NCBI GenBank assembly: GCA_017965425.1
Contig: JAGCPY010000031.1
Coordinates: forward strand, 1-60,406
Length of the DNA stretch: 60,406 nt
DNA from: Bacteroidaceae bacterium
GTDB taxonomy: Bacteria > Bacteroidota > Bacteroidia > Bacteroidales > Bacteroidaceae
Reading direction: 5' to 3'
The translations under genes and the position numbers were made by a program. Of the stretch, positions 1 through 60,406 are shown piece after piece. The notes beneath the pieces were generated by a model, which saw only the letters and a list, made by a program, of their open reading frames with translations, was not told the DNA's origin and did no database searches. The stretch's first letter is position 1; every line of letters begins with the position of its first letter.

Positions 1-887
1 ATGGTCCTGTCGTAAAGAACCTGTTGAAGAACAGCAACTTTGAGGGAGAATACAACTTCTCCGAGTCACAGAACATCACCAAGTTCATAGAGGGATGGGA
101 TGTCTATCCCTACGACCAGTACAACTCCTACCAGGACATCGAACGCGAGGAACGATCCAACGAAGTGGACCAGAACAACCACGTACTCAGCATCCACCGC
201 TATATGTGGAACGACGGATGGGCTGATGCCGAGATCTCACAGATTGTGGATGTCGCATCTGATGATATCTATACTTTCTCGGCACTGGCCAAGGGTGGAC
301 TGTATGACGGGTCCCCACTCGGTTCCATCCGCATCCAAGACCTCCAGAACGACGATAACAACGCGCGCCTGAATGTCTCAAGTGACAGCTATCAGAAGTA
401 CAGCGTTGATTTCGAAACGAAAGCCAATACAAAGCAGATCCGCATCACCTTCCAGCTCGGACGCGCCAAGTGGGGTGCCAGCACCAGTGCCTTCAAGATT
501 GATGATGCACGCCTTGTGGGAACCAGCCGCATCCCAACGGCACAATTAGGCTTCGAGAACCTCGGCGCAGATATCGAATACTTTGCCTTTGATGCTTCGG
601 GTGCATACGCTCCCACCCTGCCGGGTCTGACTGTCAAAGACATCCAAGATGCCATACAGACGGCCCACTACATCGACGGTAACATCCGTGGCCGCCTCGT
701 CAGCGGACGTCTTCAACTCCTCGGGGTAGAAGACCACTCCCGCGTGGTCGTCTATGACCCCAGCGGTCAGGAAGTGACGGCTGTCAACGATTACACGGGT
801 CAGATTGCCATCGCCCTGCCACGCCGCGGCATATACATCGTAGCTGTGTTCAAGGATGGGAAGAGGATAGTCATCAAGGTGATGTAA
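1..887 (+). CDS. C-terminal part of a secreted carbohydrate-binding protein (5' end outside window)
   Basis: The reading frame is open to the left edge of the window, so the gene starts upstream and about 290 residues remain. The first ~165 visible residues (NSNFEGEYNF ... FKIDDARLVG) look like a CBM4/9-type jelly-roll carbohydrate-binding module. A linker follows, then a final segment with VYDPSGQEV and RRGIYIVAVFKDGKRIVIK, the same kind of short C-terminal tail found on three other secreted proteins in this window and resembling a reduced type IX secretion sorting tail. The catalytic part, if any, is not visible. The next gene encodes a GH43-like enzyme, so a role in polysaccharide binding or breakdown at the cell surface is inferred. 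The stop codon is followed at once by a family-A repeat. Confidence 0.75.
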   Translation, partial: GPVVKNLLKNSNFEGEYNFSESQNITKFIEGWDVYPYDQYNSYQDIEREERSNEVDQNNHVLSIHRYMWNDGWADAEISQIVDVASDDIYTFSALAKGGLYDGSPLGSIRIQDLQNDDNNARLNVSSDSYQKYSVDFETKANTKQIRITFQLGRAKWGASTSAFKIDDARLVGTSRIPTAQLGFENLGADIEYFAFDASGAYAPTLPGLTVKDIQDAIQTAHYIDGNIRGRLVSGRLQLLGVEDHSRVVVYDPSGQEVTAVNDYTGQIAIALPRRGIYIVAVFKDGKRIVIKVM

Positions 888-889
888 AA

Positions 890-946
890 GACCCACCCCC
901 TACAGCCCCCCCTTACCCCTCCTTGTGAGTGAGGGGAGCAGTCACC
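890..946 (+). repeat. Family-A palindromic repeat, upstream copy of pair 1
   Basis: A C-rich element beginning AGACCCACCCCC and ending GTGAGTGAGGGGAGCAG. It matches the reverse complement of 1018-1057, with a short extra C-rich stretch in the middle. It sits between the stop of the preceding gene and the start codon of the GH43-like gene, and can also fold on itself through CCCCTCC/GAGGGG. Confidence 0.8.
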
Positions 947-967
947 AATACTAAAATGAATTAACCA

Positions 968-2704
968 ATGAGATACAAGACCATTGCATATATACTTATT
1001 TCATTAGCACAGGTAATTACTCCCCTCCCTTATAGGGAGGGGCAAGGGGGTGGGTCCGTCAAGGGTGGATTTGGATGGAGTGGGTCTGCCCTTCATGCCC
1101 AATCCATCCACCCTGGCCAGACCTGGAACGACGTGAACGGTTCTGCCATCAACGCCCACGGCGGTTGTGTGGTCTATCATGACGGCAACTACTATTGGTT
1201 CGGTGAACAGCGCAACGGTAACAAGAGTGAAGGAATCAGTTGTTACCGCTCCAAGGATCTCTATTCGTGGACACGCCTAAGCCGTGCCGTCACACCCACC
1301 GGCACCATGACCGATGAGAATCGCGACATCGCCAGCGGCCGGACTCTCGAACGTCCAAAGGTCATTTGGAACGAAGCAACCCAGAAATGGGTGATGTGGA
1401 TCCACTGGGAAAACGGCAACGACTATGGTCAGGCCAAGAGCGCCGTGTGTGTGGCCGACAAGGTGGAAGGTCCATACTCACTTGTGGATGTCTTCCGTCC
1501 CAACAGTTGCGACGCACGTGACCAGACCGTTTTCGTAGATACCGACGGCACGGCATACCATGCCTATTCCACCAACATGAATAGTAATACCAACTGCGAA
1601 CGCCTCACCCCAGACTACCTTCGACCCGAATCGGACTTCACCGTTCAACTGAGAGGCCGTCGCTTCGAGGCCGCCGCGCTGTTCAAAGCAGGTGACATCT
1701 ACTACGGCCTCTTCTCCGGCTGCACAGGGTGGGACCCGAACCCAGGCCGCTACATGTGGACCTATGACCTTATGCAACAGACTTGGAATGCCCCTGCTGA
1801 CTTCAAGGCCAGCGATGGCTCCACGGGAATCAACTTCTGCATTGACAACGGCAAGAACACCAGCTACCAAAGCCAGAGCAACTTCGTGTTTCCCGTTCCA
1901 GGAAAGGACAAATGCTTTATCTACATGGGTGATCGTTGGAGTTCATCTAACGTGCAGTCCAGCAAGCATGTGTGGTTACCACTGAGCGTACGTTCGGGTT
2001 ACCCCACCGTCAGATGGTACGACAGCTGGACACTCTCTGTTTTCGATGAGATGTACCGCATGAAACGTATGAAGGCTATCGAGGATGGTGCGGAGGGTTA
2101 CCTTTTAGAAAAATACAGCAACCGCCTAGTGTCACGTCCGAAGAGCTCGCTGACGATTGAAGACGATGGCAGCTCGAACCTTACGCTCATCTTCCACAAG
2201 ACAGGCAAGCCTTACACGTACAAAATAGAGGATAAGGCAACGGGCAAGTACCTTGAAAGCGTCTTTGGCACTACCCGCTGGCAGATGGCTTCAGATGCCC
2301 TCACTCAGGAATGGGTGTTCTGGCTGGAGCAAGACGGGTACTTCAGGATAGAGAATGCCGATGATGGTGTGTGCCTTTCTGTCTCTGGCAACACGACAGA
2401 GTCAGGCACCACTCTTTATATGGCCTCTGCATCGAAGAATGTTCACCAGAGCTTTGCACCTTACTTCGACTCGACCGTTCATACCGATTATGAGGAAGCA
2501 GATATGTGGAGCCGAGGGTATCGAGAATCCAACCTTGAGAAAATGCGTCAGCAGCAGGAAGCGGTGGGGATTCAGGCCATGGTTTCTTACGGGAAAACCG
2601 TCGAACACGAACCGATGTCCTTTGATTTGCAAGGGCGACGAGTGTCTAAGGGGCTATGGCGTGGTCTCTTCATCATCAATGGCAAGAAAGTAATTATGAA
2701 ATGA
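968..2704 (+). CDS. Secreted GH43-like glycoside hydrolase with C-terminal ricin-like module
   Basis: 578 residues. After the signal region the sequence reads WNDVNGSAINAHGGCVVYH and YYWFGEQRNG, then LERPKVIWN, RDQTVFVDTDGTAYHAYS and GRRFEAAALFK. This is the five-bladed propeller pattern of GH43 enzymes close to the exo-beta-1,3-galactanase type. E234 is the likely general acid. The canonical catalytic-base Asp region is replaced by NAHGG, as in the galactanase-like GH43 subfamily that lacks the usual base. Residues ~390-500 resemble a ricin-type beta-trefoil. The protein ends SFDLQGRRV ... GKKVIMK, a short sorting-like tail. The signal peptide is split by an in-frame repeat (residues 18-30, PLPYREGQGGG) before ALHAQS. 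The stop overlaps the next start by ATGA, suggesting translational coupling. The exact substrate is not determinable here. Confidence 0.85.
   Translation: MRYKTIAYILISLAQVITPLPYREGQGGGSVKGGFGWSGSALHAQSIHPGQTWNDVNGSAINAHGGCVVYHDGNYYWFGEQRNGNKSEGISCYRSKDLYSWTRLSRAVTPTGTMTDENRDIASGRTLERPKVIWNEATQKWVMWIHWENGNDYGQAKSAVCVADKVEGPYSLVDVFRPNSCDARDQTVFVDTDGTAYHAYSTNMNSNTNCERLTPDYLRPESDFTVQLRGRRFEAAALFKAGDIYYGLFSGCTGWDPNPGRYMWTYDLMQQTWNAPADFKASDGSTGINFCIDNGKNTSYQSQSNFVFPVPGKDKCFIYMGDRWSSSNVQSSKHVWLPLSVRSGYPTVRWYDSWTLSVFDEMYRMKRMKAIEDGAEGYLLEKYSNRLVSRPKSSLTIEDDGSSNLTLIFHKTGKPYTYKIEDKATGKYLESVFGTTRWQMASDALTQEWVFWLEQDGYFRIENADDGVCLSVSGNTTESGTTLYMASASKNVHQSFAPYFDSTVHTDYEEADMWSRGYRESNLEKMRQQQEAVGIQAMVSYGKTVEHEPMSFDLQGRRVSKGLWRGLFIINGKKVIMK
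1018..1057 (-). repeat. Family-A repeat, downstream inverted copy of pair 1, inside the signal-peptide coding region
   Basis: TCCCCTCCCTTATAGGGAGG and the following GGGGGTGGGT are the inverted counterpart of 890-946. The copy is translated as residues ~18-30 (TPLPYREGQGGG) of the GH43-like protein, between the hydrophobic stretch and the probable cleavage site. Together with the upstream copy it encloses about 70 bases containing the start codon. Confidence 0.85.
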
Positions 2705-4497
2705 AACCGATGAGTACACGACCCGCCATAATGGAGTTTGCCAATCGTCCCATCCTCTTCGTCTCTGCCTTTGCAGCATACACGCTCGCACTGCTGTTGG
2801 GTGTGCTCAGCCCCTACCTGGTAGAGACGGCGGCCTTGACCCCCTTTTATACGAACGCGCCCATCAGTGAAATTTTAGGGAGTCCGTGCGGGTTGTTACT
2901 CTATGTCGCTTCAGGCTGTCAGCGCTGCATGGTGTATCCCTGGTTGGGTGCCAGCCTATTCACTGCCCTTCTAATAGCGATGGCTTTTGTTTTGAGATGG
3001 GCATTTCGTGTGAGCGATGCTTGGTTCGGACTCTGCTGGATTCCGTCATTTGCATTGTTGGTCAACTACACACAGTTAGGTTATCTCATTTATACCGTCA
3101 AGCATCCCGCAATTGCTTTTGCAGAACCATTAGGCCTACTCATTGCTTTCTGCCTGATTGGTCTTTGGTATCGCCTAAACGATTGGCGGTGGAAGGTAGC
3201 TTTCATGCTGTTAGTACCCACAGTAGGCTTCTGGCTGTTTGGGTTCTTTGGCTTAGTTGTTCTTCCTTTCCTGGGTTTTTGCGAATTAGCTATCGCCCGT
3301 TTCCTGCTTTCTAATCAACCAACAGGGAAAAAATCCTGGCCTCAGTTTCTGTGGGGTCTTTCTTTGTTTCTTGCTGGTTTCCTCTTGCCCGTTATTCTGC
3401 GAGCAGTACTGCAGCTACAAATAGACATTGAAATGGGGCACGTCTCTTTCACCAATGACCAGCGTGACATGCGCAATCCTTGGTTTATCGCCTATCTTTT
3501 CCCTACAGCTTTCGCCTGTTTCCGCTTCGTAGGGAAGAAATTTTGGATGACGATTGTTGCGGCAGTTGTCTTCGTGGCCTTGGCCATTGCCGCTTACACC
3601 TACTCCTTCCGCGACCCGAACTTCCTCAACACATTGAAAATGAAACATGCTGCAGAGGCAGGGAAGTGGGAACAAGTTCTGCAGTTGGCAAACGAGAATC
3701 AAAAAGAGCCCACTCGCGCACAAGTCTGCCTCACTCGCCTTGCACTCTTCAAAACGGGCCGCATGGGCGACGAACTCTTCACCTACCCGGAAGGCTCTGC
3801 AGCCTACAATGCACCGCAACAAAATCAGTGGCTCCGACTGATGATTGGTCCGCTGCTCTATTACCACTACGGCAAACTCGGCTTCGCCTACCGCTGGGCA
3901 ATGGAAGACTTGGTAGAATATGGTGAACGACCAGCCTATCTCCGTTACCTGCTCAACGTGGCCTGCCTCAATGGCGAAGAAGCACTCGCGCACCGCTACG
4001 AACGTGCGCTCACGCGTACCTTATTTAATGATGATGTACAAAAGGAAGTGGAAAAAGAAGTGAATGCCATCCGCCCCCTCCTCAACTTCAACGACCAGCT
4101 CGACGGTGACAATGGTCTCGTGGAGTTCTACCTCCTCAATAGTTTTTCCCTCAGCCAAGGTGGTTCTCGTGAAATGGTGGAACTCTCCCTGATGAATAGC
4201 CTTATCACCAAGAACCTCACAGGTTTCTGGCATCGCTTCATGGCATTGCTTCCAACTTGGCAAGGGCGTATACCCACTCATTACCAGGAGGCCGCCCTCA
4301 TGGTGGCTCAGCTCCAAGGTGCCTCCCCTGTCCCCGACCTCCCTGTTGATCCAACCATTCAACAACGATTCCAACGTCTCATCGACGCATCTGCCCGTAG
4401 GGGCGACAATGCGGCAAACGCCATTGCCCTGCGTCCTGAATTTGGCAACACCTACTGGTACTATTATTTCTTTGTAGAAGGACTCAAAACAAACTAA
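2701..4497 (+). CDS. Polytopic membrane protein with helical C-terminal half (DUF6057-like)
   Basis: 598 residues from ATG 2701, chosen because it overlaps the previous stop as ATGA; an in-frame ATG at 2656 lies inside the GH43 gene and is less likely. The N-terminal ~330 residues contain about eight to ten hydrophobic segments (from ILFVSAFAAYTLALLLGV onward). The C-terminal ~250 residues are soluble and alpha-helical, with repeat-like character (KMKHAAEAGKWEQVLQLANENQ ... RAQVCLTRLALFKTGRMGD), suggesting TPR-like packing outside the membrane. The layout resembles the Bacteroidales DUF6057 family, which I recall as having no assigned function. It is followed after 65 bp by the haem-motif propeller lipoprotein, so the two may work as a pair. 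Assignment to the DUF is from memory and moderately sure; the membrane topology is clear. Confidence 0.75.
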   Translation: MKPMSTRPAIMEFANRPILFVSAFAAYTLALLLGVLSPYLVETAALTPFYTNAPISEILGSPCGLLLYVASGCQRCMVYPWLGASLFTALLIAMAFVLRWAFRVSDAWFGLCWIPSFALLVNYTQLGYLIYTVKHPAIAFAEPLGLLIAFCLIGLWYRLNDWRWKVAFMLLVPTVGFWLFGFFGLVVLPFLGFCELAIARFLLSNQPTGKKSWPQFLWGLSLFLAGFLLPVILRAVLQLQIDIEMGHVSFTNDQRDMRNPWFIAYLFPTAFACFRFVGKKFWMTIVAAVVFVALAIAAYTYSFRDPNFLNTLKMKHAAEAGKWEQVLQLANENQKEPTRAQVCLTRLALFKTGRMGDELFTYPEGSAAYNAPQQNQWLRLMIGPLLYYHYGKLGFAYRWAMEDLVEYGERPAYLRYLLNVACLNGEEALAHRYERALTRTLFNDDVQKEVEKEVNAIRPLLNFNDQLDGDNGLVEFYLLNSFSLSQGGSREMVELSLMNSLITKNLTGFWHRFMALLPTWQGRIPTHYQEAALMVAQLQGASPVPDLPVDPTIQQRFQRLIDASARRGDNAANAIALRPEFGNTYWYYYFFVEGLKTN

Positions 4498-4537
4498 GAC
4501 CCACCCCCTTAATCCTTCCCTGTGAGGGAGGGGAGCA
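4498..4537 (+). repeat. Family-A repeat, upstream copy of pair 2
   Basis: GACCCACCCCCTTAATCC followed by TTCCCTGTGAGGGAGGGG and AGC. It matches the reverse complement of 4603-4645 at roughly 37 of 40 positions, the best-preserved pair in the window. It begins directly after the TAA of the membrane-protein gene. Confidence 0.9.
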
Positions 4538-4562
4538 GATACCAACAGCATATAGAGATGCG

Positions 4563-6212
4563 ATGAAAGAGAGTAAGAGTATATCCAAGAGTTACAGAAA
4601 ACCGCTCCCCTCCCTCACAGGGAGGGATAAGGGAGTGGGTCTGCTACTGCTGCTTTTGTCACTCATTGCCTGCTCACCCTCCCTCCCCGAGCAATTTGAG
4701 GAAGTGACGTGGCGGGCATCGATAACGCCTGATAACTTCGGTGCCACGCTACCGCCGAACATTGCACCGCTGAACTTCCGCATCCTGCGAGGTGATGCCG
4801 ACGAGGCCGTGACGTGCATCCATTCTGAGAAGGGTGGTGAAATCATAGTCGGTGGATGGAACGTAAGTTTTGATGAAGACGATTGGCACCGGTTGCTTGA
4901 CCTGACACGCGGCGACAGTCTTTACGTTGACATCTACATGAAGGCTTACGGCCATTGGGAGCACCTCCCCACTCTGTCCTATTTCATCGCTAACGAGCCG
5001 ATTGATTCTTACATCACCTACCGTCATATTCGCCCTTCATACGTCACTTACGAAGAATTGACTCTGCACGAACGCTGTCTGGAAAGCTTTGATGAGCGGG
5101 TGATTTATGAGAACATGAGATTCAAAGATAGCAACCAAGGCCAGTGCATCAACTGCCACCTGCCACGCAATTGGAACCGCGAAGCACAGAGTCAGTTTCA
5201 TGTGCGACAGGCCTTTGGCGGCACCGTCTTCATTCACGGCGACCAAGTCACAAAAATCAACCTCAAGACCGATTCAACCCTCAGCGCCGGCGTCTATCCC
5301 GCCTGGCATCCCACGCAGAACCTCATCGCCTACTCCGTCAACGAGACGGGGCAGGTCTTCCACACCTTAGACCCACAGAAGATAGAAGTCATAGACTATG
5401 CCAGCGACCTCATCCTCTATAACCTCGATGAGAACACTGTTCAGCACATAGACCATACGGCCTTGGAGTTCGAGAGTTTCCCCACCTGGTCTCCAGACGG
5501 CAACACCCTTTATTACATATCCGCTCACTACACTTGTCGCGCCGACGACATCGATGCCGACCTGGACACCAACTATGACCAGTTGCACTACAACATCTAT
5601 GCCCGCGACTTCGACCAGCAAACTCATCGCTTCGGGCCGCGTCGTCTTGTATTCGATGCCGAGGCCATTGGCAAGAGCGCCAGCACGCCACGTGTCTCTC
5701 CAGACGGCAAATACATCCTCTTCACTTTGGCCGATTATGGGCAGTTTCACATCTGGCATAAGAGCGCAGACCTTGTGATTATCAGCCTAAATCCAGAAGG
5801 CTTCAGTTCAGATTGTTTCACCCTAGAAAGCCTCAACTCTCCCGAGTCTGAGAGCTACCACTCCTGGAGTTCCAATGGTCGATGGATACTCTTTTCTTCC
5901 CGTCGCGATGACGGCAACTACACTCGACTCTATATCAGTTACTTTGATAGCGACGGCCACGTCCACAAGCCTTTCCGTCTGCCCCAACAATCCTCCGACA
6001 CAGATGACTTGCTACTTCGCAGCTACAACGCAGCTGAGTTTCTAGTGCAACCCTTGCAGCCCACCCAAAGACAACTGCGCCGAGCCATTAAAACCGATGC
6101 CCGACCCGCAACATACACTGGTTCGGCCCTTCTCCACTTCGAGACAGACAGCGCCTCCTTCCTACCTGTCAATCCTGCTGTAGACCGCCGCAGAGAGAGC
6201 GTGGGTTATTAA
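4563..6212 (+). CDS. Beta-propeller (PD40/TolB-like) lipoprotein with a c-type haem motif
   Basis: 549 residues. The N terminus has a repeat-encoded insertion (residues 14-26, PLPSLTGRDKGVG), then LLLLLLSLIAC with the lipobox Cys at 37. Residues ~45-150 form a beta-rich domain. C195-I-N-C198-H199 is a CxxCH haem-attachment motif in NQGQCINCHLPRNW. From ~215 on, TolB/PD40-type blades recur (WHPTQNLIAYS, FPTWSPDGNTLYYIS, PRVSPDGKYILFT, HSWSSNGRWILFSS). The protein is predicted to be anchored on the periplasmic or outer side of the envelope. Homologous Bacteroidales proteins with the QFHVRQ region next to CxxCH exist as far as I recall, but their role is not established. The neighbouring polytopic membrane protein is a candidate partner. 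Whether haem is really attached depends on cytochrome c maturation genes not in this window. Confidence 0.8.
   Translation: MKESKSISKSYRKPLPSLTGRDKGVGLLLLLLSLIACSPSLPEQFEEVTWRASITPDNFGATLPPNIAPLNFRILRGDADEAVTCIHSEKGGEIIVGGWNVSFDEDDWHRLLDLTRGDSLYVDIYMKAYGHWEHLPTLSYFIANEPIDSYITYRHIRPSYVTYEELTLHERCLESFDERVIYENMRFKDSNQGQCINCHLPRNWNREAQSQFHVRQAFGGTVFIHGDQVTKINLKTDSTLSAGVYPAWHPTQNLIAYSVNETGQVFHTLDPQKIEVIDYASDLILYNLDENTVQHIDHTALEFESFPTWSPDGNTLYYISAHYTCRADDIDADLDTNYDQLHYNIYARDFDQQTHRFGPRRLVFDAEAIGKSASTPRVSPDGKYILFTLADYGQFHIWHKSADLVIISLNPEGFSSDCFTLESLNSPESESYHSWSSNGRWILFSSRRDDGNYTRLYISYFDSDGHVHKPFRLPQQSSDTDDLLLRSYNAAEFLVQPLQPTQRQLRRAIKTDARPATYTGSALLHFETDSASFLPVNPAVDRRRESVGY
4603..4645 (-). repeat. Family-A repeat, downstream inverted copy of pair 2, inside the signal-peptide coding region
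   Basis: GCTCCCCTCCCTCACAGGGA then GGGATAAGGGAGTGGGTCT. It is the inverted counterpart of 4498-4537, with the start codon (4563) lying between the two. It is translated as KPLPSLTGRDKGVG in the n-region of the lipoprotein signal peptide, directly before the hydrophobic core. Confidence 0.9.
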
Positions 6213-6240
6213 ACTTATGATTACTTAAAACTACTTTTAT

Positions 6241-9200
6241 ATGAAACAGATCGTCCTTTTCCTGCTAGCTGCCCTCTCCGCATTGCTCTTGCCACAACAC
6301 TCAACTGCCCAGAGCATCATTCCTCAGGAAGGTGACAAGATTACGACCGACGATGGCATCTACATCGTCTCTGGTCAGAACCTCATCCAAAACCCATCTT
6401 TCGACGACGGCTTCACTGGCTGGTTAGCCGCTGACGGCAACGAACCGACCACCGACAACTTCGCCCTCGAAACCACAGGTGGAGCCGACGGCGGTGCCTA
6501 CCTCCGTGCCCTGGGAAGTGCTGGTAGTAGCTCTAATAAATCCATTCTTACGGGCTGGCCCGTCACGCTCGGCAAGACCTACGTTTTCTCCGTGTGGGCC
6601 AACCGTCCGAGCACCGACGGCAACATGCGATGGAGCCTCATTGTTAATTCTGAGACACTGACAGGCAGAGACATACAGCTGGGTACCGTCAACTTCCAGG
6701 CCAACAAGTGGGTGCAAACAGAAATCGTCTTCACGGCCGAGCACCCCTTTCTTATCGCCAACTTCGCCTGGCTCAACCAATCGAGCTTTGATGCGTTCTT
6801 CCTCGGTGAGGTGACACTGTCCGACGAGCTGGCCACAGCCTCCCTTGAGGCTACCATTGCCGATGGTAAGTACCAGTTGGAGAACACAGTGGAAGGCGAC
6901 GCACGCGGAGAGTACTGTACCGAGGTACGCGCCATCCTGCAAACCGCTATAACCGCTGCCGAGGCCGTGCTGGCCACTGCCACCACGCAACAGCAAGTCA
7001 ACGAGGCTACGGCCACACTGAAAGCCGCTATTGCCACCTATCTTCTCAGTGCCAACGCACCCTTCAAGGTGGGGACAAAATACAACATCGTGCACAGTTC
7101 CGGCTACCTGATGACCACCACGGGCGGTACCGTCAAGGTGGTCAGTGAAGACGTGGACGATGCGGGACAAGTGTTTACTTTTGTTCCCGCCCCTGCCGAT
7201 GCCGCCGCTGCGGGCTTCAACCTGCAGGCGGATGACGGCACCTTCGTCCACCGTCAAGGCTCTTGGGACACCAAGGCCGATGCCAGTTACGACCTCTCAG
7301 AGGCCAATGCCATCTTCCAAGTTGTGGATCAAGGCACCTACATACAACTCAAGAACATGGGTAGCGGATCCTTTCTTGGCACCGACAACAACAACGACGG
7401 CAGCACCGTCTATAGCAACAAGAACGGCACCGACGGTAAGTACCGCTGGACACTCAAGGAGTTCATTCCCAAGGATCAGAGAGATGATGAGTACAACTTC
7501 CAGCAACTGCTGACGAAAGCACAGAAGACGCTGGCCGATGTGGATGCCGGCTCCGTAGGGACTGAAATCTTCATGACTTCGCGCGCAGCCTATGACACCT
7601 TTGCAGCTGCCGTCGCAGCAGCAGAAGCTGTCACCGCCGACTTCAAAACTGCCACCGAGACCTTGCAAACCGCACTCGATGCCTTCATCGCCAACAAACA
7701 GGTGATGCCTGACCTCAACAAGAACTACATCATCACCCAGCAGGCAGGAGGCAATCGCATCGCCTACTCCGAGGGCGAGAGTCTGGCTACCGTGCGAACC
7801 CCGTCGGCAGATGACACTCAACAGTTCACATTCGCCCAGGTCGCCACCTCGGGCAACTTTGCTCTAAAGAACGTGGGAGCCAGCAAGTTCCTTGCCAAGA
7901 GTGCCAACAGCAATTGGGACACCTCTTGGGCAGAGGATGAGTCTGAGACACTGGCACAATGGCTCATCGTCCGCCACAGCGACGGCACTTACACCCTACA
8001 GAATGCCAGTGGCAAAGGCTACCTCGGTAGTGATGCCGTCACGGACGGAGCACAGCTCTACTGTGACAAGTCCAGCTCTGCCGCCAACTCACGATGGATT
8101 ATTGAGGAATACACCGCCACAGCCACTTTGGAGAAAGCCATCGCCCAAGCCAGAGGACTCGCATCTAACACGCCCGTGGGCAGTGCCTACTACGAGGTGC
8201 CCCAATCTGCTATGGATGCCTTGAACGCCGCCATCGCCGTTGCCGAAGCTGCCATCAGTTCCGTCACAACCTTTGAAGAGGGTGCCGCCGAGGCAGATAA
8301 GCTCAATGCCGCTATTGCCACCTTCAACGCCTCCTTCAATCCTCTCCAGCCTTTTGACGAGGGTGTTACCTACACCGTCGCCCACTATGGCGGTGCTCTT
8401 CTGACCGCCACTGAGAGCGGCAACGCCAGCATTACCGCACAGGCCGAGGAAGGAGCCACAGAAGCACAACTCGTCACTTTTGAGCAAGAAGGTGGATCCT
8501 ATTACATCAAATCCGTTGCTCTCGGCACCTACTTTGCACGCACTGGCGACTACAATACGCAGTGGCAAGCCGAGAAAGACGAGGCCGGACAAGTGGAGGT
8601 CGTTCAGTTGGACGGTAAGTGGCTGGGACTGCGCTTCACATCCACAGGCAAACACGCCGGCACAGACGGCACGGCCAGCGGACAATTGGTCTATAGCGAC
8701 AAGACAGGCAAGGGCAATACGTTGGCCTATTGGATGATAGAATCCTACGTCACCATTGTTCTGGATAGGGCCGCATTCAATGCAGCACTGGAAGCTGCCA
8801 ACGCGCTGTTGGCTGGAATGCAACCTGGCTACCTCACGGGACAGTACTTTGCCGAAGACATCAGTGCTTTCCGCTCCATCGTCAGTGCCGCCCGTTCTGC
8901 TGCCTCTAAGGCCAAGAGCCAGGAGGAACTTGATTCCGTGACAACACAACTCATCACAGACACTGAGGCAACCCGCGTCAAGGCCCACACCGAGGACCTC
9001 ATCAACCACAGCGAGCTCACCGCCGCTATTCAAGCTGCCACCACTGCCATCACTGCCGCTGTTGCCGGAGACTGCAATGGGCAATATCCAGCCGATGCCA
9101 TTGAGGCATACAAGCAGGCTCTCGCCGTCGCCGAGGCTGTGAACAACAAAGACGATGCCGAGATGACACAAGCCGAGATGGATGCAGCCACTGCAGCCCT

Positions 9201-9858
9201 GAAGGAAGCCGCTGCAACCTTCAACGCTGCTCGCATTGTCATCAACCTCAATGACTTGAAAGCCGCCATCGCTGCCGCACAAGCTGCCATGACTGCCGCA
9301 CAGAGTGAACGCGGCGATGGTCCTGGCAAGTTCCCAGAAGCTTCATTCACTGCCCTGCAAGAGGAAGTGGCCAAGGCGCAGAACATGGTGAACCAGAACA
9401 AAGACAACCAAACTACCATCGATGCCCAGACAGCCACACTCTACGCCGCAGTCGAGACCTTCAACGCAGCACGCATCCCCAATGACTATAGTACACTGCA
9501 AGCTCTTGTGGATGAAGCCACACAACTCATTGCCGATGCGCTTGCCGGCATCATCAATTACGAACAGGAAGATCTGGATGAATTGAAAGCGTCTTTGGAG
9601 AAGAACGCGGCCGCTTTGGAGAGCACCGACCAGACCGTCATTGACCGTGCTGTGAAGCTTCTCCGACGCGATATATCCCTCTTCCGCACCCTCACAGACG
9701 GCATTCTGCTTCCTGAACTCACGAACAATAGCAACAATACCGTCTTCGACATACAAGGTCGTCGCATCAACACAACCAGCCATATCATACAAGGTACTTA
9801 CATCATTATCAGAAGAATAGATGGTAAGAATTACACGCGGAAAATCAACGTGCGATAA
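6241..9858 (+). CDS. Large secreted multidomain protein: CBM4/9-like, FIVAR and ricin-like repeats
   Basis: 1205 residues with a clear signal peptide (MKQIVLFLLAALSALLL ... STAQ). Domains in order: a CBM4/9-like jelly roll (~45-195, LIQNPSFDDGFTGW); a helical FIVAR-like unit (~200-270); a ricin-like trefoil (~275-410); FIVAR (~415-490); ricin-like (~495-635); FIVAR (~640-710); ricin-like (~712-845); then about four consecutive FIVAR-like three-helix units (~850-1155) rich in AAIAAAQAAM-type sequence. The tail is VFDIQGRRI ... KINVR, a variant of the shared C-terminal tail. No catalytic domain is seen, so it looks like an adhesin or scaffold that binds glycans. It lies 28 bp after the propeller lipoprotein and may share its transcript. 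Codon use is normal but the Ala/Thr-rich FIVAR stretches make long spurious frames on the other strand. Confidence 0.85.
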   Translation: MKQIVLFLLAALSALLLPQHSTAQSIIPQEGDKITTDDGIYIVSGQNLIQNPSFDDGFTGWLAADGNEPTTDNFALETTGGADGGAYLRALGSAGSSSNKSILTGWPVTLGKTYVFSVWANRPSTDGNMRWSLIVNSETLTGRDIQLGTVNFQANKWVQTEIVFTAEHPFLIANFAWLNQSSFDAFFLGEVTLSDELATASLEATIADGKYQLENTVEGDARGEYCTEVRAILQTAITAAEAVLATATTQQQVNEATATLKAAIATYLLSANAPFKVGTKYNIVHSSGYLMTTTGGTVKVVSEDVDDAGQVFTFVPAPADAAAAGFNLQADDGTFVHRQGSWDTKADASYDLSEANAIFQVVDQGTYIQLKNMGSGSFLGTDNNNDGSTVYSNKNGTDGKYRWTLKEFIPKDQRDDEYNFQQLLTKAQKTLADVDAGSVGTEIFMTSRAAYDTFAAAVAAAEAVTADFKTATETLQTALDAFIANKQVMPDLNKNYIITQQAGGNRIAYSEGESLATVRTPSADDTQQFTFAQVATSGNFALKNVGASKFLAKSANSNWDTSWAEDESETLAQWLIVRHSDGTYTLQNASGKGYLGSDAVTDGAQLYCDKSSSAANSRWIIEEYTATATLEKAIAQARGLASNTPVGSAYYEVPQSAMDALNAAIAVAEAAISSVTTFEEGAAEADKLNAAIATFNASFNPLQPFDEGVTYTVAHYGGALLTATESGNASITAQAEEGATEAQLVTFEQEGGSYYIKSVALGTYFARTGDYNTQWQAEKDEAGQVEVVQLDGKWLGLRFTSTGKHAGTDGTASGQLVYSDKTGKGNTLAYWMIESYVTIVLDRAAFNAALEAANALLAGMQPGYLTGQYFAEDISAFRSIVSAARSAASKAKSQEELDSVTTQLITDTEATRVKAHTEDLINHSELTAAIQAATTAITAAVAGDCNGQYPADAIEAYKQALAVAEAVNNKDDAEMTQAEMDAATAALKEAAATFNAARIVINLNDLKAAIAAAQAAMTAAQSERGDGPGKFPEASFTALQEEVAKAQNMVNQNKDNQTTIDAQTATLYAAVETFNAARIPNDYSTLQALVDEATQLIADALAGIINYEQEDLDELKASLEKNAAALESTDQTVIDRAVKLLRRDISLFRTLTDGILLPELTNNSNNTVFDIQGRRINTTSHIIQGTYIIIRRIDGKNYTRKINVR

Positions 9859-9883
9859 GAGCAAACCCTTGTTTTTCCATGCA

Positions 9884-10114
9884 AATCCCTCAATCCCTCA
9901 CCTGTTGCAATAATCGTCTGAAAACAAGACGCTTGCAGGTGGGGGATTGGTGAGGAATAGGTGAGGAATAGGTGAGGGATGTGCGGGGATGAGCATTTTC
10001 AGGCTTTTATAGCCTATCCCTCACCATTCCTCACCAATCCCTCACCGAAGTCTCACCCGTAAAGTGGTGTATAATAAGCTGATAGCAAAAAAGGTGAGGG
10101 ATTGAGGGATTTTT
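9884..10114. repeat. Family-B element 1: inverted ends with internal 11-bp repeats
   Basis: Left end AAATCCCTCAATCCCTCACC, right end GGTGAGGGATTGAGGGATTT, a near-perfect inverted repeat. Inside are two clusters of 11-bp direct repeats in opposite orientation: a run of ggtgaggaata units around 9945-9980, and a run of tcaccattccc-like units around 10015-10055. No open frame of note. It lies between a plus-strand and a minus-strand gene whose 3' ends face each other. Confidence 0.85.
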
Positions 10115-10189
10115 CACAAAAAAGAACTTGTAAAGAGGATTGATTGCAACTATTCACGTCAATCTACTCAAAGGGTGCACTTTACGTAC

Positions 10190-10231
10190 GGAAGGTGTAC
10201 ACGTTCCGATAAGAATGTGTACACCTTTCAT
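10190..10231. repeat. Family-C palindromic repeat, copy 1
   Basis: GGAAGGTGTACACGTTCC is followed after 8 bases by a degenerate inverted half (TGTGTACACCTTTC). It lies immediately right of family-B element 1. The half-sites recur at 17985, 35189, 59124 and 59364. Confidence 0.8.
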
Positions 10232-10324
10232 CCATTTCGTATTCATGTGGTTGATCATCCACACGTTAGTTGAGTCGACCATCTTCATCAGTCTCCATCG
10301 GGTTGTACCGACCAAGACAAAGAA

Positions 10325-10353
10325 TCCCACGGTGGCAGGAAGCTACCGTGGGA
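10325..10353. other. Stable hairpin in the convergent intergenic region
   Basis: TCCCACGGTGGC, loop AGGAA, GCTACCGTGGGA: a 12-bp stem with one G.T pair. There is no T-run on either side, so a factor-independent terminator is not clearly supported. It may mark the 3' end of the plus-strand transcript that contains the FIVAR protein gene. Confidence 0.5.
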
Positions 10354-10384
10354 AACATAAAGTTAAGTTACTGAAAAGTCGAAT

Positions 10385-10414
10385 AAAAAATCTCAAGTAA
10401 TTGCTTACTTGAGA
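10385..10414 (-). terminator. Rho-independent terminator of the winged-helix gene
   Basis: A perfect 10-bp stem (TCTCAAGTAA / TTACTTGAGA) with loop TTGC. On the minus strand it is followed by TTTTTT. The stop codon of the gene lies within the stem. Confidence 0.9.
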
Positions 10415-10605
10415 CCAAAGACGGTCTCCTTCTCGTCGCCAGCGACGGAGAGTTTGTCTTCGCGGAGCAACCAACCGAGACCAAGGAAAAGCTCCTTGTC
10501 GCTCTTGACTTTAGCTGCTTTCTTCAAATCCTTGGCGTTGAGTGCGCCGTTTTCGTTCAGTGCATTCCAAATAGCACCTGCGATTTCACCTGCTTTTTCA
10601 AACAT
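10405..10605 (-). CDS. Small winged-helix protein (DUF2582-like)
   Basis: 66 residues, MFEKAGEIAGAIWNALNENG ... LGWLLREDKL ... VFGLK. The pattern of three helices plus a two-strand wing matches the short stand-alone winged helix-turn-helix proteins common in Bacteroidetes, a family I recall as DUF2582. DNA binding is presumed from the fold but no target is known. It is a single-gene transcript: a promoter-like TAATTTTG with an upstream TTTG lies at 10685-10716, and a strong terminator overlaps the stop codon. Confidence 0.85.
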   Translation of the reverse strand: MFEKAGEIAGAIWNALNENGALNAKDLKKAAKVKSDKELFLGLGWLLREDKLSVAGDEKETVFGLK

Positions 10606-10684
10606 TTTCTTTTTACCTTAAAAAAATTGAACTTTTATTCTGTACTCAAGGATACTCAACAAATGTCTTTTTCCAAAAGCGGCG

Positions 10685-10716
10685 CAAAATTACTGCATTT
10701 CTTCTGATTATACAAA
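10685..10716 (-). promoter_or_regulatory. Bacteroidetes-type promoter for the winged-helix gene
   Basis: Reading the minus strand, TTTG (10716-10713) lies 20 bases before TAATTTTG (10692-10685), fitting the TTTG/TAnnTTTG layout. The start codon is about 80 bases downstream. Confidence 0.55.
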
Positions 10717-10800
10717 TTTTAGAAAGAAAATATGCTCTCTAACAGTGATTTTGCACAAAAAAATGTTCAAATAGGTGACTTCTCAAGGAAGATGCTAGGA

Positions 10801-12363
10801 TTATTTTGTATTTCCCACAAATTCATAACAACCTGCATCTGCAGACCCATCCATAAGGCGGAGGTGACCCAGACGGTCTGCTGGCCAAAGAATGCTGTAC
10901 ATAGAGTCGGCCATAGCCCTGATGGGAGATGCTTCAATCGGAGTGAAATCATAAAGGAACAGGTGGGTATCCAGACTCTGGAAATGCTTCTCGCGATTCA
11001 ATTCTGCTTTCAGGTCATCGAGGGTGCAATCTACAAACCGGTCGGAATACTCTGTTCCTTCCGGGACAGTGGTGGTGAGGAAGCAATGGTGGAATCTGTA
11101 ATTGATTGGAATCTCAGCAACGTCGCTGGGCAGAACCTGACGATCCAAAGACGGCATGAGAAGGACATCTTCGCCATAGCCTGTAATGACGCAGTTCACA
11201 AAATCGGCACGTTCGAGTGGGTGGTATATGCCATCTCCTTGTGTGATGCTGAAGTCCAGTGCAAAGCCTCGGTTTGCATCCAATGGGTAGAACTGTGCCA
11301 AAGTGCAGTGGGTGAATGTGGCATCGCCTCCACAGAACCACACACAATGTCCCTGTGTGTTGGAGATTTCGGTGTTGGCAACTTCCACGTGACAATTGAT
11401 GAACGACAAACCATCTCCTCCCAACTGATGGAGGCGTGAATTGGTGAGTATGAGTTTGGTGGATGCGACGTCCGAACTATCGCATCGGATACCAAAGCTG
11501 CCTCCATGCAAATCTACATAATCCAATTTGTTGCCAGAACTTTCGGCTGTCAAGTGAACACCTCCCCATCGACCTGGCAGACGATCATAAGGGAGGTAGT
11601 CGAACATGTGGTCAGTGCGATCGCCACGCATCACAACAGGTTGTGCAAAGGAGCCCTGAGCCTGTAGTTGGCCGTGGACGATGAGGGAAGCGCCATCATG
11701 GAAAAAGAGTCGTGTCGGAGACAGGATAGTCAGCGTGGCATTTTCGGCAACGACAAGGCTGTCGTAAATGACAATGGGGCGTCGGGTTGCGAACGTAGTG
11801 TCGGTCTTTACGGTATGTCCGTTCAGGAACCAAGCTTCTTGTCCAACGACAGTCAGCAGGATGCGTTGTTGAATTCCGCTTTCAAGAGTGAAGAGCAAGG
11901 CATCGGAATAGTTGCGAGGTTGGTCCTCATCAAATGACGGAATGGTAACTTCTGCACGAACAATGATGCTATCGCGTCGCCGTATCTCGAAATCCTGAAC
12001 ATGGTTCGCTTGGCTGCGACTCATGTCCTGCCCGTCAATATTGATTCGGAACAGGCTTCCGGCCCCTCCTTCAAGCTGAATATCACTGATGCGCAAGCCT
12101 TTATCGCCGATGTTGTGGACGATGAGTGTCTGCGTACTCGACGGAACGGTCACCAGAAGTGTGTCGAAGGCGATGGTGTCGCGGCTGAACGTGAGTACGG
12201 CAGAACGGTCAGTCGTGAATATGTCGTAGTCGTCGCAAGAAGAAAGGAGGCATAGCGTGAAAAGAGAAAAGTGAAGAATGAGAAATAAAAGTCCCCTTCG
12301 AAGGTCGGTTCGAATCGTCCCATCAAATGATGGCAACAGAAAAAGGTTAATCCTATTCTTCAT
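10801..12363 (-). CDS. Lipoprotein with parallel beta-helix-like domain
   Basis: 520 residues. The signal region is unusually long: MKNRINLFLLPSFDGTIRT, then LRRGLLFLILHFSLFTLCLLSSC with the lipobox Cys at about 43. Residues ~50-170 are a beta-sandwich-like region (TLIVHNIGDKGLRISDIQLEGG), typical of Ig-like domains in Bacteroidetes surface proteins. Residues ~190-440 have the short repeating turns of a right-handed beta-helix (LDYVDLHGGSFGIRCDSSDV, LILTNSRLHQLGGDGLSFIN, ADFVNCVITGYG). No catalytic residues are recognised, so carbohydrate binding or lyase activity cannot be decided. The start ATG (12363) lies inside one arm of a perfect 16-bp inverted repeat whose other arm is in the signal-peptide codons. 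It begins 19 bp after pepD and is probably cotranscribed with it. Confidence 0.8.
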   Translation of the reverse strand: MKNRINLFLLPSFDGTIRTDLRRGLLFLILHFSLFTLCLLSSCDDYDIFTTDRSAVLTFSRDTIAFDTLLVTVPSSTQTLIVHNIGDKGLRISDIQLEGGAGSLFRINIDGQDMSRSQANHVQDFEIRRRDSIIVRAEVTIPSFDEDQPRNYSDALLFTLESGIQQRILLTVVGQEAWFLNGHTVKTDTTFATRRPIVIYDSLVVAENATLTILSPTRLFFHDGASLIVHGQLQAQGSFAQPVVMRGDRTDHMFDYLPYDRLPGRWGGVHLTAESSGNKLDYVDLHGGSFGIRCDSSDVASTKLILTNSRLHQLGGDGLSFINCHVEVANTEISNTQGHCVWFCGGDATFTHCTLAQFYPLDANRGFALDFSITQGDGIYHPLERADFVNCVITGYGEDVLLMPSLDRQVLPSDVAEIPINYRFHHCFLTTTVPEGTEYSDRFVDCTLDDLKAELNREKHFQSLDTHLFLYDFTPIEASPIRAMADSMYSILWPADRLGHLRLMDGSADAGCYEFVGNTK

Positions 12364-12375
12364 TCTTCACTTTTC
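12266..12375. repeat. Perfect 16-bp inverted repeat bracketing the lipoprotein start
   Basis: GAAAAGTGAAGAATGA at 12266-12281 and its exact reverse complement at 12360-12375. On the coding (minus) strand the upstream arm covers the ribosome-binding region and the ATG. The downstream arm encodes HFSLF within the hydrophobic part of the signal peptide. The arms are 78 bases apart. The sequence is unrelated to family A, but the placement is the same. Confidence 0.85.
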
Positions 12376-12382
12376 AAGGTAA

Positions 12383-13828
12383 TTATACATTTTCAAGAAT
12401 AGCCAGCAAATGCTTCCAGACCATGTCCACGGTGGGGATGAGTAGGCGTTCGTCGGGCGAGTGGACACCACGGAGTGTTGGACCGAAGCTGACCATGTCC
12501 AGACCTGGATATTTCTCAGAGAAGAGTCCACACTCTAAACCCGCATGAATGCCTCGGACGATTGGCTCCTTTCCAAATAAGCGAACGTATTGTTCGCGGG
12601 CAATGCGTAGAATCTCGCTCTTCGGATTCATTGCCCAGCCAGGATAACCATCACCAATTTCCACTTCTGCGCCAGCTAACTCGAAGACGGCTGCCACAGT
12701 GTGACTCATGTTGAGACGATTGGACATGAGCGAACTGCGTTGACTGGTCACGACGCGAATGACACCAGGTTCCACCTGTTTCACGCTGGCCAGATTGGAA
12801 CTGGTCTCTACAAGAGCGATGTCCTGACTCATGGCATAAACACCATTATGAACTCCTTGCAAGGCTGTGATAAGACGGCAATTGACATCTTCGGGCAGCA
12901 CGGAAGCTGATGGATCGGCACTTTCCAAAAGAAATTCCATGGAAGGTTCTGTCGTACAGAATTCCTCTTGTACATCAGCTGCGAAAACATTCCATTTCAC
13001 GCGCGCCTGTTCCTTAAATTTATTAGGGATGGCAACAATACATTCAGCTTCACGAGGAATGGCATTATGAAGACCACCGGCCTGAATGTCAGCCAAACGC
13101 AACCCCCATTCTTTCATGCCGTCATAAAGATAACGAGCCAATAGCTTATTCGCATTTGCACGTTTCTTGTCAATGTCATCGCCGCTGTGACCACCTGTCA
13201 GGCCTTTTATGCGAAGGCGCAGGAAGAATAGTCCGTCAGCTGGAGCTTCAGGCGTGAAGCGGAAAGTCGCCGTGGTGCCACAGCCTCCTGCACAGCTGAC
13301 AAAGAGCTCGCCCTCATCTTCACTGTCGAGGTTGATCAGCATCTGCCCTGTCATGAAACCTGGCTTCATGCCTTCTGCACCACTCAGTCCTGTCTCTTCG
13401 TCGCGAGTGAAGACACACTCCAGAGGACCATGCTGAATGCTATTGTCGGCTAAGATGGCCATTTCCATCGCACAACCGATGCCATCATCTGCACCAAGGG
13501 TCGTGCCTTTAGCCTTCATCCATTCTCCGTCAACATAAGTTTGGATAGCATCTTTTTGGAAGTCGAATTCTACATCCTTGTTCTTTTCACAGACCATATC
13601 CATGTGGCTTTGCAGGATGACAGTCGGCTTGTTTTCCATGCCCGCAGTGGCAGGCTTGCGGATAAGAACGTTTCCTGTCTCATCCACCTTCGTTTCCAAC
13701 CCAAGATTTTCTCCAAATTCTTTTAAGAAGGCTATCATCTTTTCTTCATGTTTCGAAGGCCGTGGAACGGCGTTGATGCGGGCAAACATCTCAAAGACAT
13801 GTGCCGGTTTCAGTTCAATCTTTTCCAT
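12383..13828 (-). CDS. pepD: Aminoacyl-histidine dipeptidase (cytosol nonspecific dipeptidase)
   Basis: 481 residues, the usual PepD length (M20 metallopeptidase). It hydrolyses dipeptides, classically Xaa-His such as carnosine, in the cytoplasm. Visible motifs are LQSHMDMVCEKN (zinc-ligand His and neighbouring Asp), TTLGADDGIGCAMEM (bridging Asp), FTRDEETGLSGAEG (catalytic Glu pair) and a C-terminal HAGLECGLF. The dimerisation/lid domain is present (GHSGDDIDKKRANANKLL). A minus-strand promoter of the TATCTTTG type lies at 13919-13912. The lipoprotein gene follows after 19 bp. Confidence 0.95.
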   Translation of the reverse strand: MEKIELKPAHVFEMFARINAVPRPSKHEEKMIAFLKEFGENLGLETKVDETGNVLIRKPATAGMENKPTVILQSHMDMVCEKNKDVEFDFQKDAIQTYVDGEWMKAKGTTLGADDGIGCAMEMAILADNSIQHGPLECVFTRDEETGLSGAEGMKPGFMTGQMLINLDSEDEGELFVSCAGGCGTTATFRFTPEAPADGLFFLRLRIKGLTGGHSGDDIDKKRANANKLLARYLYDGMKEWGLRLADIQAGGLHNAIPREAECIVAIPNKFKEQARVKWNVFAADVQEEFCTTEPSMEFLLESADPSASVLPEDVNCRLITALQGVHNGVYAMSQDIALVETSSNLASVKQVEPGVIRVVTSQRSSLMSNRLNMSHTVAAVFELAGAEVEIGDGYPGWAMNPKSEILRIAREQYVRLFGKEPIVRGIHAGLECGLFSEKYPGLDMVSFGPTLRGVHSPDERLLIPTVDMVWKHLLAILENV

Positions 13829-13888
13829 ATTATTCTGCTAAATTAGGTTAAAGTCGATTTGAAAGAGCGGTTTCAGTTTAATTTGACG

Positions 13889-13896
13889 TATCTTTG
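13889..13896 (+). promoter_or_regulatory. Promoter -7 box for the small membrane protein operon
   Basis: TATCTTTG, matching TAnnTTTG, 73 bp before the ATG at 13969. It is paired back-to-back with the minus-strand box at 13912-13919, so the two transcripts start within about 30 bases of each other. Confidence 0.65.
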
Positions 13897-13911
13897 TGCC
13901 GCTTTACAGCG

Positions 13912-13943
13912 CAAAGATACATGAATGTCGGATTCCAGCCAAG
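13912..13943 (-). promoter_or_regulatory. Promoter for pepD
   Basis: On the minus strand, CTTG (13943-13940) lies 20 bases before TATCTTTG (13919-13912). The predicted start of transcription is about 75 bases upstream of the pepD ATG. Confidence 0.65.
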
Positions 13944-13968
13944 GATTCCTTTATAAGAAACGCAAAAA

Positions 13969-14187
13969 ATGTTCAAATTATTGCTTTTGACAGCCGGAAT
14001 TGTAAGCATTGCCATCATGTTGCTCTCATTAAAGCTTTTTATTAAGGGCGACTCTAAGGGGCCGATGACACATATTGGTGCTTCCAAGGCCATGCGTGAC
14101 CGTGGTATCCATTGTGTTGAAAGCATGGATGCAATTGAAAGGCATAGATTGGCACACAATCCACACGTAAAAGAGAAAAGAAACTAA
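13969..14187 (+). CDS. Small single-pass membrane protein of unknown function
   Basis: 72 residues. Residues 3-26 form one hydrophobic helix (LLLLTAGIVSIAIMLLSLKLFI). A polar tail follows with two Cys/His-containing stretches (MRDRGIHCVESMDAIERHRLAH). It looks like a conserved Bacteroidales small membrane protein but I do not recognise a function. It lies 24 bp upstream of the Skp-like lipoprotein gene and is probably the first gene of the operon leading to prmA and fbp. Confidence 0.7.
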   Translation: MFKLLLLTAGIVSIAIMLLSLKLFIKGDSKGPMTHIGASKAMRDRGIHCVESMDAIERHRLAHNPHVKEKRN

Positions 14188-14211
14188 CAATTAAGGAAAC
14201 TAATAGCAAAA

Positions 14212-14835
14212 ATGAAAAAAATCTTATTCCTCGCTCTTGGTGCCACATTGGCATTGACTGCCTGCAACAACAAAGAAACAGAAACATCCACTGAGAATGT
14301 TACAGCATCTGAAGAGATTAGTGCTTCCGGACTCAAAATTGCTTACGTCGAGGTGGACAGCTTGATGACACAGTACCAATTCTGTAAGGATTACAATCTC
14401 CTGCTCAATCAAAAAGGAGAAAATGCACAAAAGACGCTTGGCAATAAGCAACGTGCTTTGCAGGGTCATGCAGCTGCTTTGCAGAAGAAATATGAAAACA
14501 ATGGTTTTACTACCCGCGATGAGTTGGAACGGGCTCAGAACCAATTGGCGAAAGAACAGCAAGATCTCGCCGAACTGGAACAAAGGTTGATGAATGAACT
14601 TGCCAACGAACAGGCACAGCTGACGATGGAGATGCGTGATAGTATTCAGGCTTTCCTAAAAACATACAACAAGTCTAAAAAGTATGACTATATTTTCTCT
14701 CGTCAAGGTGACAACATACTGCTGGCCAATCCTAAGTTCGATATTACTCGTGAAGTCGTGGCTGGGTTGAACAAACGCTACAAAGCAAAGCCCGAAGTTA
14801 AGAACGCTTCTGAGAGTGAGAAATCGAAAGAATAG
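14212..14835 (+). CDS. Skp/OmpH-like periplasmic chaperone lipoprotein
   Basis: 207 residues. MKKILFLALGATLALTACN carries a lipobox with Cys 18. An IAYVEVDSLMTQY strand typical of the OmpH/Skp family follows. Residues ~75-145 form a long charged coiled coil (NKQRALQGHAAALQKKYENN ... LAELEQRLMNELANEQAQL), then the YDYIFSRQGDNILLANPKFDIT cap. Skp proteins are trimeric holdases for outer membrane proteins; the lipid anchor is a difference from soluble Skp and is common in Bacteroidetes. It ends 3 bp before prmA, so co-expression is likely. Confidence 0.85.
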   Translation: MKKILFLALGATLALTACNNKETETSTENVTASEEISASGLKIAYVEVDSLMTQYQFCKDYNLLLNQKGENAQKTLGNKQRALQGHAAALQKKYENNGFTTRDELERAQNQLAKEQQDLAELEQRLMNELANEQAQLTMEMRDSIQAFLKTYNKSKKYDYIFSRQGDNILLANPKFDITREVVAGLNKRYKAKPEVKNASESEKSKE

Positions 14836-14838
14836 TAC

Positions 14839-15645
14839 ATGAAATATTTTGAATTATCTTTCAAACTTGTACCTTATGATGAGGCGGTTGGCGATGTGCT
14901 GGCCGCCTTGTTGGCTAATGTAGGATTCGATTCGTTCGTACCCACAATGACTGGACTGACTGCATACGTCCAACAGTCGGCCTATGATGAAGCAAAGGTC
15001 TATGAACTTTTGGAAGATTTTCCTTTCTCAAATACAGAAATATCTTTCACATGTTCGGAAGTGCCAGACGATAATTGGAATGCAACGTGGGAAGAAGAAC
15101 ATCACTTTGAACCAATTCCGTTACCTAATGGTCAACAGATACACATTCTACCACGTCAAGCTTTTGGTAGCGGTGAACACGCCACGACGCGTCTGATGCT
15201 ACGTCTGCTCTCATCAATTCAAGTGACAGGCAAAACCGTCATTGATGCGGGTTGTGGAACAGGCGTGCTTGGCATTGCGGCCATGAAAATGGGAGCAGCT
15301 TCTGTTTTCGCCTACGACATTGACGAATGGAGTGTGAAAAACGCTTCCGATAATTTCAGACTTAATGAATTGTCTGCATCCCAGATACTTCTCGGAGATG
15401 CAACATGTCTTTCCAATGCTTCCGATGCAGACATCCTTTTAGCCAATATTAATCGTAACATCCTTCTTAACGACATGGAGGCTTTCGCTTCAAAGTTGAA
15501 GCCAGATGGTCACCTTTTGTTGTCGGGATTCTTTGCAGAGGACATCGCCGTCTTAACGACACGTGCAACAGCCTTAGGTTTTCGACTATTAGAAAGACTG
15601 GAAGAAGCTGAATGGCGTGCTCTTCATTTTCAGAAACAGCAATGA
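14839..15645 (+). CDS. prmA: Ribosomal protein L11 methyltransferase
   Basis: 268 residues. The class I SAM-binding motif VIDAGCGTGVLGIAAMKMGA sits at ~135-155, with AYDIDEWSVKNASDNF after it and the catalytic-region motif ADILLANINRNIL at ~193. AFGSGEHATTRLMLRLL is the hallmark PrmA stretch ahead of the SAM site. The enzyme trimethylates amino groups of ribosomal protein L11 in the cytoplasm. Its stop overlaps the fbp ATG by ATGA, showing translational coupling. Confidence 0.93.
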   Translation: MKYFELSFKLVPYDEAVGDVLAALLANVGFDSFVPTMTGLTAYVQQSAYDEAKVYELLEDFPFSNTEISFTCSEVPDDNWNATWEEEHHFEPIPLPNGQQIHILPRQAFGSGEHATTRLMLRLLSSIQVTGKTVIDAGCGTGVLGIAAMKMGAASVFAYDIDEWSVKNASDNFRLNELSASQILLGDATCLSNASDADILLANINRNILLNDMEAFASKLKPDGHLLLSGFFAEDIAVLTTRATALGFRLLERLEEAEWRALHFQKQQ

Positions 15646-17642
15646 ACACGATTGAAAAACGAATTGAAGCAGACCTGCGTGTGCTGCAACTGCTTGCACA
15701 GAGTTTCCCCAATGTAGCAGCAGCTTCCAGCGAAATCATCAATCTGGAAGCTATTCTCAACTTGCCTAAGGGAACAGAACACTTCATGGCAGATATTCAT
15801 GGTGAATACGAGGCTTTTCTTCATATACTTAAGAACGCTTCGGGAAACATTAAGCGCAAGGTGAAAGAACTCTATGCCGACACACTCTCTTCTGAAGAGA
15901 TTAGAGAACTGTGCACACTCATTTACTATCCAGAACAAAAACTGGAAATCATCAAGAACAACATAGAACGTGGAGATCTGAACGATCAATTGTTCTACAG
16001 TAAGACTCTGTTGCAACTGATTCGCGTTTGTCAAAGTGTCAGTTCCAAATATACACGTTCCAAGGTGAGGAAAGCTCTGCCTCCAGAGTTTGCTTACATC
16101 ATTGAGGAGTTGTTGCACGAATCGCCGTCAGATGATGATAAACAAGCCTATTTTACTTGCATTATCGATAGTATCGTACAGACGGGCCGCGCAGATGCTT
16201 TTATCATTGCCATCGCTAATGTTATTCAGCAACTTGCCGTCGATCAGCTGCATATTCTTGGTGACATTTTTGATCGAGGTCCGGGTGCGCACATCATCAT
16301 GGATCGACTGTGCGAACATCATAGTTTCGACATTCAGTGGGGCAACCATGATGCTCTTTGGATGGGGGCAGCCGCAGGCAATGATTGTTGCATAGCCAAC
16401 GTTTTGAGGCTGTCTCTTCGTTATGGCAATATGCAGACCCTTGAAGACGGTTATGGCATCAACCTCGTTCCACTTGCCACGTTCGCTATGGAGACTTATT
16501 CCAGTGACCCATGCGATTTGTTCGGCCCTCGTCTTGACAAAGATGATACCACCCATAACGAGAAGACGCGCCGTCTCATTGCACAGATGCACAAGGCCAT
16601 CTCCATCATCCAGTTCAAGTTGGAGGCTCAGATGATTCTCCGTCGGCCAGAGTGGCGGATGGAAGACCGGCTAGTCCTCCAACATATCAACAAGGAAAAG
16701 GGCATTTATGAACTTGATGGAAGGATCTATGAGATGAAGGACACCTTCTTCCCCACCCTCGATTCAGAACATCCTTTTGACCTGTCATTCGAAGAAGCCG
16801 AACTCGTTCGCCAGCTTCATCATTCGTTCCGTGTCAGTGACAAATTGCAGAAACATGTCAAGTGCCTCTTTACTCATGGTTGTATGTATGCCATCTACAA
16901 TGGAAACTTGCTCTTCCATGCCAGTGTTCCTCTGAATGCAGACGGCACACTGAAGGAAGTTGACCTCAACGGACAGCGGTATAGCGGTCGCGAGTTGCTT
17001 CACCATATCGGAATGACCATGCGCTCTGCTTTCAATGCCGATACTCCGCGAGAGGACAAACAATTTGCAAAAGACTATTTCTGGTATCTCTGGTGTGGGC
17101 AAGACTCTCCTCTTTTCGATAAGGACCGCATGGCTACTTTTGAACGCTACTTCCTTCAGGACAAGCAGACGCACGAGGAGAAGAAGGGATATTATTACCT
17201 CCTCCGCGACAATGCTGAAGTCTGTGACCGCATCCTTGATGCCTTCGGCGTAAAAGGTAAGCATCGGCATATTATCAACGGCCATGTTCCCGTGCGCGTT
17301 GCTGGTGGTGAGAGTCCCGTCAAAGCAGGCGGACGTCTGATGGTCATAGATGGTGGATTATCTAAGGCTTATCATAACACAACAGGCATTGCAGGTTATA
17401 CTCTTGTGTTTCACAGCCGTGGTTTTGAACTGATTCAACATGAGCCGTTTGAGAGTGCAGACGATGCCATTCGCAGAGGAACTGACATAGTCAGCTCTAA
17501 ACAGATTGTAGAACTCAGTGGACGACGCTTGCGTGTCCGTGATACTGACAAAGGTCATGAACTCCTTTCACAAATTGAAGAATTGAAAGAACTTCTCTAC
17601 GCCTATCGTCATGGAATCATTAAAGAACGTGCCCGAAAATAG
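15642..17642 (+). CDS. fbp: Fructose-1,6-bisphosphatase, class 3 (Firmicutes/Bacteroidetes type)
   Basis: 666 residues from ATG 15642; an in-frame ATG at 15612 inside prmA is rejected because the ATGA overlap gives the natural start (MNTIEKRIEADL). It dephosphorylates fructose 1,6-bisphosphate in gluconeogenesis. The metallophosphoesterase ligands are visible: MADIHGEYEAF, ILGDIFDRGPGAHIIMD, WGNHDALWMGAA, and further on NGHVPVRVAGGESPVKAGGR. Size and the long helical insertions match class 3 enzymes. The stop is followed by the 520-bp gap holding family-B and family-C repeats. Confidence 0.95.
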   Translation: MNTIEKRIEADLRVLQLLAQSFPNVAAASSEIINLEAILNLPKGTEHFMADIHGEYEAFLHILKNASGNIKRKVKELYADTLSSEEIRELCTLIYYPEQKLEIIKNNIERGDLNDQLFYSKTLLQLIRVCQSVSSKYTRSKVRKALPPEFAYIIEELLHESPSDDDKQAYFTCIIDSIVQTGRADAFIIAIANVIQQLAVDQLHILGDIFDRGPGAHIIMDRLCEHHSFDIQWGNHDALWMGAAAGNDCCIANVLRLSLRYGNMQTLEDGYGINLVPLATFAMETYSSDPCDLFGPRLDKDDTTHNEKTRRLIAQMHKAISIIQFKLEAQMILRRPEWRMEDRLVLQHINKEKGIYELDGRIYEMKDTFFPTLDSEHPFDLSFEEAELVRQLHHSFRVSDKLQKHVKCLFTHGCMYAIYNGNLLFHASVPLNADGTLKEVDLNGQRYSGRELLHHIGMTMRSAFNADTPREDKQFAKDYFWYLWCGQDSPLFDKDRMATFERYFLQDKQTHEEKKGYYYLLRDNAEVCDRILDAFGVKGKHRHIINGHVPVRVAGGESPVKAGGRLMVIDGGLSKAYHNTTGIAGYTLVFHSRGFELIQHEPFESADDAIRRGTDIVSSKQIVELSGRRLRVRDTDKGHELLSQIEELKELLYAYRHGIIKERARK

Positions 17643-17718
17643 GTGAAAGAGCAAGAAAACGAGTCAATAACAATAAGTCTGCATCATTCACTCCACCATT
17701 CTATGTCTTTCCCCTCAT

Positions 17719-17933
17719 AAATCCCTCAATCCCTCACCTTTTGCCATTTCATTTTGTAATTCAATCATTTACAGGTGAGGAATAGGTGAGGGATTGGTGA
17801 GATATAGTGAGGGATACACATAGAACATCCTCACCAATCCCTCACCTATTCCTCACCTATTCCTCACCTATCCCTCACCAGCAAATGTCTGTCTGACAGA
17901 TGAATGTGCAGAAAGGTGAGGGATTGAGGGATA
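17719..17933. repeat. Family-B element 2: inverted ends with internal 11-bp repeats
   Basis: Left end AAATCCCTCAATCCCTCACC and right end GGTGAGGGATTGAGGGAT. The inner left arm has ggtgaggaata/ggtgagggatt units (17774-17815). The inner right arm has five tcacc(t/a)a(t)tcc-type 11-bp units in a row (17829-17880). It closely matches element 1 in size and plan, while the sequence between the arms differs. Confidence 0.88.
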
Positions 17934-17984
17934 TATTCAGGAAAAAGAAATGGAAGCGGTGAAAGACATGTAAGGGTTGCTTGT

Positions 17985-18048
17985 CACGTGTACATGAAAC
18001 CGTCGGAAGGTGTACTCGTTCCAACCTTTATATATACATGTGTAGAAA
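17985..18048. repeat. Family-C palindromic repeat, copy 2 (degenerate)
   Basis: CACGTGTACATG, then GGAAGGTGTACTCGTTCC and ATATATACATGTGTAG: the same half-sites as the other copies with several substitutions. It lies directly right of family-B element 2, as copy 1 does of element 1. Confidence 0.65.
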
Positions 18049-18098
18049 TCTTTCTATAAATTTATCACCAATTAGCATCAACATACTGGAAAAAACAG

Positions 18099-18106
18099 TA
18101 CCTTTG
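18099..18106 (+). promoter_or_regulatory. Promoter -7 box for the M16 protease gene
   Basis: TACCTTTG in the common Bacteroidetes context TACCTTTGCA, 59 bp before the ATG at 18166. No clear TTTG box is seen 20 bases upstream. Confidence 0.65.
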
Positions 18107-18165
18107 CAACCGAAAACGATCAAATGAAACTGTAAATAAATTCTTATTCTTAATAACCAATATCT

Positions 18166-21099
18166 ATGAAACAGATGAAACTTATTGCAGCTTTGACTGC
18201 TGTTGTTCTGTTGTTTTGCACGAGTTGCAACAAGCATAACTATGAAAGTGTAAAGGGTGACCCAATGAAGACTCGCATCTACACCTTCAAGAACGGGCTC
18301 AAGGTTTACATGTCCGTAAACCGCGATGAGCCTCGTATCCAGGCAAATATCGCTGTGCGTACAGGTTCACGTAACGATCCTGCAGAAACCACAGGCTTGG
18401 CACACTACCTGGAGCACTTGATGTTCAAAGGCACAAAACAGTTCGGCACCATCGACAGCACAGCCGAGGCTCCCCTTCTCGACGAGATAGAGCAGCGCTT
18501 CGAGGCCTATCGTCAACTCACCGACCCAGCTGTCCGCAAGCAAGCCTATCACGAGATTGACAGCGTCAGTCAGCTGGCTGCGAAGTTCAACATCCCCAAT
18601 GAATACGACAAGCTGATGGCGCTCATCGGTTCCGACGGCACAAACGCCTATACAAGCTTCGACCAGACCGTTTATGTAGAGAACATCCCGTCGAACGAGA
18701 TCGAGAACTGGGCTCGTATCCAGGCCGACCGCTTCCAGAACATGGTCATCCGCGGATTCCACACAGAACTGGAGGCCGTGTATGAGGAGTATAACCTCTA
18801 CCTGAGCGACGACAGCGAGAAGATGATCAATGCTTTGCTCTACAAGCTCTTCCCCAATCATCCCTACGGCACGCAGACCACAATTGGCACGCAGGAGCAC
18901 CTGAAGAACCCGAGCATCACCAACATCAAGAACTATTTCCACAACTACTACTGCCCGAATAACGTCGCTATCTTCATGGCAGGCGACTTCGACCCCGACA
19001 AGACCATCGCCATCCTGGAGAAATACTTCGGCAACTGGCAGCCGAACCCCGATTGCAAGCGTCCTGAATACGAGGAACTGCCTTCACTGGCCGCCCCCAT
19101 GGACACCGCCGTCGTAGGCCTCGAAGCCGAGCAACTCTACATGGGCTGGTCCTTCCCCGCCGCCAAGGATGCCGCCTGCGACACGCTGTCGCTCATCAGC
19201 GAAGTGCTCAACAATGGCCGTGCCGGTCTCATTGATCTCGACATCAACCAGAAGATGACCATGCTGGGTGCCTTCGCCGGCGACTACCAGCTTGCCGATC
19301 ATAGCATCTTCTTCATGGGCGGTTCGCCGCGTGAAGGCCAGACGCTCGAGGAGTGCCGCGACCTGCTCGTGGCTGAGCTGAACAAGCTGAAGAGCGGCGA
19401 CTTCCCCGACGACATCCTGCCCGCCATCATCAACAACCTGAAACTGCGCGAGATGCGTTCCTTAGAGAATAATCGTGCTCGCACACGTATGTTCGAAAAC
19501 TCGTTCATCAATGGCATCGACTGGAAGGACTGCGTAGGCCGCATCGACCGCATCGCAGCCCTGACCAAGGAGGATATCGTCGCCTTCGCACAGCTCCACC
19601 TGACCGACAATTTCGTCACCGTTTTCAAGCGTCAGGGCGACGACCCGAATGTCAAGAAGATTGAGAAGCCCGAGATTACCGCCATTCCAGCTAACCGAGA
19701 CCAGATGAGCGCCTTCGTCAAGGAAATTCAGGACACCGAAGTGGAGCCTATCCAGCCGCGCTTCGTCGATTTCAAGAAGGACCTGACCGAAGCTGCTTGG
19801 ACATCGAAGATTGATGATGAGCCCGAACACAAGCTGCCACTTATCTATAAGCAGAACACCGAGAACGGCATCTTCTACCTCGTCTTCCGTCTGCCCTTCG
19901 GCACAGCTGCCGACAAGCGCATCGATGCAGCCAGCGACTACCTCGAGCTGCTCGGCACCGACTCGCTGACAGCAGAACAGGTACAGCAGAAGTTCTACGG
20001 CCTGGCCTGTTCTTTCGGCGTTGGTGTAGGTCCTTATCAGACCACCATAACCCTCTCAGGTCTCGACGAAAAGATGCCTAAAGCGCTGGCACTGTTAGAG
20101 AACGTACTAAAGAATGTGCAGGTCGATAGCGCGGCTTACGCTGCCTACGTGGCTAATGTGGCTAAGGCCCAGGCCGATGCCAAGCTGGAACAGCAACAAT
20201 GCTTCAGCCGTCTGCGTGCCTATGGCGCCTTCGGTCCGCGCAACAGCCAGCGCGACATCATAACAGCAGCCCTTCTGGCAGAAACTAATCCTCAGGAACT
20301 CGTGGACATCCTTCATAACTTGACCAGCTATGAGCATTCCGTGTTTTACTACGGCCCACGCACGATTGGCGACCTCACCAGCCTGCTCACCCAAGAGCAC
20401 CGTCTGCCCGCTGATCTGAAGGCTCCCCTTGCCTATGAAGAATATATGGAACAGCTCACGCCCGTAACGGAGATTCTGCTGGCTCCTTACGACGCCAAGA
20501 ATATATACATGATGGCCATCAACAACGACGGCACACAATGGCGTCCGGAGATGATGCCTGTGGCTGAACTCTTCAACGAGTACTTTGGTGCCGGCATGAA
20601 CGGCATCGTGTTCCAAGAGCTGCGCGAGAGCCGCGGACTGGCCTACAGCGCACGCGCCTACTACGACTATGCTCCCGACCGTAAAGGTCACCCTGAGACG
20701 AGCTACACCTATATCATCTCGCAGAACGACAAGATGATGGACTGCATCCGAACCTTCAACGAGATTCTTGACACGCTACCGCAGAGCCAGAGCGCGTTCG
20801 AGATTGCCAAACAGAGTCTGACGAAGCAGTTGGCCGCACAGCGCACTACCCGTTTCGCCGTCCTCAATGCCTGGATGGCTGCTCAGGACCGCGGTATCGA
20901 CTACGATATCAATGAGAAAATCTACAATGCCCTTCCTGATATCTCTCTCGAAGACATCGTGAAGTTCGCAAATGAACGCATGGCTGCTAAGCCCCGCCGC
21001 TACATTATACTCGGCAATGAGAAGGAACTAAACATGCAAGCCCTTCAAGGCGTTGGACCGATTAAGAGGGTGAGCCTGGAAGAGGTGTTTGGTTATTAA
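18166..21099 (+). CDS. M16 family (pitrilysin/insulinase-like) zinc metalloprotease lipoprotein
   Basis: 977 residues. LLFCTSC gives a lipobox with Cys 21. The inverted zinc motif H80-Y-L-E83-H84 is present in GLAHYLEHLMFKGT, and the distal Glu ligand is expected in ELEAVYEEYNLY. Four repeated M16 half-domains fit the length; the C-terminal half has the RGLAYSARAYY and FQELRES features of the inactive half. As a lipoprotein it should face the periplasm, where such enzymes degrade peptides within a closed chamber. Its 3' end is followed by a family-A repeat and, 115 bp on, by another periplasmic protease gene. Confidence 0.92.
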   Translation: MKQMKLIAALTAVVLLFCTSCNKHNYESVKGDPMKTRIYTFKNGLKVYMSVNRDEPRIQANIAVRTGSRNDPAETTGLAHYLEHLMFKGTKQFGTIDSTAEAPLLDEIEQRFEAYRQLTDPAVRKQAYHEIDSVSQLAAKFNIPNEYDKLMALIGSDGTNAYTSFDQTVYVENIPSNEIENWARIQADRFQNMVIRGFHTELEAVYEEYNLYLSDDSEKMINALLYKLFPNHPYGTQTTIGTQEHLKNPSITNIKNYFHNYYCPNNVAIFMAGDFDPDKTIAILEKYFGNWQPNPDCKRPEYEELPSLAAPMDTAVVGLEAEQLYMGWSFPAAKDAACDTLSLISEVLNNGRAGLIDLDINQKMTMLGAFAGDYQLADHSIFFMGGSPREGQTLEECRDLLVAELNKLKSGDFPDDILPAIINNLKLREMRSLENNRARTRMFENSFINGIDWKDCVGRIDRIAALTKEDIVAFAQLHLTDNFVTVFKRQGDDPNVKKIEKPEITAIPANRDQMSAFVKEIQDTEVEPIQPRFVDFKKDLTEAAWTSKIDDEPEHKLPLIYKQNTENGIFYLVFRLPFGTAADKRIDAASDYLELLGTDSLTAEQVQQKFYGLACSFGVGVGPYQTTITLSGLDEKMPKALALLENVLKNVQVDSAAYAAYVANVAKAQADAKLEQQQCFSRLRAYGAFGPRNSQRDIITAALLAETNPQELVDILHNLTSYEHSVFYYGPRTIGDLTSLLTQEHRLPADLKAPLAYEEYMEQLTPVTEILLAPYDAKNIYMMAINNDGTQWRPEMMPVAELFNEYFGAGMNGIVFQELRESRGLAYSARAYYDYAPDRKGHPETSYTYIISQNDKMMDCIRTFNEILDTLPQSQSAFEIAKQSLTKQLAAQRTTRFAVLNAWMAAQDRGIDYDINEKIYNALPDISLEDIVKFANERMAAKPRRYIILGNEKELNMQALQGVGPIKRVSLEEVFGY

Positions 21100-21123
21100 A
21101 AGACCTACCCTAAAAACCCAGCA

Positions 21124-21172
21124 ACAGACCAATTCCCCGCCCTCTCTGTAAGGGAGGGGGCGGTTACCTTCA
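21124..21172 (+). repeat. Family-A-like repeat, upstream copy of pair 3
   Basis: GACCAATTCCCCGCCCTCTC then TGTAAGGGAGGGGGCGGTTA. It aligns with the reverse complement of 21281-21330 through CTCTCTGT and AGGGAGG and the flanking TTACC. It is more diverged from pairs 1 and 2 but keeps the GGGAGGGG palindrome. Confidence 0.7.
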
Positions 21173-21214
21173 AGAATTGAAACATAAGAGACTTCCTAAA
21201 CTGAACAAATAGAT

Positions 21215-24200
21215 ATGAACACGAGGCAATTACTATTCTCACTTTTTGTATTATTTTCTACCCTTCTACCAGCAAAGGTAATCTCTTCCTCCCTAACAGA
21301 GAGGACGGGGGGGAAGTCCTCGGGGGGAGAGCCTCCCCTTTGGTTACGCGCTTCAGCCATATCTCCTGACGGCCAGACAATCTGCTTTGCATATAAGGGC
21401 GACCTGTTTACCGTACCATCCTCTGGTGGACAGGCGCGTCAACTCACCAGCAACGCCGCGTGGGACGGTACACCTGTTTGGAGTCCTTCGGGCAAGAAGA
21501 TAGCTTTTGCCAGTGAGCGCGAAGGAAGTATGGATATCTACCTCATCAATGCCGACGGCGGTGGGTTGCTTCGCTTAACCACTCACTCTGGGACAGAGAA
21601 ACCGCTAGTTTTCCTTAATGATGAAGAGATTATCTACACCTCTACAGGTCTTCCTGCAGCAGAGAACATGCAGTTCCCTTCTGGTACTTTTACACATCTA
21701 TATATTATACGCGCGCGCGAAGGAGCACGGCCTCAACGTCTATCCGATGTCTCTGCTGGCAATGTTACCATTGGTCCCGATGGCTCCCTCATTTATGATG
21801 CCATCAAGGGATATGAGGACGCCATGCGCAAACACCACACCAGCAGCATCACCCGCGACCTGTGGCAGCTCTCTTTCACCCATCACACAGGTGAGCGTTC
21901 GCGCAAAGAAAAGGTGCGTCACACAGAGGAGTTCCGCCAATTGACACAGAACAACGTAGAGGACCGCTGTCCTGTTTATGTGGCTCAAACTCAGACCCTC
22001 TATTGGTTGTCTGAGCAGAACGGCACATTCAATATCTGGAGCCGTAGTATCGATAATGAACAGTCAGCCAAGCGCTTGACTGACTTCAAGGACATGCCTG
22101 TTCGCTACCTCACTTCCTCCACAGACGGTACCCTCTGTTTCTCTTGGGATGGAGAGTTATACACGTTACAGCAAGGTGGCAAACCACAGAAAGTCAGCAT
22201 CGGCATCATAACCGACAGCAATGAGAAGGAAACTCTGCATCACGTCTTTACTGGAGGTGCCACTCAAGTGGCCCACTCGCCCAAAGGCAAGGAAATAGCC
22301 TTCGTGCTGGGTGGTGATGTCTATGTCACTTCCCTTGACTATAAGACTGTGAAGCAAGTCACCGACTCTCCTTTCCGTGAGCGCCACGTAACCTTTTCAG
22401 AGGATGGTCGTAGCTTAGTTTTTGACAGTGAACGCAATGGTCGCTGGGGACTCTTCCGCGTGAGCATCAAGCAGAAAGAAGAGAAGCTCTTTACTTATTC
22501 CACTGAGCTGACCGGGGAAGAACGCCTGACACCGGAAAACATGACCTGCTTCGAACCTGAATACTCGCCCGATGGCAAGAAGATTGCCTTCCTGCGCGAC
22601 CGTCAGGAACTCTGTGTGATGGATGTCAAATCCAAAAACATTACTACCGTCATGCCGGGAAAGTTCCAATATAGCTACCGCGACGGCGACCAGTCCTATG
22701 CTTGGAGTCCAAATTCCAAATACCTCCTAAGTAACTATATCGGAACAGGTGGCTGGAACAACACAGACGTGGCCCTCATTCCTGCTGATGGAAAAGGAGA
22801 AATCATCAACCTCACCAATAGTGGCTACAGCGACGACAGCCCTCGCTGGGTGCTGGGCGGTAAGGCATTTATTTTCCACAGTGACCGTGCTGGTATGCGC
22901 AGCCACGGCTCTTGGGGAGCAGAACAAGACCTCTACATAACATTCCTCAATGACGAAGCCTACGAGCGTTTCTGCATGAACAAGGAGGAGCGCGAACGCT
23001 TTGATGAAGCAGAGAAGGAACGCAAGGACAAGGAAAAGAAGGAAAAGGAAGAGGCTGACAAGAAAGAAAAAGAAAAGAAGGAAAAGGCTGATAAGAAGCG
23101 TGCCAAGATGACCGATGAGCAGAAGAAAAAAGCTGATGAGAAAGAAGCCGAAGCCAAGAAGAAGGAGGAAGAGAAGAAGGCCAAGGAGGACAGCATCAAG
23201 GCAGCCAACCCCGAACTTAACTTCCGCGACCTGGAGTTGCGCACCGTGCGCCTGAGCTATAACAGCAGCAGCATTGGCGACGGTATGCTCAACAAGGAAG
23301 GCACCAAGCTCTACTACGTGGCCAGCAACTATCCCAACGGCTCTGCCCTCTGGGAGCGCGACTTGGAGAAAGGCAGCACCAGCATCAAGGCATCTGGTGT
23401 CAGCTTCACTTGGTTCGACATCGCTGATGATGGAAAGATCGCCTACTACGCCTCAAGTGGACACATAAAGAAATTGGAATTGGAAGATGGCAAGGTATCT
23501 GATGTCGATTTTGAATGCTTTCATAATGACTACCCCTCTGGCTGGAGAACACAGACTTTTGAGCACATTTGGCACCAAACCCACGAGAAGCTCTACGACC
23601 CCGGCATGAATGGCGCTGACTGGGACATGTTGCACAAACGTTATGCTCGTTTTTTGCCCCACATCGACAATACACGCGACTTTGCCGAAATGTGTTCCGA
23701 ACTACTGGGCGAACTTAACGTCTCTCACACCGGATGTCGGTACTACCCCGGTGGTACTGGCAATACCCTCACCACAGCCGACCTCGGTGCCTTCTTGGAC
23801 GATTCCTACGACGGCGACGGGTTACGCATTCTCGAACTCATCCCTGGTTCACCGCTCACACGTCAGAAAGGTGTTGGTGCTGGATGCCTCATTACCCACA
23901 TTGATGGTCAACCGATTAAGGCTGGTGCCGATTACTATCCCATGCTCAGTGGCAAGGTGGGACGCTATACCCGCCTGACCATCAAGGATAGCAAAGGCGT
24001 CGCCAAGGACTACAACGTGCGCCTCAATGCAAACTATAGCGAAGAACTCTACCGTCGTTGGGTGAACCGCAACGAGCACATTGTTGATAGCCTATCTAAG
24101 GGACGACTGGCATACGTCCACATCCAGAAGATGAACGGCGAGAGTTTCCATGACCTTTATATGCGTCTGCTTTCAGACAAGAACCGTGTACGCGATGCCG

Positions 24201-24649
24201 TCATTGTCGATACCCGCCACAATGGTGGCGGTTGGTTGCATAATGATGTTTGTGATCTGCTCTCTGGCGTGGCAACGGTGCAATATACTCCGCGTGGCAA
24301 CTTCATTGGCAACGACCCCTACGACAAGTGGGTCAAGCCTTCCTGTATGCTCATCTGTGAGGATAATTACAGCAATGCCCACGGCACACCTTGGCTCTAC
24401 AAGGAGTTAGGTATAGGCAAGCTCATCGGTGCACCTGTTCCTGGCACCATGACGGCAGTATGGTGGGAAAGTATTGATAACATTACCTTCGGCATCCCAC
24501 AGGTGGGAGCCAAGGATCGCCGAGGCCGCTATTTGGAGAACCAGCAACTGGAACCCGATTACCTTATCTATTGTCAGCCTGGCGACCTTTTACACGGTTA
24601 TGATGTGCAGTTGGAGAAGGCTGTGGAATTGATGTTGAAGAAAAAATAA
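21215..24649 (+). CDS. Tricorn-like S41 family peptidase
   Basis: 1144 residues. A signal peptide is interrupted or extended by repeat-encoded SSSLTERTGGKSSGGEPP (residues 25-42). Beta-propeller blades with ISPDGQTICFAYKGDLF, WSPSGKKIAFASE and YSPDGKKIAFLRD fill residues ~45-580. A very charged Lys/Glu segment at ~590-660 is likely a long helix. A second propeller-like stretch follows, then the tricorn core (AFLDDSYDGDGLRILELIPG, PDZ-like) and the catalytic region IVDTRHNGGGWLHND and NYS-N-A-H, with Ser1053 in the nucleophile position of tricorn. Tricorn proteases trim peptides; this one is predicted to be periplasmic. A 17-bp stem terminator follows the stop. Confidence 0.9.
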   Translation: MNTRQLLFSLFVLFSTLLPAKVISSSLTERTGGKSSGGEPPLWLRASAISPDGQTICFAYKGDLFTVPSSGGQARQLTSNAAWDGTPVWSPSGKKIAFASEREGSMDIYLINADGGGLLRLTTHSGTEKPLVFLNDEEIIYTSTGLPAAENMQFPSGTFTHLYIIRAREGARPQRLSDVSAGNVTIGPDGSLIYDAIKGYEDAMRKHHTSSITRDLWQLSFTHHTGERSRKEKVRHTEEFRQLTQNNVEDRCPVYVAQTQTLYWLSEQNGTFNIWSRSIDNEQSAKRLTDFKDMPVRYLTSSTDGTLCFSWDGELYTLQQGGKPQKVSIGIITDSNEKETLHHVFTGGATQVAHSPKGKEIAFVLGGDVYVTSLDYKTVKQVTDSPFRERHVTFSEDGRSLVFDSERNGRWGLFRVSIKQKEEKLFTYSTELTGEERLTPENMTCFEPEYSPDGKKIAFLRDRQELCVMDVKSKNITTVMPGKFQYSYRDGDQSYAWSPNSKYLLSNYIGTGGWNNTDVALIPADGKGEIINLTNSGYSDDSPRWVLGGKAFIFHSDRAGMRSHGSWGAEQDLYITFLNDEAYERFCMNKEERERFDEAEKERKDKEKKEKEEADKKEKEKKEKADKKRAKMTDEQKKKADEKEAEAKKKEEEKKAKEDSIKAANPELNFRDLELRTVRLSYNSSSIGDGMLNKEGTKLYYVASNYPNGSALWERDLEKGSTSIKASGVSFTWFDIADDGKIAYYASSGHIKKLELEDGKVSDVDFECFHNDYPSGWRTQTFEHIWHQTHEKLYDPGMNGADWDMLHKRYARFLPHIDNTRDFAEMCSELLGELNVSHTGCRYYPGGTGNTLTTADLGAFLDDSYDGDGLRILELIPGSPLTRQKGVGAGCLITHIDGQPIKAGADYYPMLSGKVGRYTRLTIKDSKGVAKDYNVRLNANYSEELYRRWVNRNEHIVDSLSKGRLAYVHIQKMNGESFHDLYMRLLSDKNRVRDAVIVDTRHNGGGWLHNDVCDLLSGVATVQYTPRGNFIGNDPYDKWVKPSCMLICEDNYSNAHGTPWLYKELGIGKLIGAPVPGTMTAVWWESIDNITFGIPQVGAKDRRGRYLENQQLEPDYLIYCQPGDLLHGYDVQLEKAVELMLKKK
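21281..21330 (-). repeat. Family-A-like repeat, downstream inverted copy of pair 3, inside coding sequence
   Basis: TCTCTTCCTCCCTAACAGAG then AGGACGGGGGGGAAGTCC, the inverted counterpart of 21124-21172, with the ATG at 21215 between them. It is translated as ISSSLTERTGGKSS right after the hydrophobic part of the signal peptide. The G-rich run of seven G at about 21308 is a possible slippage site. Confidence 0.7.
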
Positions 24650-24652
24650 ACC

Positions 24653-24710
24653 AACGAAAGAAGGAAAGCGCGAAGATTTCTTGCTTTCCTTCTTTCGTTT
24701 CATCATTTTT
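24653..24710 (+). terminator. Terminator after the tricorn-like gene
   Basis: A perfect 17-bp stem, AACGAAAGAAGGAAAGC / GCTTTCCTTCTTTCGTT, with a 13-base loop, followed within a few bases by TTTTT. Confidence 0.85.
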
Positions 24711-24713
24711 ATA

Positions 24714-24721
24714 TATCTTTG
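24714..24721 (+). promoter_or_regulatory. Promoter -7 box for the ThiE/TenI-like gene
   Basis: TATCTTTG, 23 bp before the ATG at 24744, in the short gap right after the preceding terminator. This position rules out the longer frame starting at 24681. Confidence 0.7.
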
Positions 24722-24743
24722 CCGACGAAAACAAGAAGAGCAC

Positions 24744-25352
24744 ATGAAACTCATCCTTTTGTCCACATCCGAGTTTTTCGTGGAGGAAGATAAAATCATT
24801 AGCGCCCTCTTCGACGAAGGCTTAGATTTGTTTCACCTTCGCAAAGCTGGTAGTGAACCTGTCTATAGTGAACGATTGCTCACTTTGCTTCCAGAAGAAT
24901 GGCATTCGCGCATCGTCGTTCACGAACACTTCTACTTGAAAGAAGAATTCAATTTACGTGGTATTCATTTGAACAGCCATTATCCCGAACCTCCTCGTGG
25001 CTATCATGGTCAACTGAGCCGTTCTGTTCATAGTCTTGAAAGATTGCAACAAGAGAAAGAGAACATGGATTATATTTTCCTTTCTCCTGTTTTTGACAGC
25101 ATTACATATCCTGATCGTCATGCAGCCTATACGTCTGAGCAGCTCTATGATGCCACTCGAGCTGGACTCATAGACAGAAAGGTCATGGCGGCAGGAGGTA
25201 TCAGCAGTGCTACGTTGCCTTTATTATCAGACTATGGATTTGGTGGTGCCGTCATCTCTGGTGATCTCTGGCATCGTTTCAACATTCATTCGGGTCTTGA
25301 CTACCGTGAGGTCATTGCCCACTTCCGTAAACTCCGCAAAGCAGCGGGCTAA
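24744..25352 (+). CDS. Thiamine phosphate synthase/TenI-family protein
   Basis: 202 residues from ATG 24744, placed after the promoter and terminator. It is a TIM-barrel protein of the ThiE/TenI type: LDLFHLRKAG at strand 2, RGIHLNSHYPEP, LSRSVHSLERLQ, MDYIFLSPVFDSITYPD, KVMAAGGISSATLPLLSDYGFGGAVISGDLW. The FLSPVF and AAGGI phosphate-binding elements are kept. The classic ThiE pyrophosphate ligands (the QxR..K and DD region) are not obvious, and there is no thi operon around it. A TenI-like role is therefore as possible as true thiamine phosphate synthesis. Confidence 0.8.
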   Translation: MKLILLSTSEFFVEEDKIISALFDEGLDLFHLRKAGSEPVYSERLLTLLPEEWHSRIVVHEHFYLKEEFNLRGIHLNSHYPEPPRGYHGQLSRSVHSLERLQQEKENMDYIFLSPVFDSITYPDRHAAYTSEQLYDATRAGLIDRKVMAAGGISSATLPLLSDYGFGGAVISGDLWHRFNIHSGLDYREVIAHFRKLRKAAG

Positions 25353-25383
25353 CCAGCAATTCTTATCATAGACTCATAACTCT

Positions 25384-25402
25384 AAACTGCGGCAAAGCCG
25401 CG
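25384..25402 (+). promoter_or_regulatory. Leader hairpin upstream of prs
   Basis: AAACTGCGGCAAAGCCGCG: stem GCGGC/GCCGC with loop AAA, ending 6 bases before the ATG at 25409. Nearly the same element precedes gyrA on the other strand (57109-57089). Confidence 0.6.
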
Positions 25403-25408
25403 CCATAA

Positions 25409-26338
25409 ATGAATAACTTTCTTGTTTTCTCGGGTTCTGCCACCCGTTACCTGACAGAGAAAATTTGCGTTAGTCTCGGCATAGAGATGGGTAACATCAC
25501 TGTGACCCGTTTTGCTGATGGTGAATTCTCCGTCTGCTATGACGAAACCGTTCGTGGACGTGATGTGTTCCTTGTTCAAAGTACTTTTCCTTCCTCCGAC
25601 AACTTGATGGAACTTTTGCTGATGATTGATGCCGCCAAGCGCGCTTCTGCTCGAACCATCAATGCTGTTATTCCCTATTTCGGTTGGGCTCGTCAGGATC
25701 GCAAGGATAAACCACGTGTGGCCATTGGTGCCAAACTTGTAGCAGATATGTTGTCTGTTGCCGGTATTACCCGTCTCATCACTATGGACTTGCACGCAGA
25801 TCAGGAACAAGGATTCTTCAATGTTCCTGTAGATCACCTTTATGCTTCCAGCGTCATGCTGCCTTACATCCAAAGCCTGAATCTTGAGAATCTTGTCATT
25901 GCTACTCCTGATGTTGGTGGCAGTAAGCGTGCATCTGCCTATTCCAAATTTTTCGGCTGTCCTCTTGTGCTCTGCAACAAAACACGCCGTCGCCCAAACG
26001 AGGTTGCATCCATGCAGATTATCGGTGATGTCACAGGAGCCGATGTTGTGCTTATCGATGATATGGTAGATACTGCAGGCACAATCACCAAGGCGGCAGA
26101 CCTCATGATGGATAATGGAGCACACAGCGTGAGAGCCGTTGCCAGCCATTGCGTCATGAGTGGCAATGCCAGTGAAAAGGTTCAACAAAGTCAACTCGTA
26201 GAGATGGTGTTCACAGACTCCATCCCTTATTCCAATCGTTGTGCCAAGGTCAAGCAGCTGTCCATTGCTGACCTCATTGCTGAGACGATACGCCGTGTTG
26301 AAGAGAATCAAAGCATTAGTTCGCAATATCTTCTTTAA
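25409..26338 (+). CDS. prs: Ribose-phosphate pyrophosphokinase
   Basis: 309 residues, the standard size. It makes PRPP from ribose 5-phosphate and ATP, feeding purine, pyrimidine, histidine and NAD synthesis. Motifs: FADGEFSV near the N terminus, VIPYFGWARQDRKDKPR (ATP-binding loop), MDLHADQEQGFF, and the PRPP-binding loop VVLIDDMVDTAGTI. A small hairpin shared with the gyrA leader covers the region just upstream of the start. The long opposite-strand frame over this gene is a shadow. Confidence 0.96.
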   Translation: MNNFLVFSGSATRYLTEKICVSLGIEMGNITVTRFADGEFSVCYDETVRGRDVFLVQSTFPSSDNLMELLLMIDAAKRASARTINAVIPYFGWARQDRKDKPRVAIGAKLVADMLSVAGITRLITMDLHADQEQGFFNVPVDHLYASSVMLPYIQSLNLENLVIATPDVGGSKRASAYSKFFGCPLVLCNKTRRRPNEVASMQIIGDVTGADVVLIDDMVDTAGTITKAADLMMDNGAHSVRAVASHCVMSGNASEKVQQSQLVEMVFTDSIPYSNRCAKVKQLSIADLIAETIRRVEENQSISSQYLL

Positions 26339-26361
26339 TTCATTTTAAAAGCTAAACAATT

Positions 26362-26703
26362 ATGAAAAAAATCTTCCGTCTTTGTATATTTGCATGTGCA
26401 CTTTCTTATGCACATCAGGCTTCAGCAACTCCCATTGAATCATCGGCTGTTGATACTATTGGTTTAAATCAGGATCTTATTCGTCAGGCCGAAGATGCCA
26501 TTAAGGTGCATGAAGGAAACCTGAAAGAAGATCAAAAAGTGCTGAAAGATCTTCAAGGCAAGCTTAATGAAGTGAAAAAGCGCATCAAAGCATCTCAGCA
26601 GGAAATCAAGAAAGCCAAAACTGTTATTAAAACAGAAAAAAAGCGTGCTAAGGCTCAACAGAAAGCAGCTGCTGCAATTAAGTCCTATAATGAAGGGAAA
26701 TAA
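26362..26703 (+). CDS. Small periplasmic coiled-coil protein of unknown function
   Basis: 113 residues with a cleavable signal peptide (MKKIFRLCIFACALSYAHQASA). The remainder is an almost continuous charged helix (AEDAIKVHEGNLKEDQKVLK ... KKAKTVIKTEKKRAKAQQKA) with heptad character. No catalytic or binding motif is seen. It lies 23 bp after prs and 15 bp before the serine dehydratase gene, so it is likely cotranscribed, but this says nothing definite about function. Confidence 0.75.
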   Translation: MKKIFRLCIFACALSYAHQASATPIESSAVDTIGLNQDLIRQAEDAIKVHEGNLKEDQKVLKDLQGKLNEVKKRIKASQQEIKKAKTVIKTEKKRAKAQQKAAAAIKSYNEGK

Positions 26704-26718
26704 TCACCTTTTTATTCC

Positions 26719-27918
26719 ATGAATTCCCTTCGTGAACTTTACCGCATCGGCATTGGTCCTTCTTCTTCTCACACGATGGGACCACAAGCTGCTGCCGCCA
26801 TCTACCTTCAGCGTCACCCCGAAGCCACGCGGTTCGAGGTGACGCTTTATGGTAGTTTGGCTGCAACAGGAAAAGGTCACATGACAGATGTTGCCATTCT
26901 GAGCGTGCTTGAACCTAAGGCACCTGTCATCATCCATTGGGAGCCTACCATTTTCTTGTCATTTCATCCAAATGGAATGAAGTTCTGTTGCATCGATAAG
27001 GCAGAGCAACCCGTAGATGAATGGATCTGCTATAGTATTGGCGGTGGTGCACTTTCTGAAGGAGAAGAACATAAATCCACAAATGCGTCTATTTATGACT
27101 TGACCACCATGAAAGATATCATTCATTGGTGTCAGCAAAGTGGCCGCACATTTTGGGAGTATGTCGAACGTTGCGAAGGAAAAGACATTTGGGATTACCT
27201 ACGTCAAGTCTGGCAAGTGATGCAAGAAGCCGTTGAACGTGGCATTGACCATGAAGGTGTCTTGCCAGGACCTCTTGGCTTGCAACGAAAGGCTCCGATT
27301 TACTATACAAAGTCAAAAGGTTACAAAGCTAATTTGCAAAGTTCAGGACTTGTCTATGCCTACGCGCTGGCAGTCAGCGAAGAAAATGCCTCTGGCGGAC
27401 GCATTGTCACGGCTCCAACTTGTGGTTCTTGTGGTGTTCTTCCTGCTGTGCTCTATCATCTAGGACACAATCATGCTTTTTCTGAAGAACGCATTCTCCA
27501 TGCATTGGCCACAGCAGGTCTGATAGGTAATCTTGTTAAATTCAATGCCAGCATCAGTGGGGCAGATGTAGGCTGTCAGGGCGAAGTCGGTGTGGCCTGT
27601 GCAATGGCTTCCGCTGCTGCCTGCCAACTCTTCGGTGGTTCAGTAGCCCAAATTGAATACGCTGCTGAAATGGGATTAGAGCATCATCTTGGCATGACCT
27701 GCGACCCTGTCTGTGGTCTCGTTCAGATACCTTGCATTGAGCGCAATGCTTTTGCTGCGGCGCGTGCATTGGATGCCAACTTCTATGCCTCACTTTCCGA
27801 CGGACAACATCGCGTCAGCTTCGACCGCATCGTCCGTGTCATGAAACAAACAGGCCATGATCTTCCCTCTCTTTACAAGGAAACATCCGAGGGTGGGCTG
27901 GCTAAAATACAACACTAA
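26719..27918 (+). CDS. sdaA: L-serine ammonia-lyase (iron-sulfur type)
   Basis: 399 residues, single-chain form with beta then alpha domain. It deaminates L-serine to pyruvate. Motifs: [18 protein letters not shown] at the N terminus, [54 protein letters not shown], and [19 protein letters not shown], which holds cysteines expected to bind the 4Fe-4S cluster. It lies upstream of the aldose-epimerase-like gene with a 25-bp gap. Confidence 0.94.
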
Positions 27919-27943
27919 TGTTCAATTATTAAATGCCAAATAT

Positions 27944-28816
27944 ATGGAACAGCTGTCCAATGGAATCATCGAGGTCATCATCTCGCCGCTCGGTGCAGAA
28001 ATACAGAGTATTAAGCGTGTTGCTTCTCCCACCGAATATATCTGGTATGGAGATGAGCAATATTGGGAACGTCGTTCTCCGGTGCTCTTCCCTATCACAG
28101 GAAGAGTATGGCAGAATACAGCTCGCTTCGACGGCAAATGCTACGAGTTGAACATTCATGGCTTTGCCCATGACATGAAATTTGAGAAGATTATTGACGA
28201 AGACCGGCACATGGCTTTCATTTGTCGTGCTGACGAACAGAGCCTGAGCCATTTCCCATTCCATTTTGAGCTGCGCATTGATTACACTCTTCTGCGGAAT
28301 GTCCTGACTGTTGGCTGGTCAGTCACCAACCATGACAACCTCCCCATGCCTTTCCAAATAGGTGCTCATCCCGCTTTCCTTTATCCTCATTTCCAACTCG
28401 ACGATGACGTACACGGTTATCTTTCATTCGATGCACCAAGCCCACTCATCAGCACTTTCCTTAAAGAAGGTTTTGCCACCCGCGAACACTTTGATATCCC
28501 CTTGCCTGAAGATGGATTACTGCCGCTGACCAATAACGCATTCGATTGTGATACTATCCTCGATACCACTTCACGCATCCACCGGATTACCCTTCATGAC
28601 AAAGCCGGACGTCCATTTGTCACCGTTCGCCATTCTATGCCCGTCACTGCCCTTTGGTCTCCATTTGGAGGTCGGGCACCTTTCATCTGCATCGAACCTT
28701 GGCATGGCTGTTGTGACGAACATGGTTTCCATGGCGAGTTCTGTCAACGTCCGTTTGTGGAATCCGTGTCTGCCGGAAGTACTTGGTCAACAAAGTATGA
28801 ACTCATCATCGAATGA
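27944..28816 (+). CDS. Aldose 1-epimerase family protein
   Basis: 290 residues from ATG 27944, which follows the sdaA stop; the frame is open further upstream but only inside sdaA. It is a galactose mutarotase-like beta-sandwich: RRSPVLFPITGRVW, NIHGFAHDMKFE with the catalytic-type His, FQIGAHPAF with a second His, and FICIEPWHGCCDEHG near the C terminus. Members of this group act on aldoses or hexose-6-phosphates; the substrate is not clear. Its stop overlaps the GT2 start as ATGA. Confidence 0.85.
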   Translation: MEQLSNGIIEVIISPLGAEIQSIKRVASPTEYIWYGDEQYWERRSPVLFPITGRVWQNTARFDGKCYELNIHGFAHDMKFEKIIDEDRHMAFICRADEQSLSHFPFHFELRIDYTLLRNVLTVGWSVTNHDNLPMPFQIGAHPAFLYPHFQLDDDVHGYLSFDAPSPLISTFLKEGFATREHFDIPLPEDGLLPLTNNAFDCDTILDTTSRIHRITLHDKAGRPFVTVRHSMPVTALWSPFGGRAPFICIEPWHGCCDEHGFHGEFCQRPFVESVSAGSTWSTKYELIIE

Positions 28817-29691
28817 CGCTTTCCGTCCTCATTCCCATCTATAACTACGATGCAAGTGTTTTGGTGACATCTTTGCTTCACCTTGCCGAGGCAGAAGGTA
28901 TAGATGCAGAAATCATTGTGGCTGATGATGCGTCTTCCACTCTAACGGAATGGCTTCAGAATATCGAAGCAGAAGAGAACGTTCGTGTTCTTAGAACAGG
29001 TAAGAATATTGGCCGTGCACGTAACCGAAACCGCATGGCAGAAGCCGCACGAGGAGAATGGTTGCTATTCACCGACTGCGACGCACAGATCGAAAGAGAT
29101 TTCTCTTTTCGCCGCTACCTTCAGGCAAGTTCTTCCGCGATAGTCGTGTCTGGAGGGTTACGACATCCAAATCAGAATCCAGATCCAGATGCAACCCTGC
29201 GCTATGCTTATGAAAAACAGGCAGACCGCCATCGCAGTGCTGAAGAACGCTCACGACAACCCTACGCTCAATTCACGCCTTTCAACCTTTTTATTCAACG
29301 AGAGCTGTTCCTATCTATTCGTTTCGACGAATCTTGCCGTGAGTATGGCTATGAAGATGTGCTCTTTGGTGTGGAACTGAAGAAACGAGACATTCCCATT
29401 TTGCACATCGACAATCCTTTGGTTCATATTGGGCTCGAGCCAAATGCTGTTTTCCTTGAGAAGAGTGAGACAGCCCTACGGACCCTTCACTCACAGAGAC
29501 TACGCATGGATGGTTTGGCGCGCATCGAAAACATAGCCAAACGCTTGCGTTCATTCCATTTGGCAGGGCTTACACGATCTTTTTTCCATCTGTTCCAAAA
29601 TACGATGAAGCAAAATTTGTTGGGAAATCATCCCAATCTTACCATCTTCGCCCTATACAAACTTGGTTATTACTTATCGCTTGAAGAGTAG
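28813..29691 (+). CDS. Family 2 glycosyltransferase
   Basis: 292 residues, GT-A fold. MTLSVLIPIYNYDASVLV at the N terminus, IIVADDASS (nucleotide-binding Asp pair), NIGRARNRNRMAEAARGEW, and LLFTDCDAQIERDF with a D-C-D metal site in place of DxD. C-terminal half: REYGYEDVLFGVELKKRD, an ED pair typical of the catalytic base region. There is no membrane segment, so it is cytoplasmic and probably adds a sugar to an envelope glycan. It is translationally coupled to the upstream epimerase gene. Confidence 0.88.
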   Translation: MTLSVLIPIYNYDASVLVTSLLHLAEAEGIDAEIIVADDASSTLTEWLQNIEAEENVRVLRTGKNIGRARNRNRMAEAARGEWLLFTDCDAQIERDFSFRRYLQASSSAIVVSGGLRHPNQNPDPDATLRYAYEKQADRHRSAEERSRQPYAQFTPFNLFIQRELFLSIRFDESCREYGYEDVLFGVELKKRDIPILHIDNPLVHIGLEPNAVFLEKSETALRTLHSQRLRMDGLARIENIAKRLRSFHLAGLTRSFFHLFQNTMKQNLLGNHPNLTIFALYKLGYYLSLEE

Positions 29692-29790
29692 CCTGAAAAT
29701 GCCTTTTGAGTTAAACAACTGACGCTGTGGCATTTCTGTTAATGACAAACGCTTTCTCAAACATACTACATGTACTTTTCAGAAAAAAGT

Positions 29791-29884
29791 CTCAATCCCT
29801 CACCTTTTGTGATAGCAGATTGTCATACAATGACTTACAGGTGAGGGATTGGTGAGAAATAGGTGAGGGATGGTGAGGGATTGG
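29791..29884. repeat. Family-B element 3, partial
   Basis: CTCAATCCCTCACCTTTTG at the left and a cluster of ggtgagggatt/ggtgagaaata units on the right (29839-29884). The outer right end found in elements 1 and 2 is missing, so this is about half an element. It lies between the GT2 gene and the convergent tRNA/SRP unit. Confidence 0.75.
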
Positions 29885-29910
29885 CCAAAGCAATCGAATG
29901 GCATCCTTAA

Positions 29911-29941
29911 AAAAACACTCGGAGAAGCATGCTTCTCCGAG
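29911..29941 (-). terminator. Terminator of the tRNA-Ser/SRP RNA/tRNA-Thr unit
   Basis: A perfect 24-base palindrome (CTCGGAGAAGCA and its complement, 29918-29941). On the minus strand it is followed by TGTTTTTTTAA. It ends the stable-RNA transcript three bases after the tRNA-Thr 3' end. Confidence 0.9.
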
Positions 29942-29944
29942 GTG

Positions 29945-30018
29945 AGCCTCTTGTCGGATTCGAACCAACGACCCCGAGATTACAAATCACGTGCTCTGGC
30001 CAACTGAGCTAAAGAGGC
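29945..30018 (-). tRNA. tRNA-Thr (anticodon TGT)
   Basis: The minus strand gives a 7-bp acceptor stem GCCTCTT/AAGAGGC, a D-arm TAGCTCAGTTGGCCAGAGCA, anticodon loop TTTGTAA, and a T-arm with GGTTCGAATCC. The anticodon stem has one T-T mismatch. CCA is not encoded. The 5' end abuts the SRP RNA 3' end with no spacer. Confidence 0.93.
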
Positions 30019-30122
30019 GGGTGGGAATGCGGTCTGCATCGCGCCGCTACGACCAAGTACCCTTGCTGCGGTCAAGCCCTGGGGGATTCCGAGGGAGCTG
30101 GCCGTACAGGACATTCCCGTGT
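30019..30122 (-). ncRNA. ffs: Signal recognition particle RNA, small (4.5S) type
   Basis: About 100 nt on the minus strand. The ends pair (GGGAAUG with CAUUCCC) and the RNA finishes CAUUCCCACCC, like the 3' end of E. coli 4.5S RNA. A second helix, CUGUA/UGCAG, extends the hairpin. Near the tip are the conserved symmetric-loop strands CCCAGG and AGCAAGGGUA. The apical segment GC-UUGACC-GC replaces the usual GGAA tetraloop. This RNA binds Ffh and targets membrane and secreted proteins. It is sandwiched between two tRNA genes, so its ends are probably made by tRNA-processing enzymes. The exact 5' end is uncertain because a competing hairpin (30105-30129) overlaps it. Confidence 0.8.
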
Positions 30123-30152
30123 TCCTGTAGGCTGCTAAACGGTATCTTTCTG

Positions 30153-30240
30153 CGGAGAGAGCGAGATTCGAACTCGCGAACCAGTTTTGCCGGTCACACG
30201 CTTTCCAGGCGTGCCTCTTCAGCCACTCGAGCATCTCTCC
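30153..30240 (-). tRNA. tRNA-Ser (anticodon GGA)
   Basis: An 88-nt class II tRNA on the minus strand: acceptor stem GGAGAGA/TCTCTCC, anticodon loop CTGGAAA, a long variable arm, T-arm GAGTTCGAATCTC, discriminator G, no encoded CCA. It is the first gene of the stable-RNA unit. Confidence 0.95.
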
Positions 30241-30265
30241 AAGGCTGATTGCCGTTTTGCGGGTG

Positions 30266-30297
30266 CAAAGGTAGGGATTTCCCTTGAACCGGCCAAA
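30266..30297 (-). promoter_or_regulatory. Promoter of the tRNA-Ser/SRP RNA/tRNA-Thr unit
   Basis: On the minus strand TTTG (30297-30294), 20 bases, then TACCTTTG (30273-30266): both boxes of the Bacteroidetes promoter, 26 bp before tRNA-Ser. Confidence 0.8.
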
Positions 30298-30364
30298 CTT
30301 TTTTATAGAAAAATCGGCAACTCCGAGAAAATTTAGCAGGTTTTCCTGTAAACTGGCTGTCCAG

Positions 30365-31555
30365 TTACTTGATAATGTCCAGTTCGCGGAAGACTTTTGA
30401 CAGTGCTTCCACGGATTCATCCACTTGCTCCTTGGTGTGTGTAGCCATCAGTGCATAGCGTACCAATGTGTCTTGAGGTGCACACGCTGGCGGGATTACT
30501 GGATTGATGAACACTCCGGCGTCAAAAGCCAGCTTGGTGACAGCGAAAGTCTTGTCCACATCACGGACATAGAGTGGGATGATGGGGCTTTCGGTCTCAC
30601 CAATCTCGAAGCCTGCGTCGCGGAAGCGCTTCAAGGCGTAGTTGGTCACGTCCCACAGATGTTGAATGCGCTCGGGCTCTTCCTGAATGATGTGCAGAGC
30701 TTCGCGCGCAGCCGCGGTGGCAGCCGGTGTGCAAGATGCCGAGAAGATGTAAGTGCGGGTGTGGTGACGCAGGTAGTTGATGATGCTGCTGTCTGCTGCA
30801 ATGAAGCCGCCGATGCTGGCCAGACTTTTGGAGAACGTGCCCATGATGAGATCCACGTCATCCGTGAGTCCGAAGTGGTCGCAGACGCCGCGTCCCTGAC
30901 GCCCGAAGACGCCGAGTCCGTGCGCTTCATCCACCATGACAGCCGTGCCGGGATATTTCTTCTTCAGCTCAATGATTTTGGGCAAAGGTGCAAGGTCGCC
31001 TTCCATGGAGAACACGCCGTCAACGACAATCAGTTTCACTACGTCCTCGGGGCAACGCTTGAGCAAAGCTTCCAACTCCTCCATGTCGTTGTGCTTATAC
31101 TTGAGACGGTGGGAGAAGCTGTTGCGCACACCATCGACGATGCTCGCATGGTCACGGTCATCACAGATGATAAAGTCGTGGCGATCGGTGAGAACGCCAA
31201 GTACACCGCTGTTCACCGTGAAGCCTGTCGGGAAACACATGGTTTCCTGTTTGCCCACGAAGGCGGCCAATTCCTTTTCCAGCTGAACGTGCAAATCCAG
31301 CGTACCATTGAGAAAACGAGAGCCGGCGCATCCGCTGCCATACTTCTCCATCGCCTTGATGCCTGCCTGAATGACGCGCTCATCGCCGGTCAGACCCGTG
31401 TAGGCGTTGGAACCGAACATCAAGACGCGATGCCCTTCCATGATGACCTCTGTACCCTGTTTCCCTTCAATTTCACGGAAATAGGGATAGATACCCAATT
31501 TCTTATATCTTTGCGGGCGGTCGTACTGGGCCAGTCTTTCTTGTAGAATTCCCAT
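30365..31555 (-). CDS. spt: Serine palmitoyltransferase (alpha-oxoamine synthase family)
   Basis: 396 residues. It is a PLP enzyme that condenses an amino acid with an acyl-CoA. Visible: FGSNAYTGLTGDERVIQAG, GSGCAGSRFLNGT, the ring-stacking His136 in DDRDHASIVDG, Asp209/His212 in VDEAHGLGVFG, and the Schiff-base Lys243 in GTFSKSLASIGGF. Overall sequence fits the Bacteroidetes serine palmitoyltransferase that starts sphingolipid synthesis rather than glycine C-acetyltransferase (kbl) or BioF. No tdh or biotin genes are adjacent, and a lipid-kinase gene diverges from the same intergenic region. 3-Ketosphinganine formation from serine and palmitoyl-CoA is the likely reaction. A minus-strand TATCTTTG lies 45 bp upstream of the ATG. 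Confidence 0.87.
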   Translation of the reverse strand: MGILQERLAQYDRPQRYKKLGIYPYFREIEGKQGTEVIMEGHRVLMFGSNAYTGLTGDERVIQAGIKAMEKYGSGCAGSRFLNGTLDLHVQLEKELAAFVGKQETMCFPTGFTVNSGVLGVLTDRHDFIICDDRDHASIVDGVRNSFSHRLKYKHNDMEELEALLKRCPEDVVKLIVVDGVFSMEGDLAPLPKIIELKKKYPGTAVMVDEAHGLGVFGRQGRGVCDHFGLTDDVDLIMGTFSKSLASIGGFIAADSSIINYLRHHTRTYIFSASCTPAATAAAREALHIIQEEPERIQHLWDVTNYALKRFRDAGFEIGETESPIIPLYVRDVDKTFAVTKLAFDAGVFINPVIPPACAPQDTLVRYALMATHTKEQVDESVEALSKVFRELDIIK

Positions 31556-31599
31556 ATATTATTTAAGGTATTTATTTCCTTCTTTTGTAAATAGCGCGG

Positions 31600-31607
31600 C
31601 AAAGATA
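31600..31607 (-). promoter_or_regulatory. Promoter -7 box for serine palmitoyltransferase
   Basis: TATCTTTG on the minus strand, 45 bp before the ATG at 31555. No upstream TTTG box is obvious. Confidence 0.6.
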
Positions 31608-31730
31608 CACATTTATTTTGTACTTTTCGCCATTTTGTATATAAAATATGACGTTTCGTGTATTTTTCCTCGCGAAAAGTAGGATATATGAATTGTTTTC
31701 GCTTCCTTTGCGGGCTATATTTAGCGTTTT

Positions 31731-32750
31731 ATGGAAAAGAAGAGAATACTTTTTGTCGCCAATCCCATTTCGGGCACACATGACAAGCGACCTATTATTG
31801 AAGCGATTCCAAAGTACGTCCCTTCTGAGGAATTTGATTGGGACGTGGCATGGACCGACCACAAGGGCCATGCGGCAGAGCTGGCGGAAGAAGCGTCACA
31901 ATCAGGCCTGGATATCTGCGTGGCCATTGGTGGCGACGGCACCGTCAACGAAGTAGCCCGTTCGCTGCGTCATTCCCAGACGGCATTGGCAATCGTACCG
32001 ATGGGCAGCGGCAATGGTTTGGCGCGCCACCTCCGTATCCCAATGGATCCGGAACGCGCTTTGGCCGTTCTGGCCCAATGCCATATTAAAGCTTTGGATT
32101 ACGGCATGATCAACGACATCCCCTTCTTCTGCACATGTGGCATGGGCTTCGATGCCTTCATCAGCGATAAATTCGCCGACAGTGGAAAGCGCGGTCTGAT
32201 GACCTATATTGAGAATATGCTGAAAGGCGGACTCTCTTACCAACCAGAGACTTACGAGATTGAGCTGGACGGCCAGCACGAGAGTCACAAGGCTTTTCTC
32301 ATTGCCTGTGGAAATGCTTCTCAATATGGCAACAACTTCTACATCGCTCCGCAGGCTTCGATGTCCGACGGCCTGTTAGACGTGACCGTGATGGAGCCGT
32401 TCAACATGCTGGAAGCGCCTCAGATTTTAATGCAGGGACTGAATCGTACACTTGACACCAACCCTCACATCCACACCTACCAATGCAGTTCCCTTCATGT
32501 ACACCGCGAACAGCCAGGCGTCATCCACTATGACGGCGAACCTGCGGAGGCTGGCACAGACATCAACATCCATTTAGTGCCTAAGGGGCTGCGTGTGGTT
32601 GTGAACAACGATGCCAAGAAGGATACATCTCCCATGATTCACATCTTCCAAGATGTTTACGAACAAATTACCAGCGACATCAAGTCGCAACAGCGCAAGT
32701 TGCTGGCCATCAACAAGAACCTGCTCGACCGTATTTTCCAGCGGACGTAG
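31731..32750 (+). CDS. Diacylglycerol/sphingoid-type lipid kinase
   Basis: 339 residues of the DagK/YegS/LCB5 fold. RILFVANPISGTHDKRP at the N terminus, the nucleotide-binding GGDGTVNEV at 67-75, and PMGSGNGLARHL just after. The beta-sandwich lipid-binding domain occupies ~130-300 (CTCGMGFDAFIS, FLIACGNASQYGNNFYIAPQ, DGLLDVTVM). It phosphorylates a lipid hydroxyl group with ATP. The divergent serine palmitoyltransferase makes a sphingoid base or ceramide-related lipid a plausible substrate, but diacylglycerol cannot be excluded. The yqgiQ-like gene follows after 6 bp. Confidence 0.87.
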   Translation: MEKKRILFVANPISGTHDKRPIIEAIPKYVPSEEFDWDVAWTDHKGHAAELAEEASQSGLDICVAIGGDGTVNEVARSLRHSQTALAIVPMGSGNGLARHLRIPMDPERALAVLAQCHIKALDYGMINDIPFFCTCGMGFDAFISDKFADSGKRGLMTYIENMLKGGLSYQPETYEIELDGQHESHKAFLIACGNASQYGNNFYIAPQASMSDGLLDVTVMEPFNMLEAPQILMQGLNRTLDTNPHIHTYQCSSLHVHREQPGVIHYDGEPAEAGTDINIHLVPKGLRVVVNNDAKKDTSPMIHIFQDVYEQITSDIKSQQRKLLAINKNLLDRIFQRT

Positions 32751-32756
32751 CCCTGA

Positions 32757-34736
32757 ATGCAAAAGATGAACTTCGAACGCTCCGACTTCCTTCCGACGAC
32801 GCGCAAGGAGATGCAGTTGCGCGGATGGGAACAGGCCGATGTCATCCTGTTCAGCGCCGATGCTTACGTGGATCATCCCTCGTTCGGCGCGGCGGTCATA
32901 GGTCGTTTGTTGGAGGCGGAAGGGTTGCGCGTGGCCATCGTTCCTCAGCCCGATTGGCACGGCGATCTGCGCGATTTCCGACGGCTGGGGCGTCCAAGGC
33001 TCTGGTTCGGTGTCTCGCCTGGAGCGATGGATTCGATGGTGAACAAGTACACTGCCGCACGTCGGCTGCGCAGTGAAGATGCCTACAGCCCCGACGGTCG
33101 TCACGACCTTCGCCCTGAATATCCCACGATTGTCTATACCCACATCCTCAAACAGTTATACCCCGACACACCTGTTGTCCTTGGTGGCATCGAGGCTTCG
33201 ATGCGACGCCTTGCCCACTACGACTACTGGCAAGAGCGCCTGCGTCCAAGCATCCTCGTGGACAGCCGGGCCGATGCCATCATTTACGGCATGGGCGAAT
33301 TGCCGGTGGTGGAAATGTCACAACGACTGACTGATGCCATCGAAAGCGGACATCCCGATCTTGCCTATGATCCAGAGACGGGCGAAGCCATGATGACCTC
33401 TGCCTGCTTCCGGGACATCATCTGCGGGCGTCATCCACTGCCCCAGACGGTGACGCTACATTCGTCAGAGGACGACATTCCATTGGGCATACGCCCGACC
33501 GACATTCGCCTTCACAGCTTCGAGCAATGTCTGAGCGAGCCTCGCCTGCACGCCGAGAACTTCCATCAGATTGAGCTGCAAAGCAACAGCTGGAGCGCTC
33601 AGCGTCTCGTTCAGCAGACGGGGAACTTCTGGGTGGTGGTCAATCCCCCCTACCCTCCCATGACGACTGAGCAGCTCGACCATGCCTTCGACCTGCCTTA
33701 TACACGCCTGCCCCACCCGAAGTACAACGGAAAACGCATCCCCGCCTACGAGATGATTCGTTTCTCTGTGAACCTTCATCGCGGTTGCTTTGGCGGTTGT
33801 GCGTTCTGCACTATCTCTGCTCATCAAGGCAAGTTCATCGTTTCCCGCTCGAAGGAAAGCATTCTGCGCGAAGTGCAGGCCATCACACAGATGCCGGATT
33901 TCCGTGGCAACCTCTCCGACCTCGGAGGACCCTCGGCAAATATGTACGCGATGCACGGACGCAATATCCGCGCGTGCCAGAAGTGTACACGTCCCTCCTG
34001 CATCCATCCCACCATCTGCCCCAACCTCAACGGAGACCACCGTCCGCTTCTTGACATCTACCGTTCCGTCGATGCACTTCCGGGCATCAGGAAAAGCTTC
34101 ATCGGCAGCGGCGTCCGCTACGACCTGCTCCTGCATGATTGGAAAGACGAGGCCTTGAATACCGCTGCCCGCGACTACGCCCGCGAGCTCATCCTTCGCC
34201 ATGTGTCCGGTAGGCTGAAAGTGGCACCCGAACACACGTCGGAGCACGTACTCCAGCTGATGCGCAAGCCTTCGTTCCGCCTCTTCCATGCGTTCAAACG
34301 CCTCTTTGACCAAGTTAATGCCGAAGCTCACCTGCACCAGCAACTCATTCCATATTTTATCAGTTCACATCCCGGGTGCAGAACCGAGGACATGGCCGAA
34401 CTGGCCATCCAGACACGACTCATGGACTTCCACCTGGAACAAGTGCAGGACTTCACACCCACACCAATGACCACCGCCACCACCATGTATGCCACGGGCT
34501 ACGACCCCGACACCATGCAACCCGTCTTTGTCGCACGCGCTCCCCACGAGAAGCAGGCACAACGCATGTTCTTCTTCTGGTACAAACCCGAAGAACGCCG
34601 ACATATCGAACGGGAATTGCACGCCATCAGACGCCAAGACCTCTTGCTGCAGCTCTTTAGTGGGACGCAGCCCAACACCCCAAGAAATACCGTCAATAAG
34701 TTCAACAACCATAACAAAAACTTCAAACACAAATGA
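32757..34736 (+). CDS. YgiQ family radical SAM protein
   Basis: 659 residues. The B12-binding-like N-terminal part has VILFSADAYVDHPSFGAAVIGR and VVLGGIEASMRRLAHYDYW. The radical SAM cluster motif is C344-F-G-G-C348-A-F-C351, followed by SAHQGKFIVSRSKESI and NLSDLGGPSANMY. An extra Cys cluster (ACQKCTRPSCIHPTICPNL) at ~405-425 may bind a second cluster. The C-terminal region has APEHTSEHVLQLMRKPS and YFISSHPGC, all typical of YgiQ (UPF0313). The reaction is not known to me. It follows the lipid kinase by 6 bp, and its stop overlaps the next start as ATGA. Confidence 0.92.
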   Translation: MQKMNFERSDFLPTTRKEMQLRGWEQADVILFSADAYVDHPSFGAAVIGRLLEAEGLRVAIVPQPDWHGDLRDFRRLGRPRLWFGVSPGAMDSMVNKYTAARRLRSEDAYSPDGRHDLRPEYPTIVYTHILKQLYPDTPVVLGGIEASMRRLAHYDYWQERLRPSILVDSRADAIIYGMGELPVVEMSQRLTDAIESGHPDLAYDPETGEAMMTSACFRDIICGRHPLPQTVTLHSSEDDIPLGIRPTDIRLHSFEQCLSEPRLHAENFHQIELQSNSWSAQRLVQQTGNFWVVVNPPYPPMTTEQLDHAFDLPYTRLPHPKYNGKRIPAYEMIRFSVNLHRGCFGGCAFCTISAHQGKFIVSRSKESILREVQAITQMPDFRGNLSDLGGPSANMYAMHGRNIRACQKCTRPSCIHPTICPNLNGDHRPLLDIYRSVDALPGIRKSFIGSGVRYDLLLHDWKDEALNTAARDYARELILRHVSGRLKVAPEHTSEHVLQLMRKPSFRLFHAFKRLFDQVNAEAHLHQQLIPYFISSHPGCRTEDMAELAIQTRLMDFHLEQVQDFTPTPMTTATTMYATGYDPDTMQPVFVARAPHEKQAQRMFFFWYKPEERRHIERELHAIRRQDLLLQLFSGTQPNTPRNTVNKFNNHNKNFKHK

Positions 34737-35146
34737 AAAAAATCATCGTCATGTTCACAGGCATCCTCCTGTTGACATTCGTCGGCAATGCTTTCGCCGC
34801 TACTAAGTTAGAGAAGCGCTATGCCTACACGCTCAAGAATCTGAAGCTCGACAAGGCCACGGAAGCCAAATTCGGACCTGTCCTGAAAGCCTATCTGACA
34901 GAAAAGAAAGAGGCCGAGAAGAAGTACGAAGACTTGAAAGACAAGTACAAGTCAGCCGAAAAGTCAGGCACGCTCTCCGATGCCCAGGCTACCCAACTCA
35001 TGGAAGCCAAGCTGGAGTGTGCCGAGAAGGAGCTCGTCGTCAAGAAGAAATACTTTGTCGAGTTCAAGAAAGTACTGAAACCTAAAAAGGTATATTACGC
35101 CTTCGACTATGCCAACGACAAGATGTCGAAGATCGACGGCAAGTGA
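34733..35146 (+). CDS. Small periplasmic helical protein of unknown function
   Basis: 137 residues with a cleavable signal peptide (MKKIIVMFTGILLLTFVGNAFA). The rest is highly charged and helical (KKYEDLKDKYKSAEKSG, LMEAKLECAEKELVVKKKYF). The spacing of Lys/Glu and the LDKATEAKFGPVLKAYLTEK start resemble the periplasmic Spy/CpxP-like or Bacteroidales helical sensors of metal or envelope stress, but no diagnostic motif is present. It is translationally coupled to the radical SAM gene (ATGA) and ends at a strong family-C hairpin terminator. Confidence 0.78.
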   Translation: MKKIIVMFTGILLLTFVGNAFAATKLEKRYAYTLKNLKLDKATEAKFGPVLKAYLTEKKEAEKKYEDLKDKYKSAEKSGTLSDAQATQLMEAKLECAEKELVVKKKYFVEFKKVLKPKKVYYAFDYANDKMSKIDGK

Positions 35147-35188
35147 CGTCCGTACCTTCCGCACGGAACGTCAATATCTTCCATACGC

Positions 35189-35230
35189 AACGTGTACACC
35201 TTCCCGTCGGAAGGTGTACACGTTTTTTCG
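35189..35230 (+). terminator. Family-C palindrome, copy 3, acting as a terminator
   Basis: A perfect 16-bp stem (AACGTGTACACCTTCC / GGAAGGTGTACACGTT), loop CGTC, followed by TTTTTCGG. It is 43 bp after the stop of the small periplasmic gene. Diverged half-sites (GGAACGTCAATATCTTCC) lie just upstream at 35165-35182. Confidence 0.8.
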
Positions 35231-35258
35231 GGTATGTATTGACCTCCGTCGTCAGACG

Positions 35259-36620
35259 TCAAAGCATGGTGAGGGTCATGACATGGCGTGTGGTCTCATC
35301 GACTTCACATCCTGCCGCCACGCGCAGACCCACAAGCCAGACGATACGGCCCTCAGCATCGGTGACGACGGGCTGACGCTCTTTCTCGAACAACGACAGC
35401 TTTCGGTCGGTCAGGAAATCGCTGACCAGACGGCTGCCTGTCATCCCGAACGGCTGGAAACGGTCGCCCTCTCGCGTCTTGCGGAGCGTCAGCGGCAGGG
35501 CAAGCTTCTCGAGGTCGAAGCACGCCGTCGCCACGTCTCGCGGCACTTCAAAAGTGGCATCGACGGCACACCGGCGCACAAGCAGGCGAAGCCCTTCGGA
35601 ACCCACGAACAGCCCTTCCAGCGGCAAGACCTGGCCCGTATGAGTCTGAGCCGTGGCGCTCGAAGCTGAAGGCTGAGGGTCAATGAGCAGACGACCACGG
35701 TCGCGCAACAGGCGATGGGTGGAAGAGTGCCAGAGATGGCCTGGCTCTCCGTCGAGACCCGCCAGAATGTCAGAGATTTGATCGGCATGGAAACCCAGCG
35801 GCGAGAGTATCTCATAAAGCAGTGTCTGAGGCGCGGCAGAAGCCTTCAGGGCAGACACGTCGATGATGTCCTGTGCAGGCATCGCGTCCAGCTTTGCCTG
35901 TTCCACACCCCGGATGAAGAAGTGTTCGGCCTCGCCCAGACACGTTGACGTCTCGGCCAAATTCTCGCGCACGCGCGGGTTCATTTCTTCCATGAGAGGC
36001 AGCAGACGCAGACGGATACGGTTGCGCAGGGCGGCGTCGGCATCGAGGTTCGTGGAATCGGTCACCCACGTTTGCCCGCGCTCCGTCAGCCACGCCTCAA
36101 TGTCGGCACGCGAAAGCGACAGCAGCGGACGAACGACGGGTACCGCGTCCACGCCTTGACGACTGACCGTCTTGATGCCCGTCAGACCGTGGAGACCCGT
36201 GCCCCTGATGAGGTTCAGCAACAATGTTTCCACCGAGTCGTCGCGATGATGAGCCACGCAAACAGCTTGCGCGCCACAACCCGCGGCAACCTCCTGGAAC
36301 CAATCGTATCGAAGTTCGCGGGCTGCCATCTCCACGCTGATGCCACGACGAGTGGCGTAACTGCGTGTGCGGAAATGCCTGACCGTCAACGGAACCCCAC
36401 GTGCGCGGCAGAGCTTGCGGCAGAAAGCCTCGTCGGCATCGCTCTCGACACCGCGCAGTTCAAAGTTGCAATGCAGCGCCGTCAAGCGGTAGCCGAGCTC
36501 CTGCAAAGTCAGCAACAGGCACACACTGTCAGCACCGCCGCTGAGCGCCACCACGACCGGCCCCCCATCGACTGGCATGACTCCGGAAATGGATTTCTGA
36601 ATCGTTTCGGAAATGTTCAT
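35259..36620 (-). CDS. tilS: tRNA(Ile)-lysidine synthase
   Basis: 453 residues. The PP-loop S27-G-G-A-D-S32 near the N terminus (VVVALSGGADSVCLLL) binds ATP. Further family motifs are VAHHRDDSVETLLLNLIRGTGLHGL, RPLLSLSRADIEAWL, and DSTNLDADAALRNRIRLRLLPLM. The C-terminal ~150 residues match the TilS substrate-binding domains (FQPFGMTGSRLVSDFLTDRK). The enzyme converts C34 of tRNA-Ile(CAU) to lysidine, so that AUA is read as Ile, and is normally essential. It lies between the family-C terminator and the tRNA-Cys promoter. Confidence 0.94.
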   Translation of the reverse strand: MNISETIQKSISGVMPVDGGPVVVALSGGADSVCLLLTLQELGYRLTALHCNFELRGVESDADEAFCRKLCRARGVPLTVRHFRTRSYATRRGISVEMAARELRYDWFQEVAAGCGAQAVCVAHHRDDSVETLLLNLIRGTGLHGLTGIKTVSRQGVDAVPVVRPLLSLSRADIEAWLTERGQTWVTDSTNLDADAALRNRIRLRLLPLMEEMNPRVRENLAETSTCLGEAEHFFIRGVEQAKLDAMPAQDIIDVSALKASAAPQTLLYEILSPLGFHADQISDILAGLDGEPGHLWHSSTHRLLRDRGRLLIDPQPSASSATAQTHTGQVLPLEGLFVGSEGLRLLVRRCAVDATFEVPRDVATACFDLEKLALPLTLRKTREGDRFQPFGMTGSRLVSDFLTDRKLSLFEKERQPVVTDAEGRIVWLVGLRVAAGCEVDETTRHVMTLTML

Positions 36621-36686
36621 GAATACATAAATACAGATTGATTTTGTATAAATAACGTCTTTTTTGCAAAAAAGTTGTGCGAAATG

Positions 36687-36717
36687 CTTGCCGATTCAAA
36701 AAAAAGACGTACCTTTG
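36687..36717 (+). promoter_or_regulatory. Promoter of tRNA-Cys
   Basis: CTTG (36687-36690), 19 bases, then TACCTTTG (36710-36717), 18 bp before the tRNA. Confidence 0.75.
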
Positions 36718-36735
36718 CAGTCGCAAATACAAAAT

Positions 36736-36807
36736 GGTGCCTTGGATGAGTGGCTTAGTCAGCGGTCTGCAAAACCGTCCACAGCAGTTCGAATCTGCTA
36801 GGCACCT
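36736..36807 (+). tRNA. tRNA-Cys (anticodon GCA)
   Basis: Acceptor stem GGTGCCT/AGGCACC, anticodon loop CTGCAAA, T-arm with GTTCGAATC, discriminator T as expected for Cys, CCA not encoded. Confidence 0.95.
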
Positions 36808-36817
36808 CTTGCAAAAG

Positions 36818-36850
36818 GAAGCTCCGGAAGTCGTTCACTCCCGGAGCTTC
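36818..36850. terminator. Terminator between tRNA-Cys and the convergent glycosidase gene
   Basis: A 10-bp stem GAAGCTCCGG/CCGGAGCTTC with a 13-base loop, followed on the plus strand by TTGTTTG. Read on the minus strand it is followed by CTTTTGC, so it may serve both converging transcripts. Confidence 0.75.
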
Positions 36851-36875
36851 TTGTTTGTAGATTTGTCTGTGGGCG

Positions 36876-39623
36876 CTATCTAATCATCACTTTCTTTCCG
36901 CCAACGATGTAGATGCCTCGGGGCAGGGGCAACTGCGTGATGCGGCGTCCGCTCAAGTCGAAGACAGCAGTCTCAGACGAGACATCGGACGTGCGCGACT
37001 GGCTGAGGGAACCCACGCCGTCGGCTTCGGCATAGAGGGTGGCGATCTCCTCGGCTGTCAGTGCGTAGTTGTAGATGCGGATGTCATCGACGGCACCCTT
37101 GAGCATTGGGTCGGCGGCGAACTGACTGCGACCCACATAGTTGAAGATGGGACGGAAGTCGGCAGGACGCTCTGTGATGGTCGTGCTTGAAGCTACGCGC
37201 TTGCCGTTGAGATAGATGGTGATTTCGCTGTCAGAGAAGGTGACGGCCACGTGCATCCATTTGTTCACAGGGTGTGTCGTTGCCACGTCGAGCACCCGTT
37301 CGCTTCCGCCGTTCTTGATGGCCAGGCGGAGCTTGTTGGTCGATGCGCGCTTAGGACAGAGGAAGACGTAGTGGTCGGTGTCTGAGCCGAAGTCGAAGAT
37401 ACGCTGCCATGTGCTGCCCCCTCGCCAGTAGAGCCAGGTGGAGAAAGTCATTTGGCGCGAGTTGGCGATGGTTGCTGGCAACTGGATGAAGTTCTGGCTG
37501 CCATCGAGGCTGATGGCGTTGCCCAGATATCCGGCCTGTAAGGTCTGCTCGCCGAAGAGCGAGGCGTGGTTGCCGTTGGGGGTAAGGTCTGTGAGGCTGT
37601 CGGCTGTCAGGTGCATGATACACGCCTGCTCCATCGAGGGCATGGCCGTGGCCACCTCACTGGGCTCGGAAAGATGCAGGCTCTTATCCTGTGCCAGCAC
37701 ACGGTATTGGTAGTTGACAGCATCGGTGGCGGTGTTGTCCACATAGTCCGTCGCGGCCACATAGCGATTGATGACGAACCACTTCTGTCCACCGTCATCT
37801 GAACGCTGAATCGTGTAACCTAAAAGGTCTTTGTCGTCCACGCCTGTCCATGAGAGCCGCACGCTGCTGGGTTGCGGAGTGGCAACGAGAGACGTTGGAA
37901 CGGCAGGGGCGACAGTGTTGTAGGTCACGGATGCAGGAATGAGGTACCACTTCTGGTTGTCGGTCCCCGTGAAGTTGCCCTGATTGACGTTGCGTCCAGC
38001 CGTTTTCATCTGTGCCTCTGTGCCTGCAGCCGTCTGCAAGTACTTCGCGCTGTGGCGGCTACGGATGTAGAAGCTGCCATCGCCAGCGTATTCTATGAAC
38101 CACTGTTCATTCGCCCCGAAACCTCCCTTGAAGAGAACCACGTCACCTTTGTCCTCGAGGCTCCAATTGTATACATCGGGATACATTTTCGGGCTCATCA
38201 CATTCTCGATACGGTAATAGCACCAGTCGCCGCCGACAGTTGTCTCGAACGGCGTGATTGTCCATTGCTGGGCTTTGTTGTTTGTGACCTGCTTCTGTTG
38301 CGTAAGCGTGGTGCCGCTGCTGGCATTGTTTCCAGACGGAGCGAGAAGATGTCCGCTCAGTCGGTTCACTATCTTATAGGCGGTAGGTTCATTCGGCAGC
38401 GGCGGCATGATATCCTCTCCGCCCTGAATGTTCACCAGTCCCTCGGCATTCGTCTGTCCCTGCTGGTAGCCGGTTCCACCGGGCAGGGTCATCAGGTATT
38501 CGCGCATCGGACCGTGCCCGTTATAGAAGACGTCGTGGTCGGTGGCCGCGAAGCGATAGACAGTGGTCACGGCCTGACGCTCGCTTGTACCTCCGAAGCC
38601 CTGCACAGAACCGTCGGTGTGGCGATAGACGCTGGCGGCTGTCCAGTTGTCCCGATGTTCGGCGTAACCCATGCGGGTGCCACGGGTGGCTTTCATGAAC
38701 TGGCTGCGCGTATGTTCAGCCGTTCCCCACCAGATGCCTTTAGTCAGGCCGTACTGCGAACCGACCATGCACTCCATGATATTGTGCAACTCGTCGCCCA
38801 CGCCCACTTTTCCGTCGGCCACCACCTGCTGGTAGAACTTGGCAAAGTTGTCGAACGAGCCCGCCAGCTGATGAGTGTTTCCCTCGTCGAGATAGCGCTT
38901 CGAGTAGTTATACCAAGGGAGGGCATAGTCATCGTTCAGGGTGTTGCCGCCACACAGCTTGACGTCACGGAAGTCGTTGGCATAGGCAGCATCCTCGCGC
39001 AACAGGCGGCAAATTTCCAACATCTCTGCCTTGGAACCTTGTTGCCAACCCCAGGTCTGGCCCTCGCCATAATCAGGCTCGTTGAAGGGCGACACGCTGA
39101 CGACCTTCAGCCCACGCGCTTCAACGTGTTTCTTTGTGGCTGCGATGAGCGCCGCCCAGCGGGGAGCGAAGGTTTGTACATTGTTTTGGGAGCCATAGAC
39201 ATGGTACCACTCGAGCACGCCTGCCTCTTGGTCGGAGTTCAGATTGACGCCAGCGTTTGGCGCGTACTTCTTGGCAATGTCCACGCGCTTGTTGAGCGCC
39301 GTCTTCTGTGCAGAACTCAGCTGAAGGTCTTCACCCACTTCTGCGGTCGTCTGAAAGCTGAGGCGCATGATGCCAACCATGTCGGCACCCGTGTATAGAA
39401 TACCGTGCCGCACGTTGTCTTCGCTGAGCCATGCAAGGTCAAAGCCCCAGGTGATATCGGGAAGCTTTGTGCCTGGATCGTCAATTCGATAGGGCACCGT
39501 CGCATGAGGAACAGCCACGGCGACAGCGTTGGAGGCCCCGGAAACGACTTGCCCAGATGCGGAAAAGCCGTTCAGCATCCCTGCCAAAAAGGCAAGGAAA
39601 AGTGTTCGTCTGCGTGTCATCAT
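36876..39623 (-). CDS. Secreted GH30-like glycosidase with ricin-like, fibronectin III and LamG modules
   Basis: 915 residues from ATG 39623, chosen because MMTRRRTLFLAFLAGMLNGF is a good signal peptide start; the frame is open to 39665. The catalytic TIM-barrel part (~40-400) contains ITWGFDLAWL and VVSVSPFNEPDYG, with Glu182 as the likely acid/base in an NEP motif typical of GH30 and related clan-A enzymes. It also has WWGTAEHTRSQFM and VYRFAATDHDVFYNGHGP. A ricin-like trefoil (~415-560), a fibronectin III domain (~570-660) and a LamG-like jelly roll (~680-855) follow. The tail is AVFDLSGRRI ... RGIYIVGGKKVMIR. It may be an endo-beta-1,6-galactanase or glucanase; the substrate is not determined. 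It directly follows hisB with no promoter seen in between, an odd partner for a histidine operon. Confidence 0.83.
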   Translation of the reverse strand: MMTRRRTLFLAFLAGMLNGFSASGQVVSGASNAVAVAVPHATVPYRIDDPGTKLPDITWGFDLAWLSEDNVRHGILYTGADMVGIMRLSFQTTAEVGEDLQLSSAQKTALNKRVDIAKKYAPNAGVNLNSDQEAGVLEWYHVYGSQNNVQTFAPRWAALIAATKKHVEARGLKVVSVSPFNEPDYGEGQTWGWQQGSKAEMLEICRLLREDAAYANDFRDVKLCGGNTLNDDYALPWYNYSKRYLDEGNTHQLAGSFDNFAKFYQQVVADGKVGVGDELHNIMECMVGSQYGLTKGIWWGTAEHTRSQFMKATRGTRMGYAEHRDNWTAASVYRHTDGSVQGFGGTSERQAVTTVYRFAATDHDVFYNGHGPMREYLMTLPGGTGYQQGQTNAEGLVNIQGGEDIMPPLPNEPTAYKIVNRLSGHLLAPSGNNASSGTTLTQQKQVTNNKAQQWTITPFETTVGGDWCYYRIENVMSPKMYPDVYNWSLEDKGDVVLFKGGFGANEQWFIEYAGDGSFYIRSRHSAKYLQTAAGTEAQMKTAGRNVNQGNFTGTDNQKWYLIPASVTYNTVAPAVPTSLVATPQPSSVRLSWTGVDDKDLLGYTIQRSDDGGQKWFVINRYVAATDYVDNTATDAVNYQYRVLAQDKSLHLSEPSEVATAMPSMEQACIMHLTADSLTDLTPNGNHASLFGEQTLQAGYLGNAISLDGSQNFIQLPATIANSRQMTFSTWLYWRGGSTWQRIFDFGSDTDHYVFLCPKRASTNKLRLAIKNGGSERVLDVATTHPVNKWMHVAVTFSDSEITIYLNGKRVASSTTITERPADFRPIFNYVGRSQFAADPMLKGAVDDIRIYNYALTAEEIATLYAEADGVGSLSQSRTSDVSSETAVFDLSGRRITQLPLPRGIYIVGGKKVMIR

Positions 39624-39665
39624 AGATCGTTTTATTTGTTTTTGGAAAGAATCGTGATAAGACAT

Positions 39666-40799
39666 TCAGAGTGTTCCCTTACTGGAGGGAAGCTGCATGT
39701 GGTGGACGTCGCGGCGGACAGCCATGCGGATGGCACGTGCCAGGGCTTTGAAAATGCCCTCTATCTTATGGTGCTCGTTCTGTCCTTCTGCCTTGATATT
39801 GAGATTCATGCGTGCTGCATCCGAGAGGCTCTTGAAGAAATGGAGGAACATTTCCGTGGGCATTTCGCCCACACGTTCACGCTTGAACTCAGCATCCCAA
39901 ACAAGCCACGGGCGTCCTCCGAAGTCGATGGCGACAGAGCACAAGCAGTCGTCCATCGGAAGTGTATAGGAAGAGCCGTAGCGCTCAATCCCCCGCTTGT
40001 CAGAGAGTGCCTGCAACAAGGCTTCGCCCAACGCGAGAGCCGTGTCCTCGATGGTGTGGTGTTCATCCACATGCAGATCGCCTTTTACTTTGATGAAGAG
40101 GTCGATGCTGCCATGTTTGGCAATTTGCTCCAGCATGTGGTCAAAGAATCCCAGTCCTGTGTGGATGTCGCTCTGTCCTGTTCCGTCGAGATTCAGGGTG
40201 ACTTCAATATCTGTTTCCTTCGTCGTCCGTGTGACTGTGGCTCGACGCGAACCGGCATAGACAATCTCGGTCACACGCTGCCAGTCCATCTCCTGTCCCA
40301 GTATCAATGACTGGCAACCGAGGTTTCTCGCCAGCTGTGCATCGGTATCGCGGTCGCCGATGACGAAACTGTGGGCAAGGTCACACGTGCCGTCCATGTA
40401 GGCCGTCAGCATCCCCGTTCCCGGCTTGCGCGTAGGCAGATGTTCTTCAGGGAAAGAGCGGTCGATGAGCACGTCGTCGAACGTCACGCCTTCACCTTCC
40501 AGAATTTCCATCATCAGGCGATGTGTCGGCCAGAAATCCGCTTCGGGATAAGCGGGCGTGCCTAACCCGTCCTGATTGGAAACCATGACGAATCGATAGG
40601 CGGTGTGCTGGCGCAAAAAGTGTAGCGAACTGATGACTCCCGGTAAGAAGTGGAACTTCTCGAATGAATCGATCTGCTCGTCGTCGGGTTCACGAAGGAT
40701 GGTCCCGTCGCGGTCGATGAAGAGACAACGGAAGACGGTCCTCCCCGCCTCTGTGTTCGGGAGGGAGCTGATACGATTTGACGGATTGCTATCTTTCAT
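39666..40799 (-). CDS. hisB: Histidinol-phosphatase/imidazoleglycerol-phosphate dehydratase
   Basis: 377 residues, the bifunctional form. The N-terminal HAD phosphatase domain has [17 protein letters not shown] (nucleophile Asp) and MVSNQDGLG. The C-terminal dehydratase domain has [35 protein letters not shown], and [16 protein letters not shown] with the metal-binding His cluster. It catalyses steps 6 and 8 of histidine synthesis. The first ~24 residues ([20 protein letters not shown]) precede the usual start of HisB and are encoded by a family-A-like repeat. No later start codon is available before LFIDRDGT, so the repeat appears to be translated. Confidence 0.95.
40736..40769 (-). repeat. 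Family-A-like repeat inside the hisB N terminus
   Basis: On the minus strand AGCTCCCTCCCGAACACAGA then GGCGGGGAGGACCGT. It resembles the coding-region copy of pair 3 (TCCTCCCTAACAGAGAGGAC). It is translated as [11 protein letters not shown]. No inverted partner is found in the 73-bp gap upstream of hisB. Confidence 0.65.
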
Positions 40800-40872
40800 T
40801 ATATATATAACTCGTTGTCTGAATCTCTTGTTCGTTCCTTTCTTGAGAGATAATGTCGGTGGGATAATCCGT

Positions 40873-41910
40873 TTAACGGTATTGCCTCAATGCCCCCAGC
40901 AGGATGTTATTCTCCTGCGGGGTGCCGATGGTGATGCGCAGACAGTTTCCGCAAAGCTGCACCCGCGAACGGTTGCGCACGACAATGCCACGGTCGATGA
41001 GGTAATGATAGATGCTTTCTGCATCGGTCACGCGTACTAGGAAGAAGTTGGCGTCGGTGGGGAAAATCTTCTTGCAGATTGGCAATTCGGCCACGGCAGG
41101 TAACAAATGGGCGCGCTCGCTCAGGAGGGTCTTGCGCCACTGGTTGACATGTGGCAGGTCGTCGAGCATCTTCAACGCCTGTTGCTGGGTAAGCTGGTTC
41201 ACGTTGTAGGGATACTTCACTCGGTTGAACAGCCCGATGATGTCCTCCGACGCGAAAGCCATGCCAAGGCGGATGGCCGCGGATGCCCACAACTTCGAGA
41301 AGGTGTTCAGCACGATGAGGTTGGGGAAACGGTCGAGGTCGAGACGGAACGGACGTGCGTCGCAGAAGTCGCTGTAGGCTTCGTCCACGACAACAATTCC
41401 TCCGAAGTCGTTGAGAAGGCGTTCGATGGTTTCGCGGCGGAAGGCATTGCCCGTAGGATTGTTGGGCGAGCAGAGCCAGAGCACTTTTGTATGTTCGTCT
41501 GTGTTGGCCAGCAGGCGGTCAGCATCAAGCGTGAAGTCGTCGTTGAGCGGCACTGCCCGGTATTCCACATTGTTGATATCAGCACAGACACCATACATGC
41601 CGTAGGTGGGGGCTATGGCCACGACGTTATCCTCTTTCGGCTCACAGAAGATACGGTAAACCAAGTCGATGGCCTCGTCTGAACCGTTGCCGAGGAAGAT
41701 GTGGCCAGGAGCCACGTTTTTCACAACCGCAAGTTTCTCTTTCAATGCCTCTTGCAGCGGGTCGGGATAGCGGTTCAAGGGGCCGTTGTATGGATTCTCG
41801 TTGGCATCGAGGAAAACGCTGGCCGCACGTCCCTTAAACTCGTCGCGGGCACAGGAGTATGGTGTCAGGTTCCAGATATTCGTCCGAACCAGTTCTTGTA
41901 AAGGTCTCAT
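40873..41910 (-). CDS. hisC: Histidinol-phosphate aminotransferase
   Basis: 345 residues, fold-type I PLP enzyme. [21 protein letters not shown] near the start, [41 protein letters not shown], and the PLP lysine in [17 protein letters not shown]-terminal Arg motif in [11 protein letters not shown]. It converts imidazole-acetol phosphate to histidinol phosphate. Its ATG overlaps the hisD stop by 4 bp. Confidence 0.96.
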
Positions 41911-43223
41911 AGGCTCTTCAGTCTTAATGTCATGGCATTTTTGTGTGCATCCAACTGTTCTGCCGCCGCCATCATCTCCACGGCACGTCCAATCGAGAGC
42001 AGTCCCTCGGGCGTAATTTTCTGATAGGTGATCTTTCGGCAGAAGGCATCGAGGTTCACGCCGCTGTAGGCTGTGGCGTAGCCGTTGGTGGGCAGGGTGT
42101 GGTTCGTGCCTGAAGCATAGTCTCCGGCACTCTCGGGTGTGAGGTGTCCGATGAAGACGCTGCCTGCATTCACCACCCGCTCCGCCAGGACATCTGCGTC
42201 GGCTGTTTCCAAAATGAGGTGCTCTGGAGCATAGCGGTTGGAAAGGTTAAGGGCTTCATCGACGGACCCGACGAGCACGATGCGGCTGTTCTGAAGAGCG
42301 GCGGCGGCGATGTCCTTGCGTGGCAAAGCCGCCAGCTGCCTGTTGACCTCTTCCTCGACGGCGGCTACCAGTTTCTCGGAAGTTGTGACGAGCAGCACCT
42401 GCGAATCCACACCGTGCTCGGCTTGCGACAAGAGGTCAGCGGCCACAAAGGCAACGTTGGCTGTCTCATCGGCAATCACTTCCACCTCGCTCGGACCGGC
42501 GGGCATGTCGATAGCGACGTCCGACAACGAGACAAGCTGTTTAGCACACTGCACGAACTGATTGCCGGGACCGAATATCTTCGAGACCTTCGGCACGCTT
42601 TCCGTGCCGTAGGCCATTGCGCCGATTGCCTGTACGCCACCCGCCTTGAACACTTGCGAGACACCAGCGATGCGGGCGGCCACGAGAATGGCCGGATGCA
42701 CACTGCCATCTCTCTGCGGAGGTGTGCAAAGAACAATTTCCCGGCAACCGGCGATGCGTGCAGGCGTGGCCAGCATCAGCACTGTGGAGAACAGGGGAGC
42801 TGTGCCTCCGGGGATGTAGAGGCCCACCTTTTCGATGGGTACACTGCGCTGCCAGCAACGGACACCTTTGGCGGTTTCCACATCCACGCCTGCAAAACGC
42901 TGGGCCTCGTGAAAGCGCTCTATATTTGAATGAGCAAGCTTCAAGGCTTCCTTGAGTTCATCTGACACAAGAAGCTCTGCATCAGCGAACTCTGATTCCT
43001 TTACCTCCAATGCCGAACGGCTGTCCCCTGCGTGTTCACGGGCAAATGCGACGAGATCGACGTGGTCAAATTCACGTTCGTACGCCAACACGGCAGCGTC
43101 GCCTTCAGTACGCACACGCGCCAACACCGCAGCCACCGTGGCTGTCAGGTCATTGGCGTTTTTTGTCGGTCGCGTGATGATTTCGCGCAACTCCTCTTCC
43201 GATGGGTATCTGTAGGTCTTCAT
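41907..43223 (-). CDS. hisD: Histidinol dehydrogenase
   Basis: 438 residues. It oxidises histidinol to histidine in two NAD-dependent, zinc-dependent steps. [73 protein letters not shown] (zinc-ligand His) and [10 protein letters not shown] with the catalytic Glu/His pair are all visible. It starts 6 bp after hisG and overlaps hisC, so the operon order is hisG-hisD-hisC-hisB. Confidence 0.97.
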
Positions 43224-43229
43224 CGTCTG

Positions 43230-44081
43230 CTAAACAATCATTTTCTCAATCGGGATTACCAAAATGCCTTGGGCGCCCAGCGCCTTCAGCTGTGAGATGA
43301 CTTCCCAAAAGCGTTTCTCGTCGATGACCGTATGCACGCTGTTCCACCCTGGCGTCGCCAGCGGCATGACCGTAGGGCTCTTGGCTCCAGGGAGTACAGC
43401 GATGACCTCTTTCAGTCGCTCGCTGGGCACGTTCATCAACACGTATTTCTTATCTTCGGCAGCCTTCACGGCCTCGATGCGGAAAAGCAACTCGTCAAGG
43501 GTAGCACGTTTCTCGTCCGACAGCTCTCGGTTGGCAATCAGAAGGGCTTCGCTCTTCATCACCACCTCCACTTCTTTCAGGTTATTGCTAACAAGTGTGC
43601 CGCCACTGCTGACGATGTCGAAGATGCCATCTGCAAGGCCGATGCCCGGACTGATTTCGACCGAGCCCGTGATGACGTGCACCTTGGCATGAACGCCTTT
43701 TTGCTGGAGGAACGAACGGAGAATGCCTGGATAGCTGGTCGCTATCTTCTTCCCCTCGAACCATTCAATGCCTTCGTAGTCAACGCCTTTAGGAATCGCC
43801 AGCGACAGGCGGCACTTGCTGAAGCCAAGCTTGCGCACGATGTCCGCTTCCTCTTGACGTTCCACAAACTCGTTCTCGCCCACGATGCCCAGGTCGGCCA
43901 CGCCTGTGGCCACGGACTGGGGTATGTCATCGTCGCGAAGATAAAGGATTTCTATGGGAAAATTTGTTGATTCGACAAGCAAGGTACGCTTGCTCGACGG
44001 TATCTTGATGCCCGCCTCGGCGAGCAGGGTCATTGTGTCTTCATAGAGACGACCTTTGGATTGTACGGCAATTCTAATCAT
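43230..44081 (-). CDS. hisG: ATP phosphoribosyltransferase (long form)
   Basis: 283 residues, long-form HisG with C-terminal regulatory ACT-like domain (KKYVLMNVPSERLKEVIAVL), which is expected to mediate histidine feedback inhibition. IRIAVQSKGRLYEDTMTLL at the N terminus, VADLGIVGENEFVE, and the PRPP-binding GLADGIFDIVSSGGTL are present. It is the first gene of the operon, with a minus-strand TACCTTTG promoter 32 bp upstream. No His-rich leader peptide was found in the short leader, so attenuation of the enterobacterial type is not supported. The remaining his genes are not in this window. Confidence 0.96.
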   Translation of the reverse strand: MIRIAVQSKGRLYEDTMTLLAEAGIKIPSSKRTLLVESTNFPIEILYLRDDDIPQSVATGVADLGIVGENEFVERQEEADIVRKLGFSKCRLSLAIPKGVDYEGIEWFEGKKIATSYPGILRSFLQQKGVHAKVHVITGSVEISPGIGLADGIFDIVSSGGTLVSNNLKEVEVVMKSEALLIANRELSDEKRATLDELLFRIEAVKAAEDKKYVLMNVPSERLKEVIAVLPGAKSPTVMPLATPGWNSVHTVIDEKRFWEVISQLKALGAQGILVIPIEKMIV

Positions 44082-44112
44082 AAAGTAGATGTCCTGTTTA
44101 CAGTGTTTGCGG

Positions 44113-44144
44113 CAAAGGTACGGCTAAAACATCAAAACTGCAAG
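44113..44144 (-). promoter_or_regulatory. Promoter of the hisGDCB operon
   Basis: On the minus strand CTTG (44144-44141), 20 bases, then TACCTTTG (44120-44113). The predicted leader is only about 25 bases long. Confidence 0.65.
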
Positions 44145-44210
44145 AAAAACCCTCTTTTTCTTTACACTTTGGCAGTTTAAGGGGCAGTGGACCTGCCTGA
44201 CAGATATTCG

Positions 44211-46583
44211 TCAATCGACCAGCGTGAACTTGGCAAAGCGCAACAAGAGCTGTTTCGTACCGACGTTATCGAAACGCACGGTGGCCTTGGCGTCCATACC
44301 AGAGCCGTTGAGCGCGATGACTTCGCCACGTCCGAAACGGCTGTGCTCGATGCGGCTGCCAATGCGCAGGGTTCCCGCTTCCGTCTGTGTCTGGCTGACC
44401 GGGTACTGGCCGGGATCAGAAGGGTTGGACGACGTCTCGGGAACGTATACACGTGAAGGGGTGAAGGTATTCACCTTCCGGCCAGAAGGTATTGACGTGA
44501 AGCGCGAAAGGTCCATACGTTCCGGGCTACCGTATGAACGGCGAGGGCCGAAGGGCTGATCGTCGTCGAACAAAGCGCTGAAGCCCGACGCGGAACGTTT
44601 GCGCGTGCCGATGGCCGAGGACGTGTCTTCCTGAACGAAGCGGCGGTCGATTTCGTCCAGGAAGCGGCTGGGCGAACAGAACTCGCTTTTACCGTAGCGA
44701 TAACGGTTCTGCGCGTGGGTGAGGAAACATTGTTCCTCGGCGCGTGTCAGGGCCACATAGAACAGGCGCCGCTCTTCTTCGAGCTCGCGCAAAGAGTTGT
44801 CGGACATCTGGTTAGGGAACAGATTCTCCTCCATTCCCACGATGAAGACAACCTTGAATTCCAAACCCTTGGCGGCGTGTATGGTCATCAGCGAGACCTT
44901 CTCCGTGCTGCTGTCGTCGCTCTCGTCGAGGTCGCTGATGAGCGAGATTTCTTGAAGATAATGCGTCATGAGCACACGTTCGCTGCCTTCTTCCTGTTGG
45001 CGGTCATCGACAAATTGCTGCATACCGTCGAGCAGCTCTTGAAGATTCTCCTGCCGCGTGATGTCCTCGGGCTCTCGTCCCCTGAACACCTCGGCCACCA
45101 AGCCACTCTCTTTGGCGATTCTCGAGCCGAGCGTGGCAGCGTCTTCGTCGTTCACGGCAGCCCGGAAGCCTTCAATCAGCTGCACGAACTCGTAGAGCTT
45201 GACCTGTGTTCCGCGATTCATGCTGGGAATGTAGTTCGCTGGGTTCATGAGCACCTGCCACACGCTGATGCCTTGTTGTGAAGCCGCGTCGATGACTTTG
45301 CTCACGGTGGTCGCCCCGATGCCACGGGCGGGATAGTTGATGACGCGCTTCAAAGCCTCCTCGTCGTTTGGATTCACCGCCAGTCGGAAGTAGGCGATCA
45401 TGTCCTTCACCTCTTTCCGTTGGTAGAACGATAGACCGCCGTAGATGCGGTAAGGGATGTCCTGTTTGCGGAAAGCTTCTTCAAATGTGCGACTCTGCGC
45501 GTTCGTGCGATAGAGGATGGCGATGTCGTTCCAGCCAATGTGGTCAAAACGATGGAGCCCGATGACTTTTTTCGCCACGCCGGCAGCTTCTTCGAGGTCG
45601 CTGTAAAACTGAAAGAGATGGACGGGTTGCCCCTTCTCCTTGCGCGAGAAGACATCCTTCTGAATCTGTCCACGGTTGTGCCTGATGAGGCTGTTGGCCG
45701 CCTCTACGATGTTCTGCGTCGAGCGGTAGTTCTGTTCGAGTTTAAAGAGTCGTGCACCTTGGTATAACTGTTGGAACGTGAGGATATTGTCGATATTGGC
45801 TCCACGAAAGCTGTAAATGCTCTGAGCATCATCGCCCACGACGCAGACGCGCTTGCGTCGCTGCGTCAACTGCCAGATGATGGCGTGCTGGGCGTAGTTC
45901 GTGTCCTGGTACTCGTCCACGAGCACGAAGTGGAAGTTCTCTTCGTACTTGGCCAGTATGTCTGGCCGATGCTGGAAGAGGAGGAAGGTGTAGAGCAGGA
46001 TATCGTCAAAGTCGAGGGCGTCGGCCTGTCTGCAACGGTTCCAGTAGGTCTTATAGATGGAGCCCGTGGCCGGAATGCGGCTGGCTTGGTCGGCCTTTTG
46101 GAGCTGAGCGTCGCGCATATAGGCATCAGGCAGTACGAGTCGGTTCTTGGCAGCCGAGATATGGCTGAGGACGGAGCCAGGTTTATAGGTTTTGTCGTCG
46201 AGGCCCATTTCCTTGATGATGCTCTTCACCAGGCTCTTGCTGTCTGCGGCGTCGTATATCGTGAAATCTGAAGACAATCCGATGGCCTCGTGTTCATAAT
46301 GGAGGATGCGGAGGAAAATGCTGTGGAAAGTTCCCATCCACAATCGGCGCGCCTTCTCCAGCCCCACCTGCCGTCCGATGCGTTCCTTCATTTCGTTGGC
46401 GGCTTTGTTGGTGAAGGTCAGGGCCAGAATGTTCCAGGGTTCCATGCCTTGGGAAAGCAAGTATGCTATTTTATAGGTGAGCACACGGGTCTTGCCCGAA
46501 CCGGCTCCGGCTATGACGAGCGACGGCCCGTCGCAATAGAGCACGGCCTCCTGCTGTGCAGAATTGAGGTCTGAGAGTTCCAC
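44211..46583 (-). CDS. pcrA: UvrD/PcrA-type DNA helicase
   Basis: 790 residues from a GTG start (46583); no ATG precedes the conserved LNSAQQEAVLYCDGP. SF1A helicase motifs in order: Walker A AGAGSGKTRVL with Lys31, TFTNKAANEMKERI, FVLVDEYQDTNYAQ (Walker B), GDDAQSIYSFRGA, LEQNYRSTQNI, VSLMTIHAAKGLEFKVVFIVG, YVALTRAEEQCFL. The C-terminal 60 residues form the Tudor-like RNA polymerase-interacting end (RIGSRIEHSRFGRGEVIALNG). It unwinds DNA 3' to 5' in repair. Residues ~693-714 in the linker before the Tudor domain (FTSIPSGRKVNTFTPSRVYV) are encoded by a diverged family-C repeat. Confidence 0.95.
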   Translation of the reverse strand: MELSDLNSAQQEAVLYCDGPSLVIAGAGSGKTRVLTYKIAYLLSQGMEPWNILALTFTNKAANEMKERIGRQVGLEKARRLWMGTFHSIFLRILHYEHEAIGLSSDFTIYDAADSKSLVKSIIKEMGLDDKTYKPGSVLSHISAAKNRLVLPDAYMRDAQLQKADQASRIPATGSIYKTYWNRCRQADALDFDDILLYTFLLFQHRPDILAKYEENFHFVLVDEYQDTNYAQHAIIWQLTQRRKRVCVVGDDAQSIYSFRGANIDNILTFQQLYQGARLFKLEQNYRSTQNIVEAANSLIRHNRGQIQKDVFSRKEKGQPVHLFQFYSDLEEAAGVAKKVIGLHRFDHIGWNDIAILYRTNAQSRTFEEAFRKQDIPYRIYGGLSFYQRKEVKDMIAYFRLAVNPNDEEALKRVINYPARGIGATTVSKVIDAASQQGISVWQVLMNPANYIPSMNRGTQVKLYEFVQLIEGFRAAVNDEDAATLGSRIAKESGLVAEVFRGREPEDITRQENLQELLDGMQQFVDDRQQEEGSERVLMTHYLQEISLISDLDESDDSSTEKVSLMTIHAAKGLEFKVVFIVGMEENLFPNQMSDNSLRELEEERRLFYVALTRAEEQCFLTHAQNRYRYGKSEFCSPSRFLDEIDRRFVQEDTSSAIGTRKRSASGFSALFDDDQPFGPRRSYGSPERMDLSRFTSIPSGRKVNTFTPSRVYVPETSSNPSDPGQYPVSQTQTEAGTLRIGSRIEHSRFGRGEVIALNGSGMDAKATVRFDNVGTKQLLLRFAKFTLVD
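44440..44506 (-). repeat. Diverged family-C repeat translated inside the helicase gene
   Basis: Plus-strand sequence GGAACGTATACACGTGAAGG, then GGTGAAGGTATTCACCTTCC and GGCCAGAAGGTATTGACGT: the half-sites of family C with A/T and C/A changes. The reading frame is kept, and the insertion lies in the variable linker. Confidence 0.65.
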
Positions 46584-46590
46584 GATAGTA

Positions 46591-47190
46591 TCAGGGGATT
46601 AAGGAGAAGAGAGAAAAACGAATGAGGTTGACGACCATCTCGAACAGGAACCAGACGATGAGCCACGGCGCAAAACGCTGGAAACCAGCATAGAGCAATG
46701 AGACAAAGTCTGTCCATGAGCGCAGACGGCCAGAGACGCCTCCATAGACGGCCGCAGACAACAACAGGACGACGGCCACGGCACGGAGGAAGCCCAGCAA
46801 AAAAGGCGACGGCCACAGGTCACCCGTGGCACTGCGAAGGGGCGAGGCGGGCAACAAGGCCAATAAGGCGACAAGGGCCAACCCGACAAAGAGCGTCGCC
46901 GCCACGGCTTTGCAGGCGCTGGACGAGCGACGACCGCCGGCGAAGAATCCGCTGCGCCAGAAAGCACCTGCCACCACAACCGACATCAGCAACAGCTGAC
47001 CGCGAAGGGCATTGGTCGCCACGCCTGTCTGACGGAAGCTCCATCGAAGGGCTTCGTCGGAAAGAAGGCTCTCGACCCGAAAACCCAGTGAAGCGGCACC
47101 CCACGAACCGAGCACCACCAGCACGAGGACAGCCATGAGTGCCACCACGAGTGCCGCCGCCAAACGTTGTTCCTTGTCGCTGCTATTCAT
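46591..47190 (-). CDS. Small multi-pass membrane protein of unknown function
   Basis: 199 residues from ATG 47190 (MNSSDKEQRL), which overlaps the response-regulator stop by 8 bp. Five or so hydrophobic segments: AAALVVALMAVLVLVVLGSW, LLLMSVVVAGAFW, AVAATLFVGLALVALLALL, LLGFLRAVAVVLLLSAAVYG and LIVWFLFEMVVNLIRF. The overall plan resembles the N-terminal part of AbgT-like transporters or a Bacteroidales DUF, but I do not recognise it. It ends 7 bp before the helicase GTG. The overlap with the response regulator suggests co-expression with the two-component system. Confidence 0.7.
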   Translation of the reverse strand: MNSSDKEQRLAAALVVALMAVLVLVVLGSWGAASLGFRVESLLSDEALRWSFRQTGVATNALRGQLLLMSVVVAGAFWRSGFFAGGRRSSSACKAVAATLFVGLALVALLALLPASPLRSATGDLWPSPFLLGFLRAVAVVLLLSAAVYGGVSGRLRSWTDFVSLLYAGFQRFAPWLIVWFLFEMVVNLIRFSLFSLIP

Positions 47191-47905
47191 CGTCTGGCTC
47201 CAAGTGGTCAAGGTCGAGGATGTGAAGCTGCAAAGCTCTGACGACAAGGCGCGTCGCGTTCACGCCACTGCGCTCACCTTCGGAAAAGAGGCGGTTGATG
47301 AGGTCCACCTGTCTCTTCTCCAAGCTCTTGACGCCGAAGGGCATACCGCGAAGCGCGGAAATCATGTCCTTCGTATAACCGAGGGCCAGGTGGCGGAGGA
47401 AACGCTCGTCATATTCGTCGATGTCGTAGTCGATGACCGCATCTGTGCGCCGTGTCTCGCTGATGACGCTGCGCTTGAATCTGGCCACGATCTTCTCCAG
47501 GATAGGTTGATTGAAGACCAGACGTCGTCCGTCCATGACCAGACGGACATCGTTGCGGGTCAGCAGCTCTCCCGTCTTCAGGATGATGCCGTCGGCCCCT
47601 GCTTGCAGTACGTCCACCCATAGGCGCTCGTTCAGTATCTCGCCCGTGAAGATGAGGATTCGCATGGCAGGGTACTTCGTCCGTACCTGTCGGCAGATAT
47701 CGACGCCCACGGTGGTGGAGCCGCCAAGGCCCAGGTCCAGCAACAGCAAGTCGGGCGTCTGTTGACGCAAGAGAGGCCACAGCTCGCTCTCGTTCGTTGC
47801 CGTCCCCAGGATTTCGGCTTCGGGGATGTCGGTGCGGAAGATTTCCTCGGTGCCTTTGAGCTCGAGGCGGACGTCTTCCACGATGATGACTTTAAAGGGA
47901 TTCAT
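47183..47905 (-). CDS. Two-component response regulator with LuxR/NarL-like output
   Basis: 240 residues. Receiver domain at 4-120: acidic D11 (VIIVEDVR), phosphoacceptor D57 (DLLLLDLGLGG), T91 in LIFTGEIL, and K109 in GIILKTGEL. The output region ~165-230 (DERFLRHLALGYTKDMIS ... KSLEKRQVDLINRLF) has the layout of a four-helix NarL-type DNA-binding domain. The adjacent upstream gene is the sensor kinase (38-bp gap), so they form a pair. No binding sites can be assigned. Confidence 0.85.
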   Translation of the reverse strand: MNPFKVIIVEDVRLELKGTEEIFRTDIPEAEILGTATNESELWPLLRQQTPDLLLLDLGLGGSTTVGVDICRQVRTKYPAMRILIFTGEILNERLWVDVLQAGADGIILKTGELLTRNDVRLVMDGRRLVFNQPILEKIVARFKRSVISETRRTDAVIDYDIDEYDERFLRHLALGYTKDMISALRGMPFGVKSLEKRQVDLINRLFSEGERSGVNATRLVVRALQLHILDLDHLEPDDE

Positions 47906-47943
47906 AGGTTATGTCGTTGAATTGTTGTTCGATGAGGTTTGTT

Positions 47944-50900
47944 CTATACATTTGGCGCAGAAGGAACTGAGGCCATCGGGAGCGTGAACCAGAGGACATG
48001 GCCTCTCCCCTGCCCTTCTGCGGCGATGCGGCAACCGGGATGCCCCAGGAAGGTCTCGTGTTCGCGGATGACTTGCTTGGCCAGCAGTTGGGAAACGGCG
48101 TCGGCATGGGGCATGAAGAATTCGCTCAACTGCCCGGAAGTCAAGGCGACAGCGGAATTGAGGAGAGAGAACCGCACGAAACGCTCTGCCGGTTCGGCAC
48201 GCAGGATGAGGTCAACAGACTGGCCGGAGGCAAGCGTCAGCTCGGTGTCGAGCAATGCCTGCAACAGCACGGTCAAGAGGTCTTCGTCACCTCGGAAACG
48301 GCTCTCGCCCAACAGGTTCTCGACCTTCAGTGACAACGCACAGCCCAGCCGCTTGCTGCGGGTTGCCGCATAACGTTCTGCGGCAGCCAGCAACGGAGCT
48401 GCCTCCAACGCATGACGACGGAAAGCGACGGCGGCTGACTGGTGGTCGGCCTGTGCGCTCAAGAGGGAGAATATTTCCTTATAGTAAGTCACGGTTTCAT
48501 TGAGCGTGTCCAACATCTGCATCTGCGCCTCGTCGTGGCCGTCGGTGGCAGCAGACGCGTCCATCATTTTGGCCACTAACTGCTGGATGCGACCGGGGTA
48601 GTACATGGTCTCGTGCTTGATGGTCGAAAGGCAGTTGTCCATGATTTGGTTTTGCACATGAAGGCGTTCCTCTTCATAAAGTCGGCGACGGTGCTCATCC
48701 TCAGCCAGCTCAAGGTCAGACAACTGACGCCTGTGCTCTGCCTCTTGCTGCTGTCTCCGTCGCTCGATGTCGCGGGTGTGTATGGCCGCCTGGGTGCGAC
48801 GATAGCGTATGCGGGGGCGGAAATAGAAATACCAGGTGGCCCAGAGGCCAATCAGCATGAAGAGCACCATCAATACCATTGCCACGCGTTCGTTGGATTG
48901 CGCGCGCTCCGTCTGCACACAATAGGCTTCGAGGGACGTATCTTGGTTGACGAGCTTGTAGAGGCGCGTGTAGATACGGTTGTTGAAGCGGTAGAGAGGC
49001 CAATCGTTCAAGGCCAGCGCGGCCACGGCGATCTCGTTGCGAAGTCCAAGCAAGAGCGCGTAGTCGAGTGTGTCGCGACGCTGCCACCATAACCAGTCGG
49101 CTGGTTCGCCCTCAGACGGTCGCAGGGTCAGGCGTTCAGTGTTTTTTCCAGTCGCCTGGACGTGGGCGGCGTTGATGGCTTGCAAGGCGCTGTCGGCGAA
49201 TGCAATGGCATCGGCAAAGCGGCTGTCGAGGTTGCAGTAATAGACGGAGTCGGCCCATGCAACGGCTTGACGCTCGGCGGCGAACGTCTCTTTCATCGCT
49301 GGCGATGCGAAAACGTCAGGCACAGAAGCAACCCACATCACCCAACCAGCGAACAACGCCATCACACGTGGCAGGCGGAAGAAAAAGCGGCTGCCCTTGC
49401 CCATTTGGCTCTCGATGCCAAGACAACAGACGCGGAAGAGAGGGTTGGTCTTGCGGTATTTCTCGATAATTCCCTTGCAGTTCATCAAACCAAAACCAAA
49501 ACCTTTCTGGCTGCCTGACGGATTACCATCATGGGTAATCTCGTGTACCATTGATGGTAAACTGGTATATCTTTGATGGTAATCAGTGGAAACTGTATGC
49601 GTCTGTCCGATGGCCGCCGCATCGTAAACCTTATTGTTCAGGATGAGGTCGATGTCCTGCGCAGACAATCCCACCCCCGTGTCAGTTACTGAGAGTTCGA
49701 CGTAACGGCCATCGGCATTCTCTCCTTCGGTGGCATTGACGGTCACGCGTCCGCCTTTCGGCGTGAACTTGCGGGCGTTGTCGGCCAAGGTGTTCAGCAT
49801 GAAGAGCGTCAACGCACGGTCGGCCTTGACGGAAAGTGTTGACGTTCCGACGTGAAGGTCAATTCCTTTCTGCTCGAAGGTGAAGACGTTCTTGCGCAAA
49901 GTGTCAAACAAGGGTTCCAGCGGGAATGAAGAGAGTTGCAGGCTCAGCTGTCCCTGCTCCATTTGAATCCAATGCGTCAACAGGTCATTGTATTGCGTGA
50001 TGCGGTCGGTGAGTTCACAGATGTAGGTGAGCGAGTCTTGACGTATCTCGCCTTTCGTCCGCATCCGGTTGACTTCGTGGATGATGCGGTCGAGGAAAGG
50101 GGTAATTCCGTGAACAAGTTGCAACTTGGCATGGCGTTCGACGTTGCTACGCTTGTCGCGCTGTATGCGTAGCTCTGTTGCCTGCTGCTGCTCTTGCAAC
50201 TGTTCTTGTTGCTCGTCCAAGAGTTGTTGCTGGCGTTGCTGCTGCTCCTCCGTCTTCTGTTGCAAAAGTTGTTGCCGGCTAATCTCTTCCTTCATCCGGC
50301 GTCTCCACGTGTGACGCAGGAACAAGACGAGGAGGATGACGCCCAAAGCGGCGAACACCACCGTGGCTAAGGCCCACCTTAGACGGCGGCTGTCTTCCTT
50401 CAGTTCGGCATAACGGCTCTCCCATTCCGCGTCTTCACGGGTCAGCTCCAGCAGGTCGAGGTAGATGTTGCGGTTGTAGTCGCTTTCGCGTTTCATGCCC
50501 AAGGCACTGAAGGCCACAGACAGGTGCTGACGTATGCCGGCTATCCACTCGGGCACGGTCTTCACCGAGGGCGATGTCATCCACAGCCGTTCGACTGACA
50601 CGGGAGTCTTGTGCGGTCTGTAGGCAACGAGCAAATCGTGTTCGTGGCTGGGATTCAGTACTTTGTCAGGGGCATAGTAGCATTGGTGGTGAAAATTCAC
50701 GCAAGCCAGTGCCATCGTGTAGAAATCGATGGCGCGATGATAGTTGCCGACATCGAAGGAGAGTTCGCCCAACGTGCGCAGCGCACAGGCTTCTTGATAA
50801 AGATCGTCATACTCCGAGAAGAGATCGAAGGCTGTCGTGGCCATCGTCATCGGTGTTTCCTCGGCTCCGAATATGCCGACGAGATAGTCCTCGGCATCAG

Positions 50901-51702
50901 GTTTATAGCGATGGATAAACTCGCGGCGGACGCTGTCGGCAAACAAAGTGGCCAAGGACTGTGCAGCGTTAGCTTGGAAGAAACGGTAACGATGGTTCTT
51001 GGCCAAAGTGAAACAGCGGAAAAGGTAATCAAATTCCTCGCGGGTCAGCTCTTCCACCTCGGTGGCATCGCCCAGACCTCCCGAACCGCGCATGTAGCAG
51101 TAGTAGAGCCATTGCGCAGTGTCTTGTGGCAGTTGGCTAAAAGGTTCGGCCAGACGGATTTCCTCGAGCGCCCGTTCACGTAAGTCGGCATAATAGAAAT
51201 AGGTTGATGCCGTGATGTGGAGGTCGCTTTGGGCATAGACGAAACGTCTTTGCAGATGCGGCGAGAGGTGTTCGGCTTCCTCCGCAATCCGACTGACGCG
51301 ACGTCCGGCATGTCCACGGTGGAGGTAGAAGGAGGTGTGGTCGCCTGTGCGTTGAGCGACCTTCATCAGCATCACATCGGCAATCAACAACTCCACTTGG
51401 TTGCGGGTGAGCTGCCTCACGCGTTCTGCTAAGATGGCGACGCTGTCAAAATCCATCTGCTGGAAACGCTCTGCCATCTGGTTGTTGAGGGCCTCGGCCT
51501 CGCCATCCACATAATGAAGCGCGATGGCTTTTTGCTGTGCCTCCGTGGCCAAAAGACGGACGGTGTCGATGTCGCGGTATCGCCATTCGTAAGCCCGTTC
51601 GTTCAGGGAATCGACTTCATGTCGGCCTGCGGACATCTTCGCGTCCACGCAGGATGCAACGAAGAGAGGGATACACAGGATGACAGGCAAAAAGAACTTC
51701 AC
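47944..51702 (-). CDS. Large sensor histidine kinase lipoprotein with two kinase-like modules (DUF5112/DUF5113 type)
   Basis: 1252 residues from a GTG start. CIPLFVASC gives a lipobox at Cys 18. Residues ~25-430 are TPR-like helices facing the periplasm. A membrane helix (WALATVVFAALGVILLVLFL) at ~445-465 and a Gln/Glu-rich coiled coil (~480-530) lead into a kinase core: HGITPFLDRIIHEVNRM (phosphoacceptor region), N-box LADNARKFTPKGG (~640), DTGVGLS (~677), GFGFGLMNCKGIIEKY (~735). A second hydrophobic segment (~785), another helical sensor-like region, a membrane helix (VLMVLFMLIGLWATWYFYF, ~945), a coiled coil and a second His region (STIKHETMYYPGRIQQL) follow. The last ATPase-like part lacks clear N and G boxes. 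It resembles Bacteroides proteins annotated with DUF5112 and DUF5113. The response regulator lies 38 bp downstream. Confidence 0.85.
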   Translation of the reverse strand: MKFFLPVILCIPLFVASCVDAKMSAGRHEVDSLNERAYEWRYRDIDTVRLLATEAQQKAIALHYVDGEAEALNNQMAERFQQMDFDSVAILAERVRQLTRNQVELLIADVMLMKVAQRTGDHTSFYLHRGHAGRRVSRIAEEAEHLSPHLQRRFVYAQSDLHITASTYFYYADLRERALEEIRLAEPFSQLPQDTAQWLYYCYMRGSGGLGDATEVEELTREEFDYLFRCFTLAKNHRYRFFQANAAQSLATLFADSVRREFIHRYKPDAEDYLVGIFGAEETPMTMATTAFDLFSEYDDLYQEACALRTLGELSFDVGNYHRAIDFYTMALACVNFHHQCYYAPDKVLNPSHEHDLLVAYRPHKTPVSVERLWMTSPSVKTVPEWIAGIRQHLSVAFSALGMKRESDYNRNIYLDLLELTREDAEWESRYAELKEDSRRLRWALATVVFAALGVILLVLFLRHTWRRRMKEEISRQQLLQQKTEEQQQRQQQLLDEQQEQLQEQQQATELRIQRDKRSNVERHAKLQLVHGITPFLDRIIHEVNRMRTKGEIRQDSLTYICELTDRITQYNDLLTHWIQMEQGQLSLQLSSFPLEPLFDTLRKNVFTFEQKGIDLHVGTSTLSVKADRALTLFMLNTLADNARKFTPKGGRVTVNATEGENADGRYVELSVTDTGVGLSAQDIDLILNNKVYDAAAIGQTHTVSTDYHQRYTSLPSMVHEITHDGNPSGSQKGFGFGLMNCKGIIEKYRKTNPLFRVCCLGIESQMGKGSRFFFRLPRVMALFAGWVMWVASVPDVFASPAMKETFAAERQAVAWADSVYYCNLDSRFADAIAFADSALQAINAAHVQATGKNTERLTLRPSEGEPADWLWWQRRDTLDYALLLGLRNEIAVAALALNDWPLYRFNNRIYTRLYKLVNQDTSLEAYCVQTERAQSNERVAMVLMVLFMLIGLWATWYFYFRPRIRYRRTQAAIHTRDIERRRQQQEAEHRRQLSDLELAEDEHRRRLYEEERLHVQNQIMDNCLSTIKHETMYYPGRIQQLVAKMMDASAATDGHDEAQMQMLDTLNETVTYYKEIFSLLSAQADHQSAAVAFRRHALEAAPLLAAAERYAATRSKRLGCALSLKVENLLGESRFRGDEDLLTVLLQALLDTELTLASGQSVDLILRAEPAERFVRFSLLNSAVALTSGQLSEFFMPHADAVSQLLAKQVIREHETFLGHPGCRIAAEGQGRGHVLWFTLPMASVPSAPNV

Positions 51703-51714
51703 GGGAAGGGAAAA

Positions 51715-52932
51715 TCAGTTTCCATTGAGGATGCGGTCCATCTCATCGAATTCTTTCCCCATGTTCAGGTTCAGGTAAACACGATAAAGTGGTGCCGCCC
51801 ATCGGTCCTTGGCTTCGGGTTGAAGCTCGCGGACACGCTCCATTGGCTGTTTGGCCAGTTGATATAACTCGCGGATGCGCTGCTGGTCTTTGAAACTCTG
51901 CGGATTGGTCACGTCGGTGCAGGCATTCTCGGTGTGGATGACAGCCAGGTTCAAAGCCGCGATGCCTTTGTTGTACAGTGCATCGACGTAGTTGCTGTCT
52001 CGTGCGAGACAGGAATCACAGGCAACGATGACTTCCGCGTCCTTATGTTGCTTGATGAGAATCTGGCTCTTGGCATACCAATATAAAGGCACGGAGGGGT
52101 CTAACTGAATCAGCGAATCGGCCACGGCAAGACCCTTGTCGAGTTGGTCTTCAAGAAAAAGGTGGTCGATGAGTCGGGTGAAGAAGTAAGCGTGGTGTGG
52201 GTATTCGCGCATACCATTCCACAATTCTCGTTCCCACTGTACAGTGTCGCCTTTGCTCTCCCATGCGCGAACAAGCAGTTCCTGAATGAGCTCATTCTCC
52301 TGGCCTGCCTGTTTGGCCGGTAGGGAGTACTTGATGAGACCGTCATAGTTATTGCTTCTGTAGGCTGCCAATGCTGCTAAGTAGTTGGCCATCGGCAGGT
52401 TCTCGTCTGAGGCTACGGTCTTGTCGCCCTCGAACAGCGGATGATTGACGATGTTGATATAAGTGTTGAAGATGGAATAGGCTTTCGCCATCTGGTCATG
52501 GCGAAAGAACCAATTGGCACCCGCCCAGAGGTTAGGCCGATAACGTAAAAGCAGGTCATGGTTCTTCTTGCGGTTGAGGATCTTGACACGTCCTTTCTCG
52601 TCGGGCAAACACGTCACACTGTCGGCTTGCTGGATGTATTGGTACATGTCGAAAATCGAAGAGAAGAACTTCACTGTGTCGTAGGGCTGTTTCAGATAGA
52701 GCTTCACGTTCTCAGCTTCGTTGATTCGCTGACTGCACTCGGCGGCCAGCTGATAGCACTCCACCCTGTCGGCGTGCAAAGTGCCAGGTTTGACCGCTTC
52801 GGCCAGGAGGTTTTTGGCTGTCTGTTCCAGGTTAGAGCGCTTCTTCAGAGCTTCGCGGGCCTGTCGTAGCACGCTGGCTGAAAAAGCGGGCAGTGTTATC
52901 AAGAGGAAGAAGAAGAAAGCAGTTTTTTTCAT
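51715..52932 (-). CDS. Secreted TPR-like protein of unknown function
   Basis: 405 residues from ATG 52932, where a signal peptide starts (MKKTAFFFFLLITLPAFSAS). The rest is helical with degenerate TPR-type pairs (AECSQRINEAENVKLYLKQ, NLWAGANWFFRHDQMAKAYSIF, YALAALAAYRSNNYDGL-like repeats, ALYNKGIAALNLAVIHTENA). It lies 12 bp upstream of the sensor kinase gene and on the same strand, so it is likely part of that operon and could be a periplasmic partner. It is similar in plan to the next protein upstream (53143-54429), possibly a paralogue. Confidence 0.75.
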   Translation of the reverse strand: MKKTAFFFFLLITLPAFSASVLRQAREALKKRSNLEQTAKNLLAEAVKPGTLHADRVECYQLAAECSQRINEAENVKLYLKQPYDTVKFFSSIFDMYQYIQQADSVTCLPDEKGRVKILNRKKNHDLLLRYRPNLWAGANWFFRHDQMAKAYSIFNTYINIVNHPLFEGDKTVASDENLPMANYLAALAAYRSNNYDGLIKYSLPAKQAGQENELIQELLVRAWESKGDTVQWERELWNGMREYPHHAYFFTRLIDHLFLEDQLDKGLAVADSLIQLDPSVPLYWYAKSQILIKQHKDAEVIVACDSCLARDSNYVDALYNKGIAALNLAVIHTENACTDVTNPQSFKDQQRIRELYQLAKQPMERVRELQPEAKDRWAAPLYRVYLNLNMGKEFDEMDRILNGN

Positions 52933-53065
52933 AGATGAAACGGGCGACCGTCTGTCGTCTTGTTTTTGGCTGCAAATATATAGCAATTAACCCGTGCGAC
53001 AAAATAAGCGTGGTTAAAACTTGTTACTTCTCTATAGAAAAAACGAAAAAGCAACAAAGAAAACT

Positions 53066-53105
53066 ATAAAAACATGCGCCAACGGAGTCCTGACCGTTGG
53101 CGCAT
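53066..53105 (-). terminator. Terminator after the gyrA-linked TPR gene
   Basis: A perfect 12-bp stem ATGCGCCAACGG/CCGTTGGCGCAT with loop AGTCCTGA. On the minus strand it is followed by GTTTTTATAG. It separates the gyrA-side transcript from the kinase operon. Confidence 0.85.
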
Positions 53106-53142
53106 GATGGATGTAACCAGCAAAAGTGCGATGCCGAAAGGC

Positions 53143-54429
53143 TTATTCACACAGCTTCTCCATCTCTGCCTGCTTGGCTTTGTTGCCAAGGATGTAATAG
53201 ACAGTGGCCAGACGTGAAGCCCATTTGTGAGGATTTCCGGGTTCCAGTTCCTGTACCTTCAGGAAGAACGGTTCTGCCTTGGCGTACTCGGCCTTCACCT
53301 TTTCAATTTCAGCTTTCTGCTGGGCGGGCGTCATCTTCTTGCCCGTGAGCTTGTCATTCATTTCATAACCGATGTTGGAGTAGCAGACACCGGCGTTGTA
53401 ATAGGCATCCGAGAACTCTGAATCTGCTTGGATGGCCTTCTCGAAGAACGGAAGAGCCTCGGCATTCTTGTTGTCCTGCATCAACACAGCGCCTTTCGCA
53501 TAGTTGGCCAGCTTGCTCTCTCCGTCCTGCTTCAGCAAGTCCTCGGAGAAGGCCAGTGCAGCCTTGAGGTCGTTGCGGTTAAAGTAGTAAGCCAGTACGT
53601 TTTGTGTGATGCCTTCGTTGCCGACAGGGTCAGTCAGAACAATCTCCTTGCTGGCCTTAAGCCATCCCAGCGTGTCACCCTGCTCGACGAGAGCCGTCAG
53701 GTAGAGTTGGTTCACCTGATCCTTCTCCTGGGTGTAGTTGCGGGCCTGGGGAAGAAACTCCATCAGCGTCTTGTAGTCTTTTGCAAAATAAGCCGACAGA
53801 CAGGTGAAGTAGGCGATCTGCGGGGTCTGTTCATCCTGTTCCAAAGCCGCTGCGTCTGTTCCGAGTATGGTGTAGGCCTTCGGGTAGTTCATCCAACGCT
53901 TGAAAGCATCAACGGCCTTCATGTAGTCGGCTGGCTTCTGAGAGCTTTGTGCATTTTGGAAGAACATCTGACCGCAATAGGCAACGTAAGGACGGAACTT
54001 AATGATGTCGAGTTTGTTAGGAATGATGAACTTGGGTTCCTTGGCGTCCTTCTCTGCAAGGTAAGCTTTTTCCTTAGCATCGAGTGCAGCATAGAGTTCT
54101 TTTGCCAACTTGGCCGTGTCGAGCGGTTCCTTGGCAATGATGTGGTCGATTTCGGGGCTGAAGGTGAACATGTGGAGCTTACCCATGATATCCCACGCGT
54201 TAGCCATTTCTTTCTTGGTCTCGGGGCTGGTGAGTGTAGGGGTAATCATGGTGAAGGCTTCTGCCATCATCTGTTTCAACTTATCGTTCTCCTTTGGTGT
54301 CCTTTGTGGATTGGCCATGAGATTTTGAATCTCTTCCAGGTTGACGCGTACCTTGCGTACGATTTTGTCTTGAGCAGACAGCGAAACAGTCACTGCCATG
54401 AGTGCAAGTGCACATAAAATCTTTTTCAT
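53143..54429 (-). CDS. Secreted tetratricopeptide-repeat protein
   Basis: 428 residues with a signal peptide (MKKILCALALMAVTVSLSAQ). TPR units are clear in the second half: NVLAYYFNRNDLKAALAFSEDLLK, ANYAKGAVLMQDNKNAEALPFFEKAIQ, FSDAYYNAGVCYSNIG, AEPFFLKVQELEPGNPHKWASRLATVYYILG. It presumably acts as a periplasmic protein-interaction scaffold. It is placed 100 bp after gyrA on the same strand, an arrangement I recall as common in Bacteroides. The long opposite-strand frame here is a shadow. Confidence 0.85.
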   Translation of the reverse strand: MKKILCALALMAVTVSLSAQDKIVRKVRVNLEEIQNLMANPQRTPKENDKLKQMMAEAFTMITPTLTSPETKKEMANAWDIMGKLHMFTFSPEIDHIIAKEPLDTAKLAKELYAALDAKEKAYLAEKDAKEPKFIIPNKLDIIKFRPYVAYCGQMFFQNAQSSQKPADYMKAVDAFKRWMNYPKAYTILGTDAAALEQDEQTPQIAYFTCLSAYFAKDYKTLMEFLPQARNYTQEKDQVNQLYLTALVEQGDTLGWLKASKEIVLTDPVGNEGITQNVLAYYFNRNDLKAALAFSEDLLKQDGESKLANYAKGAVLMQDNKNAEALPFFEKAIQADSEFSDAYYNAGVCYSNIGYEMNDKLTGKKMTPAQQKAEIEKVKAEYAKAEPFFLKVQELEPGNPHKWASRLATVYYILGNKAKQAEMEKLCE

Positions 54430-54528
54430 AAGTCTGATTGTGTTAGTTTACAGATTCTTGTTTTCTATTTCTAAGGAGTGAACCCTCGGCTCATCTCTTT
54501 TATAGAGACAGGCCGAGGGATAAAAGGT

Positions 54529-57081
54529 TTATTGTTGATCGTCGCGGTCGAGTGTGAGGGTTTGACCGTCGCTCAGCTCAGTGGGTTCTGCCAGTTCGCT
54601 GGCACGGGCATCCTCGGGCAGGCTTTCCTCGTCGTCCTCCGTGGGCACGACGCACACATTGGCGATGGTGTCGTTGCGCTTCTGCAGTTCGATGAGTTTG
54701 ACGCCTTGTGTGGCACGACCTTGAATCTTGATGCTCTCGAGCTTCAGCCGGATGGTGACACCGCTCTTGTTGATGATCATCAGGTCTTCATCGTTGGTGA
54801 CACTCTTAATGGCTGTCAACAGACCTGTCTTCTCGGTGACTTCGAGGGTCTTGACACCCTTGCCGCCACGGTTGGTGATGCGGTAGTCGTTGACATCGGA
54901 CCGTTTGCCATAGCCCTTTTCGCTGACCACGAGGATGGTTTCCTCTTCGGGCTTATCGACCACCACCATGCCGACGACTTCGTTGCCTTCGCCTTCCAGG
55001 GTGATACCCCTGACACCTGTGGCGGTTCGGCCCATGGCGCGTACGGCGCTTTCGTTGAAGCGGACGGCACGACCCTGGCGGCTGGCAATGACGACCTCGT
55101 TCTCGCCATTGGTCAGTGCCACATCAACGACACGGTCGCCGTCGGCGATGTTGATGGCATTGACGCCATTCGTGCGTGGACGGCTATAATCGGCCAGGGA
55201 AGTCTTCTTGATGGTGCCGTTCTTGGTGCAGAAGAGCACATAGTGCGAGGCGTTGAAGTCGGCATCGTTGAGCTTGCGCACATAGAGGCAAGCATTCACC
55301 GCATCGTCTGGTTCGATGTTGAGCATGTTCTGGATGGCACGCCCCTTGCTGTTCTTTGCACCTTCTGGGATGTCGTACACCTTGAGCCAGTAGCAACGTC
55401 CTTTCTTGGTGAAGAAGAGCATCGTATTGTGCATCGTGGCCCGGTAGAGGTATTCGATGAAGTCGGCATCGCGTGTGCTGCTGCCCTTTGACCCAACGCC
55501 TCCACGGCCTTGAGCACGGAACTCTGCCAACGGTGTGCGTTTGATGTAACCCATGTGCGAGATGGTGATAACCACCTCATCGTCAGCATAGAAGTCTTCG
55601 GGGTTGAATTCTTCACTTGAATAGACGATTTCGGAACGGCGTGCATCTCCGAACTTCTCTTTCACTTCGAGAAGCTCGTCTTTGATTACCTTCCAGCACA
55701 GTGCGTCATCAGTCAGAATCTGGTTGTAGTATTCGATCTTCTTCATCAGTTCGTCGTACTCGGCGTGCAACTTTTCCTGTTGCAGACCTGTCAGCTGGGC
55801 CAGACGCATATCAACGATGGCTTTGCTCTGCAATTCGTCGAGATTGAAACGAGCTTCCAGACGCTGGCGAGCCTGCTCGGGTGAACGGCTCTCCTTGATG
55901 ATGTGTACCACCTCGTCGATGTTGTCTGAAGCGATGATCAGTCCTTCCAAGATATGTGCACGTTCCTCGGCCTTCCGCTTGTCATATTCCGTGCGGCGGA
56001 TGACTACTTCGTGACGGTGTTCGACGAAACATTGAATCATATCACGCAGCGTCATCAACTTTGGACGACCATTCACCAATGCAATCGAGTTAACCGAGAA
56101 CGATGTTTGCAACTGTGTCAGCTTGAACAGCTTGTTCAGTACGACGTTAGCGTTGAAATCGCGCTTGACGTCGATGACGATGCGCATCCCTTCGCGGTCG
56201 CTCTCGTCGTTAGCATTGCTGATGCCTTCTATCTTATGCTCGTTCACGAGGTCGGCAATCGCCTTGATGAGTTCCGCCTTGTTGACACCGTAAGGGATTT
56301 CACGCACGATGATCTTATCGTGAGTCTCGCCAGGTTCAATCTCTGCTTTTGCACGCATGACGATACGTCCGCGACCAGTCTCATAGGCATCGCGAACGCC
56401 CTGCATTCCATAGATGTAGGCTCCTGTGGGGAAATCCGGCGCAGGAATATACTTCATCAATCCGGCCACGTCGATGTCGGGGTTGTCGATGTAGGCAATG
56501 CTCGCGTCGATGGCCTCGCCCAGATTGTGCGTCGGAATGTTCGTAGCCATACCGACAGCGATACCCGTGGCACCATTGACCAGCAAGTTCGGAATCAGGG
56601 TCGGCAGCACTGTCGGCTCCTTCTCCTTACCGTCGAAGTTGTCGGCCATATCTACCGTTTCCTTCTCCAGGTCTTGCATCATCGCCTCGCCCATCTGTGA
56701 CAGTCGGGCTTCCGTATAACGCATGGCAGCCGGCGAGTCACCATCGACGGAACCGAAGTTTCCTTGTCCGTCCACGAGGGTGTAGCGCATGTTCCAGTCT
56801 TGGGCAAGGCGCACCATTGCGAAGTAAACGCTCGAGTCGCCGTGTGGATGGTAGTGACCGAGCACGTTACCTACCGTGCGGGCGCATTTGCGGTAGTCGC
56901 GATCGTGGGTGTTGCCGTCCACGCGCATACCATATAATATACGTCGGTGAACCGGCTTGAATCCGTCGCGCGCATCGGGCAAGGCGCGAGCCACAATGAC
57001 GGACATCGAGTAGTCGAGAAACGACGAACGCATCTCTCGCTCAATGTCCACTTTGATAATTCTGTCTTCTGAATCTTGCAT
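54529..57081 (-). CDS. gyrA: DNA gyrase subunit A
   Basis: 850 residues. [42 protein letters not shown] (quinolone region) and catalytic Tyr122 in [10 protein letters not shown] are present. The C-terminal beta-pinwheel contains a GyrA box (QGRGGVG) rather than the CTD of ParC, so the gyrase assignment is preferred over topoisomerase IV. With GyrB it introduces negative supercoils. At the position of E. coli Asp87 the residue is Phe (S83-S-V-Y-F87). A hairpin element shared with the prs leader sits just upstream of the start. Confidence 0.95.
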
Positions 57082-57088
57082 GTCTTAT

Positions 57089-57109
57089 CGCGGCTTCTGC
57101 CGCAGTTTA
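57089..57109 (-). promoter_or_regulatory. Leader hairpin upstream of gyrA
   Basis: On the minus strand TAAACTGCGGCAGAAGCCGCG: stem GCGGC/GCCGC, loop AGAA, ending 7 bases before the ATG. It differs from the prs leader element by one inserted base and one substitution. Confidence 0.6.
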
Positions 57110-57463
57110 TGATTTAATGTTTCTTTTTGCTCTCGTTGTCGCTTTAAAGACCACTTTCAGGTGAGGCTTGGTGGTCGTTTATTTGTAAAATAATTTCTTT
57201 TTGGCATTTCCCTTTCAAGGCCGTAGAGGCCAAATTTTGCCCCTTTTTGCCTAAATGTGCTATCATGCGCTTCAAAAAGTGCACAAAAATACTGCTTTTT
57301 CCTCACCCCACCAAATCTTTCTCCAAAAATCAACACAATCAATCATCATTCCTGCCACTTCCACCTGCCTTAACACGAAAGGAGAAGACATCGGGCTTCT
57401 ATCCACTTAAACTAAATACTAAGAATACTGGTTAAAACAGAACAATATATCAACCATTTTATG
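57110..57463. other. Non-coding gap between gyrA and cstA
   Basis: About 350 A/T-rich bases between divergent genes. Apart from the gyrA leader hairpin at one edge and the cstA promoter at the other, I see no gene, no family A-C repeat and no stable hairpin. Confidence 0.6.
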
Positions 57464-57471
57464 TACCTTTG
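57464..57471 (+). promoter_or_regulatory. Promoter -7 box for cstA
   Basis: TACCTTTG in the TACCTTTGCAGCCGAAAAAAC context, 35 bp before the ATG at 57507. Confidence 0.7.
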
Positions 57472-57506
57472 CAGCCGAAAAAACAAAAACAGATACTTTC
57501 AACGTC

Positions 57507-58979
57507 ATGCTTTCATTCACACTCAGCATTGTAGCCCTTTTCCTTGGCTACATGATTTATGGCCGTTTTGCCGAGCACGTCTTCGGTCCAGATGACCGTG
57601 AGACACCTGCCATCCGCAAGGCCGACAAGGTCGATTACATCGTCCTCCCGTCGTGGCGCATCTTCATGATCCAGTTTCTCAACATTGCGGGTACGGGGCC
57701 CATCTTTGGTGCCATCATGGGGATGTGGTTTGGTCCTTCGGCCTACCTCTGGATTGTCTTCGGCTGCATCTTTGGCGGTGCTGTCCACGACTACATCAGC
57801 GGAATGATGTCTCTGCGACACGATGGCTGTGGCTTGGCCGAACTTACCGGTTTGTATCTTGGCTCAACAGCTCGCAAGGCGCTCATCTTCTTCACCATGC
57901 TGATGATGGTGCTCGTCGGAGCCTTTTTCGTCTATTGTCCGGCCATCATCCTCAGCGGCATCTGGGGCGACAAGATGATGTGGGTTGTGATTATCTTTAT
58001 TTACTACATCGCCACAACCATGATGCCTATTGACAAGGTGATAGGACGCATTTATCCTGCCTTTGCCTTGTCGATGCTTTTCATGGTCATTGCAATGGCT
58101 GTTGTGTTGTTCATCAAGCAACCCGTGCTGCCAGAAGTTTGGGACGGCCTTGGCAACTTGGGGGCAGAACGGCTCGGCTTGCAGCAGCCCATCTTCCCTG
58201 CCCTCTTTGTGACCATCGCCTGCGGAGCCGTCAGCGGGTTCCACGCTACGCAGTCACCCATGATGGCTCGTTGCATGAAGAGCGAACGACAAGGGCGTCC
58301 CATCTTCTATGGTGCCATGATCACCGAAGGAGTGGTGGCGCTTGTCTGGGCAACCATCTCCAGCTATTTTTTCTTTGCCGACGGATGGAAAGACGTCTGT
58401 TCGCCCGAAGTCATACAGCAGTTTACGAACCAAACCGAGCGTTCGCTCATTCAATACTTCGATGCACCAACTGTGGTGACTACGATTTGTGCCAGCTGGC
58501 TCGGCATCGCTGGCAGCATACTCGCCTTGCTCGGAGTGGTGGCCGCTCCCATCACCACGGGAGGTAGCAGCTTCCGGACGGCCCGTCTCATCCTCTCCGA
58601 AGCTTTTCATCTTAAACAGACGAATGCACGATCACGACTTCTCTTGAGCTTGCCTGTGTTCGCCGTCGGCATCGCACTCCTCGCATGGCAGATTGGCAAC
58701 CCATCTGGGTTCAGCACCGTTTGGCAGTACGTGGCATGGGGAACACAGCTCATGGCGGCTGTCACGCTCTGGGTCTGCTCCGTTTACCTCTCACGCCAGC
58801 ATAAGCCTTATCTGCTCACCCTCCTGCCAGCACTCTTCATGACAATGGTGGTTGTTGACTTCTTTCTCTTCTCGCCAACCATCCTCAATCTTGACGAATC
58901 GCTTTCACTCGTGATAGCTGCCATCGTCACCGCTGCAGCCCTCACCCGTTTCATCTTTTGGAAGATTAGCACGAAATAA
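57507..58979 (+). CDS. cstA: Carbon starvation protein CstA family transporter
   Basis: 490 residues, polytopic with about twelve hydrophobic segments. Family stretches: GYMIYGRFAEHVFGPDDRETPA, FMIQFLNIAGTGPIFGAIMG, WIVFGCIFGGAVHDYISGMM, ACGAVSGFHATQSPMMARCM. It is shorter than the ~700-residue E. coli protein but of the size common in Bacteroidetes. CstA proteins take up peptides or pyruvate under carbon limitation. No terminator is obvious; a 670-bp repeat-rich gap follows. Confidence 0.93.
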   Translation: MLSFTLSIVALFLGYMIYGRFAEHVFGPDDRETPAIRKADKVDYIVLPSWRIFMIQFLNIAGTGPIFGAIMGMWFGPSAYLWIVFGCIFGGAVHDYISGMMSLRHDGCGLAELTGLYLGSTARKALIFFTMLMMVLVGAFFVYCPAIILSGIWGDKMMWVVIIFIYYIATTMMPIDKVIGRIYPAFALSMLFMVIAMAVVLFIKQPVLPEVWDGLGNLGAERLGLQQPIFPALFVTIACGAVSGFHATQSPMMARCMKSERQGRPIFYGAMITEGVVALVWATISSYFFFADGWKDVCSPEVIQQFTNQTERSLIQYFDAPTVVTTICASWLGIAGSILALLGVVAAPITTGGSSFRTARLILSEAFHLKQTNARSRLLLSLPVFAVGIALLAWQIGNPSGFSTVWQYVAWGTQLMAAVTLWVCSVYLSRQHKPYLLTLLPALFMTMVVVDFFLFSPTILNLDESLSLVIAAIVTAAALTRFIFWKISTK

Positions 58980-59123
58980 CTCGTATTTCGGTTGTGAATA
59001 AAGCACGGAATAGGTCTTGGAGAAGTGAATCGGGAAGGGAAATTGGACTAAAATGACTTCATTTCAATCCGAAACACTCCCGACAGGAACAGCTGAACGC
59101 GCAAACATGTACATGATTTGTCT

Positions 59124-59163
59124 GGAACGTGTACACCTTCCCGCTGTAAGGTGTACACGTTCC
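59124..59163. repeat. Family-C palindrome, copy 4
   Basis: GGAACGTGTACACCTT and AAGGTGTACACGTTCC, a perfect 16-bp stem with an 8-base centre. It lies 145 bp after cstA, with no T-run. Confidence 0.88.
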
Positions 59164-59218
59164 ACGCTTCTGCCCAAGATACAACTTACCACACCCTCTA
59201 AACATGTCTTTTTCAGGA

Positions 59219-59292
59219 AAAATCCCTCAATCCCTCACCTGCAAGTCTCTTAAAGCCAGGAAGATAATCCACCCTGTGAGGGATTGAGACTT
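59219..59292. repeat. Family-B element 4, minimal form
   Basis: AAAATCCCTCAATCCCTCACC and the inverted end GTGAGGGATTGAGAC with only about 35 bases between. The internal 11-bp clusters are absent. It is flanked on both sides by family-C palindromes. Confidence 0.8.
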
Positions 59293-59363
59293 TTTTTCAC
59301 ATTTCCTATGGATAGATGGTCATTGAACGAACCATCTTCTGTACAAGTGCGGCTGAAAATGCA

Positions 59364-59403
59364 GGAAGGTGTACACGTAAAGGCTGACACGTGTACACCT
59401 TCC
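59364..59403. repeat. Family-C palindrome, copy 5
   Basis: GGAAGGTGTACACGT / ACGTGTACACCTTCC, a perfect 15-bp stem, loop AAAGGCTGAC. The half-sites are in opposite order to copy 4, so the two copies face each other across family-B element 4. Confidence 0.88.
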
Positions 59404-59500
59404 ACCTATTTCGTCCATCCACCTCAAATCTTACGACAATCTGCCACCATCAAAAACAAGGCGAGAAAGCGGCTGTTGGCCACACTTTTTCCCCGAATAG

Positions 59501-59532
59501 TTTGGGCAATCAGCAAATACTAACTATCTTTG
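59501..59532 (+). promoter_or_regulatory. Promoter of the beta-helix gene
   Basis: TTTG (59501-59504), 20 bases, then TATCTTTG (59525-59532). Transcription would start near 59540, leaving a leader of about 110 bases before the ATG at 59649. Confidence 0.7.
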
Positions 59533-59648
59533 CGGCATCGAATCAAGAAATAACGCCTAAAATGGACAGATTCCAGTCGGGAAATACACTGGCCTGACCT
59601 GCCGAACAGATAGAACAATTGTAAATATGAAATTATAACTAACAAACT

Positions 59649-60287
59649 ATGAAAAAGATCTTTACGTTATGGATGCTGGCCACGATGATGGTGGCAGGCA
59701 AGAGTTATGCACAAAACAGTCTGGTTGCAACGCTGGAACATAATGAAACAACGACGGTGTTCGTCGGGGTAAACGCCTTGTCAGAAGCACATAATGCCGC
59801 TGTGAATGGTGATCTTATTACACTCAGTAGCGGCACTTTCAATGCGTGCAATATCACAAAGGCCATCACGCTACGCGGTGCGGGCATGGAGTTAGATACC
59901 ATCAATCACATTGAGCCAACGATACTGAATGGTGATTTCGGACTAACGGCATACGTTGATACTTGTGCTGTGACTCTTGAAGGTTTATATCACGATGCAA
60001 ATATCAACCTAACAGGGGATGCCACGCTTCGCAATCCCCTTTTCCTAAAGTGTAGATTGGGTTCTGTAATATGCAACTTTTCAAGTGGAAATTACTACAC
60101 GACTTATAATTATTGGTCAAAAATGGCTAATGCCAAATTTGTGAACTGCATCATTACAAAGTCTATACCATTTTCTGGCACTGCTTCTTTCACGAATTGC
60201 TTGATTACAGACCTTTATCAACATCATACTTCTATGGCTGTTGATATCACAAATTGTATACTTATTTATTCAAGTTTCGCATGTTAA
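59649..60287 (+). pseudogene. Secreted beta-helix-like protein, probably truncated
   Basis: 212 residues. Signal peptide MKKIFTLWMLATMMVAGKSYA, then short beta-helix-like turns (LSEAHNAAVNGDLITLSSG, ITKAITLRGAGMELDTINH, AKFVNCIITKSI, ASFTNCLITDL, VDITNCILIYSS). The recurrent FxNCxI pattern stops abruptly at SFAC, immediately before a sequence with the marks of an insertion sequence end. Relatives normally continue for further coils plus a C-terminal tail. I infer disruption, though a naturally short protein cannot be excluded. A complete promoter lies upstream. Confidence 0.6.
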
Positions 60288-60406
60288 AAATTAGTTGATA
60301 TAAGGTCGCAAAAAAGAGCACAGGGATTTCCGTATGTCGCGGAAATTATGTAACTTTGAAGTGCTAATCACAAAGTACAATAACCCTATGCTCAGCGACA
60401 AAGGTA
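60288..60406 (+). mobile_element. Probable left end of an insertion sequence with transposase start
   Basis: From the stop of the truncated gene the sequence changes to a compact unit: a small hairpin (ATTTCCG/CGGAAAT, 60326-60346), a promoter box TAACTTTG (60351-60358), then an ATG at 60388 opening a frame MLSDKG that runs off the window. This layout (own promoter close to the end, followed by a frame) is typical of Bacteroidetes insertion sequences. The family cannot be named from six codons. Confidence 0.45.

Follow-up and report, generated by a model that had tools for sequence, protein, structure and literature searches.

The window, meaning the whole 60,406-nt stretch of Bacteroidaceae DNA that was analyzed, carries a lipoprotein gene whose start region is enclosed by two arms of an inverted repeat, directly downstream of a co-directional gene (Table 1). 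The initial annotation described the arms as matching at about 37 of 40 positions in opposite orientation, and this was borne out: 37 of 40 aligned positions agree, with two mismatches and one gap (identity of 93%; 90% in the ungapped 30-nt core found by the repeat search). The upstream gene ends with TAA at 4495-4497, and the final base of this stop codon is also the first base of the upstream arm. As annotated, the ATG of the lipoprotein gene is located between the arms, in a loop of 67 nt, and the downstream arm is translated in the signal peptide, where it reads as KPLPSLTGRDKGVG and separates the n-region from the h-region. The loop is probably the native 5′ leader and first codons of the gene, since MKESKSISKSYR resembles by eye the M-K-x-x-x-S-I of copy-less orthologues. 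The reverse-orientation upstream copy and the forward downstream copy are referred to as L and R, respectively.

Table 1. Positions of the two repeat pairs and the adjacent genes in the window
Feature	Position	Strand	Basis or remark
L copy of second pair	899..956	-	Repeat model
R copy of second pair	1002..1062	+	Repeat model; in-frame translation
Upstream co-directional gene, DUF6057 (PF19529)	2656..4497	+	ORF and domain search
L copy, reverse-orientation palindromic repeat, abutting the upstream stop	4497..4536	-	Model match C24:4492-4553, 56.2 bits
Loop between L and R copies (probably native)	4537..4603	+	By-eye comparison with orthologues
Lipoprotein start codon	4563..4565	+	ATG in loop
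Lipoprotein, PD40 beta-propeller repeats and CxxCH motif	4563..6212	+	ORF and domain search
R copy, forward palindromic repeat	4604..4642	+	Model match C24:4587-4647, 59.9 bits

In the window, the core palindrome occurs as seven matches at five places with up to three mismatches, versus 0.00 expected. A further such pair encloses the ATG at 968, the start of a protein carrying GH43 and ricin-B-lectin domains, and its R copy is read in frame (VITPLPYREGQGGGSV) within the signal peptide region of that protein. Across the genome, a pattern search allowing up to three mismatches returned 28 matches versus none with the reversed control, and the ~50-nt palindromic repeat has at least 127 model matches at E ≤ 0.1, including 97 at E ≤ 0.001, a count based on 150 scored candidates of 956 from the first look. 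Since the arms are copies of this dispersed repeat, they do not constitute a gene-specific switch. Among the model matches scored, neighboring copies at most 400 nt apart face each other in 42 of 43 pairs, the sole back-to-back (+/-) neighbors being 391 nt apart. Thirty-four of the 42 facing pairs are located between co-directional genes and eight inside one gene, and none between convergent or divergent genes. An ATG in the loop together with R in frame was scored in 25 of the 42 pairs, 21 of these 25 using one single frame, by a script that misread the strand of at least one pair (tsaD) and labeled C21:26882, C69:5282, and C69:17205 otherwise than inspection, which placed them within an ORF.

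Copies are also found at the starts and in the interior of conserved proteins. The start codon is located in the loop and the downstream copy is in frame in tsaD, valS, and fmt, for example, and R must be translated in these three genes because no in-frame ATG, GTG, or TTG occurs between R and the conserved N-terminal residues. In AsnB, an in-frame insert of 36 residues replaces two residues of the Escherichia coli protein; in GltB, inserts are present on both sides of a segment that aligns to 7mfm; and in one TsaD (L352), a native loop is flanked by L and R. Native sequence is thus retained between L and R in GltB and TsaD. Furthermore, among the tsaD orthologues (29 of 30 loci inspected by eye), some carry the upstream copy alone and some the downstream copy alone; the start of this gene has been hit repeatedly by insertion, and so has a protein loop.

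The long arm-arm stem proposed in the initial annotation corresponds to the predicted minimum free energy structure of RNA 4480-4660 (-86.1 kcal/mol, z -9.24, equaled by 0 of 200 shuffles). Folding of each copy alone, proposed as the alternative state, is predicted for the downstream arm (-26.2, z -3.62) but not for the upstream arm, which behaves like shuffled sequence (-13.2, z 0.07). The 39-bp stem might accordingly hide the lipoprotein start and local hairpins release it, both states being selected for regulation; the stability of the long stem and of the R hairpin would suit such control, as would the loop letters common to both partners in 8 of 19 usable pairs (of 42; 3.9 expected, 34 of 5000 shuffles as high). 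Intrapair identity is, however, no more than moderate (reached by 4 of 5000 permutations in a first test and by 34 of 5000 in a second with 19 of 42 pairs), and was hence not regarded as proving that the stem is functional. The comparison of orthologues, set beforehand as the test, points away from control: no match to the repeat model was found at the gene start in 24 of 27 loci (starts inspected by eye in 25), a count that palindromes of other families could escape, since the model (R1) sees one family. This result is close to the outcome named in the initial annotation as contradicting it, and the structural conservation at orthologous genes expected of a cis-regulatory RNA switch was absent from those 24 of 27 loci. 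An Rfam scan of the window at the gathering threshold returned only tRNAs and SRP RNA, and nothing at the lipoprotein start. Because the orthologue starts mostly carry no match, tsaD orthologues carry L or R alone, and the same pairs occur in the middle of ORFs and before unrelated housekeeping genes, translational control is unsupported as the reason for the pair and is very improbable as its origin, being secondary at most, though some regulation of this one gene is conceivable; the other half of the original proposal, the footprint of a small mobile element, has good support and allows a sharper formulation.

Inverted repeats in matching pairs are also present around genes encoding DUF559 nucleases. 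In the same genome, all four DUF559 genes are bracketed by inverted repeats, with repeat-model matches on both sides in three, and the locus on C25 is framed by a different repeat family. In the genus, 26 of 31 DUF559 loci are bracketed at a score of at least 33, a threshold chosen after the first scores were seen, and 29 of 31 exceed the best of 100 shuffles (permuted 2-base blocks of the downstream flank), versus 0 of 60 offset controls. Of 32 loci entered, which did not include the broken own copy (L222/L223), L230 was removed because its flanks were too short; the loci fetched for this family and for the GxxExxY nucleases were the best-scoring ones found, and the genus loci are non-independent, with 17 different sites among 27 bracketed loci. 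These oriented tests repeat an earlier one in contig orientation, in which 28 of 33 DUF559 loci exceeded shuffles. As a gene control, 4 of 167 genes called in repeat-rich stretches of the own genome were bracketed, including one DUF559 and one GxxExxY nuclease; the crude gene caller missed the DUF559 genes on C25 and C17, and C26 fell outside the stretches, so that only one DUF559 gene was among the 167. In the phylum, where comparison was made with shuffles alone, 18 of 29 loci exceeded them, including both metH cases with DUF559 in frame, and flanking repeats were undetected in 11 of 29, including the in-frame LeuRS cases L255 and L257. Seven of ten plasmid loci from other phyla, hand-picked from 25 listed of 44 records, were above shuffles (controls, 0 of 20); five of the seven reach 33, L344 and L345 merely exceed shuffles, and the repeat of L346, longer than 100 nt, was counted as a matching inverted repeat and not as a palindrome. 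No flanking repeats were detected at plasmid loci L350 and L351.

The repeat families vary between DUF559 loci, whereas L and R within one bracketed locus belong to one family. A locus's own R was its best partner in 17 of 17 loci, a result partly built in because L and R had been chosen as the best-matching pair of their locus. Similarity of the DUF559 proteins was uncorrelated with that of their palindromes (Mantel r 0.11, 758 of 5000 permutations as high), and co-evolution of the nuclease with its palindrome was therefore rejected. The DUF559 profile matches 3hrl (E 5.9e-29) and 3r3p, a "Mobile intron protein" (E 2.9e-8), indicating kinship with homing endonucleases, while its match to Vsr (TIGR00632, E 0.0013) is below the cut-off of that model. 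DUF559 occupies the same site in two genera each in leuS (L255/L257) and metH (L268/L273), which is compatible with homing into an empty site. GxxExxY nucleases are more weakly bracketed (13 of 23; 30 loci fetched, 27 entered with L336-L338 left out, and four dropped for short flanks), by quite different repeats, and may run a parallel system.

Three other origins of the repeats were considered. The copies could be REPs that owe their mobility to a RAYT (Y1/HUH) transposase, as they are palindromic, ~50 nt long, of high copy number, often dimeric, and partly intragenic, like the REPs portrayed in PMC3733652, and the genome contains two Y1_Tnp matches. By eye, however, the repeat on either side of both Y1_Tnp genes is a different one (GCCCAGGGC..GCCCTGGGTA), and no copy of the lipoprotein-pair family was seen in the stretches inspected near either, so that a RAYT gene flanked by this family, as expected of a REPtron, was found at neither locus. 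Moreover, the terminal GTAG borne by most members of the REP GTAG superfamily is exact in 22 of 124 copies and present as G[TC][AG]G in 69 of 124. Movement by RAYT was rejected on the Y1_Tnp loci, and the REP-based origin is held to be highly unlikely. Template switching, in which a single inserted palindrome gains a facing partner by replication slippage with later homogenization, is equally unlikely: it would suit the 42 of 43 close neighbors that are inverted and facing and the partners that are somewhat more alike than shuffled ones, but back-to-back pairs would also be expected, versus the one found, loops differ in 11 of 19 usable pairs, and the ends are complete and similar in both partners. 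An unlikely but less remote option is that the palindromes spread otherwise and the DUF559 (and GxxExxY) genes are cargo, carried or inserted between existing copies. Most pairs are devoid of DUF559, protein and palindrome similarities are uncorrelated, and two nuclease families are associated with different repeats, all consistent with cargo; nevertheless, the use of one family for L and R at each locus, with families differing between loci, and the recurrence of bracketing across phyla make insertion between pre-existing copies hard to reconcile.

We favor, with a probability of roughly 60%, the reading that the arms are facing copies representing the ends of a small insertion element, and that the lipoprotein pair is the nuclease-less form of an element encoding DUF559. 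In the complete element, L and R would enclose a gene encoding a ~125-residue PD-(D/E)XK nuclease of this family; the lipoprotein pair would lack that gene and surround the native start region instead. From its association with the repeats, we infer that the nuclease supplies mobility in trans; only 2 of the 42 facing pairs in the own genome enclose a DUF559 gene, one internally deleted, and most pairs thus have no direct tie to it. A pair around native sequence is not expected from insertion of one unit, which counts against this reading. In the least certain part of the mechanism, the nuclease would nick each strand once, at positions offset by some tens of nucleotides, and one single-stranded copy of the palindrome would enter at each nick. 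If the same strand were inserted into opposite strands at the two nicks, the resulting copies would always face each other across the original sequence, and a lone nick would leave a single copy. Insertions would last where they do little harm, i.e., directly behind a stop codon, among the first codons, and in loops, and persisting in-frame copies would mostly be in the frame giving a soluble linker (TPLPAREGQGGGS).

More tentatively, and a little short of an even bet, these copies may belong to a widespread, as yet unnamed class of bacterial insertion elements, built from a Vsr-like stand-alone DUF559 nuclease with facing palindromes around it. Such elements would insert in frame into essential genes as well as between them, some proteins (MetH, probably LeuRS) would tolerate the nuclease as an added domain, and numerous pairs lacking the nuclease would be left behind, altering protein N-termini. 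Paired nicks on opposite strands are a possible mechanism. Some bacterial palindromic repeat families are described as having no known mover (PMC3733652), and for repeats of this kind the nuclease gene located between matching palindromes in several phyla offers a concrete candidate. If correct, this would assign a role to DUF559, which Pfam lists as a family of unknown function, account for unusual peptides read in frame (TPLPAREGQGGGS and related ones) at the N-termini and within the loops of proteins, and represent a mobile element living inside essential coding sequence without demonstrated splicing. Among the titles and opening lines of abstracts retrieved, no paper linked DUF559 with palindromic repeats.

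Known systems share individual features with the element. REP, BIME, and REPIN sequences are small palindromic repeats of high copy number, paired and sometimes intragenic, that frame a gene thought to move them (PMC3733652). The present repeat, a short palindrome with at least 127 matches and 42 facing pairs, resembles REPtrons in its paired, high-copy, and sometimes intragenic palindromes and in framing a presumed mover gene; by contrast, the framed gene encodes a PD-(D/E)XK nuclease instead of a Y1 transposase, copies close together occur only in facing orientation, many pairs are located at start codons and translated, and the GTAG tag is weak. Rickettsia palindromic elements, which the same source describes as palindromes in frame in protein genes, N-terminal positions included, are similar by description, and in-frame palindromes were found here in AsnB, GltB, TsaD, ValRS, and Fmt; the present copies differ in belonging to another phylum, in being paired around native sequence in some genes, and in being associated with a putative nuclease gene. 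Free-standing homing endonuclease genes (Vsr/EDxHD type, 3r3p) are comparable in the profile matches of DUF559 to 3r3p and 3hrl and in its presence at the same site of conserved genes in two genera, but the present element has palindromic ends, many nuclease-less copies, and in-frame insertion without an intron or demonstrated splicing. Finally, the element is similar to MITEs in its short non-autonomous units, its inverted, facing ends, as present in the lipoprotein-pair family, and a plausible parent element, whereas its ends enclose unique or native sequence, the latter in GltB and TsaD.

The start codon of the haem-motif/PD40 lipoprotein gene (4563) lies in a 67-nt loop between two facing copies of a palindromic repeat, referred to as either L (reverse) or R (forward). 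The two arms run in opposite orientation and agree at 37 of the 40 positions in their alignment, and the initial annotation had described this arrangement correctly. Its claim that the downstream copy is read within the signal peptide is borne out: the arm is translated as KPLPSLTGRDKGVG, which follows the charged start of the lipoprotein signal peptide and precedes its hydrophobic part. A long mRNA stem across a loop of about 65 bases had likewise been suggested, and structure prediction for the 4480-4660 RNA gives such a stem (-86.1 kcal/mol, z -9.24). The further suggestion that each copy may fold alone is retained in part: in the predictions, the downstream arm folded alone is more stable than shuffles, whereas the upstream arm is not.

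Copies of the palindromic repeat located in the window
Feature	Position	Strand	Remark
Upstream arm (L copy)	4497-4536	reverse	first base coincides with the final base of the stop codon of the upstream gene
Downstream arm (R copy)	4604-4642	forward	translated
Second L/R pair	899-1062		around ATG 968 of a gene for a GH43/ricin-B-lectin-domain protein; its R copy is read within the region of the signal peptide
Lone weaker copy	21121-21178		26.1 bits with the repeat model

The repeat is dispersed. A pattern derived from the arm finds 28 copies with at most three mismatches (0 for the reversed pattern), and a covariance model for which 27 copies were used (the repeat model) gives at least 127 matches at E≤0.1 and at least 97 at E≤0.001 (150 scored among 956 candidates). 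The unit of about 50 nt follows the order AAAGGTAACTA, CTCCCCTCCCT-NNN-AGGGAGGGG, CAGGGGGGTGGGTCT, and, because conservation among 72 compared copies ends some 11 nt past the inner end, different pairs have no common sequence between their copies. This genome has an SRP RNA of the Bacteroidales type, and the named genomes closest to it are from Bacteroidales, many of them rumen-derived; repeat-model matches occur in 23 of 37 genomes examined within the genus versus 1 of 24 outside it. Among neighbouring copies less than 400 nt apart, 42 of 43 pairs face each other, the sole exception being a +/- pair at 391 nt. The facing pairs lie between co-directional genes (34) or within one gene (8), and none of the 42 between convergent or divergent genes. 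The usual order is stop codon, reverse L copy, loop with ATG, forward R copy, and body of the next gene. By script count, 25 of the 42 pairs combine a loop ATG with an in-frame R copy, 21 of them in the frame reading TPLPAREGQGGGS; the tsaD pair, misplaced by the script, also belongs to this class. In tsaD, valS, and fmt, the stretch from R to the conserved N-terminal residues contains no in-frame ATG, GTG or TTG, and these genes therefore need R to be translated. Besides its N-terminal copy, fmt of this genome (L131:2623-3747) has a second in-frame palindrome-like insert near the C-terminus.

Comparison of orthologues indicates that the copies are insertions and not ancestral features of their host genes. 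When 27 related lipoprotein loci were scanned with the repeat model (25 were also read), 24 gene starts had no match, two had the L/R pair (L148, L151), and one had R alone (L165). In one orthologue that lacks copies at its start, a facing pair is located within the gene (L139:4169-4295). Because several copy-less orthologues among those read start with M-K-x-x-x-S-I or similar, resembling the window loop by eye, this loop is probably native. For tsaD, 29 of the 30 genus loci retrieved were inspected by eye, and most have the upstream stop codon near a short native start. L and R are present at this start in L282 and L292, L alone in L287, and R-like inserts from differing palindrome families in L283, L284, and L303 (less clearly in L286 and L291). 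Furthermore, in six genomes the TsaD protein contains an in-frame insert close to residue 125, consisting of L and R in L352 and L355, an L-like palindrome in L353, and other sequence in L354, L356, and L357. By eye, the native loop SQSS..NDSAP of the L352 protein sits between L and R; TsaD of this genome has SQDDNSAP. Short tandem arrays (ATTGAAG.., TTCATAG.., GCAAGGA..) were also seen by eye in relatives at the same gene junctions or the same TsaD loop (L149, L298, L299, L356, L357). In AsnB, a 36-residue insert is found where E. coli AsnB (1ct9) has 2 residues. In GltB, a segment aligning with 7mfm is flanked on both sides by L- and R-encoded inserts, which implies that a pair can enclose native sequence. 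Native sequence inside a pair is not the outcome of ordinary insertion of one unit.

Each of the two pairs of this genome with 301- and 390-nt gaps contains a gene of the DUF559 nuclease family (PD-(D/E)XK), intact in one case and carrying an internal deletion in the other. A matching inverted repeat is present in the flanks of each of this genome's four DUF559 genes; repeat-model copies lie on both sides of three, and the gene on contig C25 is framed by a different repeat family. DUF559 is present in 37 of 61 genus genomes. Among the 31 best-scoring genus loci, in correct orientation, 26 reached a flank score of at least 33 (a threshold set after the first scores) and 29 exceeded the best of 100 shuffles, with 0 of 60 offset controls on either measure; the loci are partly dependent, 27 bracketed loci representing 17 sites. 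In the repeat-rich stretches of this genome, used as a control, 4 of 167 called genes reached 33, including one DUF559 and one GxxExxY nuclease. Across the phylum, DUF559 is present in 78 of 148 genomes, and flank repeats exceeded shuffles at 18 of 29 fetched loci and not at the other 11. Seven of ten plasmid loci chosen from 44 records (Cyanobacteriota, Deinococcota, Alphaproteobacteria) were above shuffles, with five at 33 or more, and L343, L350, and L351 had no flank repeat above shuffles; none of 20 controls was above them. Two Deinococcus plasmids (L347, L348) carry a palindrome-framed DUF559 gene at differing positions of the same hpa cluster. Several DUF559 domains of the phylum lie in frame within large proteins. 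One metH site is occupied in two genera with flank repeats above shuffles in both (L268, L273), one leuS site in two genera with none above shuffles (L255, L257), and another leuS site in L279 with repeats just above shuffles. Restriction-modification genes with in-frame DUF559 were above shuffles in L258, L260, and L265 and not in L253. The solved MetH and LeuRS homologues are interrupted by the DUF559 domains, which match the endonuclease-like structure 3hrl; a DUF559 profile likewise gives matches to 3hrl, and also to 3r3p, a mobile intron protein.

We infer that the DUF559 nuclease moves the palindromes, and we hypothesize that two offset nicks would be made, one on either strand, and that each nick would take up a palindrome in single-stranded form. 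Such a step would explain the facing of pairs, the native sequence kept between them, and the existence of single copies. Counted against the nuclease as mover are that most pairs have no nuclease gene, that palindrome and protein similarity are not correlated at DUF559 loci, and that flank repeats did not exceed shuffles at 11 of 29 phylum loci and 3 of 10 plasmid loci. GxxExxY (PDDEXK_3) nucleases of the genus show parallel, weaker bracketing by inverted, mostly AT-rich repeats, e.g., AACGGATTAAACGGATT (L119:1138-1569; L312-L341), with scores of at least 33 at 13 of 23 loci, scores exceeding shuffles at 17 of 23, and 0 of 43 controls. This pattern could hold for small nucleases in general, or it could mean that the nucleases are passengers.

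There are good descriptions of REPs and their dimers, of intragenic copies, and of REPtrons that bear a RAYT (PMC3733652). The GTAG tag of REPs is missing from most copies of the present family (found in 22 of 124), and, by eye in the stretches inspected, neither Y1_Tnp (RAYT-like) gene of the genome (L009, L010) is flanked by this family; both lie amid another palindromic repeat, GCCCAGGGC..GCCCTGGGTA with GCCCTGAAAGGGC. A DUF559 domain is reported in a Vsr-like Caulobacter protein, in a passage that makes no mention of repeats (PMC12907096). Similar to RPEs, the present repeat works inside proteins, and, similar to a REPtron, it frames a gene, although the enzyme differs.
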